DNA from: Sphingobium sp.
GTDB taxonomy: Bacteria > Pseudomonadota > Alphaproteobacteria > Sphingomonadales > Sphingomonadaceae
DNA: 64,000 bases
Direction of reading: 5' to 3'
NCBI GenBank assembly: GCA_009360885.1
Contig: SPEL01000002.1
Location: forward strand, 682,001 to 746,000
How positions within the stretch are numbered: position 1 is the stretch's first letter; every line of letters starts with the position of its first letter. Of this stretch, positions 1-64,000 are shown piece after piece. The position numbers and the translations under genes are program-made. Below the pieces are notes generated by a model. The model saw only the letters and a program-made list of their open reading frames with translations, made no database searches and was not told where the DNA came from.

Positions 1-697
<697 letters not shown>

Positions 698-701
698 ACA
701 A

Positions 702-800
702 TTTCAAAGCAGAGGACATCATCCGCCGACTGAGAAATTGCAATAAAACAAAACGTTAAAGCAGTTCAGTCGTTTCAAAGTGAACGACAGCCGCGCTAAG
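702..800. repeat. Intergenic repeat (AATTTCAAAGCAGA type), copy 1
   Basis: About 100 bases resemble 20881-20985: a first hairpin-forming part (AATTTC, AAGCAGA, ATCATC, AAATTGC), then AAACAAAA, then a second part beginning near AGCAGTTCA. The two copies share layout with scattered substitutions. The rest of 801-1130 is AT-rich and shows no gene. It probably holds the promoter of the gene at 1131, but I see no unambiguous -35/-10 pair. Confidence 0.45.
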
Positions 801-1130
801 AACAGCTTTATAGGGCCACAGCATCATGCCGGTCCACCCATATCCACCAGAAAACAAACAATGGCCTCCCATGGCGCGCGCCATTTCCTCCACTCATCTT
901 ATTTTCAATAAAACGCAGGAACAAAGATTAGAAAAGTGCATTGGGTAGCAAAATTAAAGCCGGACTTTTCAATCGAAAATATTATTAACGAAATCATCAT
1001 AATGCCGAAAAAGATTATATTAAAGCAATTTTTGGATATGCCACATTCATATTCAACATGAATTTTTACAAAACAAGAATTAATAGTTAACAATCATTAA
1101 CAATAACCTCATCTTCTAAAGGACGAAGAA

Positions 1131-3347
1131 ATGACTCTCTCCAGTTCACAAGTATCGAACGAGATTTTTCTTCAAAATGATTATCTAAGTCTTGGCATCA
1201 ATGCTGGCGGATCGCTGGGCACTGTCTCCAAGACACCCAGTTCTTTTTACACTGGTGAGTTCCAGCGCACCGGCCTTGTGGCTGACACAGACGGCTTCGG
1301 CGTTGGAAAGAGTCATTTCAGGGATGCCGTCCTTCCCGGCACACCGGTCGAGGGTTTCAGCATTGGGTATCAGATCGGCGCGAAGAGCTACATCAAAACC
1401 AATCAAGACCGTAACTCGACGCATAATATAGACGGTGTAACCACCGATATTTCCACCAGCACCGCAGCCGCCGCCAAATGGGTCGGCACCACCGCAGAAA
1501 AGCTGGTCGTCGATCAGACCATTTCTCTGACGGAAGATGCCCAATATTATAGCATCACCGTCACCCTCACCAACACATCTTCTACGGCAATGGGCGATGT
1601 GCATTATATGCGCACCATTGATCCCGATCATGTCGATTTCGCAACGCGCAACACTATTGTTGAACAGGGCAATGGCTCTGCACTGGTGACTGGCGCGGCC
1701 AAAGACGGCACAAACCCGCTATTCATCTATTCCACAGATGACCGCGCCACGGTTTCCATCGCCAACGTATATAACAAAGACCCCTATGCGCTGGCCAGCA
1801 CACAGGCAGCAGGCTATTCCACCTATGCCGATCAATCCCTGAACATCACCTTTGACATTGGCACATTAGCGGCCGGTAAATCCACGACGCTGACCTTCTA
1901 TATGGGCGTTACCAATGACATCAAGGGAACGATCAAGGCGATTGACGCGTCCCAGACGGCTGAACCTGTAACACCAAAACCGCCGGTAAATGCCGCCCCC
2001 AACGCCGTCGATGACAGCTTCTCGCTGAAGCAAGACAGCAAGATCAGCGGCAATGTGCTCGCCAACGACACCGACGCCAATGGCGACGCACTGACGGCGG
2101 CTCTCGCCACGGGCCCGGCCAATGGCACCATCAGCTTCTCCAAGGATGGCAGCTTCGTCTACACTCCGAAGGCAGGCTTCTTCGGTACCGACAGCTTCAC
2201 CTACAAAACATCGGACGGTAAGCTGACCGACACAGCAACCGTCACCATCAAGGTGGAGGAGGTGAACAAAGCCCCCAATGCCGTCGATGACAACTTCTCG
2301 CTGAAGCAAGACAGCAAGATCAGCGGCAATGTGCTCGCCAACGACACCGACGCCAATGGCGACGCGCTGACGGCGGCTCTCGCCACGGGCCCCGCCAATG
2401 GCACCATCAGCTTCTCCAAGGATGGCAGCTTCGTCTACACTCCGAAGGCAGGCTTCTTCGGTACCGACAGCTTCACCTACAAAACATCCGACGGCAAGCT
2501 GACCGACACCGCAACCGTCACCATCAAGGTGGAGGAGGCAATCAAGGTCGTACAGCCGGAACCCAACATCCCCGATCAGGCTGCCCCCGGCAATAAGCCT
2601 ACTTTGCCTATATTCTCCTCCTTGCTCGAAAAGGCCAGCGTGATTAACGGCTCGGCACAGAGCAACGACAAGCTGGTCGGCACGAACCAAAGCGATGCTT
2701 TCTACTTTGCCAGCGCCGATGCCAAAACCGGGGCAGACACAATCAGTCAATTTGGCAAAAACGATATTCTGGTTCTGGATGCCCAAATATATGACAGCAA
2801 TAATGACGGCATCATCACTTTCTCAACCAAGAATACTGTGCGCATCGACGGATCGACAAAAACCAGCGACACCGTAAAAATTGAAGGCGTTAACTCGCTG
2901 CGGTATCTCGGCACAGAAGACGGCCTGTTCGTCTATGGCGACAAAGCAGTCCGCGCCAAAAACGCTATCGAAGGCATTATCGGCGACGAAATACTCAGCG
3001 GTGACGCGGGCGATAAAAAATCGCAAACCTTCTTCTTCGACACAGCGCTGGAACTTAATCTGGGCAAAGACCAGATCAACAATTTCGGCAGCAAAGATGT
3101 ATTGCTCACGACCACCCAATTGGTTGATGAGGACCGCGATGGCATTATCAGCTGGGCATCCGGCGGCACCCTCACCCTGCCCGGCACGCAGGAAGGCATC
3201 AGCAGCGGCACATTGGCCATTAACAACATCAAGGGCGCAGCGATTAACAGCCTGGAATATGACGGCTCCGTCCAGCATAATGGCCAGACCTTCTACGTAT
3301 ACAGCTTGCTGGATTCAGATGCAGGCCTCAGCACCGTTGGCTGGTAA
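1131..3347 (+). CDS. Large repeat-containing, probably type I-secreted surface protein
   Basis: 738 residues. There is no N-terminal signal peptide. Residues 1 to about 270 form a beta-rich domain I do not recognise. Residues about 290-470 are two nearly identical 92-residue cadherin/Ig-like repeats (each with NAVDD, GNVLANDTDANGD, GTDSFTY and TVTIKVEE). Residues about 500-738 contain two copies of a module with an FGxxD, ILxx, DxNxDGxI pattern that also builds the protein at 7430-8173. The acidic, repeat-rich, Asp/Gly-heavy make-up and missing signal peptide fit a substrate of a type I secretion system, but no secretion genes lie in the window. RBS AAAGGACGAAGAA precedes the ATG. It neighbours glycan genes, so a cell-surface role is likely. 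Exact function is unknown. Confidence 0.85.
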   Translation: MTLSSSQVSNEIFLQNDYLSLGINAGGSLGTVSKTPSSFYTGEFQRTGLVADTDGFGVGKSHFRDAVLPGTPVEGFSIGYQIGAKSYIKTNQDRNSTHNIDGVTTDISTSTAAAAKWVGTTAEKLVVDQTISLTEDAQYYSITVTLTNTSSTAMGDVHYMRTIDPDHVDFATRNTIVEQGNGSALVTGAAKDGTNPLFIYSTDDRATVSIANVYNKDPYALASTQAAGYSTYADQSLNITFDIGTLAAGKSTTLTFYMGVTNDIKGTIKAIDASQTAEPVTPKPPVNAAPNAVDDSFSLKQDSKISGNVLANDTDANGDALTAALATGPANGTISFSKDGSFVYTPKAGFFGTDSFTYKTSDGKLTDTATVTIKVEEVNKAPNAVDDNFSLKQDSKISGNVLANDTDANGDALTAALATGPANGTISFSKDGSFVYTPKAGFFGTDSFTYKTSDGKLTDTATVTIKVEEAIKVVQPEPNIPDQAAPGNKPTLPIFSSLLEKASVINGSAQSNDKLVGTNQSDAFYFASADAKTGADTISQFGKNDILVLDAQIYDSNNDGIITFSTKNTVRIDGSTKTSDTVKIEGVNSLRYLGTEDGLFVYGDKAVRAKNAIEGIIGDEILSGDAGDKKSQTFFFDTALELNLGKDQINNFGSKDVLLTTTQLVDEDRDGIISWASGGTLTLPGTQEGISSGTLAINNIKGAAINSLEYDGSVQHNGQTFYVYSLLDSDAGLSTVGW

Positions 3348-3374
3348 GGTCTGATTGATCGAATGGTGATGATT

Positions 3375-3407
3375 GGGTCGGGGGGCTATACCTTCCGGCC
3401 CTTTTTT
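3375..3407 (+). terminator. Intrinsic terminator after the repeat protein gene
   Basis: A GGGTCGG/CCGGCCC stem (3375-3381 with 3395-3401, one G-T pair) is followed by six T. It lies 27 bases past the stop codon at 3347. Confidence 0.8.
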
Positions 3408-3668
3408 ATTCCGCCTACACTCAGGAATGTTATGAAAGCGCCCCTTGCGGCAGCGCAAAAGGCAATGCATAACGGCGCATAACATATTCAACCGGGTTAA
3501 TAAGCAGCCTCCATTGCGTTTCAACCAGCATTCGCAATGGTGAAACATTAAATATTTTTGTAATAAAATTTCACCATTATCATGAATAATGATGAAGGTG
3601 TAGCAATCGGCGAAGCATAAAATTCATTATTATTTTTGAATTTTCACCGATTTAGCAGGAATTTATAC

Positions 3669-4613
3669 ATGCATGATATCGCCGTCATTATACCGCTATA
3701 CAATAAAGGCCCTCATATAGAGGACACACTGACCAGCGTATTCATGCAGAGCTATCCTCCCAAAGAAATTATCGTGGTGGATGATGCATCCAGTGATAAT
3801 GGTCCTGAGATTGTGAAATCTATGGCTGCAAAAGACGACAGGATCAAATTTCTGCATCGCACTCAACCCGGACCGGGGGGCTATGCCGCCCGAAATTTCG
3901 GTATTGAAAATGCCAGTTGCGAGTGGATTGCCTTTCTTGATGCCGACGATATTTGGCACCCCGACCATCTTGACGGAATTATGGCAGCAATAGAAAAAGC
4001 AGGTACCACCGTCGGCTGCGGTTTTTCTGGTGTTCAAATCGTCGAAGGTAAAAGCCGAACAAGCTATGTCGGCACAAACACCAGCATCCCCGTCGCAACC
4101 CCCCTCACCCTTGATGATATACTGAAAATATGGCTGAGAACCGGACAGTGTCCCATCTGGACAGGGGCCTCTATGTTCCGCCGTTCCGTGCTGACGGAGG
4201 CTGGCCCATTCCCTGCCAACAAGGCGCGCCGGGGAGGTGACAAAGACATGTGGTTCCGCGCTATTGCGCGCTGCGACACCGCCTATAGCGGCAAGGAAAC
4301 TGCCGAATTTCATCAGGATACCGTCAATCGTGTAACGCGATCGACCAGTCACACCGATGTTCCTATCATCATCCAAAGTATTAACAAGCTGCTGCCGACA
4401 GCTAATGAAGCAACCAAACTGCTTCTCAAAAAATTGATTAATTGCGAAATTGCGCAATATGCACGACATACTGCTGGAGCAAAATTCAGGGTAAATCCTC
4501 AATTTTTCAAAATATATCAATATGATGCAGGATTAAAAAATCTAGCAAAACTGTCAGCATTCTCTGCCATCGGAATGGCATTGGAATTCTACCGAGTAAA
4601 TATCAAAAAATAA
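3669..4613 (+). CDS. Family 2 glycosyltransferase
   Basis: About 314 residues. It begins with the GT2 nucleotide-sugar fold: IIPLYNK near residue 7, VVDDASSDN near 38, and the DADDIW metal-binding motif around residue 95. It should transfer a sugar from a nucleotide donor onto a cytoplasmic lipid-linked glycan. I chose the ATG at 3669, with AGGA 10 bases upstream, over the upstream in-frame TTG at 3636, because the GT2 beta strand begins almost immediately after it. Local sequence is AT-rich compared with the housekeeping half of the window, as is common for laterally exchanged glycan loci. The next gene is a second GT2 38 bases downstream, so the two are probably co-transcribed. Confidence 0.88.
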   Translation: MHDIAVIIPLYNKGPHIEDTLTSVFMQSYPPKEIIVVDDASSDNGPEIVKSMAAKDDRIKFLHRTQPGPGGYAARNFGIENASCEWIAFLDADDIWHPDHLDGIMAAIEKAGTTVGCGFSGVQIVEGKSRTSYVGTNTSIPVATPLTLDDILKIWLRTGQCPIWTGASMFRRSVLTEAGPFPANKARRGGDKDMWFRAIARCDTAYSGKETAEFHQDTVNRVTRSTSHTDVPIIIQSINKLLPTANEATKLLLKKLINCEIAQYARHTAGAKFRVNPQFFKIYQYDAGLKNLAKLSAFSAIGMALEFYRVNIKK

Positions 4614-4651
4614 TTCTCAATTACTTTACAATATTCAATCGGAGTTCCGAC

Positions 4652-5662
4652 ATGCCGCCTGAAATCACGGTGATCAGCCCGTTCTTTAATCGCGCAGATC
4701 GCATTCAGCGCTCCCTTGATTCCTTAAAATCGCAAACTTTTGATAGCTTCAAGGCGATTATCATTGATGATGGGTCATCTGATAATAGCTACGAGGTAGC
4801 TCTATCTCATGCTAATGATAAGATAGAAGTAATAAAGCAAGAAAATCGTGGATTTACACAAACCATGATTTCTGCATGCAATTCTGTACAGTCAGAATTC
4901 ATTGCTGTTCATGGCTCTGGCGACGAAAGCCTTCCCTTACGCCTGCAAATGCAATATGAATTCCTCAAGAAAAATCCAAATGTTGTTGCTGTTGGTTGCG
5001 GTATTCAGAATATAGACGAAATAACAGGAAAAACCTGGGACGTCATTCCGCAACAGACCATACGCAAAGGCCCGATTAACGGCGATTTCTCTATCTCGCA
5101 TGGGGAAGTCATGTTCAGGGCAGACGCCTATCGTAAAGCCGGTGGATATCGCAGCCATTTCAGGGTTGGACAGGCTTCCGATCTCTTCCGTAGGATGAGC
5201 AGAATTGGCGATTTCGGATATGTTAGCGACATATTATATCGCCGTTATCTGGCGTTGGATGGCGTCAACTCAAACATCAACAACATAATTCAACGCGAAA
5301 TACTAAGTGCAATCAGCAAAGATGCCCATATCGCGGCTATAGAAAGTAACGGAAACAATAATTACTCAAAGGATTCCTTAGATAAATATGGAATACTATA
5401 TCCATATCTATCTTCACCTAGCCGAAATATGGCTCAGACATTGGCATCAGCTTCCATTAAAAGCTGGTATGGGAATAATAGACAGCAAGCCCTACGCTTG
5501 GCGCGCCTCGCTATAGCCGAAAAACTTACCTCGAAAGCTGCAGCAGCCCTCATTATTTCTACCATAGGTATAGATGCGATGAGAAAACCGCTCCTTCCTG
5601 TCGTAAGGAAATTGACAAAAGGTAATGATGAAAATGACATTGATCGCTTAAGCGGTAAATGA
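4652..5662 (+). CDS. Family 2 glycosyltransferase
   Basis: 336 residues. It begins with VISPFFNRADRI, then IIDDGSSDNS near residue 40 and an HGSGDES segment in place of the usual DxD motif near residue 90, where HG-D replaces D-D. The body fits GT2 transferases of polysaccharide loci. The C-terminal 130 residues are not recognisable. GGAG lies 9 bases before the ATG. It follows the GT2 at 3669 on the same strand and is convergent with the flippase gene. AT-rich codon use matches its upstream neighbour. Sugar and acceptor cannot be told from sequence. Confidence 0.85.
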   Translation: MPPEITVISPFFNRADRIQRSLDSLKSQTFDSFKAIIIDDGSSDNSYEVALSHANDKIEVIKQENRGFTQTMISACNSVQSEFIAVHGSGDESLPLRLQMQYEFLKKNPNVVAVGCGIQNIDEITGKTWDVIPQQTIRKGPINGDFSISHGEVMFRADAYRKAGGYRSHFRVGQASDLFRRMSRIGDFGYVSDILYRRYLALDGVNSNINNIIQREILSAISKDAHIAAIESNGNNNYSKDSLDKYGILYPYLSSPSRNMAQTLASASIKSWYGNNRQQALRLARLAIAEKLTSKAAAALIISTIGIDAMRKPLLPVVRKLTKGNDENDIDRLSGK

Positions 5663-5705
5663 CATTGATCGCGGTTTAGCTGACCCGAAGCGACCGAAAT
5701 ATACT

Positions 5706-7184
5706 TTAGCTGGATATCTTACTTATAATTTTATGTGATAAGCGCATAATATCTTGCTCAGGCCCATCTGGACGCCCTGCTAAAAGCCAAAGAATGAAGT
5801 TTGTGGCAATATAGGCAATGGCACCAACCACCACATATATAACTATTTTCCAAAGGTCACCGACCAGACCAATTCTATGTAAAATCGGGCTAATCGATAA
5901 AACAACCCCAGACATTATTAGCACACCCAATAGCGACCTAATATTACTAGAGAATTGATCCCAATAGGAAATATTAATTAAATTTTTTACTATTTGCATA
6001 TTAAAGAAAATAGTTACAAATATTGTAGTAGCCCGTGCAATTAAAACGCCAACAAGACCATAAAAATACATCAAAACAAACAATATTGGTAAGCGAATAA
6101 GGAGCATCTGCCACTCACGGCGAAATAAAAGCTCGGTTTTACCGAATGACATTGCCAGCGAATAAGCTATCGAAGCAAGTGTCTGTAGTGCAAAAACAAC
6201 CGCCAACGTCTGAATGATTGGAACAGCAGGGAGCCACACCTCTCCCATTGCCATATGCACCAGCGGCTCAGCCACCAACGCAAATCCGACCCCCAGCGGC
6301 AAGGCAACAGCGGTTATCAGAGCCTGCGCCCGTTGATACGCCCGCCTCAGTCGTGGAAAATCCCCTCGTAACTGCGAAAAAGCCGGAAATAATGTCCCAA
6401 TGAGTGGCTGCGTTGTTTCGCGTGAAGGCATGATGGCGAGATTCTCTCCCATCGTAAAATGCCCGAGCTGCGTAGGGCCAAATATTTTACCGATCAGAAG
6501 CTGGTCAATCCGCATATTCACTGTTTTCAATATATTAGCCAATGTAAGCCACATTGAAAAAGACCACATCTGTCGCCCGTGTTTCAAGGAGAAACGCGGC
6601 ACAAAAGGTAGAACAGTATAGGAAACTATCACTTGGGCAATCTGACCTATAAGCGTCCCCAGCAGTAATGCCCAATAACTATGATAAATAAACGCAATAA
6701 TGATAGAAGCAACCACAGTTACCAGCTTATGAGAAGCAACCAATACAAAGTCTTGCCAAAAAATAAGTTGCCGCTGCAATAAAACTCTTCGAGGATTGGC
6801 AAATCCACTCAGTATAATTCCCAATCCCAGCGTCAACATTACTCCAAGCATTCGGGGGTCATCATATATAGCGACCACCAATGGACCACTCGCCGCGAAT
6901 ACTCCGCCTACCAGAAAACCGCGTGCCACATTCAATGTCCACGCGGTATGCATATGCTCGAGGGTAGGATCTGGATGATGAATTAAGGCCTGCGCCATAG
7001 CAACATCGGTGACCGCCGTCACAATCGCCAATAACGTCAAGCCGACTGCAACAAGGCCAAAATCTTCCGGGACGAGCAGTCGCGCAAGTACGACCGTAGA
7101 GACCAAGCCAAGAAGATTAACCGTGGCACGTGTCAGAGAAATCCAAAGACTGCCCTTCCCAATGCGGGAACTCAGATTCTTCAA
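5706..7184 (-). CDS. Wzx-type lipopolysaccharide/exopolysaccharide flippase
   Basis: 492 residues, almost wholly hydrophobic helices separated by short charged loops, as in the MOP (MATE/Wzx) superfamily. The N-terminus (ISLTRATVNLLGL, VVLARLLVPEDFGLVAVG) is typical of the polysaccharide-synthesis flippase group that includes WzxC. It should move undecaprenyl-linked oligosaccharides across the inner membrane for assembly outside. It is convergent with the two GT2 genes. No Wzy polymerase or initiating transferase is in the window, so the glycan pathway is only partly seen. Internal sequence near 5880-6100 is AT-rich. Confidence 0.88.
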   Translation of the reverse strand: MKNLSSRIGKGSLWISLTRATVNLLGLVSTVVLARLLVPEDFGLVAVGLTLLAIVTAVTDVAMAQALIHHPDPTLEHMHTAWTLNVARGFLVGGVFAASGPLVVAIYDDPRMLGVMLTLGLGIILSGFANPRRVLLQRQLIFWQDFVLVASHKLVTVVASIIIAFIYHSYWALLLGTLIGQIAQVIVSYTVLPFVPRFSLKHGRQMWSFSMWLTLANILKTVNMRIDQLLIGKIFGPTQLGHFTMGENLAIMPSRETTQPLIGTLFPAFSQLRGDFPRLRRAYQRAQALITAVALPLGVGFALVAEPLVHMAMGEVWLPAVPIIQTLAVVFALQTLASIAYSLAMSFGKTELLFRREWQMLLIRLPILFVLMYFYGLVGVLIARATTIFVTIFFNMQIVKNLINISYWDQFSSNIRSLLGVLIMSGVVLSISPILHRIGLVGDLWKIVIYVVVGAIAYIATNFILWLLAGRPDGPEQDIMRLSHKIISKISS

Positions 7185-7376
7185 GGATCACCCCTCTCGT
7201 AGGATTGCAGCCAAATCATTATACCGCCAGCCTTATAAACAGATCAGGCTGCGTTGCACAATCAATTCAAACTCTTGCGGCACCCAATCTTACAGGATGC
7301 ATGAGCACTTAATACCAATCACAGGCTTCTAAAAATTACAAAGAAATCAAATAGTCTCGCACTTATGCCAAATACA

Positions 7377-7404
7377 AAAAGGGGAAGGCAAGCCTTCCCC
7401 TTTC
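7377..7404 (-). terminator. Intrinsic terminator of the 7430-8173 gene
   Basis: Read on the minus strand, GGGGAAGGC pairs with GCCTTCCCC and is followed by a T run. It lies about 25 bases beyond the stop codon at 7430. Confidence 0.85.
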
Positions 7405-7429
7405 CTAACATTTACATGCAAGCCTAATA

Positions 7430-8173
7430 TTAGGCAGCAGTGTAGTAATAATAATCTACACCACCGATATTTTCATGACCGGCGAATGAGATAGCAGAAA
7501 GGCCAGTGAACTGAATCTGGCCGCCCGGGCCACCTGCAGGATCGCTTGCAGCAGGGCCGTCCGCACCAGGAAGATCCAGCACGCCATTCTTACCAAAGGT
7601 AACGGTGCTGTTGATGTCTGCATCAAACAGAGCCGAGGTCGTCACGATGCGGTCATCAGAACCGAAATTGTTGATGACGTCAGCACCGAGATTCAGGCCA
7701 AGAGCTGTGTCATAAAGATAGGTGTAAGAACCAGTACCAGCGTTAAAGGTATCGTTGCTTACCTTACCTTCTGTCCAGCCTGCCTGACGAACGCTCAGCT
7801 GAGCATAAGCATGCAGACCGTCTTTCTCACCGAGGTAACGAAGACCGGTTACTGCACCGTCTTCACCGGAAATGCCGATCTGGGTGTCGCCAGCGCGCTT
7901 GCTACCGCTGCCGGTACGCTCAACGTCGAGCACAGCGTTATCACCAAAATTGATGATGCCGTCGTTGTTGCCATCAAAAATCTTCTTGGTGGTCAGAATG
8001 CTGTCATTCTTACCGAAGTTTTCGATGGTCAGATTTCCCGTCAGCGTTGCGTCATACTGATCAATTACGAACTGGTTGGCGCCTACGGTGCCAGCGAAAA
8101 TATCACCTTCGCTAACATCAACGTTGGTACGGCTACCAGTAGTGGTCAGCGTCGAATTGTCTCCGAATGCCAT
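7430..8173 (-). CDS. Secreted-protein candidate sharing a repeated module with the 1131 protein
   Basis: 247 residues, acidic and Gly/Asp/Asn-rich, with no signal peptide, no Cys and no obvious membrane segment. Two copies of the module seen at the end of the 1131 protein are present: one around NLTIENFGKNDSILTT and DGNNDGIINFG, the other around VINNFGSDDRIVTT. Each is followed by a segment with GLRYLGEKDGL or AISFAGHENI, which align with SLRYLGTEDGL and SLEYDG in the larger protein. Calcium-binding-like D-x-N-x-D-G loops suggest RTX-like folding after secretion, which is an inference. GGGAG precedes the ATG. It has its own terminator, so it is probably a single-gene transcript. Confidence 0.82.
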   Translation of the reverse strand: MAFGDNSTLTTTGSRTNVDVSEGDIFAGTVGANQFVIDQYDATLTGNLTIENFGKNDSILTTKKIFDGNNDGIINFGDNAVLDVERTGSGSKRAGDTQIGISGEDGAVTGLRYLGEKDGLHAYAQLSVRQAGWTEGKVSNDTFNAGTGSYTYLYDTALGLNLGADVINNFGSDDRIVTTSALFDADINSTVTFGKNGVLDLPGADGPAASDPAGGPGGQIQFTGLSAISFAGHENIGGVDYYYYTAA

Positions 8174-8950
8174 AAATAAAACTCCCTAAACACACATTGA
8201 AAACACAGGATTAAGGAGCAGCTTTAACCGCCACCTTGCACCATCTAATATTACGAGCGACCTGATATAGTTAATTTTATATATACCATTTCAAGATTCG
8301 GCAAATGATATTTCCGCCATATCCGTCTCAAAACTGCACAAGTGCTGACCTATAGATAAGGCCAAAACTCCCACAAATGCACCCAAATTGGCCGACACAA
8401 ATCTACGGCGATTTTGATGCTATCATTTTGAATTAATAACGGAAATTCAACATTAATGCACTGAGACAGGCAGGCATTGCCACCGCATAACGAAAGGTCC
8501 AAAGCGGCATTTTAGGCCCGATAAGCTATGGTCAATAATCGTAAACAAATCTTCTCGCAGCTTTGCTCTGAACGCTCCGCCTCAACAAAAAAGCCCACAA
8601 GTGCCATCCACTTCATCTCACCACTACTTAACCTGTCATAACCTGATGTTCATTGGAGTGACCCATAGCAATCAGAATGGCTTAAACTACTTGAAGTCAT
8701 AACCAGAACGATCCAACCACTTAATGACATGAACCATGATGTCCCGTTTGCCGGATGAAATGCACAATGCAGGGCCTTCACGGGGGGTAGGTGCTCTGGC
8801 GGTGCAGTTCACTTAGCACCGCAGCCACCCGACCTGCCAACAAACATGGTCAACCCATGATTTGGTTATTTTTGCGTTAATCCTGTCATGTGAAACTCCC
8901 TTAATCGCCCCCCTCCTAAAAGGTCCTTATAGCCAGATAGGGAGTTGATC
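8174..8950. other. Long intergenic region with a transposon-end fragment
   Basis: About 780 bases without a supportable gene. The left part should contain the promoter of the minus-strand gene at 8173. Around 8715-8800 the sequence (TTAATGACATGAACCATGATG and following) resembles the inside left end of the element at 384-697, so it is probably a decayed copy. I see nothing else I can name. Confidence 0.5.
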
Positions 8951-9253
8951 GTGGCAGCGATTGCAAAACAGATACAGACGCCGACCAAACCATCAGGCAT
9001 GGACGGTATACCGCAAATTCAGGCAGAAATCGCCCGCATAAAGGCAGCGCAAGAAGGCGACCCCACCCCGGTTCCGTCGCCAGCGCAGGAATATCAGGCA
9101 CGTCTGGAACGAGCCGTTCTGGCATCTATGTTTGATGCCAAGGAAGACACCTCCCCCCGCAGGCTCAACATGCGGCAAATTCTAATTATCAGCGCTATTG
9201 CGATTGTTTCATGGGCCACCGTTTTTGGCATTGGAGCATTTCTGGTACAATAA
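8951..9253 (+). CDS. Small hypothetical protein with one C-terminal membrane helix
   Basis: About 100 residues. The first 65 are polar and Pro/Gln/Ala-rich with charged stretches (QAEIARIKAAQEGD, EYQARLERAVLAS). The last 25 form one hydrophobic helix (ILIISAIAIVSWATVFGIGAFLV). The orientation predicted is tail-anchored. I prefer the GTG at 8951 because GGGAG stands 6 bases before it; an in-frame TTG at 8945 overlaps that site. It precedes two glycosyltransferases but is 290 bases away from them. I do not recognise the family. Confidence 0.6.
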   Translation: MAAIAKQIQTPTKPSGMDGIPQIQAEIARIKAAQEGDPTPVPSPAQEYQARLERAVLASMFDAKEDTSPRRLNMRQILIISAIAIVSWATVFGIGAFLVQ

Positions 9254-9543
9254 TAATATACAACTCTGCCCTAATTTAGAGCATGATAAAATTAAGGTGC
9301 CGTTGCCTGTTAATAGGGCAGCGGCGCTTTTTCTGTATGGCATGCCCCGATTTGGCTTGCCCGGATTCAAGCAAAATAGTATTTCCGGGGAAATGATAAA
9401 GGGGATCGGCATGCTCTTTCTGGCAGCCCACAACATAAAAAAGGGTGTATTTCCCCCTAATTTTCATATGTTAATGAGATGTTCACCATTTTACGAGAGT
9501 AACGTTTCCATAGTCTTTGTCTCATGGGGGCGTTAATACTATC

Positions 9544-10710
9544 ATGCCCATCAACACCAGGCGTTCAGCCAGAATATCTGTTATAGGCCTGCGCGGAATA
9601 CCTGATGTTCTGGGCGGAATAGAGACGCATTGCGAGAATTTATATCCAGCATTGATACGAGACAATCCTGATCTCGATATCACAATATTTGTTCGCAAAT
9701 CTCATACCGTTACCATTACCAACGAATATAAGGGCGTGAAAATACGGGCTGTTGCCGCCCCGCAGATTTTTGGGGTCGATGCCTTGCTACATAGCCTGTG
9801 GTGTCTGCTCATCTGCGCTTTTTCTACCCGACCTGACATAGTTCACATTCACGGCATTGGCCCCGCCTTCTTCACCCCTTTGGCCCGGATGCTCGGCCTG
9901 AAAACAATTATAACCCATCATGCACAGGATTATTTGCGCCCTAAATGGGGCTGGAAAGGCCGTCTTTTCCTAAGATGGGGAGAAAGAATGGCCGCCCTTT
10001 TCGCTAACCACATCATATGCGTGAGCGCCGCGCTGGAACGCGACTTTCTCAAAATCTATCCCAGCGCCGCACGTAAAACTCATATCATTCGCAACGCTCC
10101 TTCCTCCATTGCCGGCAGACAAAAGCCGGATAATGATGTGCTGAAACGCCTGAATTTAACTCCGGGCCGTTATATCCTTGCTGCAGGCAGGCTGGAGGCG
10201 ACGAAAAATTATCTGTTTCTGATGGATGCTTTCAAACGGGCTGGCCTTGATGATATGAAACTGGTCATTGCAGGCACCTTTGTCGACAGCCGCCCTGATT
10301 ATGAAGAAAAACTGAAAAAACAGGTTTCAGAAAACATCATCCTTCCCGGTTATCAGCAATCAGAGAAGTTGACGCAACTATACAAAAATGCAGCATTATT
10401 TGTGCATCCATCCCATATGGAAGGATATGGGCTGGTCATTGCTGAGGCCCTCGCAGCCGGTTTGCCGGTTATTGCCTCTAATTTGCCGGTTCATCGTGAA
10501 TTTTTGTTGCCAGAAAAATGCCTGTTCGATCCCGATACTATAAACGAACTGGTCAGTATGTTGAAACGGCCAGATTATAGTTATTTCCTACATCCGGTCG
10601 CAATTAGTGCCCAGAAAAATGACCATTGGCACCGCGCCGGGAAAGAGCATATGCGCATCTACCGAAACCTGCTGCCGAACAGTGCGATACTGACCCCAAC
10701 AACGAGATGA
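9544..10710 (+). CDS. Family 4 glycosyltransferase
   Basis: About 388 residues with a GT-B fold. The N-terminal half holds ISVIGLRGIPDVLGGIE (the glycine-rich donor/acceptor loop) and DIVHIHGIGP. The C-terminal half has ILAAGRLEATKN and the HPSHMEGYGLVIAEALAAG segment with the E-x7-E pattern of retaining GT4 enzymes. It likely adds a hexose to a lipid-linked glycan at the inner face of the membrane. The ATG at 9544 is chosen because the Rossmann strand starts shortly after; the upstream in-frame ATG at 9517 lacks a good ribosome-binding site. Its stop overlaps the next gene's start (ATGA), so the two are translationally coupled. Confidence 0.88.
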   Translation: MPINTRRSARISVIGLRGIPDVLGGIETHCENLYPALIRDNPDLDITIFVRKSHTVTITNEYKGVKIRAVAAPQIFGVDALLHSLWCLLICAFSTRPDIVHIHGIGPAFFTPLARMLGLKTIITHHAQDYLRPKWGWKGRLFLRWGERMAALFANHIICVSAALERDFLKIYPSAARKTHIIRNAPSSIAGRQKPDNDVLKRLNLTPGRYILAAGRLEATKNYLFLMDAFKRAGLDDMKLVIAGTFVDSRPDYEEKLKKQVSENIILPGYQQSEKLTQLYKNAALFVHPSHMEGYGLVIAEALAAGLPVIASNLPVHREFLLPEKCLFDPDTINELVSMLKRPDYSYFLHPVAISAQKNDHWHRAGKEHMRIYRNLLPNSAILTPTTR

Positions 10711-11888
10711 AGACCGAAAACACGCCCAGACGTGTCATGTTTGTCATTAATTCCCTTGGCTATGGAGGGGCCGAGCGCGCCCTCACCAATATTCTGGCAA
10801 CCCGGCCTAAGCATACAGACGGCACCAGTGATGAAATTCATCTTGTCCTGCTGGATACACTGCCCGATGCGCGGCCTGTGCCACCTGATGTTATACTCCA
10901 TCGACTAAACGGCAGAGGCAGCCTGATAAGGAGTATGCTTCAACTCCGCCAGATCACCGCAAAGATCAGGCCTGCTATCATGATTGCCTTATTGCTGCGG
11001 GCCAACCTCGCCACTGCGATTGTCGGGCGCATGTTACATATCCCCACCATCATATGCGAGAGAATGCATGTTTCCTCTCATCTGGCGCAAAAATATCGCG
11101 GAGTGAGGCGCCGGCTTTTCTCTCGCCTGCCACGCATCGGCTACTCTTTCAGTACCCATATTCTGGCTGTATCACGCGGCGTGGCCGATGACATGGTTGA
11201 GCAGCATAGCGCCAACCCGTCAAAACTGTCCATCATCAATAACCCATTTGATCTGGCGAGAATTCGGGCTGATGGAGCGGCGGCAAGTAGCGTTCCCAAT
11301 ATTCCTGCCCGATTTGCTATCGCCATAGGGCGTCTTGAACCCGCCAAGAACATGAAGCTCGCTATTGATGCCTTTCTGGCAGCCAAGCTTGATTTTCCTC
11401 TGATGATATTGGGGGAAGGCTCCTTACGCCCAGCATTACAGCATTATATAGAACAACAGCAGGCGCAGGACCGGATCATCCTTGCCTCTTATCAGGATAA
11501 TCCCTTCGCAACGCTCGCTAAGGCGCAGTTTTACATATCAGCATCCCGTAACGAGGGCTTCCCCAATGCAATGATGGAGGCGATGATATTAGGCATTCCA
11601 GTCATAGCAACCGATTGCCCCAGCGGCCCGGCTGAAATTGCCGGAGTTGAAAGCGCTGATCCCACTGCGCCTGTAACATTGGCGCCCTATGCGATCATCG
11701 TTCCGATGGACCGGCAAGATGCCCTGACGAGTGCCATCACTCAAATATGCAAAGCTGATCTCAACCAGCATTACCGCGCCCAATCTCTGCTCCGGGCAGA
11801 GGATTTCACACTGGAAAAAATCGGCGCACATTATTGGCGGAAAATTGAACAAATCGCACAAAGCGCCAGACGGCGCTCAACCAAATAG
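10707..11888 (+). CDS. Family 4 glycosyltransferase
   Basis: About 393 residues, GT-B fold. The N-terminus has VMFVINSLGYGGAERAL, typical of GT4 enzymes that bind an acceptor through a GGAE loop. The C-terminal domain has AIGRLEPAKN and SRNEGFPNAMMEAMILG with the EG and ME acidic pair. The start at 10707 overlaps the stop of the preceding GT4 by four bases; an upstream in-frame ATG at 10626 would lie deep in that gene. Function is transfer of a sugar onto a surface glycan. Substrate is unknown. Confidence 0.88.
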   Translation: MKTENTPRRVMFVINSLGYGGAERALTNILATRPKHTDGTSDEIHLVLLDTLPDARPVPPDVILHRLNGRGSLIRSMLQLRQITAKIRPAIMIALLLRANLATAIVGRMLHIPTIICERMHVSSHLAQKYRGVRRRLFSRLPRIGYSFSTHILAVSRGVADDMVEQHSANPSKLSIINNPFDLARIRADGAAASSVPNIPARFAIAIGRLEPAKNMKLAIDAFLAAKLDFPLMILGEGSLRPALQHYIEQQQAQDRIILASYQDNPFATLAKAQFYISASRNEGFPNAMMEAMILGIPVIATDCPSGPAEIAGVESADPTAPVTLAPYAIIVPMDRQDALTSAITQICKADLNQHYRAQSLLRAEDFTLEKIGAHYWRKIEQIAQSARRRSTK

Positions 11889-12108
11889 GCCATATTCAGC
11901 ATAGCGAGAGCAATGACTCCGCCGATAAAAATGAGATAATCCACGCGCCATAGCGCCAGCAAAGCTGCCTTGCAGCTTCAGCTTATGCAGATACATCCCA
12001 TAGAAACGGCCATTTTTGCCCGTACACAGGCAGAATGGTACGAATTCTTTGTTATTTTTACGTCTTGACGGTTGCATATGAAATAAAACTGTAACATTCG
12101 GCACAGCC

Positions 12109-13254
12109 ATGGCTTTGGCTCTCAAACCTATCCGGCAGATTGCGGCTTTGCCCTATCGTGCCGATGGAGACGCGCTCGATGCGCCCATTCGTATTCTCCT
12201 CGTGACCTCGCGGGAAACGAAACGATGGGTGATTCCCAAAGGAAACCCACTGAAAACTGGCCCTGCCCATCTGGGCGCAGCAGCAGAGGCAAAGGAAGAA
12301 GCAGGCGTTCTGGGCGCGGTGTGCCCAACACCACTCGGCTCCTATCGTTACCGCAAAAGGCGGAGCAATGGCGCTTCCGTGATGATAGATGTCGAGGTCT
12401 TCCCACTGGCGGTCAATCAGGAACTCAGCCAGTGGAAGGAGCAGGATGAGCGGGAACGCCGCTGGTTCAGTCTGGCCGAAGCCGCCAGTGTAGTAGAAGA
12501 AGAAGATCTGGGTGAACTCATCCGGTCCTTCGCATCATCGGAATTAAAGGCCGCAGGGCAGCGAAACGGCATTATGGATGCCGTTGCAGAAAAATCAGGG
12601 ATAAACAGAATGTTCGGCTGGTTCCAAAAATTACTGCCCAAACAAGGTAATTTTTTCGAATTATTTGAGGCCCATGCCGCCACCGTGATTGCGGGTGCCG
12701 ATGCATTAGGCCGGTTGCTCCATGATGATACGCACCGGGCAGATCATATCCGTGAGGTTCATGAGCGGGAAAATGATGCGGATGAAATTATCCGTGATGT
12801 GCTGCACCTTGTGCGCAAAACCTTCCTCACCCCGTTTGACCGTAGCGCAATCACCAGCCTCATCAGTTCAATGGACAATGCGATTGATGAAATGGATGCC
12901 GCAACATCAGCCATAGACCTGTATGATTTCGATGATTTCTGTCAGGAAATGAAGGATATGGGCGGCATTATCGTCGATTGCACCCGTGTCCTCGCCGAAG
13001 CATTGCCTTTGCTGCGCGATGTTGGGGCAAATGCAAAACGGCTGCATGAGCTGACCGAGCGTATGGTACGCATGGAAGGACATGCTGATGCCATTCATGA
13101 TGCTGGCGTTAAGCAGGTGTTCCAGAAACATGGCGCTACCGACACGATGGGCTTCATCGTTCGCCGCGAAATCTTCAAACATCTCGAACGCATTGTTGAT
13201 GCGCTGGAAGATGTCGCCAATGAAATTGACGGCATCGTGATCGATCACGCCTGA
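12109..13254 (+). CDS. Nudix hydrolase fused to a PhoU-like DUF47 domain
   Basis: 381 residues in one continuous frame. Residues about 8-150 are Nudix: WVIPKG at 40-45 and a Nudix box at 45-67 that keeps EEAGV but has Ala where the usual Arg of REU stands. This resembles the diphosphoinositol-polyphosphate/Ap4A hydrolase group. Residues from about 168 (MFGWFQKLLPKQGNFFELFEAHAA) to the end are a full DUF47 (PhoU-like) helical domain, the usual partner of PiT phosphate transporters. The PiT gene follows 48 bases downstream, so they form a phosphate-uptake unit. An internal ATG at 12610 could give a separate DUF47 protein. The fusion would join nucleotide or inositol-pyrophosphate turnover to phosphate control; that link is inference. 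Confidence 0.85.
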   Translation: MALALKPIRQIAALPYRADGDALDAPIRILLVTSRETKRWVIPKGNPLKTGPAHLGAAAEAKEEAGVLGAVCPTPLGSYRYRKRRSNGASVMIDVEVFPLAVNQELSQWKEQDERERRWFSLAEAASVVEEEDLGELIRSFASSELKAAGQRNGIMDAVAEKSGINRMFGWFQKLLPKQGNFFELFEAHAATVIAGADALGRLLHDDTHRADHIREVHERENDADEIIRDVLHLVRKTFLTPFDRSAITSLISSMDNAIDEMDAATSAIDLYDFDDFCQEMKDMGGIIVDCTRVLAEALPLLRDVGANAKRLHELTERMVRMEGHADAIHDAGVKQVFQKHGATDTMGFIVRREIFKHLERIVDALEDVANEIDGIVIDHA

Positions 13255-13302
13255 TCGCCAGCCTTTTCCCCGTCCGAACTGCGCCTGAGGCTTTTTTGAC
13301 CC

Positions 13303-14316
13303 ATGCATGATCTTGCCCTGCCGTTGCTGATCGCGCTGATTTTTATCGCGCTGGCCTTTGACTATCTCAACGGCCTGCATGATGCGGCCAATAGCATTGC
13401 AACGGTGGTTGCCACCCGGCTGCTGCGCCCCGTACCTGCGGTGCTGTTTGCAGCCTTTTTCAACTTCGCCGCTTATTTTCTGACGCTGGCCTTCCCCGCC
13501 TTGCACAAGGTGGCAGAAACCATTGGATCTGGCCTCATTTCCAAGGAACTGGTGACGCCATCGGTCATATTTGGCGCACTGGTAGGCGCTATGTTCTGGA
13601 ATGTCGTTACATGGATGAAGGGGATTCCATCCTCCAGCAGCCATGCGCTGGTCGGGGGCCTTATTGGTGCAGGGGTCGCCCATGCAGGCATTAGCGGCAT
13701 TGAATGGCGCGGCCTCAACATGACATTGCTGGCTATCATCATCTCCCCGATGCTGGGCATGTTGCTGGCGATGCTCATCATGCTCATCACCAGCTGGCTA
13801 TGCCGCAGGGCAAGCGCACGGGGGGCAGATAGTAGCTTCCGCTATTTGCATTTATTGTCGTCGGCAACCTATTCACTCAGCCACGGCCTTAATGATGCGC
13901 AGAAAACCATGGGCATCATCACGGTGTTGCTCTATTCCACCGGCTATCTGAGCGGGGAATTTCATGTACCGCATTGGGTAGCAATTGCGTGCTATATTGC
14001 CATTGCGATGGGAACGATGACCGGCGGGTGGAAAATTATCGAAACCATGGGAACCCGCATCACCAAATTATCGCAGCATCAGGGTTTCAGCGCTTCTCTG
14101 GGCGGGTCAATCGTCGTTTTCGGGGCTTCTTTGCTGGGCATTCCGGTCTCAACCACCCATACTATCACCGGAAGCGTTATCGGTGCGGGCACAGCGCGCC
14201 GGGCTTCTGCTGTGCGATGGGGCATTGCGCAGAGCGTTGTGATGGCGTGGATAATCACCATACCAGCATCGGCGACAGTTGGCGCTTTATTCTATTTGCT
14301 GACCCGCTTATTCTGA
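13303..14316 (+). CDS. pitA: PiT-family inorganic phosphate transporter
   Basis: 337 residues of hydrophobic helices. The two PiT signature repeats are clear: FDYLNGLHDAANSIAT near residue 20 and SHGLNDAQKTMGI near residue 190. Each is followed by a Gly/Ser-rich helix (GIPSSSSHALVGG and GIPVSTTHTITGS). It should be an inner-membrane symporter for metal-phosphate or proton-coupled phosphate. It is shorter than E. coli PitA, as is common for alphaproteobacterial members. It lies directly downstream of the Nudix-DUF47 gene. No PHO box is evident upstream of the pair. Confidence 0.92.
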   Translation: MHDLALPLLIALIFIALAFDYLNGLHDAANSIATVVATRLLRPVPAVLFAAFFNFAAYFLTLAFPALHKVAETIGSGLISKELVTPSVIFGALVGAMFWNVVTWMKGIPSSSSHALVGGLIGAGVAHAGISGIEWRGLNMTLLAIIISPMLGMLLAMLIMLITSWLCRRASARGADSSFRYLHLLSSATYSLSHGLNDAQKTMGIITVLLYSTGYLSGEFHVPHWVAIACYIAIAMGTMTGGWKIIETMGTRITKLSQHQGFSASLGGSIVVFGASLLGIPVSTTHTITGSVIGAGTARRASAVRWGIAQSVVMAWIITIPASATVGALFYLLTRLF

Positions 14317-14371
14317 GGTTCCCAACGCTGGAAGCCAAAGCAGAGGCCCAGCCCTCCTGAGCATTGAGGCT

Positions 14372-14523
14372 CTAGTGTGGTGGATTTGAAATATGCCTCA
14401 TTGCAACGGCTAGGTTCGGTGCATATTTCAGATCCGTAAACCACACTAGAATCATTCAGTTACTAGTGCCCTGATGAACCTGAAGTTCGTTCAGAGCCGG
14501 CCCAATAAGATTCGTGTCACTAG
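14372..14523. repeat. Two-hairpin MITE-like repeat, copy 1 (second hairpin truncated)
   Basis: Hairpin A runs 14372-14449: CTAGTGTGGTGGATTTGAAA pairs with TTTCAGATCCGTAAACCACACTAG. Hairpin B begins at 14463 (CTAGTGCCCTGATGAACCTG) and ends GTGTCACTAG at 14523, but its right arm has lost the GAACTTCAG segment kept in the copies at 36209 and 36964. It fills the space after pitA and before the TonB receptor terminator. Confidence 0.7.
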
Positions 14524-14524
14524 T

Positions 14525-14567
14525 TCTTATAGGATCAGAACCCATTAGACTGGATATGTTTTGGCCG
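14525..14567. repeat. Fragment of the 384-697 mobile element end
   Basis: GATCAGAACCCATTAGA followed by TATGTTTTGGCCGCTGA resembles the reverse complement of the right end at 640-697. It is a solitary remnant. Confidence 0.4.
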
Positions 14568-14662
14568 CTGACACGGGAGAAGCGCGGGCTTCTGAGGCCA
14601 GAATCTCTCGTACCGCTAAAACCTTAAAGCAGCCCGAATGGCCAATGCCTCTACAGGCAATC

Positions 14663-14706
14663 CAAACAACAACTCCCCGGCTCATTCACCATGAACAGGC
14701 CGGGGA
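14663..14706 (-). terminator. Terminator of the siderophore receptor gene
   Basis: On the minus strand CCCCGGCC and GGCCGGGG arms flank a loop of about 20 bases, followed by a T-rich stretch. It is about 20 bases beyond the stop codon at 14725. Confidence 0.7.
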
Positions 14707-14724
14707 AGAATCAACTAATCACCT

Positions 14725-16947
14725 TCAGAACTGATAATTAGCCCGCAGCAGAACATTGCGCGGCATCCCCGGCATAGCGCCAGACCGCCAATATTTTTTG
14801 TTGGCAAGGTTAGATATCGCCAGCGTCAGATTAACATGGCCGATGCTGTAACCAATTGCGGCATCCAGCCGTTCATAGCCCTTGAGCAGCGTCGTATTAG
14901 GCAGATTAGTCCACTGGTCGCCAACATGGGTCACCCCGCCTTCGACATAGAGCCATTCCGCCGGAACATATCGGACGAATAAGTTGCCTGTTTCCTTGGA
15001 GGTGCCCGCCAGATACTGCCCCACATTGGTTGGCGTCGAGACATCCTTGCGCACGGTCGATTCCGTATAGCTCGCGCCGCCACGAACGAACAGCATATCA
15101 CTGACTCTGCCAATCATGCTGAATTCAACACCAATAGACCGCTGCTTGCCCTGCACAGCCCAGTTATATGGGTCATTATCCGGGTCAGGACGATACCGAA
15201 TATTATTGCGCTCCAGATTGAACAGGGAAAGCTGCGTGTTCAGGCGCTTGTTGAACCAGTCGCTCTTGATGCCGATTTCAACCTGTTCCTGATATTGTGG
15301 TTCATCGTCATAAATGGCGGTGCTGGATGTTGAAACCGACAGCAAACCACGGCCACCATAAGGCGCGAAACTCTTATTATAAGAGGCGTAAATGCTGTGT
15401 TCTTCCACCGGTTTCCAAACGACACCCACGCTTGGGTTCCATGTGGAATCGCTATAGGCACGCGTGCTATTAGGCGCGCCTTCGGCCAGTAGCCGGTTGG
15501 TTGACCGGAACTTATACCAATCGTACCGTAGGCCCAGAACGACCTTCACTTCGGGAATGAGCGTAATGACATCCTGAATGAACACGCTCTGCGATTCGGC
15601 TTTATGATGATTATGCTGAGAGGCCGCCGGGCGAGGCTTGGTACCCCGGTCATTATAGCGGTCAGAATAATCAAACGGATCAACATATCCACACAGCGAT
15701 GTACCCGTGCAATTGCTGTTACCATTACTGAATAGCTTTGGTTTGCGATCTTCCCATACGGAATCAGCCGCAATCAGAACATTATGCTGCACGGTGCCGG
15801 TGTTGAATTCGCCCTTCAACTCCAGCACATTGGACAGCGTTTTATTCATTGTTTCCTGCCAGGCATAAGATGTCTGACGGACATAGCCATTCCATGTACA
15901 GGCCGCATTGGTCAATGTCCGGCCATTGGCGTCGCAATAAGTGCCGCCATAGAAATGGTCAAAATTCTGTTCGGCTGATCGATGGCTGATCGCCCAGCGC
16001 GCAGTCCATTTCGGCGCGAAGGTCCAGCTCGCTTCGGAACGAACGACATGCAATATGTCATCCACATAGTCGCCATCCTGTACAAAGCTGGCGCGGATCG
16101 ATGTATCTGCGGGCAAAGCGCTATAGCTGGGGCCGCGATCGGGACTGCGCTCCAGCTTGTCATAGGTATATTGCGCCGTCCATGTGAAGTTGCTGTGGTT
16201 GCTATAGGTGATGCTGGGGGACAGCATCAGGATCTTATTGGTCACATTGGCGCGGAAACTGTCACTATCGGCCCATTCCCCGGTCAGACGGATGGCGACA
16301 TTTTTGGTGACAGCTTCGTTAATGTCGACGGTCGCGCCATAATTGTCATAGCTGCCAGCATAAGCACCGACCGTGCTGGGCGACACAAAATTGGCTGATT
16401 TGCTAACCATGTTAACCACGCCGCCACCCGCGCTGCGGCCATATAGTAAGGAGGCTGGCCCCTTCAATATTTCGATCCGCTCAATATTCGCGGTACTGCG
16501 ACGCACCTGCCCGCTTTCACGAATGCCATCACGATAAATATCGCCGCCATCGGCGCTGAAACCGCGTATCATGATGCCGTCGCCGCGCATATCATATGAT
16601 GTGGTAACGCCCGGTGTTCCCGACAACATGACGCTGAGATCGTTCATGCCGTAAAGCTTATATTTGGAAACGTCGATGGTATCGATCGTTTGCGGCGTGT
16701 CCTTCACGCTCTGGCCATTACGCGTCACATTGGCCTCTTTATAACCAACATAGCCCTTGCCGGGGTCTTTCTCGCTCATACCCACTACGATGATCGATGA
16801 TTTTACGGCCGCGTCATCAGATTGGGCCGAGGCACCGCTCTGTGCATAACCGGTCTGTGCCGAAGCGGAGGCCAGAAGCATGGCCAAAGTCGGCAAAGAT
16901 ATGTGAGAATTCACAAGCAACAGACGAGAGAGAGAAAGTTTGTTCAT
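14725..16947 (-). CDS. TonB-dependent siderophore receptor, Fiu/BfrD-like
   Basis: 740 residues. A signal peptide (hydrophobic core LAMLLASASA, cleavage near GYAQ) is followed by the plug domain: DTPQTIDTID, LSVMLSGTPGV, GIMIRGFSADGG, YRDGIRESGQVRRS and IEILKGPASLLYGRSAGGGVVNMVSK. This plug pattern is that of catecholate-type ferric-siderophore receptors such as Fiu and BfrD. A 22-strand barrel follows, ending in an aromatic residue (ANYQF), as outer-membrane proteins do. It imports ferric siderophore using TonB energy. A Fur-box-like site lies 61 bases upstream. The gene is divergent from a second TonB receptor. Substrate class is inferred from the plug motif only. Confidence 0.93.
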   Translation of the reverse strand: MNKLSLSRLLLVNSHISLPTLAMLLASASAQTGYAQSGASAQSDDAAVKSSIIVVGMSEKDPGKGYVGYKEANVTRNGQSVKDTPQTIDTIDVSKYKLYGMNDLSVMLSGTPGVTTSYDMRGDGIMIRGFSADGGDIYRDGIRESGQVRRSTANIERIEILKGPASLLYGRSAGGGVVNMVSKSANFVSPSTVGAYAGSYDNYGATVDINEAVTKNVAIRLTGEWADSDSFRANVTNKILMLSPSITYSNHSNFTWTAQYTYDKLERSPDRGPSYSALPADTSIRASFVQDGDYVDDILHVVRSEASWTFAPKWTARWAISHRSAEQNFDHFYGGTYCDANGRTLTNAACTWNGYVRQTSYAWQETMNKTLSNVLELKGEFNTGTVQHNVLIAADSVWEDRKPKLFSNGNSNCTGTSLCGYVDPFDYSDRYNDRGTKPRPAASQHNHHKAESQSVFIQDVITLIPEVKVVLGLRYDWYKFRSTNRLLAEGAPNSTRAYSDSTWNPSVGVVWKPVEEHSIYASYNKSFAPYGGRGLLSVSTSSTAIYDDEPQYQEQVEIGIKSDWFNKRLNTQLSLFNLERNNIRYRPDPDNDPYNWAVQGKQRSIGVEFSMIGRVSDMLFVRGGASYTESTVRKDVSTPTNVGQYLAGTSKETGNLFVRYVPAEWLYVEGGVTHVGDQWTNLPNTTLLKGYERLDAAIGYSIGHVNLTLAISNLANKKYWRSGAMPGMPRNVLLRANYQF

Positions 16948-17007
16948 TGTACGGCCCCAATAATAATCCCTGTTATCGCGCGGGCATTAAGGCCTTACAT
17001 CCATTTA

Positions 17008-17028
17008 TGCAACTGATTCTTAATAGCG
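17008..17028 (-). promoter_or_regulatory. Fur-box-like operator upstream of the siderophore receptor
   Basis: TGCAACTGATTCTTAATAGCG is an imperfect palindrome of the TGCAAxTxATTCTxAxTxGCA type seen before iron-repressed genes. It sits about 61-81 bases before the start codon at 16947, a normal promoter position. Confidence 0.55.
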
Positions 17029-17123
17029 AAATTAAAATCTATGAACATGTTGAATATAATGCGAATTTCTTGGCAGTCCTCATGATGCGCTGCGTGGACT
17101 ACACCCTGCACAAGTTGATATGA

Positions 17124-17615
17124 GGTACATTGCATTCCGTTTCCGAAAGAAAAACTATCTTTACAGGATTATGTCTATAATTTAAGTAGACATTCATCTG
17201 CTATGGTGTAATCACCCCATCATTAGATTACATAATCAGGTAGAAATCGCGGCTTTTGATCAGGATGCAGCTTGCTCCGCGTGAAAAACAGCTAAAGCGC
17301 ACGACGCCAGGGCGACAACGCCAGGTTCGTGTTCCTTCCATATAAATCGGAGTGAAAACGATGCCTAATCACAGATCGTCCCCATAGCCCTCTATACGGC
17401 TATAATCTGACACCGGCTTTCTTCTGATCCCTTCCAGCAAGGCAATGTCCAATTGTCATGCCCCTCCTGCGCCTTTGGCGCGGGAGAGCGTCGCCCCTTG
17501 CCCATTGCATGAATGAGGACGGTTGATGGGAAAGGACAAACAAGGTCTGCCGCATCAAGGCCGGATCATCCCCCAATAAAAATTCGATAAATTATGCTCA
17601 GGGACCATATTTTCC
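17124..17615. other. Divergent intergenic region with a strong hairpin
   Basis: No gene is seen. A 10-bp hairpin lies at 17464-17486 (CTCCTGCGCC, loop TTT, GGCGCGGGAG) without a T run, about 130 bases before the plus-strand receptor start. It could be part of the 5' leader. I recognise no riboswitch consensus. Confidence 0.4.
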
Positions 17616-20156
17616 ATGAAATTCATTCGTTCTTTTGGGCCGCCCCCCACGGCGGCGCAGCGCCTGTTTCTAACCAGTACAGCACTAGGCTTGGCATTCT
17701 TCCCCATAGCAGCGCAGGCCGATAGCCCTGATGCAGACAATAGCAATCAGATCATTGTCACTGGCACGCGCGCAACCAACCGCACAGTTGCAAACTCCGC
17801 TTCCCCAATCGACGTTATTGACGCCAAAGCACTGGCCGGGACGGGGCAAATCAACCTGCTGGAATCTTTGAATACGGCCCTGCCGTCCTTCAACCTCCCC
17901 GCGCGTGTTCAGCCTGACCTCGGCAGTCTGGTGCGCGCAGGACAGCTTCGCAATCTGGACCCGGCCTATACTCTGGTACTGGTCAACGGGAAGCGCCGCC
18001 ATACCACCGCCGTTGTGAATGAGGATGGCTTTCCCGGTTCGGTCGCGGCTGATCTTTCGCTTATCCCCTCCGGCTCCATCGGGCGGGTTGAAGTGCTGCG
18101 CGATGGTGCCTCGGCGCTCTATGGATCTGATGCGATTGCAGGCGTTATCAACATCATCCTCAATCAGGAGGCAGGCTTCAGCGCATCCGGCCAATATGGC
18201 CAGACCTATGAAAGAGATGGGAAAAATGGCTATCTGCGCCTTGGCGCTGGCGTAAAGCTGGGGGACCGCGGTTTCATTCGCGTGGACGGCGAATATCAGA
18301 AACAGGGCCTTGCCGTGCGGAATTTCGCATTACAGCCCGACTATTTATCCTATCCCGCCATCCGCAACAACGATGGACAGCCCGTCCGGCTGGGCAGCAA
18401 CAACTCCCTGCCTGCGGGTGCTTCCCCCAACCCGAAAGAGGCCACGCGCAATCCCAACCCATGGAAGAATCTCGGCGTTCCCCGCACAGAGACATGGTCC
18501 GCGTCCCTCAACGCCAGCTATGAACTGAGCGACGCCGTGACGCTATATGGCTTCGGCACCTATGCCCACCGGACGGGCGCATCACCGCAGAATTTCCGCC
18601 TGCCCAATACCATCTTCACCAGCAACCCCGGATTGCTGAATGTGTATCCTGATGGTTTCACCCCCTATGAGACCATCAAAGAAAATGACTTCTCGCTCAC
18701 CGGTGGCCTTAAAGGGCAAATCTCCGGCTGGAACTGGGACCTGAGCGCCAGCTATGGCCGGGATGATATTGATGTCGGCGTTGAAAACTCGGCCAATTAT
18801 TCCCTAACTTATCCGGGGGCGCAGACGGATTTTTATATTGGAAACCGCAATTACTCGCGCTTTACCAGTAATTTCGACATTAGCCGCCTGATTGAAGGCC
18901 CCTTTGCAGAACCCGCGGAACTGAGCTTTGGCGTAGAGTATTCCCGTGAAGATCAGGAGCTGAACCCCGGCGAGCCCAATTCCTATTATGGCGGCGGCTC
19001 ATCGGCACTGGTGGGGTATAATCCTATCGACGCCTCTGACACCCATCGGCATAGCAAAGCCGCTTATGCCAGCTTCAGCTTCCGTCCAGTAGCAAAGCTG
19101 TTGCTTGATCTGGCGGGTCGATATGAAGATTATTCAGATTTCGGTTCCAACTGGTCCGGTCGTCTTTCGGCCCGTTATGACTTCACCCCGACATTTGCTC
19201 TGCGCGGCACGGTATCCAATGGCTTCCATGCGCCTGCCCTGATTACGCAAAGCTATTCCAACACATCTGACCATGCTGGCGTGCCTTATACGCTGGCACA
19301 GCCTACATCCGCAACGGCGCGGGCATTGGGGGCAACAGCGCTGAAGGCGGAAAAAGCGATCAACTATACTATCGGGTTGACATTCAATCCGACAAGCTCA
19401 GTGCGTTTCGCAGTGGATGCCTATCAGATTGAGATAGATAATCGTCTGGGCGTATCCTCTAATATCGGCATTGATTATACGCCGGGCTACGCGGTGGATG
19501 GATCAGGCCGTACATTAACCGCAGTGCAGGAGGCACAGGTCCGCCAACTCCTCACCAATGCGGGCCTTACCATCGGCCAGGGTGTCGTCGCCCATTATTT
19601 CACCAATGTCGGCGACACCCGCACGCGGGGGATCGATGTCACCCTTGATGGTGTCACCAATGCTGGCAATGGCAGGATACGCTGGGGCATAGCGGCCAAT
19701 GTGAACCGCACGAAAATCACCAATGTCGCTGAGGTTCCGGCAGCATTACAAGGGCTGCCTAACATCAACACCCTGACGGCATCGGCGCAGTACGCCCTGC
19801 GCTATCGTGCGCCAACGGATAAGCAAATCCTCTCTCTGGGCTATGATAATGGCCCATGGAGCCTCAACCTGCGGCAAATTCGCTATGGCAAGCTGATCCG
19901 GCTGAACACACTCAACAATGAACGGTATAGCATCAAGGCGTCCTACACCACGGATGCCAGCATCGATTATCGCTTCACTGAGAAAAGCAGCATCACGCTG
20001 GGCGTCAACAATCTGTTCAATGCCAAACCCCATCAACTGCCGCTGGAAGCGCGCAGCGCCTCTAGCCGCGCCCAATATACCGGCGCCTACGACAATAGCG
20101 GGCCGCTGGGTGTGCTGGGTGGTTATTATTACGCCCGTTTCAATGTGAATTTCTAA
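17616..20156 (+). CDS. TonB-dependent outer-membrane receptor
   Basis: 846 residues. A signal peptide (TSTALGLAFFPIAAQA) is followed by a TonB box (IIVTGTR) near residue 47. The plug domain shows LLESLNTALPSFN, LVLVNGKRRH, DLSLIPSGSIGRVEVLRDGASALYGSDAIAGVINI. This is the large receptor type used in sphingomonads for many organic substrates rather than a classic siderophore receptor. The barrel ends in YARFNVNF. The next gene, a periplasmic dioxygenase-like protein, starts 15 bases after the stop, so the receptor probably imports that enzyme's substrate. Substrate unknown. Confidence 0.92.
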   Translation: MKFIRSFGPPPTAAQRLFLTSTALGLAFFPIAAQADSPDADNSNQIIVTGTRATNRTVANSASPIDVIDAKALAGTGQINLLESLNTALPSFNLPARVQPDLGSLVRAGQLRNLDPAYTLVLVNGKRRHTTAVVNEDGFPGSVAADLSLIPSGSIGRVEVLRDGASALYGSDAIAGVINIILNQEAGFSASGQYGQTYERDGKNGYLRLGAGVKLGDRGFIRVDGEYQKQGLAVRNFALQPDYLSYPAIRNNDGQPVRLGSNNSLPAGASPNPKEATRNPNPWKNLGVPRTETWSASLNASYELSDAVTLYGFGTYAHRTGASPQNFRLPNTIFTSNPGLLNVYPDGFTPYETIKENDFSLTGGLKGQISGWNWDLSASYGRDDIDVGVENSANYSLTYPGAQTDFYIGNRNYSRFTSNFDISRLIEGPFAEPAELSFGVEYSREDQELNPGEPNSYYGGGSSALVGYNPIDASDTHRHSKAAYASFSFRPVAKLLLDLAGRYEDYSDFGSNWSGRLSARYDFTPTFALRGTVSNGFHAPALITQSYSNTSDHAGVPYTLAQPTSATARALGATALKAEKAINYTIGLTFNPTSSVRFAVDAYQIEIDNRLGVSSNIGIDYTPGYAVDGSGRTLTAVQEAQVRQLLTNAGLTIGQGVVAHYFTNVGDTRTRGIDVTLDGVTNAGNGRIRWGIAANVNRTKITNVAEVPAALQGLPNINTLTASAQYALRYRAPTDKQILSLGYDNGPWSLNLRQIRYGKLIRLNTLNNERYSIKASYTTDASIDYRFTEKSSITLGVNNLFNAKPHQLPLEARSASSRAQYTGAYDNSGPLGVLGGYYYARFNVNF

Positions 20157-20170
20157 GAGGGAGAACGAAA

Positions 20171-20872
20171 ATGACAGATCATAATCAGCCTTTTGACGAG
20201 CATGACGATCAGGCATGGGCCGACATTCTCTCCCCCAGCAGACGCAACATGCTGCTCGGCGGCGGGGTGGCCGCGCTGGCAGGGGTCGGGCTGGCAGGGA
20301 ACGCCTTTGCACAGCAGCAAGATGGCGGAATTATACGCCCAGATTTCTGGCCCGACATTAAGAGGGAACCGGGAAAAAGCCCATGGGGATATGAAACCTA
20401 TAAGGAACCCGCAAAGCGCCCTGTATCGGTGCGCCCGGGGGAACAGATTTTGCCTACCCAACCGCGCAAATATACTGATATTAAAAGCTATCACGCGCAT
20501 GTCTATTTTGATGAGGACAGCTATCATAAAGCAGAATTACTGCGGAAATGGACGGTAGAACGCTTTCCGGTGGAATTAGGTCACTGGAACTATGAGCCGG
20601 TCGGCCCGCATGTAACGCCATCTTTCTATTTCGGTTTCGAAAATGACATCGCGCCAGTCGTTATTCCGTGGTTACAACTCAATAGTCTGGGCCTCACCAT
20701 TTTGCTGCACCCGAATACCGAAGACCCACGCGCAGACCATCTTTATTATGCTCTGTGGGTTAACCGCGCCCAGCCGGTTAATGCCTATAACATGAAGAAG
20801 CCCGCGCCGGGCCAGCCGCCCGTCGAACAGATATTCATTAATACCAAACCGACGGTGAAGGTCGAAGCATAA
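20171..20872 (+). CDS. Tat-exported DOPA 4,5-dioxygenase-family protein
   Basis: 233 residues. The N-terminus has a twin-arginine export signal: SRRNMLLGGG followed by a hydrophobic stretch ending in AGNAFAQ. The C-terminal 120 residues match the DOPA-dioxygenase family, extradiol enzymes that open catechol rings with iron: SYHAHVYFDED, FPVELGHWNYEPVGPHVTPSFYFGF, and ILLHPNTEDPRADH carry the expected His residues. Export to the periplasm is unusual for this family as I know it. The gene is 15 bases downstream of a TonB receptor, and divergent from a Fiu-like catecholate receptor, so a catecholic substrate entering through the outer membrane is plausible. A terminator follows at 20998. Confidence 0.82.
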   Translation: MTDHNQPFDEHDDQAWADILSPSRRNMLLGGGVAALAGVGLAGNAFAQQQDGGIIRPDFWPDIKREPGKSPWGYETYKEPAKRPVSVRPGEQILPTQPRKYTDIKSYHAHVYFDEDSYHKAELLRKWTVERFPVELGHWNYEPVGPHVTPSFYFGFENDIAPVVIPWLQLNSLGLTILLHPNTEDPRADHLYYALWVNRAQPVNAYNMKKPAPGQPPVEQIFINTKPTVKVEA

Positions 20873-20880
20873 TTCCCATC

Positions 20881-20985
20881 AGAGCAATTTCCAAGCAGAT
20901 GGCATCATCTGCTGGTTAACAAATTGCGATCAAACAAAATCTTAGAGCGGTTCATCTAATTCAAAATGATCGAAAACCGCCCTAG
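20881..20985. repeat. Intergenic repeat (AATTTC-AAGCAGA type), copy 2
   Basis: AGAGCAATTTCCAAGCAGAT pairs with ATCTGCT and AAATTGC a little further on. After AAACAAAATCTT comes a second part, AGAGCGGTTCAT, which pairs with GAAAACCGCCCTA. It is the better-preserved relative of 702-800. Confidence 0.5.
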
Positions 20986-20997
20986 AATATAATCCAT

Positions 20998-21037
20998 GCC
21001 CGTACTCCATGATATACAGCCATGGGGTGCGGGCTTT
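20998..21037 (+). terminator. Strong intrinsic terminator after the receptor/dioxygenase operon
   Basis: A 14-bp stem (GCCCGTACTCCATG with CATGGGGTGCGGGC, two to three G-T pairs) is followed by TTT. It lies about 125 bases after the dioxygenase stop. Confidence 0.75.
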
Positions 21038-21124
21038 CCATAATCATCATGATTAATGCAATAATGGGTTCTGGCCTTGAGAGCTATGAGATCAGCGTTC
21101 TACCCATTGGCGACCTCCATAGCC

Positions 21125-22585
21125 TTATGCGTATGAGAGCTCACATCTGTCGCGCCCAGAGGTTTTCGCGCGATATAATGCTTCGTCAGCATGAGCCAGC
21201 AGACGATCAAGGTTTTTCACATTCTTATTGAGGATCAGACCAATACTGACCGTAGCGCGTATCGACGCACCACTTATGGGCATTATGTCGGTTGATCGTA
21301 AAACATCGCCAATCCGATGCGCAACCGCAACGGCCTCGGTTACATCACATTCGGGCAGCACAACTGCAAATTCTTCGCCCCCTATGCGCCCCACAATATC
21401 CCCTTCCCGAACGGTCTTTTGCAATATTCCAGCAAAGTCCGACAGCACCTTATCCCCGGCTTCGTGCCCAAAAGTATCGTTGATTGATTTGAAGTGATCA
21501 ATATCGAGCATCATCACAGCAACATCCCCCCGGTCACCGTCAATCATTTCGATTGCAGACGATCCATCCTCGAAGAAAGCACGGCGGTTCCTCAATCCTG
21601 TCAATGCATCACGACTAGCCAAAAAGCTTAATCGCTCCACCAGTTCATCCCTCGCCGCCATCACACTTCCCACAACCAGCGGAGCCAGCGCGATCAGAGT
21701 AACGCCAACCCGGGTAGAGATCAGCAACTCCCGCGGATCAAGCACATCCCCCACCGGCATAAGGCCAATGTGAATAGTAAGCAGCGTCCATGTACTAAAA
21801 GCAAAAGCGAGACAGGATATGGTGAAAAGATTGTAACTCAGCGCGCACCACAATAACGCAGGAACAGGAAAGGCAACGGCGCCGGGGCCACCGATTAAGA
21901 CACTTCCCATTGCCGATGCCATAAGGGCAAGCAAAGGCACAGCCTTGTTCAGACTTATCTGACCCAGCTTTTGTCTGATTGGCTGCCAGCGGAAATCCAG
22001 CCGGGGCAATGTCAGCAATACGGGTAAAACGGCCATATAGTTGGTCATTTCCGTCGCAGACCAAAAAATAAAACCTTGTTTCCAGCCTCCACCAAATAAC
22101 AGCGGATTGGCGATAATTCCGGTTAACCCCGCCACAAGTGAGGCCATCATAATAGCGCGAAGAAAATAGAGAATTGATCTGGTTTTTTGCAATCTCTGGT
22201 CTGGGAGTGGCAAACCGGCAAGCAGTGCATAACCCGTGGCAATGCCAGCAAGATTGCCTCCATTTAACACGAGGTTTTTCAGGAGATCAGACCCCGTCAA
22301 GGCGTCGGCCAGAAAGAACCCTGCAGCGCAACTAACCCACGCGGCCCCCCGTGCCAGACATGGGAAACGTATCATCATACCCAGCATGAATGCATTGGCG
22401 GGCCAAAATGCCGCTAGATCGAGATGAGGTCGGCTGATGATACCAAGCAGACAGAGCACAAAGACGCCGAGGCCGAGAAGCAGGCCATAAAAGAAAAGCA
22501 CGCCTTCATGGTTCATGCCCGAAACTTTCAACGCGTCTGTCTCCGATTGGTCTCCATCGTTATGGCTAAAAATATATTGCATCAT
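21125..22585 (-). CDS. Membrane diguanylate cyclase (MASE1-like sensor plus GGDEF)
   Basis: 486 residues. Residues about 25-310 are membrane helices; the part with LAAFWPANAFMLGMMIRFP resembles the MASE1 integral-membrane sensor. Residues about 325-486 are a GGDEF domain: DALTGLRNRRAFFEDG, MLDIDHFKSINDTFGH, and the active site GRIGGEEF. An inhibitory I-site RxxD (REGD) stands five residues before GGEEF, so product feedback is expected. It should make cyclic di-GMP from two GTP in response to an unknown membrane signal. It is a single gene, convergent with the dioxygenase operon. The active-site Glu variant GGEEF is catalytically competent in known enzymes. Confidence 0.92.
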   Translation of the reverse strand: MMQYIFSHNDGDQSETDALKVSGMNHEGVLFFYGLLLGLGVFVLCLLGIISRPHLDLAAFWPANAFMLGMMIRFPCLARGAAWVSCAAGFFLADALTGSDLLKNLVLNGGNLAGIATGYALLAGLPLPDQRLQKTRSILYFLRAIMMASLVAGLTGIIANPLLFGGGWKQGFIFWSATEMTNYMAVLPVLLTLPRLDFRWQPIRQKLGQISLNKAVPLLALMASAMGSVLIGGPGAVAFPVPALLWCALSYNLFTISCLAFAFSTWTLLTIHIGLMPVGDVLDPRELLISTRVGVTLIALAPLVVGSVMAARDELVERLSFLASRDALTGLRNRRAFFEDGSSAIEMIDGDRGDVAVMMLDIDHFKSINDTFGHEAGDKVLSDFAGILQKTVREGDIVGRIGGEEFAVVLPECDVTEAVAVAHRIGDVLRSTDIMPISGASIRATVSIGLILNKNVKNLDRLLAHADEALYRAKTSGRDRCELSYA

Positions 22586-22905
22586 ACTTAATTAAGTATT
22601 GAATAATCACGGATATGTTTTCAATCATCCTATTAGAAGCGCATAATAACAGAGCCTACACACTCTTTACTCGTCTTGAGGTCAGGACTCATTAATTTTG
22701 TATCCGTGACTTGATGCGGATTATTTCACAACGCAAAAGGGTTGCAATGAAATAACTCCTTAAAACATAATCTTACAACAGATGAACTAATCCAGAAAAC
22801 TATAATGATTCTGAATGGATGACGGCTTAGTATCCAGCACATGTAACATCAGAGCGTACCCATCTGTAACAAGCTTATCTCAGGGCAGATGGGTAAACGC
22901 CTACC
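22586..22905. other. Intergenic region with a mobile-element end fragment
   Basis: No gene is seen. At 22679-22700 GAGGTCAGGACTCATTAATTTT matches the left end of the 384-697 element for about 18 bases. The remainder is AT-rich and has no structure I can name. Confidence 0.4.
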
Positions 22906-24036
22906 CTACCATCTGCCATTTGCTTTCCGGCCTTCCCCCTGTCCGCTAGCCGCCAAACCGCTGGCATAGCCCATATGGCTGGCGCTTTCCTGAAACCAGC
23001 GCAGAACGAGGGATGTACCTTTATCTGACAGGGCAATGAAAATGCGCCTGCCATCTTCGGGGTCCGCCTGACGTTCCAGCAGGTTGCAATCCGTCAAATG
23101 GCGTATCCAGCGCAGCGCAGTTGTCGGGGGAACCGCCGCAGCGATGCACAGGCTGGAAACAGAAACACGGTTCTTCTCCATTCGCGCCGCCATCAAATCC
23201 AGCAATATATCCCATGCCGGATCGGCAAACAGACCTTCAGGAAAAATCTGCTCTCTCAGACGCCGCACACGCAGCACAGAACGGACCTGCGCCGCCGTCA
23301 CCTGCGCATCAGAGAGCGCTATATCCTTCGGAAATGCCTTAAAATCCCTCCCCGGAGAATGCAGGGTAGGACCATCACCATTTTCACCATTATATCCATC
23401 ACTCCATGCCAAGGCAGGGGGCTGGCTGGGGGAGCGCCCCTGAACAAGCGCCTCGATCGTCCGGCTAAGGCGGCCCAGTTCCTCGCTCATGCGTTCCAGT
23501 CGGTTTTCCCCTGCTTCCCGCCCGATATCATTCAAATGATAATCTTGTGGCGCAGAGGTAGCGCTGTGGGCTGCCATCACCGATACCAGATCCACAACAT
23601 CCGGTTCACACAATATCACGGCCCGATCAGACCGGACCAACGCATGAACAATATCCAGACCTCCCAACGACGTAATGACGACCAGATCAGTCCCCTGTAT
23701 CATGGCCATACTATCCAGCCGCGTCAGCAGCAAATCCAGCCCCCGCTCATGCCCATCACAGCGCAGCACCAACATATCGACATCAACAATATGGCTCAGC
23801 CGGTCGGGTGCATCAGCCAGAGAGGTTTGCCCCAGCATCCGATACCCCAATGCCGTGGCTATCCGGCGCACATCTGGCCCGCAAGGGGACTGCGCAGCCG
23901 TTGATCCATCCTCTAGCAGCAGCAGGCTAGGCTGCGTTCCCTGCCAGTCAATATTGGCCCAATAATCATCCCCGGCATGGTTTCCCATGGCCCCGGCCTG
24001 ATCTGACATTGTCCCTGTTCTGGCATCGCCATTCAT
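22906..24036 (-). CDS. MarR-like winged-helix DNA-binding protein with an unknown N-terminal domain
   Basis: About 376 residues. The N-terminal 170 residues alternate beta-strand and helix like a degenerate receiver or Rossmann fold (SLLLLEDGS, DMLVLRCDGHERGLDLLL, DLVVITSLGGLDIV) but have no clear phosphorylation site. Residues about 185-205 may form a short coiled coil. The C-terminal 110 residues are a winged helix: AWDILLDLMAARMEKN, AAAVPPTTALRWIRHLTDCNLL, and RQADPEDGRRIFIALSDKG. It should be a transcription regulator. The ATG at 24036 is preferred over the TTG at 24063. Single gene on its strand; no regulon clue. Confidence 0.75.
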   Translation of the reverse strand: MNGDARTGTMSDQAGAMGNHAGDDYWANIDWQGTQPSLLLLEDGSTAAQSPCGPDVRRIATALGYRMLGQTSLADAPDRLSHIVDVDMLVLRCDGHERGLDLLLTRLDSMAMIQGTDLVVITSLGGLDIVHALVRSDRAVILCEPDVVDLVSVMAAHSATSAPQDYHLNDIGREAGENRLERMSEELGRLSRTIEALVQGRSPSQPPALAWSDGYNGENGDGPTLHSPGRDFKAFPKDIALSDAQVTAAQVRSVLRVRRLREQIFPEGLFADPAWDILLDLMAARMEKNRVSVSSLCIAAAVPPTTALRWIRHLTDCNLLERQADPEDGRRIFIALSDKGTSLVLRWFQESASHMGYASGLAASGQGEGRKANGRW

Positions 24037-24063
24037 ACGCCCTATTCCACCCCACAGCAGCAA

Positions 24064-24727
24064 GTAACGGCCCGACCAAGCAAACCGTCACCCATTTCCC
24101 CTTCGCCATAACCCGGTTTCATCAAACCAGAGTCACAGCGTCAGCCCTTAGGCCCTACCATCTCCAATATGGCGAAAATATTGAAAATCTACGTTATCTT
24201 TAATCCGGATCGGAGGAAAAATCTCATATTTTTACACAGATGGATAAGGGAAATGGAACGACATGGCCCCATTTTCATATCAATATGGGGAATTTCCTAT
24301 CTTTTCAGAATGGACCTACCTTCCATCCATATCGGATATGATATTTACCGAAAAGAAATGGAGGTAAAGCTACTCCAGTTCCAATCTGCCTCATCAATAG
24401 AATGAAACGCATAGGATTATAAAGTTAGCAGGGGTAGAACTACTTAAATTTGGGATAGTAATCTGAAACAGGCTGGATGATCGCCAAGAAAGAGCGCAGC
24501 AGAATATTGGAGCCATTATTCAAGCGAGTGACAAAGCCATGAACAATCCGGAGCGTTTACTAATCAGGTGAAATCACCTGATGAATCGGAAAACGCGATA
24601 GAGCAAAAGCTTTAGAGCGTTTTCGATCTGGATTGATCGAAGCCGGCTCTGGCCCGGCCCGTTGTTATCTGTTCACTCGGCAAATTTTAGCTTCCGGTCC
24701 ATCAGCTTTCTGCTGTGCGTCACGACA
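24064..24727. other. Intergenic region with no supported gene
   Basis: An open frame at 24169-24405 exists but has biased, AT-rich composition and no recognisable sequence or ribosome-binding site. A hairpin-like block near 24520-24640 (GAGCGTTT, AATCAGGTGAAATCACCTGAT, AAAACGC) is a small repeat. I see nothing else. Confidence 0.4.
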
Positions 24728-26347
24728 TTATTTGAACAGGCCGCCTAATAAACCACGCACCAGACCTCCTACAAGGCCGCCGCTTTTCGCCTTACCACGG
24801 CCGGAACCGAACACCGCCTTGCCCAGTTCATTTGCGACCTGCCGCCCGACCGATGACGCCGCCGAACGAGTCGCGGATTGAACCGCCTTTTCCATGGCAG
24901 AAGGTTTGGCGGCCTCTTTTGCAGCAGCAGCCTCAGCCCGTTTCTGTTCGCGTAATTCTTCGGCGCGCCGCTTCGCTTCGACCTTGGCTTGCTCCGCTGC
25001 GGCCTTATCTTCCTCAGCCTGAGCGCGGCTGGCCTGCGCTGCGGCAGTTGCAGCCTGCCCCCGCGCCGCGAGGATTTCCTCCGCGCTCTCCCGGTTAATG
25101 GGCGTATCATATTTGCCATCGACCGGCGAGATCGACTGAATAATCGCCCGCTCCTTATCCGTCACAGGGCCAAGACGAGAGCGCGGCGGCGCAATCAATG
25201 TGCGCTGCACAATAGAGGGCGATCCATCTGGCAGAAGCAGGGAAACCAGTGCCTCGCCCACCTTCAATTCGGTAATGGCGGTGGCGACATCCAGATCAGG
25301 GTTGACACGGAAGGTCTCAGCCGCAGATTTAACGGCCTTCTGGTCGCGCGGCGTGAAAGCCCGCAATGCATGCTGCACTCGGTTGCCCAGTTGCCCCGCG
25401 ACATCCTCGGGAATATCAATCGGGTTTTGCGTGACGAAATAAACGCCCACGCCCTTGGACCGGATGAGGCGCACCACCTGCTCAATCTTATCCGTCAGCG
25501 CCTTTGGCGCATCGTCGAACAGCAAATGGGCTTCGTCAAAGAAGAACACCAGTTTCGGTTTTTCCGGGTCACCCACTTCGGGCAGAGTTTCAAACAGTTC
25601 AGACAACAACCACAACAGGAAAGTCGAATAGAGCTTGGGGCTTTGCATCAGCTTATCGGCGGCCAGCACATTGATATAGCCGCGCCCCCGCTCATCCGTG
25701 CGGATGAAATCATTGATATCCAGCGCTGGCTCCCCAAAAAAGGCATGGCCGCCCTGACTATCGAGGGTCAACAACTGGCGCTGAATTGCCCCGACGCTGG
25801 CCTTGGTGACATTGCCATAACGCACGGACAAATCGCCTGCATTTTCTGCGCAATAGACCAGCATCGCCTGTAAATCGGCAAGGTCCAGCAGCAACAGTCC
25901 TTCTTCATCGGCATAACGAAAGGCGATGTTGAGAACGCCTTCCTGCGTATCATTGAGGTTCAGCAATCGCGCCAGTAACAGCGGCCCCATTTCGCTGATG
26001 GTGGTGCGAATAGGATGGCCTTGCTGCCCATATAAATCCCAGAATATCGCCGGATTATCGGCATATTCATAAGGGGTAAGGCCGATCTCCTGTGCGCGAC
26101 TTTCCAGTGATGCCGCATTTTTGAATGTGGGTGAACCGGCCATGGAAATGCCGGCCAGATCGCCCTTCACATCCGCCAGAAACACCGGCACCCCGGCGCG
26201 AGAGAAATTTTCGGCAATCCCCTGAAGTGTCACCGTCTTGCCGGTGCCGGTTGCCCCCGCGATCAGCCCATGCCGGTTCGCGCGCTTCAGGGTGAGCAAT
26301 TGTGGCTGACCATTTGCGGCCCCCAGAAAAAGTGCATCTGCCGTCAT
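24728..26347 (-). CDS. HerA-like ATPase, DUF853 family
   Basis: About 539 residues. The P-loop is GATGTGKT near residue 30 and the Walker B motif is [12 protein letters not shown] near 275. [15 protein letters not shown] is the conserved DUF853 segment that follows. The C-terminal 110 residues are Ala/Glu/Lys-rich coiled coil, ending in a Gly-rich tail. The family are HerA/FtsK-type hexameric ATPases of unclear function in bacteria. I use the ATG at 26347, with GGGAG 6 bases upstream, rather than the longer frame from 26422. It lies apart from the degP gene, whose terminator is between them. Confidence 0.85.
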
Positions 26348-26559
26348 TGTCTTCTCCCTACTGCGGGCCGGTATCAATCTTCTTATAGCGATACTGCCCG
26401 GCGATGCAGATGGAAAGCCCACTAAAGCCCGGCAGCACTGGTTTTACAATCTGGCTTCACCCGATGGTCAGGCCCCTAATGCTGGCCTACGCCTGCCAAC
26501 GCGTCTACCCTCGCACACATCGCACCGTTGCACCCGTCGTATAGGACGCCGCATAGAAA

Positions 26560-26589
26560 AGGCCGCCACACCAGATGGTATGACGGCCT
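26560..26589 (-). terminator. Intrinsic terminator of the degP gene
   Basis: On the minus strand AGGCCGTCATACC pairs with TGGTGTGGCGGCCT around the loop, followed by TTTT. It is about 32 bases past the degP stop. Confidence 0.8.
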
Positions 26590-26621
26590 GTTCAACCTCA
26601 TATCCGAAAGCCCGGAATTTC

Positions 26622-28136
26622 TTACTTCTCGCGCAGGCGAACCGGCAGGAAAGCCGGAGACTGGCCGCGACGCAGCACCTGCAACAGCACGGCACTGCGC
26701 CCAGACTTCTTCGCCTCAGCAATGATGGAGGATAGTTCGGCTTCGCTCGTTGTCGGGCGGTTATTGGCCGACAGGATCACATCACCCCGGCGCAGCCCCT
26801 TGGCCCCTGCATCGGTGTCACGGTCAACACCAGCAATCACCACGCCCTTCGTTGTGGCAGGAAGACCCAACTGACGCAATATGGTAGGGGTTAATGCCTG
26901 CACGGCAACACCCAGATCATCGGTTGCGGCAGGAGCATCCTGCTGCTGGCCCGGCTGAGAGAAATCCTCTTCCTGATCCTGCCCGCTGAACTGCGAAAGC
27001 TGCTCTTCGGACGGACGCTCACCCACGGTCGCTGTTACCGTCATGCGTTTGCCATTACGGATCAGCTCAATCGGTACGCGCGAACCAATAGGCAGGTTGC
27101 TGACGATGAAGGAGAGGGTTTCGTCAGGGTTAACCCCGCGCCCGTTCACCTTTACGATCACGTCACCCGGCTTGATACCGGCCTTATCTGCGCCTTCACC
27201 CGGCTCAACGCCCTGAATAAACTCACCGCTATTCTTTGGCAGGCCCAGCGAATCGGCAATGTCTTCACCCAGTGGGCTGATCTGTACGCCCAGATAGCCG
27301 CGCTTCACCGTCTCGCCCTTACGCAGCGTTTCGATAATCGGCATGGCCTGCTCGGATGGAATAGCAAAGCCAATGCCGACATTACCGCCCGAAGGCGACA
27401 AAATCTGGCTGTTAATGCCGATCACATTGCCGCGCATATCGAACATCGGGCCACCACTATTGCCCTGATTGATCGAAGCATCCGTCTGGATGAAGCGGTC
27501 ATAATTGCCGCCGGTGCTGCGATGCACGGCAGAGATAATACCCGCCGTCACTGTGCCGGAAAGCGCATAAGGATTACCAATGGCAACCACCCAATCCCCT
27601 ACGCGGGCCTTGGTGCTGTCCCCGAATTTCACAAAGGGAAACGGCTTTTTTCCTACGATTTTGAGGACAGCAAGGTCGGTCGCGGGATCACGCCCTACCA
27701 GCTTAGCTTCATATTCCTCGCGATTGGTCAGCGTCACGGTGATGCTGTCCACACTCGCGCCGCGCGCGCCGGGAGAGACCACATGATTATTGGTGACGAT
27801 GTAACCATCAGACGAAATCAGGAAGCCCGAACCAAGCGACTGGGCCTGCCGCGTCTGTGGGCGACCGCCACCCCCACCGCCAAATAAATCACCAAAAGGT
27901 GTGCCCGCGAAAGGGTTCTGAGACTGCACCTGTACGCGCTGTTTAGTGGAGATATTGACGACCGCCGGTTGCAGCTTTTCGACCATATCCGCAAGGCTGG
28001 CAGGCGCCCCTTGTGGGGCCGCAGCCTGCAACCCTTCATTCTGCGCAGTCTGCGCACCCAGAGGCTGATGAGAGCTGACGGCTAGCGCAGTCCCGCTCAA
28101 CAGGAGAGCGCCGGTAATGGCATAAGCATAACGCAC
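26622..28136 (-). CDS. degP: Periplasmic serine protease of the DegP/HtrA family
   Basis: About 504 residues. A signal sequence (AYAITGALLLSGTALAVS) is followed by a trypsin-like domain with the triad His in VTNNHVV, Asp in ATDLAVLKI and Ser in GNSGGPMF, then two PDZ domains (around YLGVQISPLG and LGVAVQALTP). A Gly-rich loop (FGGGGGGRPQ) sits in the LA-loop region. It degrades or refolds damaged envelope proteins. GAGGAA lies 8 bases before the GTG at 28136, which I prefer; the in-frame ATG at 28193 has a weaker site. hflC follows upstream on the same strand, so it belongs to a quality-control cluster. Confidence 0.94.
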   Translation of the reverse strand: MRYAYAITGALLLSGTALAVSSHQPLGAQTAQNEGLQAAAPQGAPASLADMVEKLQPAVVNISTKQRVQVQSQNPFAGTPFGDLFGGGGGGRPQTRQAQSLGSGFLISSDGYIVTNNHVVSPGARGASVDSITVTLTNREEYEAKLVGRDPATDLAVLKIVGKKPFPFVKFGDSTKARVGDWVVAIGNPYALSGTVTAGIISAVHRSTGGNYDRFIQTDASINQGNSGGPMFDMRGNVIGINSQILSPSGGNVGIGFAIPSEQAMPIIETLRKGETVKRGYLGVQISPLGEDIADSLGLPKNSGEFIQGVEPGEGADKAGIKPGDVIVKVNGRGVNPDETLSFIVSNLPIGSRVPIELIRNGKRMTVTATVGERPSEEQLSQFSGQDQEEDFSQPGQQQDAPAATDDLGVAVQALTPTILRQLGLPATTKGVVIAGVDRDTDAGAKGLRRGDVILSANNRPTTSEAELSSIIAEAKKSGRSAVLLQVLRRGQSPAFLPVRLREK

Positions 28137-28246
28137 TGTTCTTATTCCTCTTCTGTCCTCGGCGGGGTCATAAGACCCCGGAATTCCATGCATTTCATGC
28201 CGGTCGCTGGCTGAACGGAAATTGAATGAAGAAAGGAAGGGGGACG

Positions 28247-29092
28247 TTAGCGCCCCCGGAATTCCCGCAAAAATTCATTATCCGGTGACAATATGATGCT
28301 GGTTTCACTGTCATTCTGGCTGTTGAACGTCCGGCGATAGGCCTGCATAGCGCGATAAAAATCATAGAAATTCGCGTCTTTGCCAAAGCTGGTGGCATAG
28401 ACCTTGGCCGCAGCGGCATCTGCCTCCGCCCGGATGATCTGCGCCTGTTTCTGGCCCTGTGCGCGGATGGTCAGCGCCTCTTGCTGACGCGCCGTGCGCA
28501 TCCGCTCAAACGCGCTCTGAAGCGGCGTACCATCGGGAAGATCTGCGCGCTTGATTCGTACGTCAATGACCTCTGCACCATATTGGCGCGCAACCCTGTT
28601 AAGGCCCGCCTCAATGTTGCTCATCACCTGCCCGCGTTCGGGGCTGAGCAGCGCAGCAAAAGGCCGCTTGCCCAGCTCGTTACGCAGCGCAGACCCTAAT
28701 ATGGGCCGCAGAGCCTCAGAAACCCGTTCCTCGCTGCCTGCTGAAATATACATGCGCAGCGGATTGACGATGCGATAACGGGCAAAGGCATCAACCTGTA
28801 ACCGAAGCTGATCGGTCGAAAGCACCTGCTGGCGCTCCATCTCAACCGACTGAATGCGCTTGTCGATCCAGACAATCTGCTCGGCAAAGGGAATGCGCAC
28901 AGCAACACCGGCACCGGTACGGCCAAAAATTTCACCCGGCTTATAGGGGTTCAGGATTCGTACTGGTTCACCAAAGCGAACGATGACCGCCTGCCGCGTT
29001 TCCGGCACAATGGAAATTGTACTACCCAGAAGGATAAGCACACCAAGCGCCACCAACATCAGCGTGACGGGGTTACGAAACGCGCCGCTCAT
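28247..29092 (-). CDS. hflC: HflC, regulator of FtsH protease
   Basis: 281 residues. One N-terminal membrane helix (LMLVALGVLILLGSTISIV) anchors a periplasmic prohibitin/SPFH domain (RQAVIVRFGEPVRI, GVAVRIPFAEQIVWIDKRIQSVE). With HflK it forms a membrane cage around FtsH and limits its access to membrane substrates. The start overlaps the hflK stop by four bases (ATGA), showing translational coupling. Length matches the family. Confidence 0.95.
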   Translation of the reverse strand: MSGAFRNPVTLMLVALGVLILLGSTISIVPETRQAVIVRFGEPVRILNPYKPGEIFGRTGAGVAVRIPFAEQIVWIDKRIQSVEMERQQVLSTDQLRLQVDAFARYRIVNPLRMYISAGSEERVSEALRPILGSALRNELGKRPFAALLSPERGQVMSNIEAGLNRVARQYGAEVIDVRIKRADLPDGTPLQSAFERMRTARQQEALTIRAQGQKQAQIIRAEADAAAAKVYATSFGKDANFYDFYRAMQAYRRTFNSQNDSETSIILSPDNEFLREFRGR

Positions 29093-30387
29093 TTGCTGCC
29101 TCCCTGCCGGGGCTGCTCTTTCGCCGGGGCTTCGGCGGTTACCGGCGCATTTGCTGCCGCTTCATCCACCTTGCGGGCGCGGCGTTTTATTTCAGGCAAA
29201 GGCAGATATGGGGTGACATTGCCTGCCTCCACCACTGTCTTATCAACATCAGCCAGCACGGCCTCCATCGTTTCATAATACATACGGCGGCGTGTTACTT
29301 CCGGTGCCAGACGATATTCCTCATAGACCTTATCAAAGGCTGCGGCTTCGCCCTGTGCGCGGGCGCTCAATTGCTGCGCATAAGCACGCGCCTCGTTAAT
29401 ATAGGTCTGCGCGGCCTGCTGAGAGGCTGACACTTCCTTAAACGCATCATTAACGGCGGCTGGCGGATCGGCCTGCTTGATGGCAACGCCCTGCACCTTC
29501 ACCCCGGCGCGATAGCTATCGAGGATTTGCTGCATGCGTTGCTCAACCTGCTGCTCGATCAATGTACGGCCCGCGCCGAGGGAATCGGTGAGCGAAACCG
29601 TGGCAACAACCGAGCGCATAGCCGATTCGGCTACTTCCTTGATGGTGTTGTCCGGGTCAGCAATCTGGAATTTATAGAGCTGCGCATCCTGAATGTTCCA
29701 GCGCACAGAATAAGCAAGATCGATAATATTCTGGTCGCCGGTAATCATCAGATTTTCAGCATCACCAGCAACAGAACCAATGTCGATCGTGCGAATTTCT
29801 TCGACATCCACCCGTTCCACCGTTTCAAAGGGCGCAGGCAAAGTAAGGCCAATACCCGGCCCCATGCTGCGGCTATATTTACCAAGCATCAACACAACAC
29901 CGCGTTCCTGCGGCCCTATGCGATGAACGCTGGTAAGGCCAACCCACAGCACCGCCATAATCGCAAGGCCGATTGGCCAGAGAGAACGCATTTCACCGCC
30001 ACCAGGAAGGCCACCAAAACCGCCTCCACGCGGCCCTTGTCCACCGGGTCCACCACTGCCACGACCACCATTGCCGCCAAGCCCATCACGGCCACGACGC
30101 AATAAATCATCAATCAGCGAAGGACGATCCCCCGCGCCATCCCGCCCGGTGTCCGGGCGACTGCCGGGACGTGTCCATGGGTTGCGTGGCCCGTCATTGC
30201 CATCCTGCCCCCGGCCACCATCTGAGCCGGGGCCATTGCTACCCCCACCCACAGGCCCGTTGCCGGACTGGTCGTCATTGCCTTTTCCGCCCCACGGCCC
30301 CTGCACCATGGCAGATAGGGGCGCAACAACTGGCACAGGCAGAAGGGATGCGGCGATCTCTCTAAGCGAACGTCTTTTTCTCATCAT
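29089..30387 (-). CDS. hflK: HflK, regulator of FtsH protease
   Basis: About 430 residues depending on start. The N-terminal 100 residues are Gly/Asn/Asp-rich, as in many HflK proteins, then a membrane helix (LWPIGLAIMAVLWVGLTSVH) and the SPFH domain (RGVVLMLGKYSRSMGPGIGLTLP, VDVEEIRTIDIG). It pairs with HflC. The start is uncertain: ATGs at 30387 and 30384 have AAAGGGA nearby; a later ATG at 30309 begins the Gly-rich part directly. It is divergent from mrp with only about 70 bases between them, so the two promoters must be close. Confidence 0.93.
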   Translation of the reverse strand: MMRKRRSLREIAASLLPVPVVAPLSAMVQGPWGGKGNDDQSGNGPVGGGSNGPGSDGGRGQDGNDGPRNPWTRPGSRPDTGRDGAGDRPSLIDDLLRRGRDGLGGNGGRGSGGPGGQGPRGGGFGGLPGGGEMRSLWPIGLAIMAVLWVGLTSVHRIGPQERGVVLMLGKYSRSMGPGIGLTLPAPFETVERVDVEEIRTIDIGSVAGDAENLMITGDQNIIDLAYSVRWNIQDAQLYKFQIADPDNTIKEVAESAMRSVVATVSLTDSLGAGRTLIEQQVEQRMQQILDSYRAGVKVQGVAIKQADPPAAVNDAFKEVSASQQAAQTYINEARAYAQQLSARAQGEAAAFDKVYEEYRLAPEVTRRRMYYETMEAVLADVDKTVVEAGNVTPYLPLPEIKRRARKVDEAAANAPVTAEAPAKEQPRQGGSK

Positions 30388-30458
30388 TCCCTTTCTATAG
30401 GAACAGCTTTCCCGGAAAAACAGTGCCTTTGCCATGATAATCGCATAAGAAAGCGATT

Positions 30459-31427
30459 ATGACCGATATTAATACCCTTTCCGATCGCCTTTCGACCCTT
30501 TCCGATGGCCGGATCAGCATGTCACGCCTGCGTGACGGGGTGCTGACGCTGGTTCTGGACGTTAGCGACCTTTCCGCCGAAAAACGCGACGCCCTCAGCG
30601 CCGAAATTGAGCGCGAGGCACTCACTCACCCCGATGTAGAACAAGTGCGAATCGCCCAGACCGCCGAAAAGCATGAACCCCTCATCATCGCTGTTGCATC
30701 CGGCAAGGGGGGCGTCGGCAAATCCACCGTATCGACCAATCTGGCCGTTGCTTTGTCGCGTCAGGGCGTGAAAGTTGGCATAGTCGATGCCGACATATAC
30801 GGCCCCTCTCAGCCGCGCCTGCTCGCCAGCGAAGGGGAACGTCCGCAAGCCGAAGAGAAGCAGCTTATCCCGATCATCAGCAGCATCGGCCTGCCCATGC
30901 TATCCATGGGGCATCTTGCGAAACCGGGGCAGGCCATCGCATGGCGCGGGCCAATGGCGGCGGGTGCACTGGGCCAGTTGCTGGAGGCAAAATGGCGGGG
31001 CGTTGACGTCTTGGTGGTCGATATGCCGCCTGGCACCGGCGACATTCAGCTAACGATGATACAAAAGCATAAACCCGCCGGTGTGGTCGTCGTATCAACG
31101 CCGCAGGACCTTGCGCTGATAGATGCGGCGCGCGCGGTGAACCTGTTTGAGCAGGCTCATGTGCCGATTATTGGCCTCATTGAAAATATGGCAGGCTATG
31201 TCTGCCCCCATTGCGGCGAAATATCTGATCCCTTTGGTGCGGGCGGGGCAGAAAGCGCGGCAGGCGTTATGAAAATGCCATTTCTGGGCCGCATTCCCCT
31301 TTCCATCGCCATCAGAATAGCATCTGATAGCGGCACCCCACCAGCGGCGGGAACCAGCGCAGAGGCAGAGCCGTTTATGCAAATAGCCGCGCAGGTTAAA
31401 GCATGGCTGAATAATCGTACCGGATAA
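30459..31427 (+). CDS. mrp: Mrp/ApbC iron-sulfur cluster carrier ATPase
   Basis: 322 residues. Residues 1-70 are a MIP18-like (DUF59) domain. The ParA-type P-loop VASGKGGVGKST lies near residue 80, followed by VDADIYGPSQPR and DMPPGTGD. A CxxC (CPHCGE) near residue 250 binds the cluster passed to client apoproteins. It acts in the cytoplasm. It is divergent from hflK. The CoA-binding gene follows 67 bases downstream on the same strand. Confidence 0.94.
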   Translation: MTDINTLSDRLSTLSDGRISMSRLRDGVLTLVLDVSDLSAEKRDALSAEIEREALTHPDVEQVRIAQTAEKHEPLIIAVASGKGGVGKSTVSTNLAVALSRQGVKVGIVDADIYGPSQPRLLASEGERPQAEEKQLIPIISSIGLPMLSMGHLAKPGQAIAWRGPMAAGALGQLLEAKWRGVDVLVVDMPPGTGDIQLTMIQKHKPAGVVVVSTPQDLALIDAARAVNLFEQAHVPIIGLIENMAGYVCPHCGEISDPFGAGGAESAAGVMKMPFLGRIPLSIAIRIASDSGTPPAAGTSAEAEPFMQIAAQVKAWLNNRTG

Positions 31428-31494
31428 GACAAACGGCGGGGATGACATGCCTGTTGCGGCGTAAGAACCGGCCTATGGACAGAGGACAACGCCT

Positions 31495-31944
31495 GTGACT
31501 GATATTTCCCGCCCCGAATATGAATCCAGCGATAGTGAAATTGCCGATATACTGGCATCCGCAAGGGTGATTGCGCTGGTAGGCGCGTCCGATAAACCAA
31601 CCCGGCCCAGCCATGGGGTGATGGGGTTTCTGCTATCGCAGGGCTATCATGTCATTCCGGTCAACCCCGTCCTTGCGGGGCAGGAAATCCACGGCCAGAC
31701 AGTCGTGGCTACCCTTGCCGATATAAAAGGCCCCATCGATATTGTTGATATTTTCCGCAACAGCAAGGATGCTGCTGATGCCGTTAATCAGGCAATAGAG
31801 GTCGCAGCAGGGGCTGTATGGATGCAGCTTGGCGTGGTGAATGAACATGCCGCCCGCGCCGCCCATGACGCGGGCCTTGGCGTTGTGATGGACCGATGCC
31901 CCGCGATAGAAATTCCTCGCCTGGGTATCAACCCGGTTCATTAG
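31495..31944 (+). CDS. CoA-binding domain protein (YccU family)
   Basis: 149 residues, a Rossmann-like CoA_binding_2 domain: VIALVGASDKPTRPSHGVMGFL near residue 25, HVIPVNPVLAGQEIHG, and DIVDIFRNS. The GTG at 31495 has GAGGACAACGCCT before it. The family binds CoA or acyl-CoA; cellular role unclear. It probably shares the mrp transcript. Confidence 0.88.
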   Translation: MTDISRPEYESSDSEIADILASARVIALVGASDKPTRPSHGVMGFLLSQGYHVIPVNPVLAGQEIHGQTVVATLADIKGPIDIVDIFRNSKDAADAVNQAIEVAAGAVWMQLGVVNEHAARAAHDAGLGVVMDRCPAIEIPRLGINPVH

Positions 31945-32093
31945 GGCCAGCCCACACCAGTGCCGGCGCCTATGCCCTCTCCCAAATCTGGCACCCTAAT
32001 CCGGTGTCTTAAACTTCCCTCCTTCATTCTCTGCCATCATGGCACCGTTTCCGCTTTGCCTTTATCTTCCCTCCCCTCTATCACACAGGCTCT

Positions 32094-34382
32094 ATGCGGC
32101 AATCATCACAGCAGAATGGAAAACACAGCGGCAACCGCAGGGGCGGAGTAAGTCGCCGCACCCTATTGGTCGGCGGCGGGGCGACGGCGGGTCTACTCAT
32201 CGCATGGGGGGCATGGCCCCGCAGCTATCGCCCGAATCTTGCCGTGGGGGAGAATGAAACCCTCATCAACGCCTTCCTGAAAATCGACACCAGCGGACAG
32301 ATCATCGTCATCGTGCCGCAACTGGAAATGGGGCAGGGCGTTACCACCGTTCTGCCGCAGATACTGGCCGATGAGCTGGGAGCTGACTGGCGCACTGTTG
32401 CGGTGCAGGGTGCATCCATCAGCCCGATTTACGCCAACACCCTGCTGGCAAAGCAGTTTCTGGCGAATGACTGGGCCGATTTAGCAGGCGGCGTGGGTGA
32501 CTGGACGCTGGAGCAGATCGCCATCCGTGATGCGATGATGCTGACGGGCGGTTCAACCTCTGTCCGCATGTTCGCGCAGGCCTATCGTGATGCCGGGGCA
32601 GCGGCCCGCGCCTTATTATGCAAGGCCGCCGCTGCGCGCTGGGATGTCGCGTGGGAGAATTGCGACATCATTGACGGGCTGGTCACCGACGGTCAGCGCA
32701 AGCTGAAGATAGGGGAGCTGGCCGCCTCCGCCGCGACATTTGCCCTCCCCGATGTGTTACCATTACGCAGCACGGACCGCAGCGATAATCGCCTGATCGG
32801 GCAAGATGTGCCACGGCTCGACCTCCCCTCGAAGGTTGATGGCACCCACGTCTATGCAGGGGATGTGCGCCTGCCCAATATGGTGTTCGCCTCCATCCGG
32901 CAGGGGCCGCCCGGCGCGCTCCGCCTAAAATCGGTTGATGAAAAGGCCGCAAAATCCGTCACTGGCTTATTGGAAATAGTGAAGGAAGAAAGCTGGGTTG
33001 CCACCACCGGCACCAACTGGTGGGCGGCCAATAAGGCGCTCGATATGCTGGACCCGGCGTTCGATGTCGCCAACCCGGCAAATAGCGACGCGATTGAGCA
33101 GGCACTGGAAAACGCCTTCACCGCCGATACTGGCCGCCGTATTTTCTCGCAGGGGGATCTAGCCGCCAGCTTTTCCGGCGCGGGGCTGATGCGCGGGGAT
33201 TATCGCGTTGCCCCGGCGCTGCACCTGACGCTGGAGCCGCCCTGTGCCACCGCGCGGGTCACCAATGATCGCGCTGAAATATGGGTCGCCAGTCAGGCCC
33301 CATCCTTCTGCCGCCGCGCTGTGGCCAGAGCGCTGGGCATCAGTGAGGGCAATGTCATCCTCTATCCGCTGCCCGCCGGAGGCTCCTTTGACCGACGCAT
33401 GGACCATGACGTTGCCGTGCAGGCCGCGCTTATCGCACAGAAGGTTAAGCGTCCGGTGCAGCTTATCTACTCCCGCGCCGAGGATATTATCAGCGACCAC
33501 CCCCGCCCGCCTGCCCATGCACGCATGGTGGCAAAGCTGACGCCGCGCGGGATGATAGAGGCTTTGTCCGCAAAAATATCCGCCCCCAATGCTGACGCGG
33601 AAACATGGGCGCGCATCGCCCATCACCTGCCCGCAACAGAGGCTGCGCAAAAGGCGAATAGCCACGCCGACCCACGCGCTGCTTCGGGCCTGCCCGGCCC
33701 TTATGCCATCCTGCATCAGGCGGTGGATCATTACCCCGCCACCCTGCCCATCCCCACCGGGCGATGGCGCGGTCAGGCCGACAGCTACACCTGCTTCTTC
33801 ACCGAAGCCTTTATGGATGAACTGGCGGCGGATGCAGAGATTGAGCCTTTCTCCTTCCGCATGCAGCATCTGGGGAACGCGCCGCGCATCGCCCAATGCC
33901 TGACCACCGTGACCAGCATGGGCGGGTGGAAAGGTGGTATAGCGGGCAGTGGACAAGGCATAGCCTGTCACCAGATGGACGAAGCCTCCATCGCGCTGCT
34001 GGTGGAAGCCGCGCTGGATGGTGGCGGCCTGCGCATCAAATCCATCATAGCGGTTGTCGATGTCGGCAATCAGCCCCACCCCGATATTGCACGACAACAG
34101 ATAGAAGGCGGAATTTGCTTCGGCCTGTCCGCCGCATTGGGCGGTGCCACTTATTATGACAAGGGAATGCCAACCCGCGCCATATTGGGCCGCCTTGGCC
34201 TGCCCCGCCTTGCCTCCATCGGGGATGTGCGGGTGGAGTTTATTGAAAGTGACCGTGATCCGGCTGGCGTCGGCCAGATCGGGGTGCCGCCAGTTGCCCC
34301 GGCGCTCGCAGGGGCGCTCTATACCCTGACCGGGCGCAGACACCGCGCCTTGCCTCTCCTCCCGCCTGCTTCCTTTGCGTGA
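32094..34382 (+). CDS. IorB-like molybdenum hydroxylase large subunit, catalytic Glu apparently changed to Gln
   Basis: 762 residues. A twin-arginine signal (GVSRRTLLVGGG near residue 18) indicates export. IorB-type signatures are clear: QLEMGQG near residue 80, KRPVQLIYSRAEDI, AEPF-like FTEAFMDELAAD, and the C-terminal GVPPVAPALAGALY. The family oxidises N-heterocycles or aldehydes with a molybdopterin-cytosine cofactor. Where the family normally has GxGE before GxPP, this protein reads GVGQ, putting Gln at residue 728 where the catalytic Glu is expected. No [2Fe-2S] small subunit or cytochrome partner is adjacent. hemH follows 12 bases downstream. The enzyme may be inactive, or have another role. 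Confidence 0.8.
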   Translation: MRQSSQQNGKHSGNRRGGVSRRTLLVGGGATAGLLIAWGAWPRSYRPNLAVGENETLINAFLKIDTSGQIIVIVPQLEMGQGVTTVLPQILADELGADWRTVAVQGASISPIYANTLLAKQFLANDWADLAGGVGDWTLEQIAIRDAMMLTGGSTSVRMFAQAYRDAGAAARALLCKAAAARWDVAWENCDIIDGLVTDGQRKLKIGELAASAATFALPDVLPLRSTDRSDNRLIGQDVPRLDLPSKVDGTHVYAGDVRLPNMVFASIRQGPPGALRLKSVDEKAAKSVTGLLEIVKEESWVATTGTNWWAANKALDMLDPAFDVANPANSDAIEQALENAFTADTGRRIFSQGDLAASFSGAGLMRGDYRVAPALHLTLEPPCATARVTNDRAEIWVASQAPSFCRRAVARALGISEGNVILYPLPAGGSFDRRMDHDVAVQAALIAQKVKRPVQLIYSRAEDIISDHPRPPAHARMVAKLTPRGMIEALSAKISAPNADAETWARIAHHLPATEAAQKANSHADPRAASGLPGPYAILHQAVDHYPATLPIPTGRWRGQADSYTCFFTEAFMDELAADAEIEPFSFRMQHLGNAPRIAQCLTTVTSMGGWKGGIAGSGQGIACHQMDEASIALLVEAALDGGGLRIKSIIAVVDVGNQPHPDIARQQIEGGICFGLSAALGGATYYDKGMPTRAILGRLGLPRLASIGDVRVEFIESDRDPAGVGQIGVPPVAPALAGALYTLTGRRHRALPLLPPASFA

Positions 34383-34394
34383 AGGCCCGATCCG

Positions 34395-35423
34395 ATGACC
34401 AGCACCCCCGCCGCCAATGCCCCCAATGTTAATATGATGTCCGACCCTAAAACCGGCGTCCTTATCGCCAATCTGGGCACGCCAGATGCGCCCACCAAGG
34501 CAGCGGTGAAACGCTATTTAGGCGAATTTCTTTCGGACCGGCGCGTGGTGGAAATCCCCCCTCTGCTGTGGCAACCGATATTGCGCGGCATCATCCTCAA
34601 TACCCGCCCGAAAAAATCAGCCCATGCCTATCAGATGGTGTGGACCGACAGAGGCTCCCCCCTCGCCTTTCATACGCAGGATACAGCCCAAGCGCTGAGC
34701 CATGAGTTTGCGCAACAAGGGATCATTGTTGATTGGGCCATGCGCTATGGCAATCCCTCCATCGCATCACGGCTGGAGGCGATGAAGAAGGCAGGCTGCG
34801 AGCGCATCCTCTTCGCCCCTCTCTATCCGCAATATAGCGGCGCGACCACCGCCACCGCCAATGACGCATTATTCGCGGCGCTGGCCAAAATGCGCTGGCA
34901 ACCGGCGGTGCGCACTTTACCGCCATATTATGACGAGCCAGCCTATATAGATGCTCTGGCCAACAGCGCCCGGCAGCATTTGCGCGCCCTCCCCGCCGCG
35001 CCAGAGGCTTTGCTGCTCTCTTTCCACGGCATGCCGCTGCGCACAAAGGAACTGGGCGATCCTTATTATGACCATTGCATGGAAACTGCGCGGTTGCTGT
35101 CCCAAGCCCTTGCGCCGGATTATGCAGGAACCATCAGAATCAGTTTCCAATCCCGTTTTGGCCCCGCCAAATGGATAGGCCCATCGACCGAGGACGTGCT
35201 GGAGGAACTGGCGAAAAAAGGGGTACGTCATGTTGCTGTAATGACGCCAGGATTTTCGGCGGACTGCCTTGAGACACTGGAGGAAATCGCTCTGCGCGGC
35301 AAGGAATTTTTTTGCGAAAAAGGGGGCGAAAAACTCGACTATTTTCCTTGTTTGAACGCCGAATCTGCGGCTATCATTCTTTATACAGGGCTGATCCGCC
35401 GGGAACTGGCTGGCTGGGTCTGA
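34395..35423 (+). CDS. hemH: Ferrochelatase
   Basis: 342 residues. Family motifs: VLIANLGTPDAP near the start, AMRYGNPSI, SFHGMPLRT with the metal-handling His, ISFQSRFGPAKWIGPSTEDVLEEL, and PGFSADCLETLEEI with the conserved Glu. It inserts ferrous iron into protoporphyrin IX to make haem. The ATG at 34395 lies 12 bases past the upstream stop; in-frame Met codons about 14 residues in are alternative starts. It is probably co-transcribed with the IorB-like gene. Confidence 0.94.
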   Translation: MTSTPAANAPNVNMMSDPKTGVLIANLGTPDAPTKAAVKRYLGEFLSDRRVVEIPPLLWQPILRGIILNTRPKKSAHAYQMVWTDRGSPLAFHTQDTAQALSHEFAQQGIIVDWAMRYGNPSIASRLEAMKKAGCERILFAPLYPQYSGATTATANDALFAALAKMRWQPAVRTLPPYYDEPAYIDALANSARQHLRALPAAPEALLLSFHGMPLRTKELGDPYYDHCMETARLLSQALAPDYAGTIRISFQSRFGPAKWIGPSTEDVLEELAKKGVRHVAVMTPGFSADCLETLEEIALRGKEFFCEKGGEKLDYFPCLNAESAAIILYTGLIRRELAGWV

Positions 35424-35456
35424 CCCTGTGCATTATTGCATGTGGGAGAGACTGAA

Positions 35457-36179
35457 ATGAGCAGAGTCGCCATCGTCACCGGCGGAACACGCGGCATTGG
35501 GGAAGCAATCAGCCTCGCCCTGAAGGAACAGGGCATGACGGTGATTGCTATCTATGCCGGCAATGACCAGAAAGCGCAGGAATTTACCGAGCGCACTGGC
35601 ATCGCTGCCCGTAAATGGGATGTGGGCGATCATCAGGCCTGCCTTGATGGCTGCGCCGCTGTGGAAGCAGAATTTGGCCCCGTGGACGTGCTGGTCAATA
35701 ATGCTGGTATCACTCGCGATGGCGTTCTCCAGAAAATGAGCTTTGATGACTGGAATGAGGTTATCCGCGTTAATCTGGGCGGGTGCTTCAACATGGCAAA
35801 GGCCGTTTTCCCCGGCATGCGGGACCGCAAATGGGGCCGCATCGTCAATATCGGTTCCATCAACGGGCAGGCTGGCCAATATGGGCAGGTCAATTATGCT
35901 GCGGCAAAATCCGGCATTCATGGCTTTACCAAGGCGCTGGCGCAGGAAGGCGCGAAATATGGCGTTACCGTAAACGCCCTCGCGCCCGGCTATATTGATA
36001 CCGACATGGTTGCCGCTGTGCCTGCACCGGTATTGGAAAAAATCGTTGCGAAAATCCCCGTGGGCCGCCTTGGTCACGCGCCGGAAATCGCGCGCGGAGT
36101 TGCCTTCCTATGCGGTGAGGATGCTGGCTTTGTGACCGGCGCAACCCTTTCCATCAATGGCGGGCAGCATATGTATTAA
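35457..36179 (+). CDS. phaB: Acetoacetyl-CoA reductase (short-chain dehydrogenase)
   Basis: 240 residues. Cofactor motif TGGTRGIG near residue 9, NNAGITRDGVLQKM near 85, and a catalytic Ser-Tyr-Lys set (IGSINGQ, NYAAAKSG). VNALAPGYIDTDM is typical of PhaB. It reduces acetoacetyl-CoA to 3-hydroxybutyryl-CoA for polyhydroxyalkanoate. The ATG at 35457 has GGGAGAG 7 bases before it; the upstream in-frame TTG is not favoured. No phaA or phaC is adjacent. FabG is the nearest alternative. Confidence 0.88.
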   Translation: MSRVAIVTGGTRGIGEAISLALKEQGMTVIAIYAGNDQKAQEFTERTGIAARKWDVGDHQACLDGCAAVEAEFGPVDVLVNNAGITRDGVLQKMSFDDWNEVIRVNLGGCFNMAKAVFPGMRDRKWGRIVNIGSINGQAGQYGQVNYAAAKSGIHGFTKALAQEGAKYGVTVNALAPGYIDTDMVAAVPAPVLEKIVAKIPVGRLGHAPEIARGVAFLCGEDAGFVTGATLSINGGQHMY

Positions 36180-36208
36180 TAGGGATAGCCTCTGGGGTCA
36201 TAAAGTTA

Positions 36209-36384
36209 CTAGTGACCCTAGTGCGGTGGATTTGAAATACGCCTCATTATAGTGGCGAGGCGCAGAGCCTATTTCAAATTCATAAACCGCACTGGAAACA
36301 GAGAGTTGTTAGTGACCCTTATGAATTTGAAGTTCGTTCTATGCCTGCCCAATAATAAGACGAACTTCAGATTCGGGTCACTAG
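36209..36384. repeat. Two-hairpin MITE-like repeat, copy 2
   Basis: Hairpin A (36218-36294): CTAGTGCGGTGGATTTGAAA pairs with TTTCAAATTCATAAACCGCACTG. Hairpin B (36310-36384): TAGTGACCCTTATGAATTTG pairs with CAGATTCGGGTCACTAG. An extra CTAGTGACCC lies just before hairpin A, as though a second hairpin-B end was inserted there. Arms differ from copies 1 and 3 with matching changes. Confidence 0.75.
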
Positions 36385-36519
36385 GGGCAGTTTCCTGATA
36401 AACAGATGCCGCAGAGGCTTATCCTCGCTATGCTGGTTCCTTCGATCAGGCGGGCCGCTTTGTACCGCAACAACGGCCCGCTTTTTCTATTATGTGCGCA
36501 GCAAAAATGGGAGGGCGCG

Positions 36520-36894
36520 ATGGTGAATGACATAGAACATCCCGCTTCTGACCCCGGTGTCGCCGCGCAGAATCTATCCTCAGCCGCGGCTCAGTCCGAC
36601 AAGCCTCAGCCTGACGACCAACTGTTTGCTGGGCCGCTATTTGCCGGACCGATTAAGCGCAGCATCACCATTGCCCGGCACCAAACCTCCATCAGTCTGG
36701 AACCTGTTTTCTGGGCAGCATTGCGTCGCGCTGCGCAGCAAGAAGGCATTGCTATTAACGCGCTGGTCGCCCGCATTGATGAAGAACGCATCGCCAGCCT
36801 ACCTGATGCAATGAAACAGGATTATCAGCTCGCCAATCTCGCCAGCGCGATACGCTGCTGGCTATGGGCACGGAATATCACAAGCGTTGATTGA
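36520..36894 (+). CDS. Ribbon-helix-helix domain protein
   Basis: 124 residues. The first 50 are polar and probably flexible. From about residue 50, GPIKRSITIARHQTSISLEPVFWAALRRAAQQEGIAINALV matches the alphaproteobacterial ribbon-helix-helix family that binds DNA through an antiparallel beta strand. The C-terminal NLASAIRCWLW is the family's conserved end. I choose the ATG at 36520, with GGGAGGG about 8 bases upstream, over one at 36406. It lies between two repeat copies. Regulatory target unknown. Confidence 0.78.
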   Translation: MVNDIEHPASDPGVAAQNLSSAAAQSDKPQPDDQLFAGPLFAGPIKRSITIARHQTSISLEPVFWAALRRAAQQEGIAINALVARIDEERIASLPDAMKQDYQLANLASAIRCWLWARNITSVD

Positions 36895-36963
36895 AATCAT
36901 GCCACGATAAAAGAAACGCGGCGGCAAATAGGGAGGCCCCCTTTCCACCGCCGCGCCGGAATA

Positions 36964-37130
36964 CTAGTGTGGTGGATTTGAAATACGCCACATTATAGCG
37001 GCTAAGCCCAGAGCGTATTTCAAATCCATAAACCACACTAGAATCATATATTTGCTAGTGACCTTCATGAATCTGAAGTTCGTTCAACCCCTGCCTAACA
37101 ATGTGACGAACTTCAGATCCAGGTCACTAG
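36964..37130. repeat. Two-hairpin MITE-like repeat, copy 3
   Basis: Hairpin A (36964-37041): CTAGTGTGGTGGATTTGAAA pairs with TTTCAAATCCATAAACCACACTAG. Hairpin B (37055-37130): CTAGTGACCTTCATGAATCT pairs with AGATCCAGGTCACTAG. This is the most intact copy. It lies at the 3' end of the glutamate dehydrogenase gene. Confidence 0.78.
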
Positions 37131-37175
37131 AGCGATTTCCAATCAACCGGGATCGGAAAACGCTCTCACATCACA

Positions 37176-40100
37176 TTATCGTGTCAGGGTACGAATATGC
37201 CCCGCCAGCTCCGCCAGCATCGCCACATGGGGGACGGGCGCAGCCTTTGCCCGATCAAGCTGATGCCGGAAGCGCGCTACGCGCTCCTGCTCTTGCCCCA
37301 GCCACGCCTCTACCTTTTCCACCGGCGCGTCGGTTCCCAGACGCCCTAACAGCTCAAACCGCACCTGCTCTATATCGCGTGCCACGCCAGAAAGAAGCTG
37401 TCGTTCCCATGGGTCGGTGGGCGCAAGGCGTCCGGCAGCGGCCTGCAACCAGTCCAGCCCCAATGCATCACTGAGCCGTACAAAGGCACTGGCAAGGGCG
37501 ACAACATCACCGCCCAGACGTCCGCTGAGATGGGCGATACCCACTGCCCCGCTCATTTTGAACAGTTGCACGGTGCGCTGTGCCAGATGGCCGGGAACAC
37601 CGATAGTTTCCAGTTCATCCTCTACCGCAACAGTGCGGGCAAGCATTGCTTCGCTCAGCAGATTATCTACCCGCGCAGCGACAGGGGCCACCCCGGAAAG
37701 CAGCGCCTCAACGCCAGCAGAAGGCGTGAAGCCCGGAGCCATTACCCGGATGACAGAGGCCATCTGGCCCCGCAGTGCAATGGCAATCAAACGCAGCACC
37801 TCCAGCCGCGCCTTTTCCGGCATGGCGCTCTCATCCACCATTGTCCAGAGCGCACGAACATCATAAATCCGGTCCGCGACGACAAAGGCACTGGCCATAT
37901 CTGCAAGGGAACAGCCTTCTTCCTCCACCAGTTCAAACGGGTGTATCAGGCCCAGCCGGTTGATGATGCGGTTGGCCAGTTTCGTCGCGATGATTTCTCG
38001 CCGCAACTGATGCTGGGCAATGGCATCTGCTTCCTTTTCCTGCATTTGCGGGGGGAAAGCAGTGGCAAGGTCGCCCCCCATGCCGGGATCATTGACCAGC
38101 GCGCCGCCCTCAATCGCATCCTGCAGGGTCAGCTTGGCCGTAGAGAGCAGCACCGCCAGTTCAGGCCGGGTGAGGCCCTTATCCTCCTGCGCACGGCGCA
38201 AAAGCTGGTCATTAGGGGCCAGCCCTTCCACCTTACGGTCGAGCGTACCGCTCTCCTCGAAATTCTCGATAAGGCGCACATAGCCGGGCAGCGCACCCAC
38301 GCCGCCCTGCTGCGCAATGGACAGGCCGAGCGCCTGAAGGCGGTTATCCTCCAACACCAGATCAGACACAGCATCGGTCATCTCGACGAGCAATTGGTTG
38401 CGCTCTTCCAGCGGCAAACGCCCTTCGCGCATTTCACGATTAAGCGCGATCTTGATATTGACCTCATTATCGGAACAATCAACGCCCGCGCTATTGTCGA
38501 TAAAGTCGGCATTGATGCGCCCACCGTTGAGGGCAAAGGCGATACGTCCGGCCTGTGTCACGCCCAGATTGGCACCTTCACCAATCACCTTCACCCGCAA
38601 TTCCTCGCCATTAACGCGCAAGGCATCATTGGCGGTATCACCCGCTTCTGCATTGCTCTGGCTCGCGGCCTTGATGTAAGTGCCGATACCGCCAAACCAC
38701 AACAGATCCGCCTGCGCCTTCAGCAAGGTTGAGATCAGCGTCACCGGGTCCAGTGCTGTTTCACTGACCCCCAGCAATTCCTGCATTTCCGGGCTGAGCG
38801 GGATGCTTTTCAGGCTACGCGGGAAAATGCCGCCGCCCTGCGAAATCAGCGCCCGGTCATAATCATCCCAGCTTGAACGGGGCAGGTTGAACAGCCTTTC
38901 CCGCTCGGCCCAGCTTTTCTCTGCATCGGCGGGATTTGGATCAATGAAGATATGGCGATGGTCAAAGGCCGCAATCAGCTTAATAGCCTTGCTGAGCAAC
39001 ATGCCATTACCGAACACATCGCCCGACATATCCCCCACGCCGATCACGCGCACGGGTTCGCTCTGCACATCAATGCCCATTTCGGCAAAGTGACGCTGAA
39101 CCGAGATCCACGCTCCCTTGGCGGTAATGCCCATCGCCTTATGGTCATACCCATTGGAACCGCCGCTGGCGAAGGCATCCCCCAGCCAGAATTGCTGTTC
39201 CAGTGCGATGGCATTGGCAACGTCAGAGAAAGTCGCGGTCCCCTTGTCCGCTGCGACAACGAAATAGGGGTCATCCCCGTCCCGAATGATGATATTGGCC
39301 GGATGCACCACCGCATCGGCAACGATATTATCGGTGACCGACAGCAATGTGCGGATGAAAATACGATAGCTTTCCTTGCCTTCAGCCAGCCAGCCATCAC
39401 GATCCTGCGCAGGGTTAGGCAGGCATTTGGGGTAAAAGCCTCCCTTCGCCCCCGCAGGCACAATCACCGCATTTTTGACGCGCTGCGCCTTCATCAGCCC
39501 CAATATCTCGGTGCGGAAATCATCTCGCCGGTCGGACCAGCGCAGCCCTCCGCGCGCCACCGGGCCAGAACGCAGATGAATGCCTTCCAACCGCTGTGAA
39601 TAGACCCATATTTCCCGCCATGGCAATGGACGAGGCAGGCCCGGAACCTGCGCACTATCCAGCTTGAACGCCAGCGCAAGCCGCCCGCTTTCGGCGAAGA
39701 AATTGGTCCGCAAACAAGCATGGATGAAGGCATGGATGAGGCGGATAATCCGATCCTCATCAATGGCCGTCACATTGGCAAGGGCAGCGATGATGTCTTC
39801 ATCGGCTTCCTGCGCAGCATTATCCCTGCCCCCTGCAAAGGCAGGATCATGGACGATATGAAACAGGGCCACCAGCTTATGCGTAATATCCGACTGCCGC
39901 CGCAGCGTATCGACGAAAGTGGGGACGGAATATAACATGCCCGTTTGCCGCAAATAACGATATGCCGCCCGCAGCAATAATGCAGCAGAGGGGGCCAGTT
40001 CCACCGAGACAATCAGTTCATTGAAACGATCGTCCTCTGCGGCCCCTGTCAGCACCTGTGCCAGACTGGCCTGTACTACATCAGCGCGCGCCAATACCGG

Positions 40101-41864
40101 CTGCGCTGCGCCACCATCATGCAGCTCCAGCTTGAAACGATGCACATAGCCCGCCTGCCCCTGATGCAGCGGGGTCGCCTTTTCCTCTATCACCCGGAAA
40201 CCAAAATTTTCAAAGGCGGGGACAGCGTCGGAAAGGGCAATGGCAGTCTGGCTGTATAATTTCAGCCGCAGACGATTGTCACTATCGCTATCCTGCCGAT
40301 AGATACGGGCGCGACGGTCTTTTTCACCGGTCAGCGCCGCCAGTTCCACAATATCAATGGCGGCATCACCCACACTCGCGCCAAGGCGGTAATTGGGCGG
40401 AAAGCCATCGGCATAACGATCCGCCAGTGCAGCAGCTTTCTCCGCGCCAACCAGCGCCGCCAGAGCATCCTCTACACCCGGTGCCCAACCCCGCACCATC
40501 TGCCGCAGCATATGATCCAGCGCGGCCTCATCCGGCGGTGTTCCTCCTTCGCGCAGATCCAGCGTGAAACGCAGCAACGCCAGACCGTCTTCTTCCAGCG
40601 CCATGGACCAGCTCAGCAATGGCGCATTTGCGGCCTTCACCAGCATATCCTGTATAGCAACCCGGCGGGCGGTGGACACATCATCCCTCGGCACCCATGC
40701 AAAGGCATAAAGATGCCGCGCCAGTGCCGAAGTCGCCAGCACAAGGCGCGCACGGGGCCGGTCAGACAGAGACATCAATGTGAGTGCCAGCTTCTCCACC
40801 GTATCCCGGTCAAAGCCAATCAGCACATCATGCGGCAACAGCGTCAGCGCATGATAGAGCGCCTTGCCCGCATGGCCGGACATATCAAAGCCATGTTTTT
40901 CCAGCAGCATCGACAGCATCGAACGCAGCATCGGCACCTTATCCGGCGCAGCAGCCAGCGCGGCGCTGGTCCACATACCTGCATGAATGGAAAGAGCTGT
41001 GATCTCCCGCCCTTCGCGTATCGGCACGATGAACAGGTCGAGCAGCCCCCCGCGATGCACACGGGACGCACTGTTGCTCTTGATGATGAGCGGCGCACGA
41101 TTGCCTTCTTCAAACCATGCAAAGGCAGCATCAATAGTCGCCGGGGCGAGCAGCGACGCATTTCCCTTTACCGTGCAAATACCCAGCGCCTCACTGCACT
41201 GGCCATCTCGCCCGCATATCTGATAGCCGGTTTGCGTCATGTTGCGATTAAGCAGCCAGCGCAGCAATGCGGCGCCTTCATCCTCTACCAGCCGGTCCGC
41301 ATCGGCGACCATCGCCTCCCGCATATGCGGCCAGTCTGCAACAGCAGCGCGAACATCGGCCAGCGTGGCCGAAAGCTCTTCCTCAATCCCTTCCCGCTGC
41401 CGGGCAGAGGCACGATCTACCGCGATATACACAAAAGATTCGCGCCGCGCACCGGGGCTGTCATCTGGTAATAGAGCCAGCAGCGCCCCATTTGCATCGC
41501 GCTCAACACTCACCACCGGGTGCAACAGGCGCTGAATCACCAGCCCATGCTGGGTCAGGCAATGGGCCATGCTATCTACCAGAAACGGCATGTCATCATT
41601 AATGACCGCAATCCGCAGGGGCGTTGCCGAAGCAGAGGCCAGCACAGAGGCACTATCGTCTGAGGCTTGCGTCAATGTCTCTATAACGATGGTAGGCGTG
41701 CCGGGGTGACGTACCGCCGCAGCCCGCGCCATGAACAGGGCAATATGCCGTGCATCGCTCTCATCAAGCCCTTCTTGCTCACCGGGCAAAACGCCCTGAG
41801 CAAGTTCCTCCAGCAATGCACTGAGGAGCGGTGAACTCTCTTCCATATCGTCACTGATCATCAT
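37176..41864 (-). CDS. gdhB: NAD-specific glutamate dehydrogenase, large (about 180 kDa) class
   Basis: 1562 residues, the size of the large NAD-GDH class. N-terminal ACT-like regulatory regions ([23 protein letters not shown]) come first. The catalytic domain lies near residues 780-1150: [55 protein letters not shown], and [19 protein letters not shown]. It converts glutamate to 2-oxoglutarate and ammonium. GGGAG precedes the ATG at 41864. Single gene, with a PAS protein upstream on the same strand. Confidence 0.95.
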   Translation of the reverse strand: [1562 protein letters not shown]

Positions 41865-42070
41865 TATCTCCCTGCATGTAACAAAGCAGTCCTTTGCAGA
41901 TCAGCGCATCTCCCTATAGCAGAGCAAGATACGCCATTCCCTGCCGTACATCATGACGCGAAAGCAAAGGAAGGCAACCGCCACCCATCGGATTTATTGC
42001 ATGTTTATCGCACAGATTTATTGCGATGCGCGGGGAACCCGCCGAGAAATGCCAGATCACAACACAGCGT

Positions 42071-42721
42071 TCAGTTGCTCTTAATGCCTTTTTCGCTGTC
42101 CTGCCCCTCGGCGGAGAGGCCGCGTACCCCAGAGGACTGCTCCTGCTCCATGACCATGCGTAGTTCTGCATCCAGCCCCGCGAGCAGGCTATCACTCGCC
42201 ACTTCTTTCCAGTTCACGACGATATAGAGAAAACCGGGCAGACCCGCAGGCCCGGTAAAAGGCATCATCATTCCACGAGACAGGATTTCCGCGCCGCGTT
42301 GATTGATGAATTCCGCCTCAAAGGCTACCGGTTCCCTGATGTCAGATGCAGTCTGACAATGATCTGCAATCTGGCTTAGCAGAGAATGCTGCGGCACCTG
42401 CCCCAGATGCTCCGGCACCACCTCGATACCGCACTCCTGCTGTATGGCTGTGCCCAGATATAAAATCCGGCCTTCTTCGGCCTTATCTGCGGGCTCTAAC
42501 AAAAGGCTATAAGGCGCAAATTCACCGGCATGATGTGGATCCAGCGCAGAGAGTTCCGGTATTTCCTGCCCTCCCCGCAGGGACAGCCAGTAATTACGCG
42601 CACGCACCTGCATGCGGCGTTCCTGCACCGTAACAATGGGCGGCAGTTCGATAGCGTCGGGATATTCTGCATTGCTGATGTCAGGATCAGCATCATTTGC
42701 CTGTTTCCGCTTCCTCGTCAT
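42071..42721 (-). CDS. PAS-domain protein (PAS_5 family)
   Basis: 216 residues. Residues about 35-165 match the PAS_5 group common in alphaproteobacteria: RNYWLSLRGGQEIPELSALDPHHAGEFAPYSLLLE near the start and MMMPFTGPAGLPGFLYIVVNWKE at the end. No catalytic output domain is attached. It is probably a signalling or partner protein. 206 bases upstream of gdhB on the same strand, with no clear terminator between. Confidence 0.75.
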   Translation of the reverse strand: MTRKRKQANDADPDISNAEYPDAIELPPIVTVQERRMQVRARNYWLSLRGGQEIPELSALDPHHAGEFAPYSLLLEPADKAEEGRILYLGTAIQQECGIEVVPEHLGQVPQHSLLSQIADHCQTASDIREPVAFEAEFINQRGAEILSRGMMMPFTGPAGLPGFLYIVVNWKEVASDSLLAGLDAELRMVMEQEQSSGVRGLSAEGQDSEKGIKSN

Positions 42722-42976
42722 CGAACATTATCCATCAATAATGGGCTTCTCTTTGCCTTAAGCAATAATCATGGCAGGCCATGGTTAATAATATACTACT
42801 CTGCCATGAAAGAACGGATGAGCCTAACATGATAAGCAGAAGGAATGTGTACGCCTGACGCCCTGACAGGATGAGATGTTACATTTTTCTGCGTCACAGA
42901 GTGATGATGCGACTTGCCAGCATTGCAGAGTGCTGTTATGCGCAGCGCCGTTGTTGCCGTATAAACGGCGCGATAT

Positions 42977-43052
42977 GCCGCTTTAGCTCAGTTGGTAGAG
43001 CACATCATTCGTAATGATGGGGCCACAGGTTCGAGTCCTGTAAGCGGCACCA
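42977..43052 (+). tRNA. tRNA-Thr (anticodon CGT)
   Basis: A full cloverleaf is visible. The acceptor arms GCCGCTT/AAGCGGC pair, with discriminator A and encoded CCA (43050-43052). The D stem is GCTC/GAGC. The anticodon stem CATCA/TGATG holds loop TTCGTAA with CGT at 43010-43012, reading ACG. The T stem is ACAGG/CCTGT with TTCGAGT. Its 3' half is the integration target of the mobile elements to the right. Confidence 0.97.
43008..43052 (+). repeat. att core, left copy (tRNA 3' half)
   Basis: These 45 bases recur exactly at 55860-55904, starting in the anticodon loop and ending with CCA. Upstream of 43008 the two sites differ at once. Integrases of this type use the 3' end of tRNA genes, so the copies bound element 1. 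Confidence 0.9.
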
Positions 43053-43340
43053 CCTTCCTAGAGATACATTAGCAAGGAAATAGGCGGACTTAGCTGCGGA
43101 AGTGCCTTTGCGTGGGACGCTCTCTGGGTAATGTCTGGGTGATGCTTCCGCCCAATGGCCCGGTCTGACCCACGATAAAGGCCGTTAGCTTCAATAGCAT
43201 TGCGGCTTACTGCTGGAAGTGGGTTAATGCGCTTCAATGCAGAACGCCATCACCCCACCGTGCCGAACAAAACAGGGAAAAGGGGTAAAAGGGGTGATTT
43301 CACCTGTTTCCCTGTTTTACCCCTTTTGCTTGGCGTCGGG
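43053..43340. other. Conserved left end of element 1 with candidate integrase arm sites
   Basis: About 90% identical to 55905-56190. It contains tandem CTGGGTAATG and CTGGGTGATG (about 43125-43147), a candidate arm-type or host-factor site, and from 43264 a hairpin block with AAAACAGGGAAA/TTTCCCTGTTTT arms and a TTACCCCTTTT tail. No gene is seen. Confidence 0.65.
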
Positions 43341-43453
43341 GCGGGGCAACAACGGGTCCGCACCCACCGTCAGCACTTTAGGGCTACCGCCTCAGAGATG
43401 CTCCATTGCCATCGTGCCACCTCATCTTGTGGCTCAGTCTGTTTATCGCGCCT

Positions 43454-44983
43454 CTAGATGCTGCGGTCAGGCCATATACCATGATTACCCGGAGAAAGAA
43501 TCCCAACCGGATCAATAGCATTCTTGATCTTGGAGTACATCCGTCCGAGAGCATCATCATTGAACGAGAACGTTTCAGCCACCTCATCTACTAATGCAAC
43601 ATGTGAACGATAAGGCGCACACCCCCAATCACGGGCCTGCGCATATAAATCGCGTGCAGCATTGCGAGCGGCTTTCACCTGATCAGGATCAGATGCATCA
43701 AACATCAACATACATGCAGCAACCATACTTCGCGGATTACACAGCATGCCAACAGGCCCCAGCACCCCATGACGACCCGCTATCTCACGCATGGCCTGAT
43801 CAAGCCGCAACGCAGCTTCACCCGTGAAAGGGATAACAGGCGACACATCCATATGACCAAATGTTTCACCGAAAACGGAACGAAGCCGATCAAGCAGCAC
43901 CTGATTGGGAATACCTGCCGAGATATAATCGCGAGGTTCAACCTCATCCGGCCCAGCATCTCCAGCATAAGTCCGTAGCTCAATCTCCGCATTCGGCAAA
44001 ACCGCATGGATCGCCTTCTGGAGAATGGATTGACGTTGCGAAACCATATCGGCACGACCATAAAAGCCAAAGCGAACATTCCACCGTCCTGGACGCAATA
44101 CCGTTCTGAGGTTCGCCACAGTAAAGCGCCCTTGCCCGATATTGGCCACGTCGTCGCCCACCGGGGTACCAACAATCATCGGTATCCCCTGCAATATGCC
44201 CTCTTGCAACAAAGGTCGCATGGCCTCAATAAGTGGAACGATATCATGTTCTTGCTGGCACAAAATTGTGCCGACGGCTTTCACCTCTGGTTGCGGCATC
44301 AGCCACAGTCCAGCCTTCGTCACCACTCCAAAATTGGATTGCTTAAAAAGGTCATCAAGTGAAGGGCCGAAACCCCTACGATGACAAGACCAGAGTGGGC
44401 TATTAGGGATTGCTCCCTGCCCAGTCCGTAACAATGTGCCATCTGCCAGTACCGTTTCCAGCCCGCACAAGGCAGAACTATGATCCCCCAATATATTATA
44501 GCCGTAGCCATGCTCAAGCGCATTACCAATTATGCTGCCCCAGCCCAGATCGGGGACAGACATCATCAACGGTATTTTCTCGTCGCGTAGAGCCTGATAA
44601 AGCTGGTGGAAACTAACACCCGGCTCGATCAATGCATATCCTTGCTGCGCATTAATCTCAAGAATGCGATTCATTCTTCGCAAATTTAGAACAATTGCAC
44701 CGTTCTTGACTGGCGCAGAACCACCATAACCGTAATTCCGTCCCATAGACGAAGTCCACAAATGGACTTTTAACTCATTTGCCACGGCAAGCGCGGCCTG
44801 CACTTGATCAACAGTCTCCGGCTGTATCACTAGTGCGGCGCGATGCGATTGCGCTTCAGGCCCTTCAAAGGGGTCCCGAAACTCATCAAAAATCACCCCA
44901 TCAGCCAACACTGCTCCGGCACCCAGCAACGACGTGAAACGCTCCCGTGCTGCATATAATGCTCCCAAGTCATTGCCTGTCAT
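43454..44983 (-). CDS. Covalent-FAD oxidoreductase, vanillyl-alcohol oxidase / p-cresol methylhydroxylase type
   Basis: 509 residues. A PCMH-type FAD domain has VIQPETVDQVQAAL, then SSMGRNYGYGGSAP and LIEPGVSFHQLYQAL near residue 130. The family-specific GYGYNILGDHSSALCGLETVLADG follows near 175, and the end AIDPVGILSPGNHGIWP is typical of PchF/EugH/VAO proteins. These enzymes oxidise 4-alkylphenols such as p-cresol or vanillyl alcohol. No cytochrome subunit gene is adjacent, so an oxidase (VAO-like) mode is possible. It is cargo in element 1, in the slot where element 2 has an unrelated gene. A palindrome at 45073 may be its operator. Confidence 0.88.
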   Translation of the reverse strand: MTGNDLGALYAARERFTSLLGAGAVLADGVIFDEFRDPFEGPEAQSHRAALVIQPETVDQVQAALAVANELKVHLWTSSMGRNYGYGGSAPVKNGAIVLNLRRMNRILEINAQQGYALIEPGVSFHQLYQALRDEKIPLMMSVPDLGWGSIIGNALEHGYGYNILGDHSSALCGLETVLADGTLLRTGQGAIPNSPLWSCHRRGFGPSLDDLFKQSNFGVVTKAGLWLMPQPEVKAVGTILCQQEHDIVPLIEAMRPLLQEGILQGIPMIVGTPVGDDVANIGQGRFTVANLRTVLRPGRWNVRFGFYGRADMVSQRQSILQKAIHAVLPNAEIELRTYAGDAGPDEVEPRDYISAGIPNQVLLDRLRSVFGETFGHMDVSPVIPFTGEAALRLDQAMREIAGRHGVLGPVGMLCNPRSMVAACMLMFDASDPDQVKAARNAARDLYAQARDWGCAPYRSHVALVDEVAETFSFNDDALGRMYSKIKNAIDPVGILSPGNHGIWPDRSI

Positions 44984-45072
44984 TTGTATTCCCCTCTCCC
45001 TTCCACGGATGTTCCGCGCCCGATTAACATATCCTCTAGCGGAATCATTCTTTCTACAAGAACCACGTTCTA

Positions 45073-45090
45073 TTTATTCCGTGGAATAAA
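45073..45090. promoter_or_regulatory. Perfect palindrome, candidate operator of the flavoprotein gene
   Basis: TTTATTCCGTGGAATAAA is an 8-bp perfect inverted repeat about 90 bases before the start at 44983. Symmetric sites of this kind are bound by dimeric regulators. No regulator gene is adjacent, so the binder is unknown. Confidence 0.45.
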
Positions 45091-45318
45091 AGCCTACATG
45101 TTTTAGTTTGTCAATCGATGTAGTGATGCAGCAGTAGAACTTTCAGCTCTCGCAACAAGCCGTCAGTCTTTTTCATCATGAATGGTAACGGAACGATATA
45201 GTTAAGCAGCATAGCCGCATTTCACTGACACTCTCATGCGTCTCAACCGCTTTTGGCCAGCGGACGCTAATACCTGACAGTCGCCTAGCCACCCATTTCA
45301 ACATTCACGAAATGCACT

Positions 45319-45379
45319 GAATGAAGGCGGTCAAGGCGGTCGAACTGCACCCTCACCGCCTTCACCGCCCTGAAATCAC
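45319..45379. repeat. GGCGGT hairpin repeat, copy 1
   Basis: GAATGAAGGCGGTCAAGGCGG faces CACCGCCTTCACCGCCCTGA. Related blocks are at 48241 and 51273 in the same element. It lies just upstream of the structured RNA. Confidence 0.6.
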
Positions 45380-45401
45380 CCTGCCATGAAAAGTCGCAAA
45401 T

Positions 45402-45762
45402 GCCCTGCGCAAAGCGGGGTATCTTATATGGTAGGCGCAAAGCACCCTTGCGAAGTGGTGCGATAGGCGGCAAATAGCTCTGGCCTTGCGTGAAAGTCGC
45501 AAGGTGGGGCGTGAGAACCTCAACGAATGAACTCGGTTCCAGTTATCTGGGGCCGGGTGGCATGCGCGCATGTCCAGTCGGCTTCGGTCGATAAAGGCGC
45601 ATGCGCCTGTAATTCGTCAGGTTCTCAACATCCGGCTCAGGCCGCTGCCCCAAGAGGACATAGGGGTAGCCAGAGGTCATCAGCCAAACGCTCCCCGCAA
45701 TACGGCAGGGGGGCAATATGCACAGCATCCATATCATCACATCCGCTTTTGCGGCTGATCGC
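45402..45762 (+). ncRNA. Long structured RNA with covariation (copy 1), upstream of SHOCT-DUF805
   Basis: Helices seen: CCCTGC/GCGGGG with loop GCAAA (45403-45419); GCACC/GGTGC with GCGA tetraloop (45442-45461); CCTTGCG/CGCAAGG (45484-45504); long-range GAGAACCT/AGGTTCTC (45513-45520 with 45619-45626) and ACGAAT/ATTCGT (45523-45528 with 45612-45617); GCATGCGC/GCGCATGC (45560-45567 with 45597-45604), capped by a C(TTCG)G hairpin; GCTGCCCC/GGGGTAGC; a CCGC-TTTT-GCGG hairpin near the end. The homologue at 57096 changes both strands of the long-range and inner helices together, so RNA structure is selected. The DUF805 start codon is at 45804. Structured RNAs linked to DUF805 genes have been named before; identity is unchecked. 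Confidence 0.8.
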
Positions 45763-45803
45763 TGCGTGCCTGCCATTTTCCAAACATCATATGGAGATCA
45801 GCT

Positions 45804-46349
45804 ATGATCGACGAAAATGCAGTCAATCGCATTGAAGACCTGCACAAGCTCAAGGAAGCAGGTGTCATCACCGAAGAAGAATTTGATAAAGCCAAGCAGG
45901 AATTACTGTTTCGTCCTCGTCCAGCCAAGACCGCCAGCCAGAAGATGCAAGTCTTTTCTGGCGGTGCCAATGAACTGCCCGGTGATGATGATTTCATCGG
46001 CTGGATGTTTTTGCCCCTACGGAAATATGCGGACTTTGATGGACGCTCCTGCCGCAAAGAATATTGGATGTTTGCACTACTCTACATAGCAGCACTCTTT
46101 ATCGGCGGCGTGTTTTCCATTGCTTCGGTTGAACTAGGCATGACATTGATGTCCCTATTCATCCTTGCGGTATTTATTCCGACAGTCGCCGTACAGGTAC
46201 GACGGATGCACGATCAGGACAAGAGCGGCTGGTTCGTGCTGTTCAACATCATCCCGTATGTCGGCTGGATCATTGGCATCATTTTCATGCTGATTGACGG
46301 CACTGAAGGCGACAACCGTTACGGCCCTGACCCCAAGGGCCGGGCATGA
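45804..46349 (+). CDS. SHOCT-DUF805 membrane protein
   Basis: 181 residues. Residues 1-36 are a SHOCT domain (RIEDLHKLKEAGVITEEEFDKAKQELL). Residues about 62-178 are DUF805: YADFDGRSCRKEYWMF, then three to four membrane helices, then VQVRRMHDQDKSGWFVL, IDGTEGDNRYGPDP. DUF805 function is unknown; it is a helical membrane domain. The gene sits at the head of a run of small membrane genes, directly behind the structured RNA. GGAG is 8 bases upstream. The homologue at 57500 is about 60% identical. Confidence 0.9.
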   Translation: MIDENAVNRIEDLHKLKEAGVITEEEFDKAKQELLFRPRPAKTASQKMQVFSGGANELPGDDDFIGWMFLPLRKYADFDGRSCRKEYWMFALLYIAALFIGGVFSIASVELGMTLMSLFILAVFIPTVAVQVRRMHDQDKSGWFVLFNIIPYVGWIIGIIFMLIDGTEGDNRYGPDPKGRA

Positions 46350-46384
46350 TCGGCAGCAATTCTCTCTGATCAAAGGATCGCCAC

Positions 46385-47116
46385 ATGAGCGACGACAACA
46401 TAAACATCCCTCCAAAACCATCAACTTTACATGAGGTTTTGCAATGGTGCATATTCGCATGGTGCCTCATGATGATTTATCATCACTATCCCACTTTCAT
46501 TCACTTCTACATAAAAGGCATATCGAAGATAGCAGGTTCAGGCTTAGAGCTTCCTCTCTCACTCCTTTCGATCACAATCGCCATATTATTAGCAGTACTG
46601 CACTTACCACTGGTCTATTTCAAATTATCTCGAATTGTTAGATTCATACTGTACCCAGCCCTGATTTTACCTCCAGCCCTTCTCACCCTCGCTGTGAAAT
46701 ATATAGATGACGCCTATGCAAAAACTCCGGAGGGAGCGGAATCAGCGGCTCAAATCGAAACGCGAAAGCATGAAAGGCAACAAGAAATAGACGAAATGGA
46801 TGAGCTATTTGAAAGTATCGGCGGAACCAAGGAATACCGCGCCGCGAGAGAGAAAGAATTAGAGGATGTTAGATCCTGTCTGTCATCGGATGGGCGTTTT
46901 TCAGCGCTGGAACAGGAAGTAAAAAGCAGGGTGCATAACCCTGATGCCTTCAAACATATTGAAACGCAGGTAGGTTCATATCCTGATGGCTATAATATGC
47001 AGGTGACGTTTCAGGCGCAGAATGGCTTTGGAGCTACCCAGACTGCAACAATCAGGGCCAGAATCGCTACAGAGGATTGCACCATCATTTCCACCAGCGG
47101 CTTTGATCCCGAATGA
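46385..47116 (+). CDS. Hypothetical membrane protein with coiled-coil region
   Basis: 243 residues. Three hydrophobic helices lie in the first 110 residues (LQWCIFAWCLMMIYHH, LPLSLLSITIAILLAVL, FILYPALILPPALLTLAV). Residues about 125-185 are charged and helical (HERQQEIDEMDELFESIGG). The last 50 look beta-rich with DGYNMQVTFQAQNGFG. I do not recognise it. AAAGGA precedes the ATG. Its stop overlaps the next start by four bases. It has no counterpart in element 2. Confidence 0.75.
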   Translation: MSDDNINIPPKPSTLHEVLQWCIFAWCLMMIYHHYPTFIHFYIKGISKIAGSGLELPLSLLSITIAILLAVLHLPLVYFKLSRIVRFILYPALILPPALLTLAVKYIDDAYAKTPEGAESAAQIETRKHERQQEIDEMDELFESIGGTKEYRAAREKELEDVRSCLSSDGRFSALEQEVKSRVHNPDAFKHIETQVGSYPDGYNMQVTFQAQNGFGATQTATIRARIATEDCTIISTSGFDPE

Positions 47117-47436
47117 TCGCCAGGATATTCCTGTGCTTCCTGATCCTTGGAGTGATTGCATGGGCCGTCAAGCTGCTGGTCATCGCAGCGATTGTGCTGG
47201 CGCTGATTTCCTTCATCATCAGACCGCTCGATACGGTGGTGGCCATTATAGCCTTATTGTTCACCGGCTTCGTCATTGCAAAGCCCCTCATCGGCATACC
47301 GCTGTTGCTGGTGGTGCTGGCGTTCAACCATGCACGAAAGCAGGAGAAGGCACCGGAGGTGCAATATCGCACTGTCTCCTATGACCGCCTCATAATGCCG
47401 CATCAAAGGGAAGAACCCCGACAAGGGGATAAATAG
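47113..47436 (+). CDS. Small membrane protein
   Basis: 107 residues, three likely membrane helices (LFCFLILGVIAWAVKLLVI region, IAAIVLALISFII, VVAIIALLFTGFVI) and a polar C-terminal tail. Overlaps the preceding gene by ATGA. Element 2 has a similar-sized membrane protein in the same slot (58048). A terminator follows directly. Confidence 0.75.
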   Translation: MIARIFLCFLILGVIAWAVKLLVIAAIVLALISFIIRPLDTVVAIIALLFTGFVIAKPLIGIPLLLVVLAFNHARKQEKAPEVQYRTVSYDRLIMPHQREEPRQGDK

Positions 47437-47460
47437 CCCCATCATCATCCCATCACAGAC

Positions 47461-47490
47461 CCTCGGAGCCAACAGGTTCCGGGGGTTTTT
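47461..47490 (+). terminator. Intrinsic terminator immediately before the 47508 gene
   Basis: CCTCGGAGCC/GGTTCCGGGG, 10-bp stem with AACA loop, followed by GTTTTT. The next ribosome-binding site (GGAG) begins only about 7 bases later. Confidence 0.85.
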
Positions 47491-47507
47491 CATTTTGGAG
47501 AAACGCC

Positions 47508-47753
47508 ATGTGGAAACGATTGCTTTTCTATGCCCTCATACTTGGCCTCATCGTCCTGGCAGCACAGACGCTTCATGCCCTCCTGCCCCTCATCCTATGC
47601 GGCGGGATAATCTATGCGCTGATCGTCAATCCGCAATTCGTGCTGGGAACGACAGCCATGCTGGTCATCGGGCTGGCTCTCTATCGCTTCCCGATACTGC
47701 TGCTGCTCTTATCCCTCGGTATCGGCCTGCTGGTCGTCAAGCAGCACCGCTAA
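47508..47753 (+). CDS. Small membrane protein
   Basis: 81 residues, almost all hydrophobic, three helices (LLFYALILGLIVLAA, ALLPLILCGGIIYALI, FPILLLLLSLGIGLLVV) with a short basic tail. GGAG is 8 bases before the ATG and follows directly on a terminator hairpin. Unknown function. Confidence 0.72.
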   Translation: MWKRLLFYALILGLIVLAAQTLHALLPLILCGGIIYALIVNPQFVLGTTAMLVIGLALYRFPILLLLLSLGIGLLVVKQHR

Positions 47754-47767
47754 TCCATCCTCACACA

Positions 47768-47789
47768 CCCTCGGTTCGCCGGGGGTTTT
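47768..47789 (+). terminator. Intrinsic terminator immediately before the 47809 gene
   Basis: CCCTCGG, TTCG loop, CCGGGGG, then TTTTCTTTT. The GGAG ribosome-binding site of the next gene begins about 8 bases after the T run. Confidence 0.82.
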
Positions 47790-47808
47790 CTTTTATGGAG
47801 AACCATCC

Positions 47809-48159
47809 ATGCACATCATCACACAGCCAGCCGATGCAGAGGCCATTACGGACCCGGCATTGCTGGCACTGGTCAACGAACGCATCCCCCTGCTGGACCT
47901 TGCACCCATCGTCATTGTCAAGGCAGACGACACGGAGGCCGACATCATCAACGCCATTGGCTTCTCGCCACTGGTCAATCGCGTGGATGGCATTGCCTAT
48001 CCGTCCCCGGAGTTCGTCCCTTCTTGGGATGTCATCGAACAACATCAGGGCTGGACAGAGCTTATCTACGTTACCGCTGATGATGGCTCCGGGGTCATTA
48101 TGCTGATAGCCAAAGGCAATCATGATCTTTCGCAGATGCTGAAAGAGCATCAGACTTAG
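47809..48159 (+). CDS. Conserved element protein of unknown function (116 residues)
   Basis: 116 residues, acidic, no membrane segment. It begins MHIITQPADAEAITDP and has LAPIVIVKADDTEADI, YPSPEFVPSWDVIEQHQGW and ELIYVTADDGSGVIMLI. The paralogue at 58892 is about 92% identical, the best-conserved gene besides the integrase. In each element it is the last small gene before the replicase. I cannot assign a function. GGAG lies before the ATG. Confidence 0.82.
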   Translation: MHIITQPADAEAITDPALLALVNERIPLLDLAPIVIVKADDTEADIINAIGFSPLVNRVDGIAYPSPEFVPSWDVIEQHQGWTELIYVTADDGSGVIMLIAKGNHDLSQMLKEHQT

Positions 48160-48240
48160 CCACACTCACCCCACCCATGAAATACAGGGGGCGGCATCCG
48201 TTAATTTAACCGGGTGTGTGCATGTTTTCTGGGATGGGCC

Positions 48241-48351
48241 GAATGAAGGCGGTCAGGGCGGTCAGGGCGGCACCGCCTTCGCCGCCTTGGTTGGGGCAGC
48301 TTCGTCGGAATTACACACCGCCCTCGCCGCCTTCGCCGCCCTGAAATCACC
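48241..48351. repeat. GGCGGT hairpin repeats before replicase 1
   Basis: GAATGAAGGCGGTCAGGGCGG repeats its GGCGGTCAGGG unit twice, then faces two inverted CACCGCC/CGCCGCC blocks. It is the largest of three such blocks and could be a replication or transcription signal for the gene at 48740. Confidence 0.6.
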
Positions 48352-48739
48352 CTCAGCGGGGAGAAATTCCTCCAACAGCGAGGGGTGACTGAAACGAACA
48401 AATCAATACAAAAAAGCTAAGTTAATAAATATCCAATTTTGATTGTTAATTCATAGAATGAAAATATGCAATAGACCGCTTACAAGAAAGTCTGGAATAT
48501 AATAATATTCAATGTTTTCAATAACTTGAAACATGGTTGGTTTAACCCTGTCAAGGGTAAGAACGGCAACCGAGAAAAGCATGTCATCGCACTGTTTTTA
48601 GCTGCCGTACGTTGCATTTTAGCAACACCAGCCGAGGGCTGGAAATATATGATTTTATTACCCGTTCATAATTGAACCAGCGGTTTTCAATCATATTATT
48701 TTCGCCTTCCTCATCACCCATATAATGAGGATATTTATT
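48352..48739. other. AT-rich leader of replicase 1
   Basis: About 390 bases, strongly AT-rich from 48400 to 48570. A loose hairpin TTGCATTTTAGCAA lies near 48610. No gene is seen. An AT-rich tract next to GC hairpins before a replicase is the usual layout of an origin, which is inference. Confidence 0.4.
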
Positions 48740-51214
48740 ATGTCTGCCGCACATAATTTACCTGAAATTGACTTCTCAAAATTACTTAATACTGAAGCCA
48801 TAAAATTGAGTAATGCTAATTTCATCAACAATATATTTACTGAATTACCCGAAGGCGTTATATCAACTATTTGCACCAAGCCCGGAGACCCCGGAAACGG
48901 CGGCTGGTTTGCTCAAAATGGCGATGATATTGCGACGAAGTGCCTGCCCAAAAATAATAATTACTTCAACTGCTCCAGCTTCCGGGCCGGAGAAGGCGGG
49001 GGCGTATACGCGCGTAAAGAGAATTTCCACGCCTATCATACGGTCGTCTTTGACGATGTGGGCACCAAAGTGCCGCGTGGGGCACTGGGAGAGCTGAAAC
49101 CGTCTTGGGAGCTTGAAACAAGCACCGGCAATTATCAGGTTGGCATTATACTCGACCCACCGTTGACGGACGCCGCACAGGTAAAGGCATTGCAGGACGC
49201 TATTATCGCAAAGGGTCTATGCGACCCCGGTGCCAATGGCGTTGCACGTTGGGCAAGGCTCCCCGAAGCCATTAACGGCAAGCCTAAATATATGAAGGAC
49301 AATCAGCCATTCCGCTGTAAGTTAACGGCTTGGAATCCTGATGTGCGGATGAGCATGGAGGCGCTGGCTAAGGCTCTCGACCTCAACCTTGCTCCAGCCC
49401 CTAAACGCACCCTCGCCCCTGCAGCACAAAAAGCAACCACGGCATTTGAGGGCAATGCTGTTTACTCGCCCAAACCAGTCGTCAATCCCGTCATTGCCGC
49501 ACTGATGGAAAAAGGTTGGTATAAAGGCCATGCTGGCGAAGGGAGGCATGATATAAGCTGCCCGTGGGTCAGCGAGCATACGGATCAAATCGACAATGGC
49601 TCTACCTATTTTGAGCCGAGCTTCGATTTTCCCGAAGGCGGCTTCAAATGCCATCATTCGCATGGTGATAAATATAAGCTGCGCCAGCTTCTAGCTGAAT
49701 TGAAGATCAGTTCCGCTGCGGCCCGGTGCAAGGCTATGGTCAAAATGGACACAGGCGATCAGTATCTTGTGAATGACGCGATGCAGCGCATTCTGGCAGC
49801 GCCGGGTGATATTTATCACGCCGAAGGCCAGTTAGTACGGGTCACAAAGTCCGCCTTCGGTAAGGCAGCATCCGTCAAACCACTAGCACAGATTGAGGTT
49901 CTGGACATTCTTTCTGAGCATGCGGTTTGGCTGAAATATGACGCCCGCAGCAAAGGCTATAAAAGCTGTGGACTGGATGACCGCCTGATAAGGATGGTTA
50001 TGCAGGCTGGGAATTATCCTTATCTTCCTCAGCTCAATTGCCTTGCCCATCAGCCCTTTTTGCGGCCTGATCGTTCACTTGTAATGGCCCCCGGCTATGA
50101 TGTGCAGACGGGCATTTATGCCGATTTCGACCCGGCATTGTTTCCCGTTCCTGATGCGCCAACCCGTGATGACGCGATGCAGGCCATGGGCGTATTGGAA
50201 CGCCTCCTCTGCGAATTTCATTTCGCATCGCAAGAGGATAAAGCGGCAGCATATTCGATGCTTTTAACGGGCGCAATCCGCTCCGGACTTCCTGTGGCCC
50301 CTGCCTTTAATATTACGGCATCGAACATGGGGACCGGGAAAAGCCTATTGGCACAAATTGCTGCACTCTTTGCTGGTGCAGCCCCTCCTTTCATGGGGAC
50401 CTATCCCACCAGTCAGGATGAAGCCCGTAAGCTGACCACATCAGCCTTTCGGGATCAGCCGCATTCCATCATTTTTGATGATATGAAAAGGGACTGGATC
50501 CCCTATGGCCCCCTCAACAAAATGCTCACCAGTGAAACTGTTTCCGACAGATTGCTGGGGTCCAGCCGCAACGTAACCGTTAACACCCGCGCATTAATCA
50601 TCGGAACGGGGAACAACATAGCCCCCATTGATGATATGGCACGCCGCGTTGTGACGATTAGGATTGAGCCAGCCAGCGAGACCCCTTCTACGCTGGTTTA
50701 TCAAGGCACGCCTTTGAAAACCACAAAGCAGAACCGGGAAAAATACGTGTCAGCAGCCTTAACGATTGTCCGGGCCTACATAGCAGCGGGCACTCCACAG
50801 GCTGATGTTTCCTCAATCGCCACTTATGACGATTGGAATATGTTGTGCCGTCATTCGCTGATCTGGCTTGGCAAACCGGACCCAGCACAAAGCCTTTTCA
50901 ATCAGTTGAAGGAAGACCCCGAAAGGCAGCTATTTGGTCTGGTAATGCAACACTGGCATGAACAGCATGGTAGCAGCACGAAGACTGTGCGGGAAATATT
51001 GGAGCCAAGCCACAATTATCTCAGCAACGATGCACTCTCCAATGCATTGGAAGACCTGATGGGCACCAATCTCAATGAGATTAATCGCACAAAGTTCGGC
51101 CAAATGCTCGGCAGGCATAGGGGGCAAGTCATGCACGGTCTAAAGATTGAGCAGGTTAATGCAGGCAAAGGTCGCACTGCATGGCGGGTCATTGAAATCG
51201 CTAACGAAAACTAA
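48740..51214 (+). CDS. RepB-type primase fused to an AAA+/SF3-like helicase (replicase of element 1)
   Basis: About 824 residues. The N-terminal third is a RepB-like primase-polymerase domain: KPGDPGNGGWFAQNG, VVFDDVGTKVPRG, ELETSTGNYQVGIIL, and GVARWARLPEAINGKPK. A middle region (from about 255) has Cys/His motifs (HDISCPWVSEHTD, FKCHHSHGDKY) that may bind zinc. The C-terminal third has Walker A TGKS near residue 531, Walker B IIFDDM near 577, and a sensor-like IIGTGNN near 623. It should start and unwind element replication. Start is 48740 (TGAGG upstream) rather than 48725. A terminator follows. Confidence 0.85.
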   Translation: MSAAHNLPEIDFSKLLNTEAIKLSNANFINNIFTELPEGVISTICTKPGDPGNGGWFAQNGDDIATKCLPKNNNYFNCSSFRAGEGGGVYARKENFHAYHTVVFDDVGTKVPRGALGELKPSWELETSTGNYQVGIILDPPLTDAAQVKALQDAIIAKGLCDPGANGVARWARLPEAINGKPKYMKDNQPFRCKLTAWNPDVRMSMEALAKALDLNLAPAPKRTLAPAAQKATTAFEGNAVYSPKPVVNPVIAALMEKGWYKGHAGEGRHDISCPWVSEHTDQIDNGSTYFEPSFDFPEGGFKCHHSHGDKYKLRQLLAELKISSAAARCKAMVKMDTGDQYLVNDAMQRILAAPGDIYHAEGQLVRVTKSAFGKAASVKPLAQIEVLDILSEHAVWLKYDARSKGYKSCGLDDRLIRMVMQAGNYPYLPQLNCLAHQPFLRPDRSLVMAPGYDVQTGIYADFDPALFPVPDAPTRDDAMQAMGVLERLLCEFHFASQEDKAAAYSMLLTGAIRSGLPVAPAFNITASNMGTGKSLLAQIAALFAGAAPPFMGTYPTSQDEARKLTTSAFRDQPHSIIFDDMKRDWIPYGPLNKMLTSETVSDRLLGSSRNVTVNTRALIIGTGNNIAPIDDMARRVVTIRIEPASETPSTLVYQGTPLKTTKQNREKYVSAALTIVRAYIAAGTPQADVSSIATYDDWNMLCRHSLIWLGKPDPAQSLFNQLKEDPERQLFGLVMQHWHEQHGSSTKTVREILEPSHNYLSNDALSNALEDLMGTNLNEINRTKFGQMLGRHRGQVMHGLKIEQVNAGKGRTAWRVIEIANEN

Positions 51215-51224
51215 GCGCCTTCGT

Positions 51225-51258
51225 CCACCGGGGCATGAGCGGTCCCGGTGGGCATTTT
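51225..51258 (+). terminator. Terminator after replicase 1
   Basis: CCACCGGG pairs with CCCGGTGG (8 bp), followed after a short spacer by TTTT. It lies 10 bases past the stop. Confidence 0.75.
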
Positions 51259-51272
51259 CTAGTTTCCTGAAA

Positions 51273-51335
51273 TGGGCCGAATGAAGGCGGTCAGGGCGGT
51301 CAGGGTGGCACCACCTTCGCCGCCTTCACCGCCCT
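51273..51335. repeat. GGCGGT hairpin repeat after replicase 1
   Basis: GGCCGAATGAAGGCGGTCAGG copies the start of the block at 48235-48260, and an inverted CCACCTTCGCCGCCTTCACC follows. With 48241 it brackets the replicase. Confidence 0.6.
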
Positions 51336-51543
51336 GTTTCGCGGGTTTTGCGAAAACAGTGAATATGACCGGCGGGCCAGTTTCAGGACGCAGCATGTCC
51401 GGCTGGCCCCCACAGTCCGCCAGAGGGCCATTTGCGCCCTCGGCGTCACCATACCCCCACCGGCGGCGACTTCCTGCCTGCTGCCTTAGTCAAAACCCAT
51501 TTTTGTAATGCGTGAGGCCATGGCCCGCGCCCGGAGAGCACCC

Positions 51544-52689
51544 ATGCCCAAAATGAAACTCACCGCATCCTTCTGCGCCATTGCCGATTGCGATTCTGAC
51601 CGGAAACGCACTGATTTTTACGACACAGGTATCACCGGTTTTGTGCTGGAATGCCATCAATCCGGCCATAAAAGCTATACCTTCCGCTATCATGATGAAA
51701 CGAAACGCCAACGTCAGATTAAAATCGGGAACTATGCTGATGTGACGTTCGATCAGGCCAAGCGAAAGGCGAAAGAATTACGCTCATCCGTCACCCTTGG
51801 CGGTGATCCGGTGGCCGTAAAGCAAGAGAAGAAGGCGGTCCCGCTCTATTCGCAGTTGGCAGAGCAACACCTTGCCCATGCGCGGACATATCAGAAGACG
51901 CCCGCCAATGTGGAACGTATCATCCGCATCCATCTGCTGCCACGGTGGGGCCGGATGCGGCTGACGGACATCAAGACGCAGGACATTGCCCTATGGCTGG
52001 CCGAGAAAGATATGGCTCCGGCAACCATCGAGAAGATCCGTATCACCTTCAATCGGTCATTCGAGCTGGCCGCAAAGTGGGGCATGGCGGGGGCCGATGT
52101 TAATCCGGTCAAGGCTGTTCCCCGCAAACGGTTCAGTAACGCCCGTGAACGGTTCCTCACGGCCAAGGATGTCGAACGGTTAAAGGTCGCGGTGGATGCC
52201 TCGGCCAACAAGCAACTGAAGCATATTGTGCCGCTGTTGCTGCTGACGGGCGCACGGAAGACCGAACTCCTTACCGCCCGGTGGGAGCATATAGACATGG
52301 AGCGACGGTCATGGCTTATCCCCACCAGCAAGACCGGCAAACATCGCTATGTGCCGCTATCACAACCAGCTATGGACATCATTGCTGCCCTGCCCCGGTT
52401 CGATGGCTGCCCGTGGCTGTTGCCCAATCCCGATACGCTGAAACCCTATACCGGAATCAAGCGCGCTTGGGATACGGCACGGAAAGCGGCAGGCCTTCCT
52501 GATGTAAGGGTCCATGATCTTCGCCACAGCGCAGCATCCTTCATGATTAACGCAGGGGTAGACCTTTATGCCGTTGGCCGCATCCTCGGCCATGCAGACC
52601 ACAAATCTACTATGCGCTATAGCCACCTAGCCAACGATACGCTGCGCGCTGCAGTCGAGGCAGGGGCATCCCGCATGAACGCAGCATAA
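51544..52689 (+). CDS. int: P4-type tyrosine integrase of element 1
   Basis: About 381 residues. N-terminal arm-binding domain: TDFYDTGITGFVLECHQSGHK and KIGNYADVTFDQAKRKAKELR. The catalytic domain has the Arg in TGARKTELLTARWEHID, HDLRHSAASF, and LGHADHKSTMRYSHL with the nucleophilic Tyr. It catalyses recombination between the tRNA-Thr site and the element. Start 51544 (GGAGAG upstream) aligns with the homologue at 62574; upstream in-frame ATGs do not. The copy at 62574 is about 92% identical. It lies 3.2 kb from the right att and 8.5 kb from the tRNA, instead of beside att as in many P4-type islands. Confidence 0.93.
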   Translation: MPKMKLTASFCAIADCDSDRKRTDFYDTGITGFVLECHQSGHKSYTFRYHDETKRQRQIKIGNYADVTFDQAKRKAKELRSSVTLGGDPVAVKQEKKAVPLYSQLAEQHLAHARTYQKTPANVERIIRIHLLPRWGRMRLTDIKTQDIALWLAEKDMAPATIEKIRITFNRSFELAAKWGMAGADVNPVKAVPRKRFSNARERFLTAKDVERLKVAVDASANKQLKHIVPLLLLTGARKTELLTARWEHIDMERRSWLIPTSKTGKHRYVPLSQPAMDIIAALPRFDGCPWLLPNPDTLKPYTGIKRAWDTARKAAGLPDVRVHDLRHSAASFMINAGVDLYAVGRILGHADHKSTMRYSHLANDTLRAAVEAGASRMNAA

Positions 52690-52702
52690 TCACCGCATCC
52701 CG

Positions 52703-52732
52703 CCCCGGCCTGTCCTTACGGATGGGTCGGGG
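52703..52732 (+). terminator. Terminator after integrase 1
   Basis: CCCCGGCC...GGTCGGGG arms with extra pairing (TGTCC/GGATG) at 52703-52732, followed by an A-rich then TTTATTATT stretch. A matching hairpin follows integrase 2. Confidence 0.65.
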
Positions 52733-53041
52733 AACAAGGGCTTTATTATTCTGAAAAATTAAACAATTCGTTCAGATATATAAAGAAATAATGTTTTAAT
52801 AATTTCTACATGCAGAAAGCGTTTTCATGTCTAAAATATCATGAAAAATATGACAATAATCCTTATGAAAATGCATAGATTGACTATACAGATAATTCCA
52901 CCTATATAGGTTATTGTTAACGTCGCTTGCGACGGAATTTGAAAATGCATGTTAGCAGTAATCTTCTTCCTTTCTCGCGCTATTAGCTCCGCTCGTGTTT
53001 TTACGGGCGGGTAACCTATTTTTCGTGAAAGGAAACGGCTT
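52733..53041 (+). other. AT-rich leader of the cold-shock gene with two hairpins
   Basis: CGTCGC-TT-GCGACG (52921-52934) and CCGCTCGT/ACGGGCGG around a GTTTTT loop (52989-53010) lie between an AT-rich tract and the cold-shock start. Long structured leaders are known for cspA-type genes and respond to temperature. That this one does is inference. Confidence 0.45.
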
Positions 53042-53248
53042 ATGCCTATCGGTACAGTCAAGTTCTTCAATACAGATAAAGGCTATGGATTCATCGCTCC
53101 CGAGGATGGCAGCAATGATAGCTTTGTTCACATCAGCGCGGTAGAACGTTCGGGAATGGCGACACTTCATCAAGATCAGCGCCTGAGCTATGAAATTGAA
53201 ACAGACCGGCGCGGCAAACCATCAGCAGTCAACCTCGAAGCTCTTTGA
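53042..53248 (+). CDS. csp: Cold-shock domain protein
   Basis: 68 residues, one cold-shock domain: GTVKFFNTDKGYGFI (RNP-1-like) and SFVHISAVERSGM (RNP-2-like), ending with NLEAL. It binds single-stranded RNA or DNA as an RNA chaperone. GAAAGGAAACGG is the ribosome-binding region. It is cargo of element 1, at the head of a run of small genes. The rest of the run is a 44-aa protein, a 65-aa protein and a phosphatidyltransferase. Confidence 0.93.
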   Translation: MPIGTVKFFNTDKGYGFIAPEDGSNDSFVHISAVERSGMATLHQDQRLSYEIETDRRGKPSAVNLEAL

Positions 53249-53538
53249 AATTAGAGGCAGGAGGGCGGCGAACCTCGCTATAATTACACTTTTCCAGATG
53301 GGTGATCTACATTCATCTGGAAACCCATCCAGTTAATATGCACATGCATATAGTAGCTGCAAAAATGAGTAGCCGCTCCTCAATAACGTTTCATTATGCG
53401 CTATCGGTTTCGTCCAGACGTATCTTTTAGAGACACTCCGAATCTCACGTCAGGTGACGCTGAGCAATCGACTTTCAGAGCAAGTCGCATCAGAAGATTA
53501 ATATATTTGAAAACGCGCATCAAGCGTTCAGGACTAAT
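53249..53538. other. Intergenic region with a hairpin
   Basis: TTTCCAGATG/CATCTGGAAA (53291-53300 with 53314-53323) forms a 10-bp hairpin about 45 bases after the cold-shock stop. There is no T run. No gene is seen in this stretch. Confidence 0.4.
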
Positions 53539-53673
53539 ATGAATAACAGAATCTATTCCATCTCATCTCCGCTCCATCCGCTGCGCCGGTTTCTTTTTTC
53601 AAAGCGCAGAAGCGAAAAAGGCATCCTTTCTCAGCAGGATCTCAGTCGCATTGTTGCTGAAATGGTGGGGTGA
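53539..53673 (+). CDS. Small hypothetical basic protein (44 residues)
   Basis: It reads MNNRIYSISSPLHPLRRF, FSKRRSEKGILSQQDLSRIV, AEMVG. The basic middle and the helical end ending in a Val-Gly look like a real short protein; CAGGA stands about 6 bases before the ATG. The next small gene starts 30 bases on. Function unknown. Confidence 0.6.
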   Translation: MNNRIYSISSPLHPLRRFLFSKRRSEKGILSQQDLSRIVAEMVG

Positions 53674-53703
53674 TCACCTCAACATTATTAAGGATCAAAT
53701 CCT

Positions 53704-53901
53704 ATGTCTGCTACCAGTGACTTTTATCTCGCTCGCGCCGAACAGAACGCCTATGAAGCGCGAGAATGCAATCTTGCTAATGTACGGGACAGGTACTTGC
53801 ATTCGCAGGCAGTATGGCAGGCTCTGGCAGATCGGGTACTCATAAGCGAAACCACGAGAGAAGCTCAATTAGCTGAAAAAATAGCAAAGCAAATATCATG
53901 A
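53704..53901 (+). CDS. Small conserved hypothetical protein (65 residues)
   Basis: It reads MSATSDFYLARAEQNAYEAR, then CNLANVRDRYLHSQAVWQAL, then ADRVLISETTREAQLAEK. It is highly charged and helical. I recall similar short proteins in sphingomonad genomes, without known function. 30 bases after the 44-residue protein; likely the same transcript. Confidence 0.65.
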   Translation: MSATSDFYLARAEQNAYEARECNLANVRDRYLHSQAVWQALADRVLISETTREAQLAEKIAKQIS

Positions 53902-53963
53902 ACAACCGGTTCGACATTAACTTCTCATATTGCCCGATGATTTTATGACGCTCATAAGGCATT

Positions 53964-54635
53964 ATGACAAATCAGCGACAGACTCCGCCTTCTCTTTCAA
54001 GAATCCAACAGAATTGGCTTGCGGCAGGAGAGCGTAAATTACTCACATGGCTATGCAGCCAGATGCCCGCTTGGGTCACACCTGATCGACTGACATCTCT
54101 CGGAATGCTCGGTGCAGTCATGATTTTTACGGGCTATGTGGCCAGTAATCTGGGATCATCTTGGCTGCTTCTGGCCATATTGGGCTATTTTGTTCAATGG
54201 TTCGGCGATTCAATGGACGGGAGTTTGGCTCGATACCGCCATATTGAGCGCCCTTCCTATGGTTATTTCATCGATCATAGCTGTGATGGCCTTGCCACAT
54301 TGCTCATCCTTGCTGGCATCGGACTGAGTCCTTTTGTAACAATGGATGTCGCATTAATCGCTTTAGCGGGATATTTGCTCCTTTCCATTCACGCCTATCT
54401 GTCCGCACGCGTGCTGGGTGAGTTCAAGCTTTCTTACCTTGCAGCTGGCCCCACGGAATTGCGCCTGATATTAATTGCCCTCACTCTGCTGATGATCATG
54501 CTTGGAGCAGGTCCAGGCATTTTCGGCTCTTTATCGGGCTTCGATCTCTTTGTGGGCATAGCCGGTGCCATTCTAATCACATTATTTATCATCCAGACAA
54601 TGGTGACCGGACGACGATTACGGAAAGACAGTTAA
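53964..54635 (+). CDS. CDP-alcohol phosphatidyltransferase-family membrane protein
   Basis: 223 residues, six or so membrane helices. The catalytic motif is complete: GDSMDGSLARYRH and GYFIDHSCDG give D-x2-DG-x2-AR-x9-G-x3-D-x3-D. It should transfer a phosphatidyl group from a CDP-lipid to an alcohol such as glycerol-phosphate, inositol or choline; the alcohol is unknown. It is unusual cargo for a small integrated element. It lies 62 bases after the 65-residue gene. Confidence 0.88.
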   Translation: MTNQRQTPPSLSRIQQNWLAAGERKLLTWLCSQMPAWVTPDRLTSLGMLGAVMIFTGYVASNLGSSWLLLAILGYFVQWFGDSMDGSLARYRHIERPSYGYFIDHSCDGLATLLILAGIGLSPFVTMDVALIALAGYLLLSIHAYLSARVLGEFKLSYLAAGPTELRLILIALTLLMIMLGAGPGIFGSLSGFDLFVGIAGAILITLFIIQTMVTGRRLRKDS

Positions 54636-54698
54636 GTTCATATTGTTACAAAGTGACCCGAAGGCAACTCGTTGCCATCCATTGACTGCCATCATTTT

Positions 54699-54717
54699 GG
54701 TATGAATTTTTCATACC
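54699..54717. promoter_or_regulatory. Palindrome before parD, candidate autoregulatory operator
   Basis: GGTATGAATTTTTCATACC is a perfect 8-bp inverted repeat with a TTT centre, 33 bases before the ParD start, the place where ParD-type antitoxins repress their own promoters. Confidence 0.5.
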
Positions 54718-54750
54718 CCATGTTATATCTGCTGGCAGGAGGTAGTTTAT

Positions 54751-55017
54751 ATGTCTGCTGTTGCGAAAAGAACCGTCAGCTTACCAAGCGATCAGGCCGC
54801 TTTCATTGATGCCAAGGTTCAGTCAGGTGACTATGCATCGGCCAGTGAAGTCGTTCGGGCTGGACTGCGGGCATTGAAGGAACGAGATGAGGCTGTCGAA
54901 CGCTGGCTGAGCGGTGAAGTGGCAATGAGCTATGACGCGATGAAGGCAGATCCTTCACGGGCTATTTCGGTTGATGATGCCTTCGCCAGTGTTCGCGCTC
55001 AACACATGAAACGATAA
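54751..55017 (+). CDS. parD: ParD-family antitoxin without a matching downstream toxin
   Basis: 88 residues. Residues 5-50 are the ParD ribbon-helix-helix region: KRTVSLPSDQAAFIDAKVQSG and YASASEVVRAGLRAL. The C-terminus should bind a ParE toxin. Unusually no ParE follows on this strand; the ParE-like gene that follows is on the opposite strand and already has its own antitoxin. GGAGG is 7 bases before the ATG. Likely an orphan antitoxin or a third component. Confidence 0.85.
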   Translation: MSAVAKRTVSLPSDQAAFIDAKVQSGDYASASEVVRAGLRALKERDEAVERWLSGEVAMSYDAMKADPSRAISVDDAFASVRAQHMKR

Positions 55018-55023
55018 CAGCTA

Positions 55024-55314
55024 TCAATTCATTCTCTCGGCTGGCCATTGGCGGGCAGCATGGAGGATACGCAATATTCGGATGCTGTCAGCCATCACAT
55101 CATAAACGATGATGTAATTCTGATGTGCAACCAGTTCACGGGTCCCCGGCACTCTACCCACTCGGCCTATAGAGGGATGATCGGCAAGGCGGCTGACCTT
55201 TTCGGTGAAGAGTTCATCCAACGCCAAGGCTGCATGAGGATTGTCAGCCTCGATATAGTCATAAATGGCCTCTCGGTCCGCAAGGGCAAGTGCCGTCCAA
55301 GATAGCTGCATCAT
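55024..55314 (-). CDS. parE: ParE/RelE-family toxin
   Basis: 96 residues. It reads as ParE: WTALALADREAIYDYIEADNP and FTEKVSRLADHPSIGRVGRVPGTRELV, then NYIIVYDVMADSIRILRILHAARQWP. The family either poisons gyrase (ParE) or cuts mRNA (RelE); the sequence leans toward ParE. Its start overlaps the antitoxin stop by ATGA, so it is the second gene of the minus-strand pair. Convergent and end-to-end with parD (6 bases between). Confidence 0.88.
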   Translation of the reverse strand: MMQLSWTALALADREAIYDYIEADNPHAALALDELFTEKVSRLADHPSIGRVGRVPGTRELVAHQNYIIVYDVMADSIRILRILHAARQWPAERMN

Positions 55315-55595
55315 TCAGTATCGAGTCTGCGCTGGGTCGCCGCACGACGATGGGCAAATTGCGCTTCAACATCAGCACCCGAAATTAACTGCCCCACATT
55401 GGCAGCATCCACACCACGCTGAACCTGCTGACGGAACCATATATCATGGTCTTCCATCTGCTGCTGACGCTGCACATATTCCCGCATGAAATCGCGCAAC
55501 AACTGCGCCCCGGTCCGGTCCTTTGATTTAGCTGCCGTCGCAAAGGCACTTTTCAACTGCTCATCAACCCGGAAGGTAAAGGTTGCTTCTGTCAT
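55311..55595 (-). CDS. Antitoxin partner of the ParE-like toxin
   Basis: 94 residues. N-terminal ATFTFRVDEQLKSAFATAAK matches the RelB/DinJ- or CopG-like ribbon-helix-helix start, followed by RTGAQLLRDFMREYV. The C-terminal half is polar, Gln/Arg-rich, and should bind the toxin. The ATGA overlap with the ParE gene marks an operon. GTGCTATATAGCAC (55626-55639) upstream is a perfect palindrome where an autoregulator would bind. Confidence 0.82.
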   Translation of the reverse strand: MTEATFTFRVDEQLKSAFATAAKSKDRTGAQLLRDFMREYVQRQQQMEDHDIWFRQQVQRGVDAANVGQLISGADVEAQFAHRRAATQRRLDTE

Positions 55596-55625
55596 CGCAT
55601 TATATCCGCATGTGTTACATAGTTA

Positions 55626-55639
55626 GTGCTATATAGCAC
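55626..55639. promoter_or_regulatory. Palindrome before the antitoxin gene
   Basis: GTGCTATATAGCAC is a perfect 14-base palindrome about 30 bases before the antitoxin start on the minus strand. It is a likely site for antitoxin or toxin-antitoxin binding. Confidence 0.5.
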
Positions 55640-55859
55640 AGCACAGTTCTCGGTGCCATATCCCTATGATGGAAGTGCAAAGCGGGCCAAGCGCGGGCCG
55701 GATTTTCGGAAATTACCAAGCTAACGCGCTTTAGATAGGAAACACCACTGACTGTATGTTGGCGCAGTTTGGGCGGATCGTGGGTCAAGCCGGAATTGCA
55801 TCGCCCATAATACAACAACCCATTGATATTGCTTGCCATATCCGCATCATAGCCTCTCC

Positions 55860-55904
55860 TTCGTAATGATGGGGCCACAGGTTCGAGTCCTGTAAGCGGC
55901 ACCA
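55860..55904 (+). repeat. att core, junction copy between the two elements
   Basis: It is identical to 43008-43052. Only the 3' half of the tRNA is present, so it is not a functional tRNA gene. It marks the right end of element 1 and the left end of element 2. Confidence 0.9.
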
Positions 55905-56190
55905 CCTTCCTAGAGATACATTAGCAAGGAAATGCGCGGGCTTAGCTGTGGAAGTGCCTTTGCATGGGACGCACTCTGGGTAACGTCTGGGTGATGCTTC
56001 CGCCCAATGACCCGGCCTGACCCACGATAAAGGCCGTTAGCTTCAATGGCGTTGCGGCATCCTGCTGGAAGTGGGTTAATGCGCTTCCATGCAGCACCCG
56101 TCGCCACCCCACCGTGCCGAACAAAACAGGTAAAAGGGGTAATTTCACCTGTTTCCCTGTTTTACCCCTTTATTCGGCGTCGAGTGGGGC
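55905..56190. other. Conserved left end of element 2
   Basis: Homologous to 43053-43340 with about 10% differences, including CTGGGTAACG/CTGGGTGATG direct repeats. From 56117 it has the AACAAAACAGGT...ACCTGTTT hairpin and CCCTGTTTTACCCCTTTT tail. Confidence 0.65.
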
Positions 56191-56241
56191 AGTAGTGACG
56201 ACAAAACCGCATCAAAGTTTCTTGTAGCTTAAAACCTCACT

Positions 56242-56988
56242 TCAGAACGGCACCTCGTCGTCGAACTCTTGATCAAACAGGCTGCGCGGATTTGCCCTAG
56301 GCGCACTTAACGCCTTAGGAATTGTGTTGGAAGGCAGTTTCTTCGCTTGATCTTCTTCAACTTTTGCTTCTGCAACGGTCTGCATTATATTGGCTGTCAG
56401 CTTTTGGGTTATATCCACAGACGCCCACATAGTTCCGGGAACGCTAAGAACAAAATATGCAAAACGCGCTACTGTCATCATATTAAGACGACGCTTCTCA
56501 AGTTCAGCTTCAAGAGCATCTAACTTTTTCAAAAGCGCTGCGCGTTTTTCTTCGGACATATTGCCCGTTTCGACACATTGCCTCAATCCACTGATATACG
56601 CTCGAATTTGCTCTTTAGTCTTTGGTAGCACCTCCACAGTGTCCCGCTTAGAGCGTAGACTATTGTCCAAAATGAGCTGTGTTACATAGTGATCAAGATC
56701 AGCTTTGAACTGGAGATGATCCGAATTACCAAACCGTGACTGCTTCGGAACTTCCATGGAGAGGAATGGCTCGATTTCAAACCGCTTTGCAGCAGCAAGA
56801 ACAACATTCATAAAACTATATCGTAAATCTTCAATTTCACGCCACTCTGACTCAATATCTGAGTCGTAGTTTTTTACCTTATCTGCCAAACTGCGTTGAG
56901 CAATATTAACTAGCTGCATGAATGCTAAACGAGGATCTTCATCCAGATCATCTAATTCATCCTGACTAAGGAAATTCAATATACTCAT
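56242..56988 (-). CDS. Hypothetical coiled-coil protein, cargo of element 2
   Basis: 248 residues, highly charged. Residues about 25-75 and 110-160 look helical and coiled-coil-like (EEKRAALLKKLDALEAELEK). A moderately hydrophobic stretch is near 168 (FAYFVLSVPGTMWAS). The C-terminal 50 residues are Pro/Asp-rich and probably disordered. I do not recognise the family. It occupies the same slot as the flavoprotein in element 1, so it is a variable cargo gene. AT-rich relative to flanks. Confidence 0.7.
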   Translation of the reverse strand: MSILNFLSQDELDDLDEDPRLAFMQLVNIAQRSLADKVKNYDSDIESEWREIEDLRYSFMNVVLAAAKRFEIEPFLSMEVPKQSRFGNSDHLQFKADLDHYVTQLILDNSLRSKRDTVEVLPKTKEQIRAYISGLRQCVETGNMSEEKRAALLKKLDALEAELEKRRLNMMTVARFAYFVLSVPGTMWASVDITQKLTANIMQTVAEAKVEEDQAKKLPSNTIPKALSAPRANPRSLFDQEFDDEVPF

Positions 56989-57095
56989 CTATTAAAACGC
57001 CTTTTCTATCACATCATAAAATGATCGATTATAATATGAATGATCATTTCCTGTCATGCTACCTTGTTAAGCATCATTCTAAAATCAACGCACAT

Positions 57096-57456
57096 GCCCT
57101 GCGCAAAGCGGGGTATCTTATATGGTAGGCGCAAAGCACCCTTGCGAAGTGGTGCGATAGACGGCAAATAGCTCTGGCCTTGCGTGAAAGTCGCAGGGTG
57201 GGGCGTCGAAACCTCAAACACACAGGCTCGGTTCCAGTTTCTGGGGCCGGGTGGCACGTATGTATGTCCAGTCGGCTTCGGTCGATAAAGATACGTGCGC
57301 CTGTCTGTGTGTCAGGTTTCGAACATCCGGCTCAGGCCGCTGCCCCAAGAGGACATAGGGGTAGCCAGAGGTCATCAGCCAAAACGCTCCCCGCATTACG
57401 GCAGGGGGGCAATATGCACAGCATCCACATCATCACATCCGCTTTTGCGGCTGGTC
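57096..57456 (+). ncRNA. Long structured RNA with covariation (copy 2), upstream of SHOCT-DUF805
   Basis: The 5' block with GCAAA and GCGA loops is almost identical to copy 1. The long-range helices are rewritten: CGAAACCT/AGGTTTCG (57207-57214 with 57314-57321), ACACACAG/CTGTGTGT (57218-57225 with 57305-57312) and GCACGTAT/ATACGTGC (57254-57261 with 57291-57298). Each still pairs perfectly, which is covariation. The C(TTCG)G hairpin, GCTGCCCC/GGGGTAGC and CCGCTTTTGCGG elements are unchanged. The DUF805 start is at 57500. Confidence 0.8.
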
Positions 57457-57499
57457 GCTGCGTGCCTGCCATTTTCCCAACATCATATGGAGATCAACT

Positions 57500-58051
57500 A
57501 TGATCGACGAAAATGCAGTCAGGCGCATTGAAGACCTGCACAAGCTCATGGAAGCGGGCGTTATCACCGCTGAGGACTTCGAGAAGGCAAAACAAGATCT
57601 GCTGTTCAGGCCAAAGCAGCGCAGCTTTACACCGCTCTCCCCATCCACGACAAAACCTGATCCCGACAATGAAGCTGCATGGGCGATACTCCCCCTGCAA
57701 CGCTATGCAGACTTTGAAGGCCGGTCCTGCCGTCAGGAGTTCTGGGCCTATTTCATGATGCAATTTCTGATCGTCATGGTCAGCTTTGCCCTGATGGGAC
57801 TATCCTTCATTGATTCCCCCTTCTTCAGCGCAATCTGGATGACCTTGCTGGTGCTGGCAGTCGCCGCCACTATCGTGCCAAACATCGCGGTTCAGGTCAG
57901 ACGCTTTCACGATCAGGACAAAAGCGGCTGGTTCGTGCTGCTCAACCTCATCCCCTATCTGGGCTGGATCATCGTCCTCATCTTCATGATGCTCGAAGGG
58001 ACCAAGGGTGACAATCGCTTTGGCCCTGACCCGTTGGAGGATCAGGCATGA
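57500..58051 (+). CDS. SHOCT-DUF805 membrane protein
   Basis: 183 residues. SHOCT at residues 1-36 (RRIEDLHKLMEAGVITAEDF), then DUF805 (FEGRSCRQEFWAY, VQVRRFHDQDKSGWFVLLN, LEGTKGDNRFGPDP) with three to four membrane helices. It is about 60% identical to the 45804 protein. GGAG is 8 bases before the ATG. Its stop overlaps the next start (ATGA), so the downstream membrane gene is coupled. Confidence 0.9.
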   Translation: MIDENAVRRIEDLHKLMEAGVITAEDFEKAKQDLLFRPKQRSFTPLSPSTTKPDPDNEAAWAILPLQRYADFEGRSCRQEFWAYFMMQFLIVMVSFALMGLSFIDSPFFSAIWMTLLVLAVAATIVPNIAVQVRRFHDQDKSGWFVLLNLIPYLGWIIVLIFMMLEGTKGDNRFGPDPLEDQA

Positions 58052-58386
58052 AAGACATGCTTGGGGCCGTTATCGTCGTCACCGTCATTGGTGTCATTCT
58101 CACCATTGCCAAGATCGTCGTCGGCCTTTTCCTGCTGGCCATTGCCGTTGCCGTGGGGGCAGGCGTCCTCGCCCTTGTCATTTACGGCCTGATGCATGCC
58201 ATGCGACCCACCCTTTATGCGGGAGGCATCATAGCCCTTCTGGCGATGCTCTATCTCTCCCCCCTTCTGGGCTTCGGCCTCCTGATCGTGGGGGCGTTCA
58301 TCGTCCTCATCAAATCAGTGGATGCACCGAAACCCACCGAACCCAAAGAACCATTACAGCTAACCGATCAAGGACAAGACACATGA
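58048..58386 (+). CDS. Small membrane protein
   Basis: 112 residues, three to four helices (AVIVVTVIGVILTIAKIVVGLF, LLAIAVAVGAGVLALVIYGLM, GIIALLAMLYLSPLLGFGLLIVGAF) and a polar tail ending LTDQGQDT. Overlaps the DUF805 gene by ATGA at its start and the lipoprotein gene by ATGA at its end. Same slot as 47113, with low sequence similarity. Confidence 0.75.
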   Translation: MKDMLGAVIVVTVIGVILTIAKIVVGLFLLAIAVAVGAGVLALVIYGLMHAMRPTLYAGGIIALLAMLYLSPLLGFGLLIVGAFIVLIKSVDAPKPTEPKEPLQLTDQGQDT

Positions 58387-58661
58387 AGAAATCTCTCGCA
58401 CTGGTGGGCTTACTCCCACTCGCCCTGATGACTTCGGGCTGCGACACCTATGTCCAGAAGCTCTGTGAAGCGGATGCCAAAACAAAGCTAATAAATCCCG
58501 AAACCGCCAAATTTTACGACTTTGCTAAAATAGGCACCAGCCCATACTACTCGCTGCGTGTCCGATCCGAAGATAGGCTCGGTAATATCATCACCCAGAC
58601 ACCCACTTGCATCATCAGTGAGGCAAAAGATAAATGTAGCTGCATAATGCTTCGTTCATAA
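58383..58661 (+). CDS. Putative lipoprotein
   Basis: 92 residues. A lipoprotein signal is clear: KKSLALVGLLPLALMTSGC with Cys at the lipobox (MTSGC) and Asp at +2 (CDTY), which in Enterobacteria favours inner-membrane retention. The mature part has four further Cys residues, CEADAK and KCSC. No domain recognised. ATGA overlap with the preceding gene. Element 1 has no equivalent. Confidence 0.75.
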   Translation: MKKSLALVGLLPLALMTSGCDTYVQKLCEADAKTKLINPETAKFYDFAKIGTSPYYSLRVRSEDRLGNIITQTPTCIISEAKDKCSCIMLRS

Positions 58662-58664
58662 CAT

Positions 58665-58817
58665 ATGCTCTGGCTCATCATCGTGGCGATTATGCTGATC
58701 GTGCCGCTGCTACTCTTTGCCGGGGTGGTGCTATGGCTGATCCTCTCCCCCAAGACAAACGACAGCCCTTTCCACCCCCATATCAAGGGCTATCCCAAAG
58801 CCAGACGGGATGAATAG
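58665..58817 (+). CDS. Small membrane peptide (50 residues)
   Basis: One long hydrophobic helix (MLWLIIVAIMLIVPLLLF and further) then SPKTNDSPFHPHIKGYPKAR. It starts 4 bases after the lipoprotein stop and ends just before a terminator, so it is probably translated as the last gene of this run. Confidence 0.6.
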   Translation: MLWLIIVAIMLIVPLLLFAGVVLWLILSPKTNDSPFHPHIKGYPKARRDE

Positions 58818-58842
58818 TCCCACCACCATCATCAATTTTATG

Positions 58843-58872
58843 CCCCGTAGCCCAAAAGGCTGCGGGGTTTTT
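58843..58872 (+). terminator. Intrinsic terminator immediately before the 58892 gene
   Basis: CCCCGTAGCC/GGCTGCGGGG, 10-bp stem with CAAAA loop, followed by TTTTTC. GGAG of the next gene begins about 6 bases later. Confidence 0.85.
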
Positions 58873-58891
58873 CTTTATGGAGACACCATCC

Positions 58892-59242
58892 ATGCACATC
58901 ATCACACAGCCAGCCGATGCGGAGGCCATTACGGACCCGATACTGATGGCACTGGTCAACGAACGCATCCCCCTGCTGGACCTTGCACCCATTGTCATTG
59001 TCGAGGCAGACGACACGGAGGCCGACATCATCAACGCCATTGGCTTTTCGCCTCTAGTCAATAGGGTGGATGACATTGCCTATCCGTCCCCAGAGTTCGT
59101 CCCTTCATGGGAGGTCATCGAACAACATCATAGCTGGACAGAGCTGATCTACGTTACCGCTGATGATGGTTCCGGGGTCATTATGCTGGTGGCCAAAGGC
59201 AATCATGTTCTCTCGGATATGCTGAACGAGCATCAGACCTAG
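58892..59242 (+). CDS. Conserved element protein of unknown function (116 residues)
   Basis: It is about 92% identical to the 47809 protein, beginning MHIITQPADAEAITDP. I use the ATG at 58892, matching the homologue and the GGAG site at 58879; the ATG at 58877 overlaps the ribosome-binding site. It is acidic, soluble-looking and of unknown function. It precedes the replicase by about 520 bases. Confidence 0.82.
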   Translation: MHIITQPADAEAITDPILMALVNERIPLLDLAPIVIVEADDTEADIINAIGFSPLVNRVDDIAYPSPEFVPSWEVIEQHHSWTELIYVTADDGSGVIMLVAKGNHVLSDMLNEHQT

Positions 59243-59334
59243 CCACGCTCACCCCACCCATGAAATACAGGGGGGCGGCATCCGTTAATTTAACCGCCCC
59301 GGTCGCAGCGCCACGCCATCGCGCCGTCACCGGC

Positions 59335-59394
59335 CCGAACAAAAGGGGGAAAGGGGGATTTTACCTGCTTCCCTCTTTTACCCCTTTTGTTCGG
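59335..59394. repeat. Long hairpin before replicase 2
   Basis: CCGAACAAAAGGGG (59335-59348) pairs perfectly with CCCCTTTTGTTCGG (59381-59394). Inside lie GGGAAAG...CTTCCC elements. A homologue brackets the replicase at 62309. Element 1 has different GC-rich hairpins in these places. Confidence 0.65.
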
Positions 59395-59764
59395 CCCCTC
59401 GGCGGGGGCGAATCAGCTCAGGTGCGGTCCGCTGGGGAGTCGAAGTGACCAAACGCTACATCACCCACCACAAACCGCGAGGCAAAATCACAAGGAAACA
59501 GTAATACACTGTTATTAAACGATTATTTTATGAAATGAATCGATTTCAGGCATGTCTTCTAGTCGGTTCTTGACCGTTTTTTTGACAAGGTTTAATATAG
59601 GTATCGAAAAAATTCTATCAAGGCCTTGAAATTGAAAATATATCAAAGTTAACAAAATAATAATTTATCTGTTGCGTCTATTTATTTCTTAACTAGAGAC
59701 GCCTCCCCGCCCTTGAACCAGCATGATTGTTCAGGGCTTACTGCAAAATGGAGGCGCATACAGG
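59395..59764. other. AT-rich leader of replicase 2
   Basis: The stretch 59500-59700 is strongly AT-rich. At 59697-59758 GACGCCTCC faces GGAGGCG with an inner CCCTTGAAC/GTTCAGGG hairpin, which covers the upstream in-frame ATG at 59723 and part of the ribosome-binding site. No gene is seen. Confidence 0.4.
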
Positions 59765-62257
59765 ATGGATCCGGCAACTGCTCTAACGGAAACATTTTAT
59801 AATCATTCACAGAACGACAACAACAAACTTGATGGGGTCATTGTATCCAATGAAGATTTCATCAATACTATCTTTAACGGCTTACCAGAAGGAATAAGCA
59901 CAGCTATTTGCACCAAACCCGGAGACCCCGGAAACGGCGGCTGGTTTGCTCAAAATGGCAATAATGTTACGACGAAGTGCCTGCCCCAAAATAATAATTA
60001 CTTCAACTGCTCCAGCTTCCGGGTGGGAGGGAACGAAGACGTACAGGCGCGGAAAGAGAATTTCCATGCCTATCACGCCATCCTCCTTGACGATGTTGGC
60101 ACCAAGGTGTCGCGTGAGGCATTAGGAGGACTGAAAGCGTCGTGGGATATTGAGACAAGCCCCGGCAATCATCAGGTTGGTATTATACTCGACCCGCCGT
60201 TGACGGACGCCGCACAGGTGAAGGCATTGCAGGATGCTATTATCGCAAAGGATCTGTGCGACCCCGGTGCCAATGGCGCTGCACGTTGGGCAAGGCTTCC
60301 CAATGCCATCAATGGTAAGGAGAAATATCGCACCAATGGCCAGCCATTTCGCTGCAAGCTGACGGCGTGGAACCCTGATGTGCGGATGAGTATGGATGAA
60401 CTGGTTAAGGCTCTCGACCTCAACCTTGCGCCACGTCCACTCACCATTGCAAACCAAGCGGTCACCACGCACCTTGCACCAGCCGAGGAAGGCTCCAGCG
60501 TTTATGCCCCTGCCCCGGTTACAAACCCGGTCATCGCAGCGTTAATGGCAAAAAGCATGTACAAAAAGGCACTTGGTGAAGGGCGGCATGACATAAGCTG
60601 CCCAAAAGTTGAAGATCACACAGACCAATTGGATGATGGGACCGTCTACTTCGAGCCTAGCCGTGCCTTCCCCATGGGTGGGGCAAAATGCTTTCACAAG
60701 CATGGTAGGGATTTCAGCATCATGAAACTATTGAATTTTCTGGATGTCCATCCCATTGATGCTCGCTGCACACCCCAGATCGCCTTGGTCCCCGGACTGC
60801 AATATCTGATAGTAGAGGCAGGCGTGAAGGCGCTGGCACGGAATGAGAATGTTTACCAAACGGGCGGAGCGCTCACTTCACTCCGCACCGACACAATCTC
60901 TAGCAAGCTGACACCCACCGTAATTGATGAGACAGCACTCGGCAGCCTGTTATCTGAAGCCGCCAGTTGGATCACCTTCGATGGAAAACAAAAGGAACGG
61001 CGATTAACCAATCCACCCGAACGTATTGTACGCGCCATAATGAAAAGCCCTAATTATGCGAACATTCGTTTGCTCAATGGCGTGGCACATCAGCCCTTTT
61101 TCCGTTCAGATGGAAGCATTGTAACCAATCCCGGTTACGATCAGAAGACTGGTATCTATGCCGATTTTGATGGCAATGACTTCCCGATAGAGGCCAATCC
61201 ATCGCGTGAGGATGCTGAAAAAGCCTTGGTGGAACTTATTGGCTTATTGGAGGAATTTCCCTTTGCATCAGCCGAGGATAAAAGCGCTGCCCTTGCTGCG
61301 ATGCTTACAGCCGCCGTTCGCTCTACCTTATCGCTGGCACCAGCCTTCAACCTGACAGCATCGGATGCAGGCAGTGGGAAAAGCTATCTGGCTAGCATCA
61401 TTGCCCGGTTCAACACCCCTATGCATCCCATAATGGCAACATATCCGGCGAATAAGGAGGAGGCCGAAAAGTCCATGCTGGCTCACGGTCTGGATTCAAA
61501 CGCACCCATCATATTCGACGATATGCAGGGTGACTGGTATCCTTTTGGCACGATGAATAAGATACTGACCAGCGAATGGATCAGCGGACGTATTCTGGGG
61601 CAAAGCAAAACGGTCAGCGTCAGTACAAAGCGACTGGTAATCGGCACGGGCAACAATAGTGCGCCTATTGCTGATATGTGCCGAAGGGTTGTCACTTGCC
61701 GCCTGTCAGCGGATTGTGCGAACCCTGCCCTGCGGACATTTAAAGGCAATCCCGAAGATGTGGTGAGAGAGAAGCGCAATCACTTTGTGACTCTGGCCCT
61801 CACTATCATCATGGCCTATCGCAAAGCCGGTTCACCTAAAGCCAACGCGCCATCCATCGCCACTTATGGGCAATGGAGCGACATGTGCAGACAGCCGCTG
61901 CTGTGGCTGGGCCTTGCTGACCCGGCATCCAGCCTGATCTCGCAGTTGAAGTCGGACCCCGACAAGGAAGACTTTGGGGTTGTGCTTGCACGCTGGCACG
62001 ACCTTCATGGTGACAAGCCTATGCTTCTTCGCAAATTGCTGGAGTTCGACATGAGCAACCAAGCCAATGAGCTGGAATATGCCATATCCGACTTACCCGT
62101 GATGGAGCGCGGCAATATTAACCACCATAAGCTGGGTTGGTTGTTCAGAAGGCGGGCAGGCCAACAGGTCAACGGGTACAAGCTGGAAAAGGCTGACCAC
62201 TCTGAACGCAACGCATGGCGCGTTGTGAAAGTTGAGCCAAAACCAGCGGCAAACTGA
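59765..62257 (+). CDS. RepB-type primase fused to an AAA+/SF3-like helicase (replicase of element 2)
   Basis: About 830 residues. The N-terminal primase-like part is close to replicase 1 (CTKPGDPGNGGWFAQNG, ILLDDVGTKVSRE, GAARWARLPNAINGK). The middle has the same Cys/His pattern (HDISCPKVEDH, KCFHKHGRD). The helicase part has Walker A GSGKS near residue 536, Walker B IIFDDM near 581 and IGTGNN. The C-terminal two thirds are much less similar than the N-terminus. Start 59765 has GGAGG 10 bases upstream; 59723 is an alternative. Confidence 0.85.
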   Translation: MDPATALTETFYNHSQNDNNKLDGVIVSNEDFINTIFNGLPEGISTAICTKPGDPGNGGWFAQNGNNVTTKCLPQNNNYFNCSSFRVGGNEDVQARKENFHAYHAILLDDVGTKVSREALGGLKASWDIETSPGNHQVGIILDPPLTDAAQVKALQDAIIAKDLCDPGANGAARWARLPNAINGKEKYRTNGQPFRCKLTAWNPDVRMSMDELVKALDLNLAPRPLTIANQAVTTHLAPAEEGSSVYAPAPVTNPVIAALMAKSMYKKALGEGRHDISCPKVEDHTDQLDDGTVYFEPSRAFPMGGAKCFHKHGRDFSIMKLLNFLDVHPIDARCTPQIALVPGLQYLIVEAGVKALARNENVYQTGGALTSLRTDTISSKLTPTVIDETALGSLLSEAASWITFDGKQKERRLTNPPERIVRAIMKSPNYANIRLLNGVAHQPFFRSDGSIVTNPGYDQKTGIYADFDGNDFPIEANPSREDAEKALVELIGLLEEFPFASAEDKSAALAAMLTAAVRSTLSLAPAFNLTASDAGSGKSYLASIIARFNTPMHPIMATYPANKEEAEKSMLAHGLDSNAPIIFDDMQGDWYPFGTMNKILTSEWISGRILGQSKTVSVSTKRLVIGTGNNSAPIADMCRRVVTCRLSADCANPALRTFKGNPEDVVREKRNHFVTLALTIIMAYRKAGSPKANAPSIATYGQWSDMCRQPLLWLGLADPASSLISQLKSDPDKEDFGVVLARWHDLHGDKPMLLRKLLEFDMSNQANELEYAISDLPVMERGNINHHKLGWLFRRRAGQQVNGYKLEKADHSERNAWRVVKVEPKPAAN

Positions 62258-62308
62258 CACTCTCACCTTCGGGGCGGGCAACTGCCTCGAAGCTCTGCCG
62301 TCACCGAC

Positions 62309-62376
62309 CCGAACAAAAGGGGGAAAAGGGGGAAAGGGGGATTTTACCTGTTTCCCTCTTTTACCCCTTTTATCCG
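62309..62376. repeat. Long hairpin after replicase 2
   Basis: CCGAACAAAAGGGGG lies opposite CCCCTTTTATCCGG, with an extra GGGAAAAGGGG unit. It is homologous to 59335-59394. Together they bracket replicase 2. Confidence 0.65.
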
Positions 62377-62573
62377 GCCCCTCGCCGGGGCGATGCACGG
62401 CCCCGCAGCCACTGCATCTGGCCCATCTCCCCACAGCGCCCCACACGCCCATTTCGGCACCGGGGCATCCCCATCCCCCACCGGCGGCGGCTTCGTGCCT
62501 GCTGCCTTAGTCAAAATCCATTTTTGTAATGCGTGGCTCTGCGCCCGCTCCACCCCATTGAGGAGATATAGTC

Positions 62574-63731
62574 ATGCCTAAGATGAAACTTACCGCACCC
62601 TTCTGCACCATTGCCGATTGCGATGCAGACCGGAAACGCACTGATTTTTACGACACAGGCATCACTGGCTTTGTGCTGGAGTGCCACCAATCAGGTCATA
62701 AGTCCTACACCTTCCGTTACCATGATGAAACGGGACGGCAACGACAGACTAAAATTGGGAACTATACTGATGTGACGTTCGATCAGGCCAAACGGAAGGC
62801 TAAGGAATTGCGGTCCTCCGTCACCCTTGGCGGTGATCCTGTAGCGGTGAAGCAGGAGAAGAAGGCCGTGCCGCTCTACAGTCAGCTTGCAGAACAGCAT
62901 CTGGCTCATGCACGGACCTATCAGAAGACCCCGGCCAATACCGAAAGCATCCTCCGCCTGCATCTGCTGCCCCGTTGGGGACGGATGAGGCTGACCGACA
63001 TTAAGACACAGGACATTGCCCTGTGGCTGGCAGAAAAGGATATGGCCCCGGCCACCATCGAAAAGATACGCATTACGTTCAACCGTTCGTTCGAGTTGGC
63101 GGCTAAATGGGGGATGGCAGGGTCCGAGGTAAACCCGGTCAAGGCTGTTCCCCGTAAACGCTATAGCAATGCACGGGAACGGTTCCTCACCGCTAAAGAG
63201 GTCGAGCGATTAAAAGGGGCGCTGGAGGCATCGGGGAATACACAACTCCGGTTCATTGTGCCGCTGTTGCTGCTAACCGGCGCACGCAAGACGGAGCTGC
63301 TAACCGCCCGGTGGGAACATATCGACATGGAACGGCGCTCATGGCTCATTCCCACCAGCAAAACCGGCAAGCATCGCTATGTGCCGCTATCGCAACCAGC
63401 CGTTGACATCATCACTGCCTTGCCACGGTTTAAGGACTGTCCGTGGCTATTGCCCAATCCGGACACGCACAAGCCCTATACAGGCATCAAACGGGCATGG
63501 GAGACGGCAAGAAAGGCAGCGGGGTTGCCAGATGTACGGGTGCATGACCTTCGCCATAGTGCGGCATCGTTCATGATTAACGCCGGGGTCGATCTATACG
63601 CCGTTGGCCGCATCCTCGGTCATGCGGATCATAAATCCACCATGCGCTATTCGCACCTTGCCAATGATACACTGCTCGCAGCCGTCGAAGCAGGCGCATC
63701 ACGCATGAATGCCTCTGTAAAGGCCGCTTAA
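62574..63731 (+). CDS. int: P4-type tyrosine integrase of element 2
   Basis: 385 residues, about 92% identical to the 51544 integrase. Catalytic residues are intact (TGARKTELLTARWEHID, HDLRHSAASF, GHADHKSTMRYSHL). GGAG stands 10 bases upstream of the ATG. The adjoining 60 bases upstream (CTGCTGCCTTAGTCAAAA..TTTTTGTAATGCGTG) are also conserved before both integrases, and may be a promoter or a binding site. Confidence 0.93.
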   Translation: MPKMKLTAPFCTIADCDADRKRTDFYDTGITGFVLECHQSGHKSYTFRYHDETGRQRQTKIGNYTDVTFDQAKRKAKELRSSVTLGGDPVAVKQEKKAVPLYSQLAEQHLAHARTYQKTPANTESILRLHLLPRWGRMRLTDIKTQDIALWLAEKDMAPATIEKIRITFNRSFELAAKWGMAGSEVNPVKAVPRKRYSNARERFLTAKEVERLKGALEASGNTQLRFIVPLLLLTGARKTELLTARWEHIDMERRSWLIPTSKTGKHRYVPLSQPAVDIITALPRFKDCPWLLPNPDTHKPYTGIKRAWETARKAAGLPDVRVHDLRHSAASFMINAGVDLYAVGRILGHADHKSTMRYSHLANDTLLAAVEAGASRMNASVKAA

Positions 63732-63744
63732 CACATCACCCCAC

Positions 63745-63775
63745 CCCCGGCTCATCCACAATGGATGGGTCGGGG
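63745..63775 (+). terminator. Terminator after integrase 2
   Basis: CCCCCGGCTCATCC pairs with GGATGGGTCGGGG (63745-63758 with 63762-63775), matching the hairpin after integrase 1. The T run is a few bases further on. Confidence 0.65.
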
Positions 63776-63785
63776 TAAAGGGGCA

Positions 63786-64000
63786 TTATTTTTTCTGTGA
63801 GCGAAAATCAAAATTAAAATAATTATTGCTAGAAAGCCCAGAATTACTAACATTTAAAGGCGACAAAATTGGCAATATTTTTACAATGTTTATCACGTTA
63901 TTTCCACTAACATCACCAACACTCACATTATGGTAAATGTCTTTCGAAACTTTCCTTGCCAAGTTCCGAAGAACTGTATCCTCATCTTCTCGACCTAATA
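63786..64000 (-). CDS. Partial hypothetical protein, C-terminal end
   Basis: An open frame runs from the window edge to a TAA at 63786-63788. About 70 residues are visible, from LGREDEDTVLRNLARKVSKD to NNYFNFDFRSQKK. AT-rich composition suggests mobile cargo of element 2. No function can be given from this part. Confidence 0.5.
   Translation of the reverse strand, partial: LGREDEDTVLRNLARKVSKDIYHNVSVGDVSGNNVINIVKILPILSPLNVSNSGLSSNNYFNFDFRSQKK

What the first reader, a model, noticed from the sequence alone, without database searches (positions are those of the whole stretch)
45402..45762. Structured RNA with extensive covariation at the head of SHOCT-DUF805 operons
Seen: copies at 45402-45762 and 57096-57456 share identical GNRA and C(TTCG)G loops. 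Their long-range helices differ on both strands at once: GAGAACCT/AGGTTCTC becomes CGAAACCT/AGGTTTCG, ACGAAT/ATTCGT becomes ACACACAG/CTGTGTGT, and GCATGCGC/GCGCATGC becomes GCACGTAT/ATACGTGC. About ten pairs are compensated, and none breaks pairing. Proteins elsewhere in the two elements have diverged, so this is selection on RNA structure. It has about eight helices over roughly 330 bases, larger than ordinary riboswitches. Structured RNA motifs associated with DUF805 genes have been reported in comparative surveys; whether this is one of them cannot be told here. Inference: the RNA is a regulatory or scaffolding element of the operon.
Basis: partly seen in the sequence, partly recalled or inferred. 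Interest (0 to 1): 0.9.

Follow-up and report, generated by a model that had tools for sequence, protein, structure and literature searches.

The report
Phage-type immunity RNA with built-in target
The two structured RNAs are real: they look like relatives of the antisense "immunity" RNAs of phages P1 and P4, here fused to their own target sequence, placed at the head of mobile-element operons and many other bacterial genes, and not found in the RNA family database as searched.

Summary
In detail: two 91%-identical leaders with ten two-sided compensated pairs in the three named helices and none broken. The core is 132-133 nt (45505-45636, 57199-57331). Upstream is promoter-like DNA; downstream lies a ribosome-site hairpin and a 29-codon uORF overlapping the SHOCT-DUF805 start.

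DUF805 is not the theme. Covariance models find the RNA in 135 of 397 genomes of the family, 26 of 385 of the class and 51 of 398 of the phylum (own genome included), upstream of varied genes (16 of 103 ECF sigma factors, 6 of 103 DUF805). The window copies match nothing in Rfam. Distant members show what it is: the 3' half has the architecture of C4 antisense RNA and sRNA-Xcc1 (outer stem, two hairpins, two antisense segments), and both models hit the same places. The 5' half is the complementary target. Unlike P1 C4, no second target downstream was detected.

Best reading: an antisense attenuator of the P1-C4/P4-CI kind with built-in target, controlling a P4-like integrative element. The two tandem elements differ in the antisense/target pairs, as expected of heteroimmune relatives. 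Homology is strong; immunity, processing and the switch are inferred. A riboswitch is the main rival.

The parts
42977..43049 (+). tRNA-Thr (CGT), integration site of the first element
43008..43054 (+). att core copy 1 (47 nt, exact repeat)
55860..55906 (+). att core copy 2, junction between the two tandem elements
45448..45450 (+). TTG of the conserved -35-like box of the leader's promoter (copy 1)
   Evidence: 33 of 35 relatives have TTG at -70 to -50 of the core; transcription not shown
45484..45504 (+). 5' hairpin CCTTGCG/CGCAAGG of the leader
45505..45636 (+). RNA core, copy 1 (models R1, R2)
45505..45522 (+). H1 hairpin of the target half; its loop TGAGAA (45512-45517) pairs with TTCTCA (45622-45627) = helix P1
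45523..45528 (+). variable target strand ACGAAT, pairs with loop ATTCGT (45612-45617) = helix P2
45532..45557 (+). P3 hairpin (CTCGG/CCGGG), competes with the outer stem for 45553-45557
45553..45635 (+). C4-like half: outer stem CCGGGTG (45553-45559)/CATCCGG (45629-45635), pseudoknotted with P1 and P2
45560..45604 (+). P4 (45560-45567/45597-45604) with hairpin P4b and the conserved ATGTCCA / TAAAG internal loop = hairpin 1 of C4
45606..45621 (+). P5 hairpin CCTG/CAGG whose loop is the antisense strand of P2 = hairpin 2 of C4
   Evidence: 100% of cells paired, 3 of 4 pairs compensated
45644..45670 (+). hairpin GCTGCCCC/GGGGTAGC; 5' strand can also pair with the leader's 5' GGGGCG
45691..45713 (+). 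hairpin CTCCCC/GGGGGG holding the likely ribosome site of the uORF
   Evidence: sequence
45718..45807 (+). 29-codon uORF, stop overlaps the DUF805 start codon; translation not shown
45804..46349 (+). SHOCT-DUF805 gene, copy 1
57142..57144 (+). TTG of promoter-like box, copy 2
57199..57331 (+). RNA core, copy 2 with changed recognition helices
57414..57503 (+). 29-codon uORF, copy 2
57500..58051 (+). SHOCT-DUF805 gene, copy 2
48725..51214 (+). primase-type replication protein, element 1
   Evidence: (below Pfam cut-off)
59723..62257 (+). primase-type replication protein, element 2
51508..52689 (+). tyrosine integrase, element 1
62574..63731 (+). tyrosine integrase, element 2

Best explanation
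The leader is an antisense-attenuator RNA of the phage P1 C4 / phage P4 CI kind, with its target built in. The 3' half (outer stem, P4/P4b hairpin, P5 hairpin) is the C4-like antisense module. Its two recognition segments, the P5 loop and the UUNNNA strand, pair with two target segments in the 5' half (P2 strand and H1 loop). The leader is transcribed from its own promoter ahead of the element's operon (SHOCT-DUF805, small genes, primase). Pairing, in cis or by the module of another transcript with the same specificity, decides whether the 5' GGGGCG strand keeps the CGCCCC strand away from the ribosome site (or, in other lineages, whether a terminator forms). Expression of the operon is thus restrained and is blind to relatives of another specificity. 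Shown: structure, covariation, shared architecture and co-located model matches with sRNA-Xcc1/C4, built-in target, mobile-element context. Inferred: promoter use, processing, trans action, direction of the switch, immunity.
For: Rfam scan of distant member L143 gives sRNA-Xcc1 E 9e-4 and C4 E 0.02, each over the whole 87-position model, on the 3' half. Model R2 and RF02221 hit the same place at 6 sites over RF02221's cut-off and 5 below it; in 12 chosen genomes 11 of 16 RF02221 rows, all below cut-off, lie on R1/R2 hits. R2, including the target half, matches 15 of 20 RF02221 loci at E up to 5, 14 of them below 1e-3. Outer stem 97.9% paired, above every whole-strand shuffle (maximum 92.1%), though its pairs were not in the models. 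P5 loop against the built-in target: 18.2 versus 10.2 (sd 0.26) when partners are swapped, n=100; 16.7 versus 10.9 (sd 0.34), n=53. P1's own C4 shows a complementary pair of segments upstream, then a terminator-like hairpin (read by eye). The P2 strand is near random (0.31-0.36 identity) where unpaired columns are 80-90% identical and P4 is 0.80-0.87. Cognate duplex energies of the window copies -32.8 and -41.3 against -28.2 and -24.6 crossed. Of 8 relatives' stretches fetched, 7 carry the small ORF116 family and 6 the integrase.
Against: The window copies themselves do not score with RF02221 or RF01695 (in some only 150 first-look candidates of the own genome were scored). The second target at the regulated gene's ribosome site, present in P1, is not detectable here (downstream 15.1 versus 14.8, sd 0.18, n=100, and 14.9 versus 15.1, sd 0.34, n=52). 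Above 90% identity of unpaired columns P2 is less extreme (0.52, n=26 pairs; 0.84, n=7). Orthogonality within genomes is not significant: 0 of 90 same-genome pairs share specificity, against 20 of 4960 between genomes. Many copies sit before host-type genes (ECF sigma, GGDEF), and their mobile context was not examined. No transcript data.
Confidence: 0.58

Rival explanations
1. An orphan riboswitch: the pseudoknotted core binds a small molecule or second messenger and the exchangeable 3' platform (ribosome-site hairpin or terminator) reads it out.
For: Conserved unpaired segments not needed for antisense pairing: AUGUCCA and UAAAG are invariant in 35 sequences and vary little in others (for example CAAAG). 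One core with different platforms: CGCCCC/ribosome-site in sphingomonads, terminator-like hairpins plus T runs in L143-L145, L155 and L059 (by eye). Very diverse downstream genes including 4 GGDEF of 103.
Against: The 3' half is shared with sRNA-Xcc1/C4, and C4 is a known antisense RNA (PMC5320573, passages). The P2 stem is hypervariable. The GGDEF proteins look alike at their N-termini, so may not be independent.
Confidence: 0.2
2. A trans-acting small RNA: the C4-like half is cut out (for example by RNase P) and regulates other mRNAs; the downstream gene is incidental.
For: sRNA-Xcc1 was mapped as an 88-nt species (PMC2996969, passages) and A. baumannii C4-like RNAs look processed (PMC5320573, passages). 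In many distant members the outer stem is followed by an ACCA-like end (by eye).
Against: The recognition loop matches the built-in target far better than swapped targets. A same-strand ORF candidate of at least 25 codons starts within 330 nt at 118 of 118 loci, by a permissive rule without a control.
Confidence: 0.13
3. A purely cis leader: a protein-binding or temperature-sensing structure without antisense action.
For: Stable fold, ribosome site in a hairpin.
Against: Does not explain hypervariable, fully compensated P1/P2 or the C4 relationship.
Confidence: 0.09

Closest known systems
C4 antisense RNA of phages P1/P7 (RF01695)
   Same: Outer stem, two hairpins, two antisense segments; complementary target upstream in the same transcript; in P1 c4, icd and ant1/2 form one operon (PMC8198154, passages), here a uORF overlaps DUF805.
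   Different: The members of this branch that were matched score below the Rfam cut-off; longer P4 with conserved AUGUCCA/UAAAG loop; no detectable second target at the regulated gene; downstream genes differ.
sRNA-Xcc1 (RF02221)
   Same: Same architecture; 6 loci over its cut-off are also matched by model R2; its loci too carry an upstream target.
   Different: The window copies are not detected by RF02221; sphingomonad forms have the P3 hairpin where several RF02221 loci show a terminator-like hairpin between target and antisense half (by eye).
CI RNA / seqA of satellite phage P4, and IsrK
   Same: Antisense RNA in the leader of a replication operon, with a target upstream (PMC4825925, passages); the window elements carry integrase and a primase-type gene.
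   Different: No seqC-like downstream target detected; homology to P4 CI was not tested; termination not shown.
c4-a1b1 motif (Weinberg 2010)
   Same: The name suggests C4 plus upstream target sequences.
   Different: Only its row in the main-text table was seen (PMC2864571: gamma-Proteobacteria, phages); details not available here.

Membership tests
C4 / sRNA-Xcc1 as defined by Rfam | Score at or above the gathering cut-off | tested here: not met
   Window copies: none. In 12 chosen genomes the best RF02221 score is 42.1 bits against 53. So not filed as a member.
C4 / sRNA-Xcc1 superfamily | Outer stem enclosing two hairpins, second loop antisense | tested here: met
   (picked the best of small offsets, so its percentages are inflated)
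C4 / sRNA-Xcc1 superfamily | Continuity: one locus matched by both models | tested here: met
   6 places over the RF02221 cut-off, 5 below; 15 of 20 RF02221 loci matched by R2 at E up to 5
C4 system of P1 | Complementary target upstream of C4 | tested here: met
C4 system of P1 | Second target at the regulated gene's ribosome site | tested here: not met
   n=100 and n=52; one search shows only scattered short matches downstream of the window copies
C4 / CI | Processing by RNase P to a 70-90 nt RNA | not testable with these tools
   No transcript data
P4 CI immunity | Leader ahead of the satellite's replication gene | tested here: met
   Primase-type gene downstream on the same strand in both window elements; that it is one operon is inferred
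Riboswitch | Specific ligand binding | not testable with these tools
   -
Riboswitch | Conserved core with exchangeable expression platforms | tested here: inconclusive
   Seen by eye in sequences; 5' strand against downstream strand 16.4 versus 15.2, sd 0.18
Reported DUF805 RNA motifs (recalled only) | Match to an Rfam model | tested here: inconclusive
   No match; whether Rfam 15 holds such a motif was not checked

The most novel reading that the evidence does not exclude
A large, undescribed branch of phage-type antisense RNAs, self-contained because each carries its own target, has spread through Alphaproteobacteria (and apparently some Acidobacteria and Verrucomicrobia) as addressable switches: each transcript is controlled only by RNAs of the same address, giving mobile elements heteroimmunity and host genes (ECF sigma factors, diguanylate cyclases, surface proteins) private, copy-number-sensing control.
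Probability: 0.3. Interest if true: 0.85.

Novelty: new variant of a known kind. Interest (0 to 1): 0.64.

Why it matters
It would tie together C4 RNA, sRNA-Xcc1 and a widespread leader that the Rfam models do not call at their cut-offs in the loci scanned here, suggest that sRNA-Xcc1 is part of a cis-regulatory unit, and offer a genome-readable marker of immunity type in P4-like elements of sphingomonads. The recognition code (P1 and P2) is simple enough to test directly by swapping a few bases.

Tried and rejected
DUF805-specific motif: rejected, since relatives precede ECF sigma/FecR/TonB operons, a resolvase and many other genes. Riboswitch as first choice: held until the permissive Rfam scan of L143 showed sRNA-Xcc1/C4; kept as rival. 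HDV-like ribozyme and IS110 bridge RNA: set aside by reasoning from recall, not tested. Selection for distinct specificities within one genome: tested, not significant. A second, downstream target as in P1: tested, not found. A third att copy closing element 2: not found by exact 20-mers in the 7 kb fetched nor genome-wide with up to 3 mismatches (the genome is about 80% complete). Solved structure of the element 1 primase-type protein by sequence: none at E up to 0.01. A search of the viral collection by protein was not made; one pattern scan gave 2 loci; the phage collection gave no match to the window copy, the plasmids 8 records. In one search one of 19 rows (L291) was misplaced and L299 left out; one search repeats the test with all 20.

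Full report
OBSERVATION. The two leaders are 91% identical over 406 nt, with unrelated DNA further upstream. Both strands fold well below shuffles (z -6.9 and -7.0). In the own genome, about 80% complete, only these two copies were found (150 of 739 first-look candidates scored).

EXTENT. The part conserved in relatives is 132-133 nt (45505-45636, 57199-57331). A TTG(C) box lies at -70 to -50 of the core in 33 of 35 relatives (shuffled mean 9.1, maximum 17), so 45395-45477 is best read as promoter DNA. After the core come a hairpin, a hairpin over a likely ribosome site, and a 29-codon uORF, MHSIHIITSAFAA...GDQL, whose stop overlaps the SHOCT-DUF805 start in both copies.

DISTRIBUTION. A DNA search found 65 of 397 genomes of the family (29 of 96 genera). 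Covariance model R1 found 135 of 397 (52 of 96 genera) and 26 of 385 of the class. Model R2 found 51 of 398 of the phylum. The own genome is counted in each, and the class and phylum samples include some genomes of the family. I submitted 48 of these and 5 loci to R2; 53 of 53 matched at E up to 0.001 (the Rickettsia one is weak, 32.6 bits). Several are metagenome bins, where contamination is possible. Other collections: 8 plasmid records, no phage record, 2 viral contigs by pattern.

DOWNSTREAM GENES. At 118 loci I picked the best same-strand ORF by a permissive rule, dropped 15 doubtful ones, and scanned 103: 16 ECF sigma factors of the FecI type, 9 SHOCT, 6 DUF805, 4 GGDEF, 4 outer-membrane barrels, a few Cro/C1-type regulators. 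Plasmid annotations show sigma/FecR operons, two with TonB receptors, and a recombinase.

STRUCTURE. In A3 (35 sequences) 22 of 35 pairs have two-sided changes and 91.5% of cells pair, with the variable P2 poorly aligned (55.8%). In A6 (100 sequences, fitted to the model) 24 of 24 pairs and 96.7%. In A7 (53 loci, none identical to an A6 row; chosen by a sequence pattern or by R2, and fitted to R2) 21 of 24 and 97.3%. Three helices were not among the model pairs: the P5 hairpin (100% of cells in A3), the outer stem (97.9% against a shuffle maximum of 92.1%) and the H1 hairpin (its four inner pairs 98-100%, the outermost only 51 of 100; 89.4% overall against a shuffle maximum of 86.8%, loop length chosen per sequence). 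The outer stem and P1/P2 cross, so the fold is pseudoknotted. In sphingomonads P3 competes with the outer stem, a possible second state (inference).

IDENTITY. At Rfam gathering scores nothing matches either window copy, the RNA of 20 distant loci or that of 19 loci. With permissive settings the window's first copy and L226 give only chance-level matches, but L143 gives sRNA-Xcc1 (E 9e-4) and C4 (E 0.02), both over the full model and on the 3' half. In 200 genomes of the phylum RF02221 hits 43 (30 over cut-off). Six of its over-threshold places, and five below, coincide with R2 hits. In 12 chosen genomes 11 of 16 RF02221 rows at E up to 5, all below cut-off, lie on R1/R2 hits; the own genome has none. 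For RF01695 in the same 12 genomes 2 of 12 rows lie on R1 hits (G565), and the one match over cut-off, in the own genome, is elsewhere. R2, which includes the 5' half, matches 15 of 20 RF02221 loci at E up to 5 (14 below 1e-3). The antisense arm of these 20 loci pairs better than shuffled with upstream DNA (21.1 versus 17.5, sd 0.54, maximum 19.1) and downstream DNA (19.7 versus 17.3, sd 0.62, maximum 18.9, correcting). Phage P1's own C4 has complementary segments upstream, followed by a terminator-like hairpin, and again downstream (no shuffle test).

HOW THIS BRANCH DIFFERS. The P5 loop pairs with its built-in target (18.2 versus 10.2, sd 0.26, n=100; 16.7 versus 10.9, sd 0.34, n=53) and not detectably with the 300 nt downstream (15.1 versus 14.8, sd 0.18, n=100; 14.9 versus 15.1, sd 0.34, n=52). 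Upstream 300 nt: 14.7 versus 14.5 (sd 0.2) and 15.6 versus 14.9 (sd 0.34, about equal to the highest of 100 shuffles), a weak unexplained signal. The ribosome site instead seems tied to the leader's 5' strand through a shared CGCCCC-type strand (16.4 versus 15.2, sd 0.18). In L143-L145, L155 and L059 a terminator-like hairpin with T run follows (read by eye).

RECOGNITION HELICES. At 80-90% identity of unpaired columns the P2 strand is 0.31-0.36 identical, little above random, while P4 is 0.80-0.87; above 90% the P2 values are 0.52 (26 pairs) and 0.84 (7 pairs). One pair from different genomes has 98% scaffold and 20% specificity identity. No same-genome pair shares specificity (0 of 90), but between genomes few do (20 of 4960), so this is not evidence of selection for orthogonality. 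For the window copies, crossed duplexes are weaker than cognate ones.

SETTING. Both elements carry a primase-type gene and a tyrosine integrase and share an exact 47-nt att repeat at tRNA-Thr(CGT). Of 8 relatives' stretches fetched, 7 have the ORF116 family, 6 the integrase, 4 a tRNA-Thr(CGT), 4 DUF805 and 2 the primase; some stretches end at contig ends, and L353 has none of these. This resembles a P4-like satellite or integrative element; packaging was not examined. The genome also has an ordinary C4 RNA (66.9 bits) before an ORF with a P22 antirepressor N-terminal domain.

LITERATURE. Passages seen: PMC5320573 (C4-like RNAs in A. baumannii, loops a' and b', RNase P), PMC4825925 (IsrK; P4 CI RNA pairing with seqA and seqC), PMC8198154 (P1 immI), PMC2996969 (sRNA-Xcc1, 88 nt), PMC12444791 (sRNA-Xcc1 upstream of symE in integron cassettes), PMC12189769, PMC2864571 (table row and STAXI passage), PMC11109978, PMC8632094, PMC9122126. 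Searches for DUF805 RNA motifs, Sphingomonadales riboswitch candidates and c4-a1b1 gave no report of this branch; of the sRNA-Xcc1 and C4 listings (18 and 15 papers) I opened only those named above; subscription papers and supplements were not searchable. That P1 and P7 differ in 4 nt of the recognition region is from PMC5320573; P4 versus phiR73 heteroimmunity is recall.

VERDICT. Real, widespread and not ordinary, but of a known kind. Homology to the C4/sRNA-Xcc1 superfamily about 0.9; antisense attenuation as the mechanism about 0.58; heteroimmunity and addressable control as wider roles are open.

Noticed in passing
G000:C2:33863-33952 (own genome; locus L355): An ordinary C4 antisense RNA (66.9 bits, over cut-off) ahead of an ORF with a P22 antirepressor N-terminal domain.
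   Followed up: partly
L286-L305 (RF02221 loci): As a group, sRNA-Xcc1 loci pair with DNA upstream and downstream better than shuffled, and several show a terminator-like hairpin between target and antisense half; sRNA-Xcc1 thus looks like part of a cis-regulatory unit.
   Followed up: partly
window 43251-43346, 56105-56191, 59323-59407, 62297-62390: Four copies of a repeat with AAGGGG-type units at element ends and around the element 2 primase gene; possible replication origin or packaging sites.
   Followed up: no
window 45296-45382, 48218-48353, 51256-51346: Three GGCGGTC / CCGCCTTC-rich repeats spaced about 3 kb apart, reported in element 1 only.
   Followed up: no
window 54751-55314: ParD-like antitoxin and ParE-like toxin genes on opposite strands in the cargo of element 1.
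   Followed up: no
L120, L051/L153, L137, L124: Two copies of the RNA within 0.3-4.5 kb of each other; the second copies in L051/L153, L137 and L124 are weak matches.
   Followed up: no
L138-L141: One genome with four copies, at least three of them before similar ~100-residue proteins; the one scanned matched no Pfam family.
   Followed up: no
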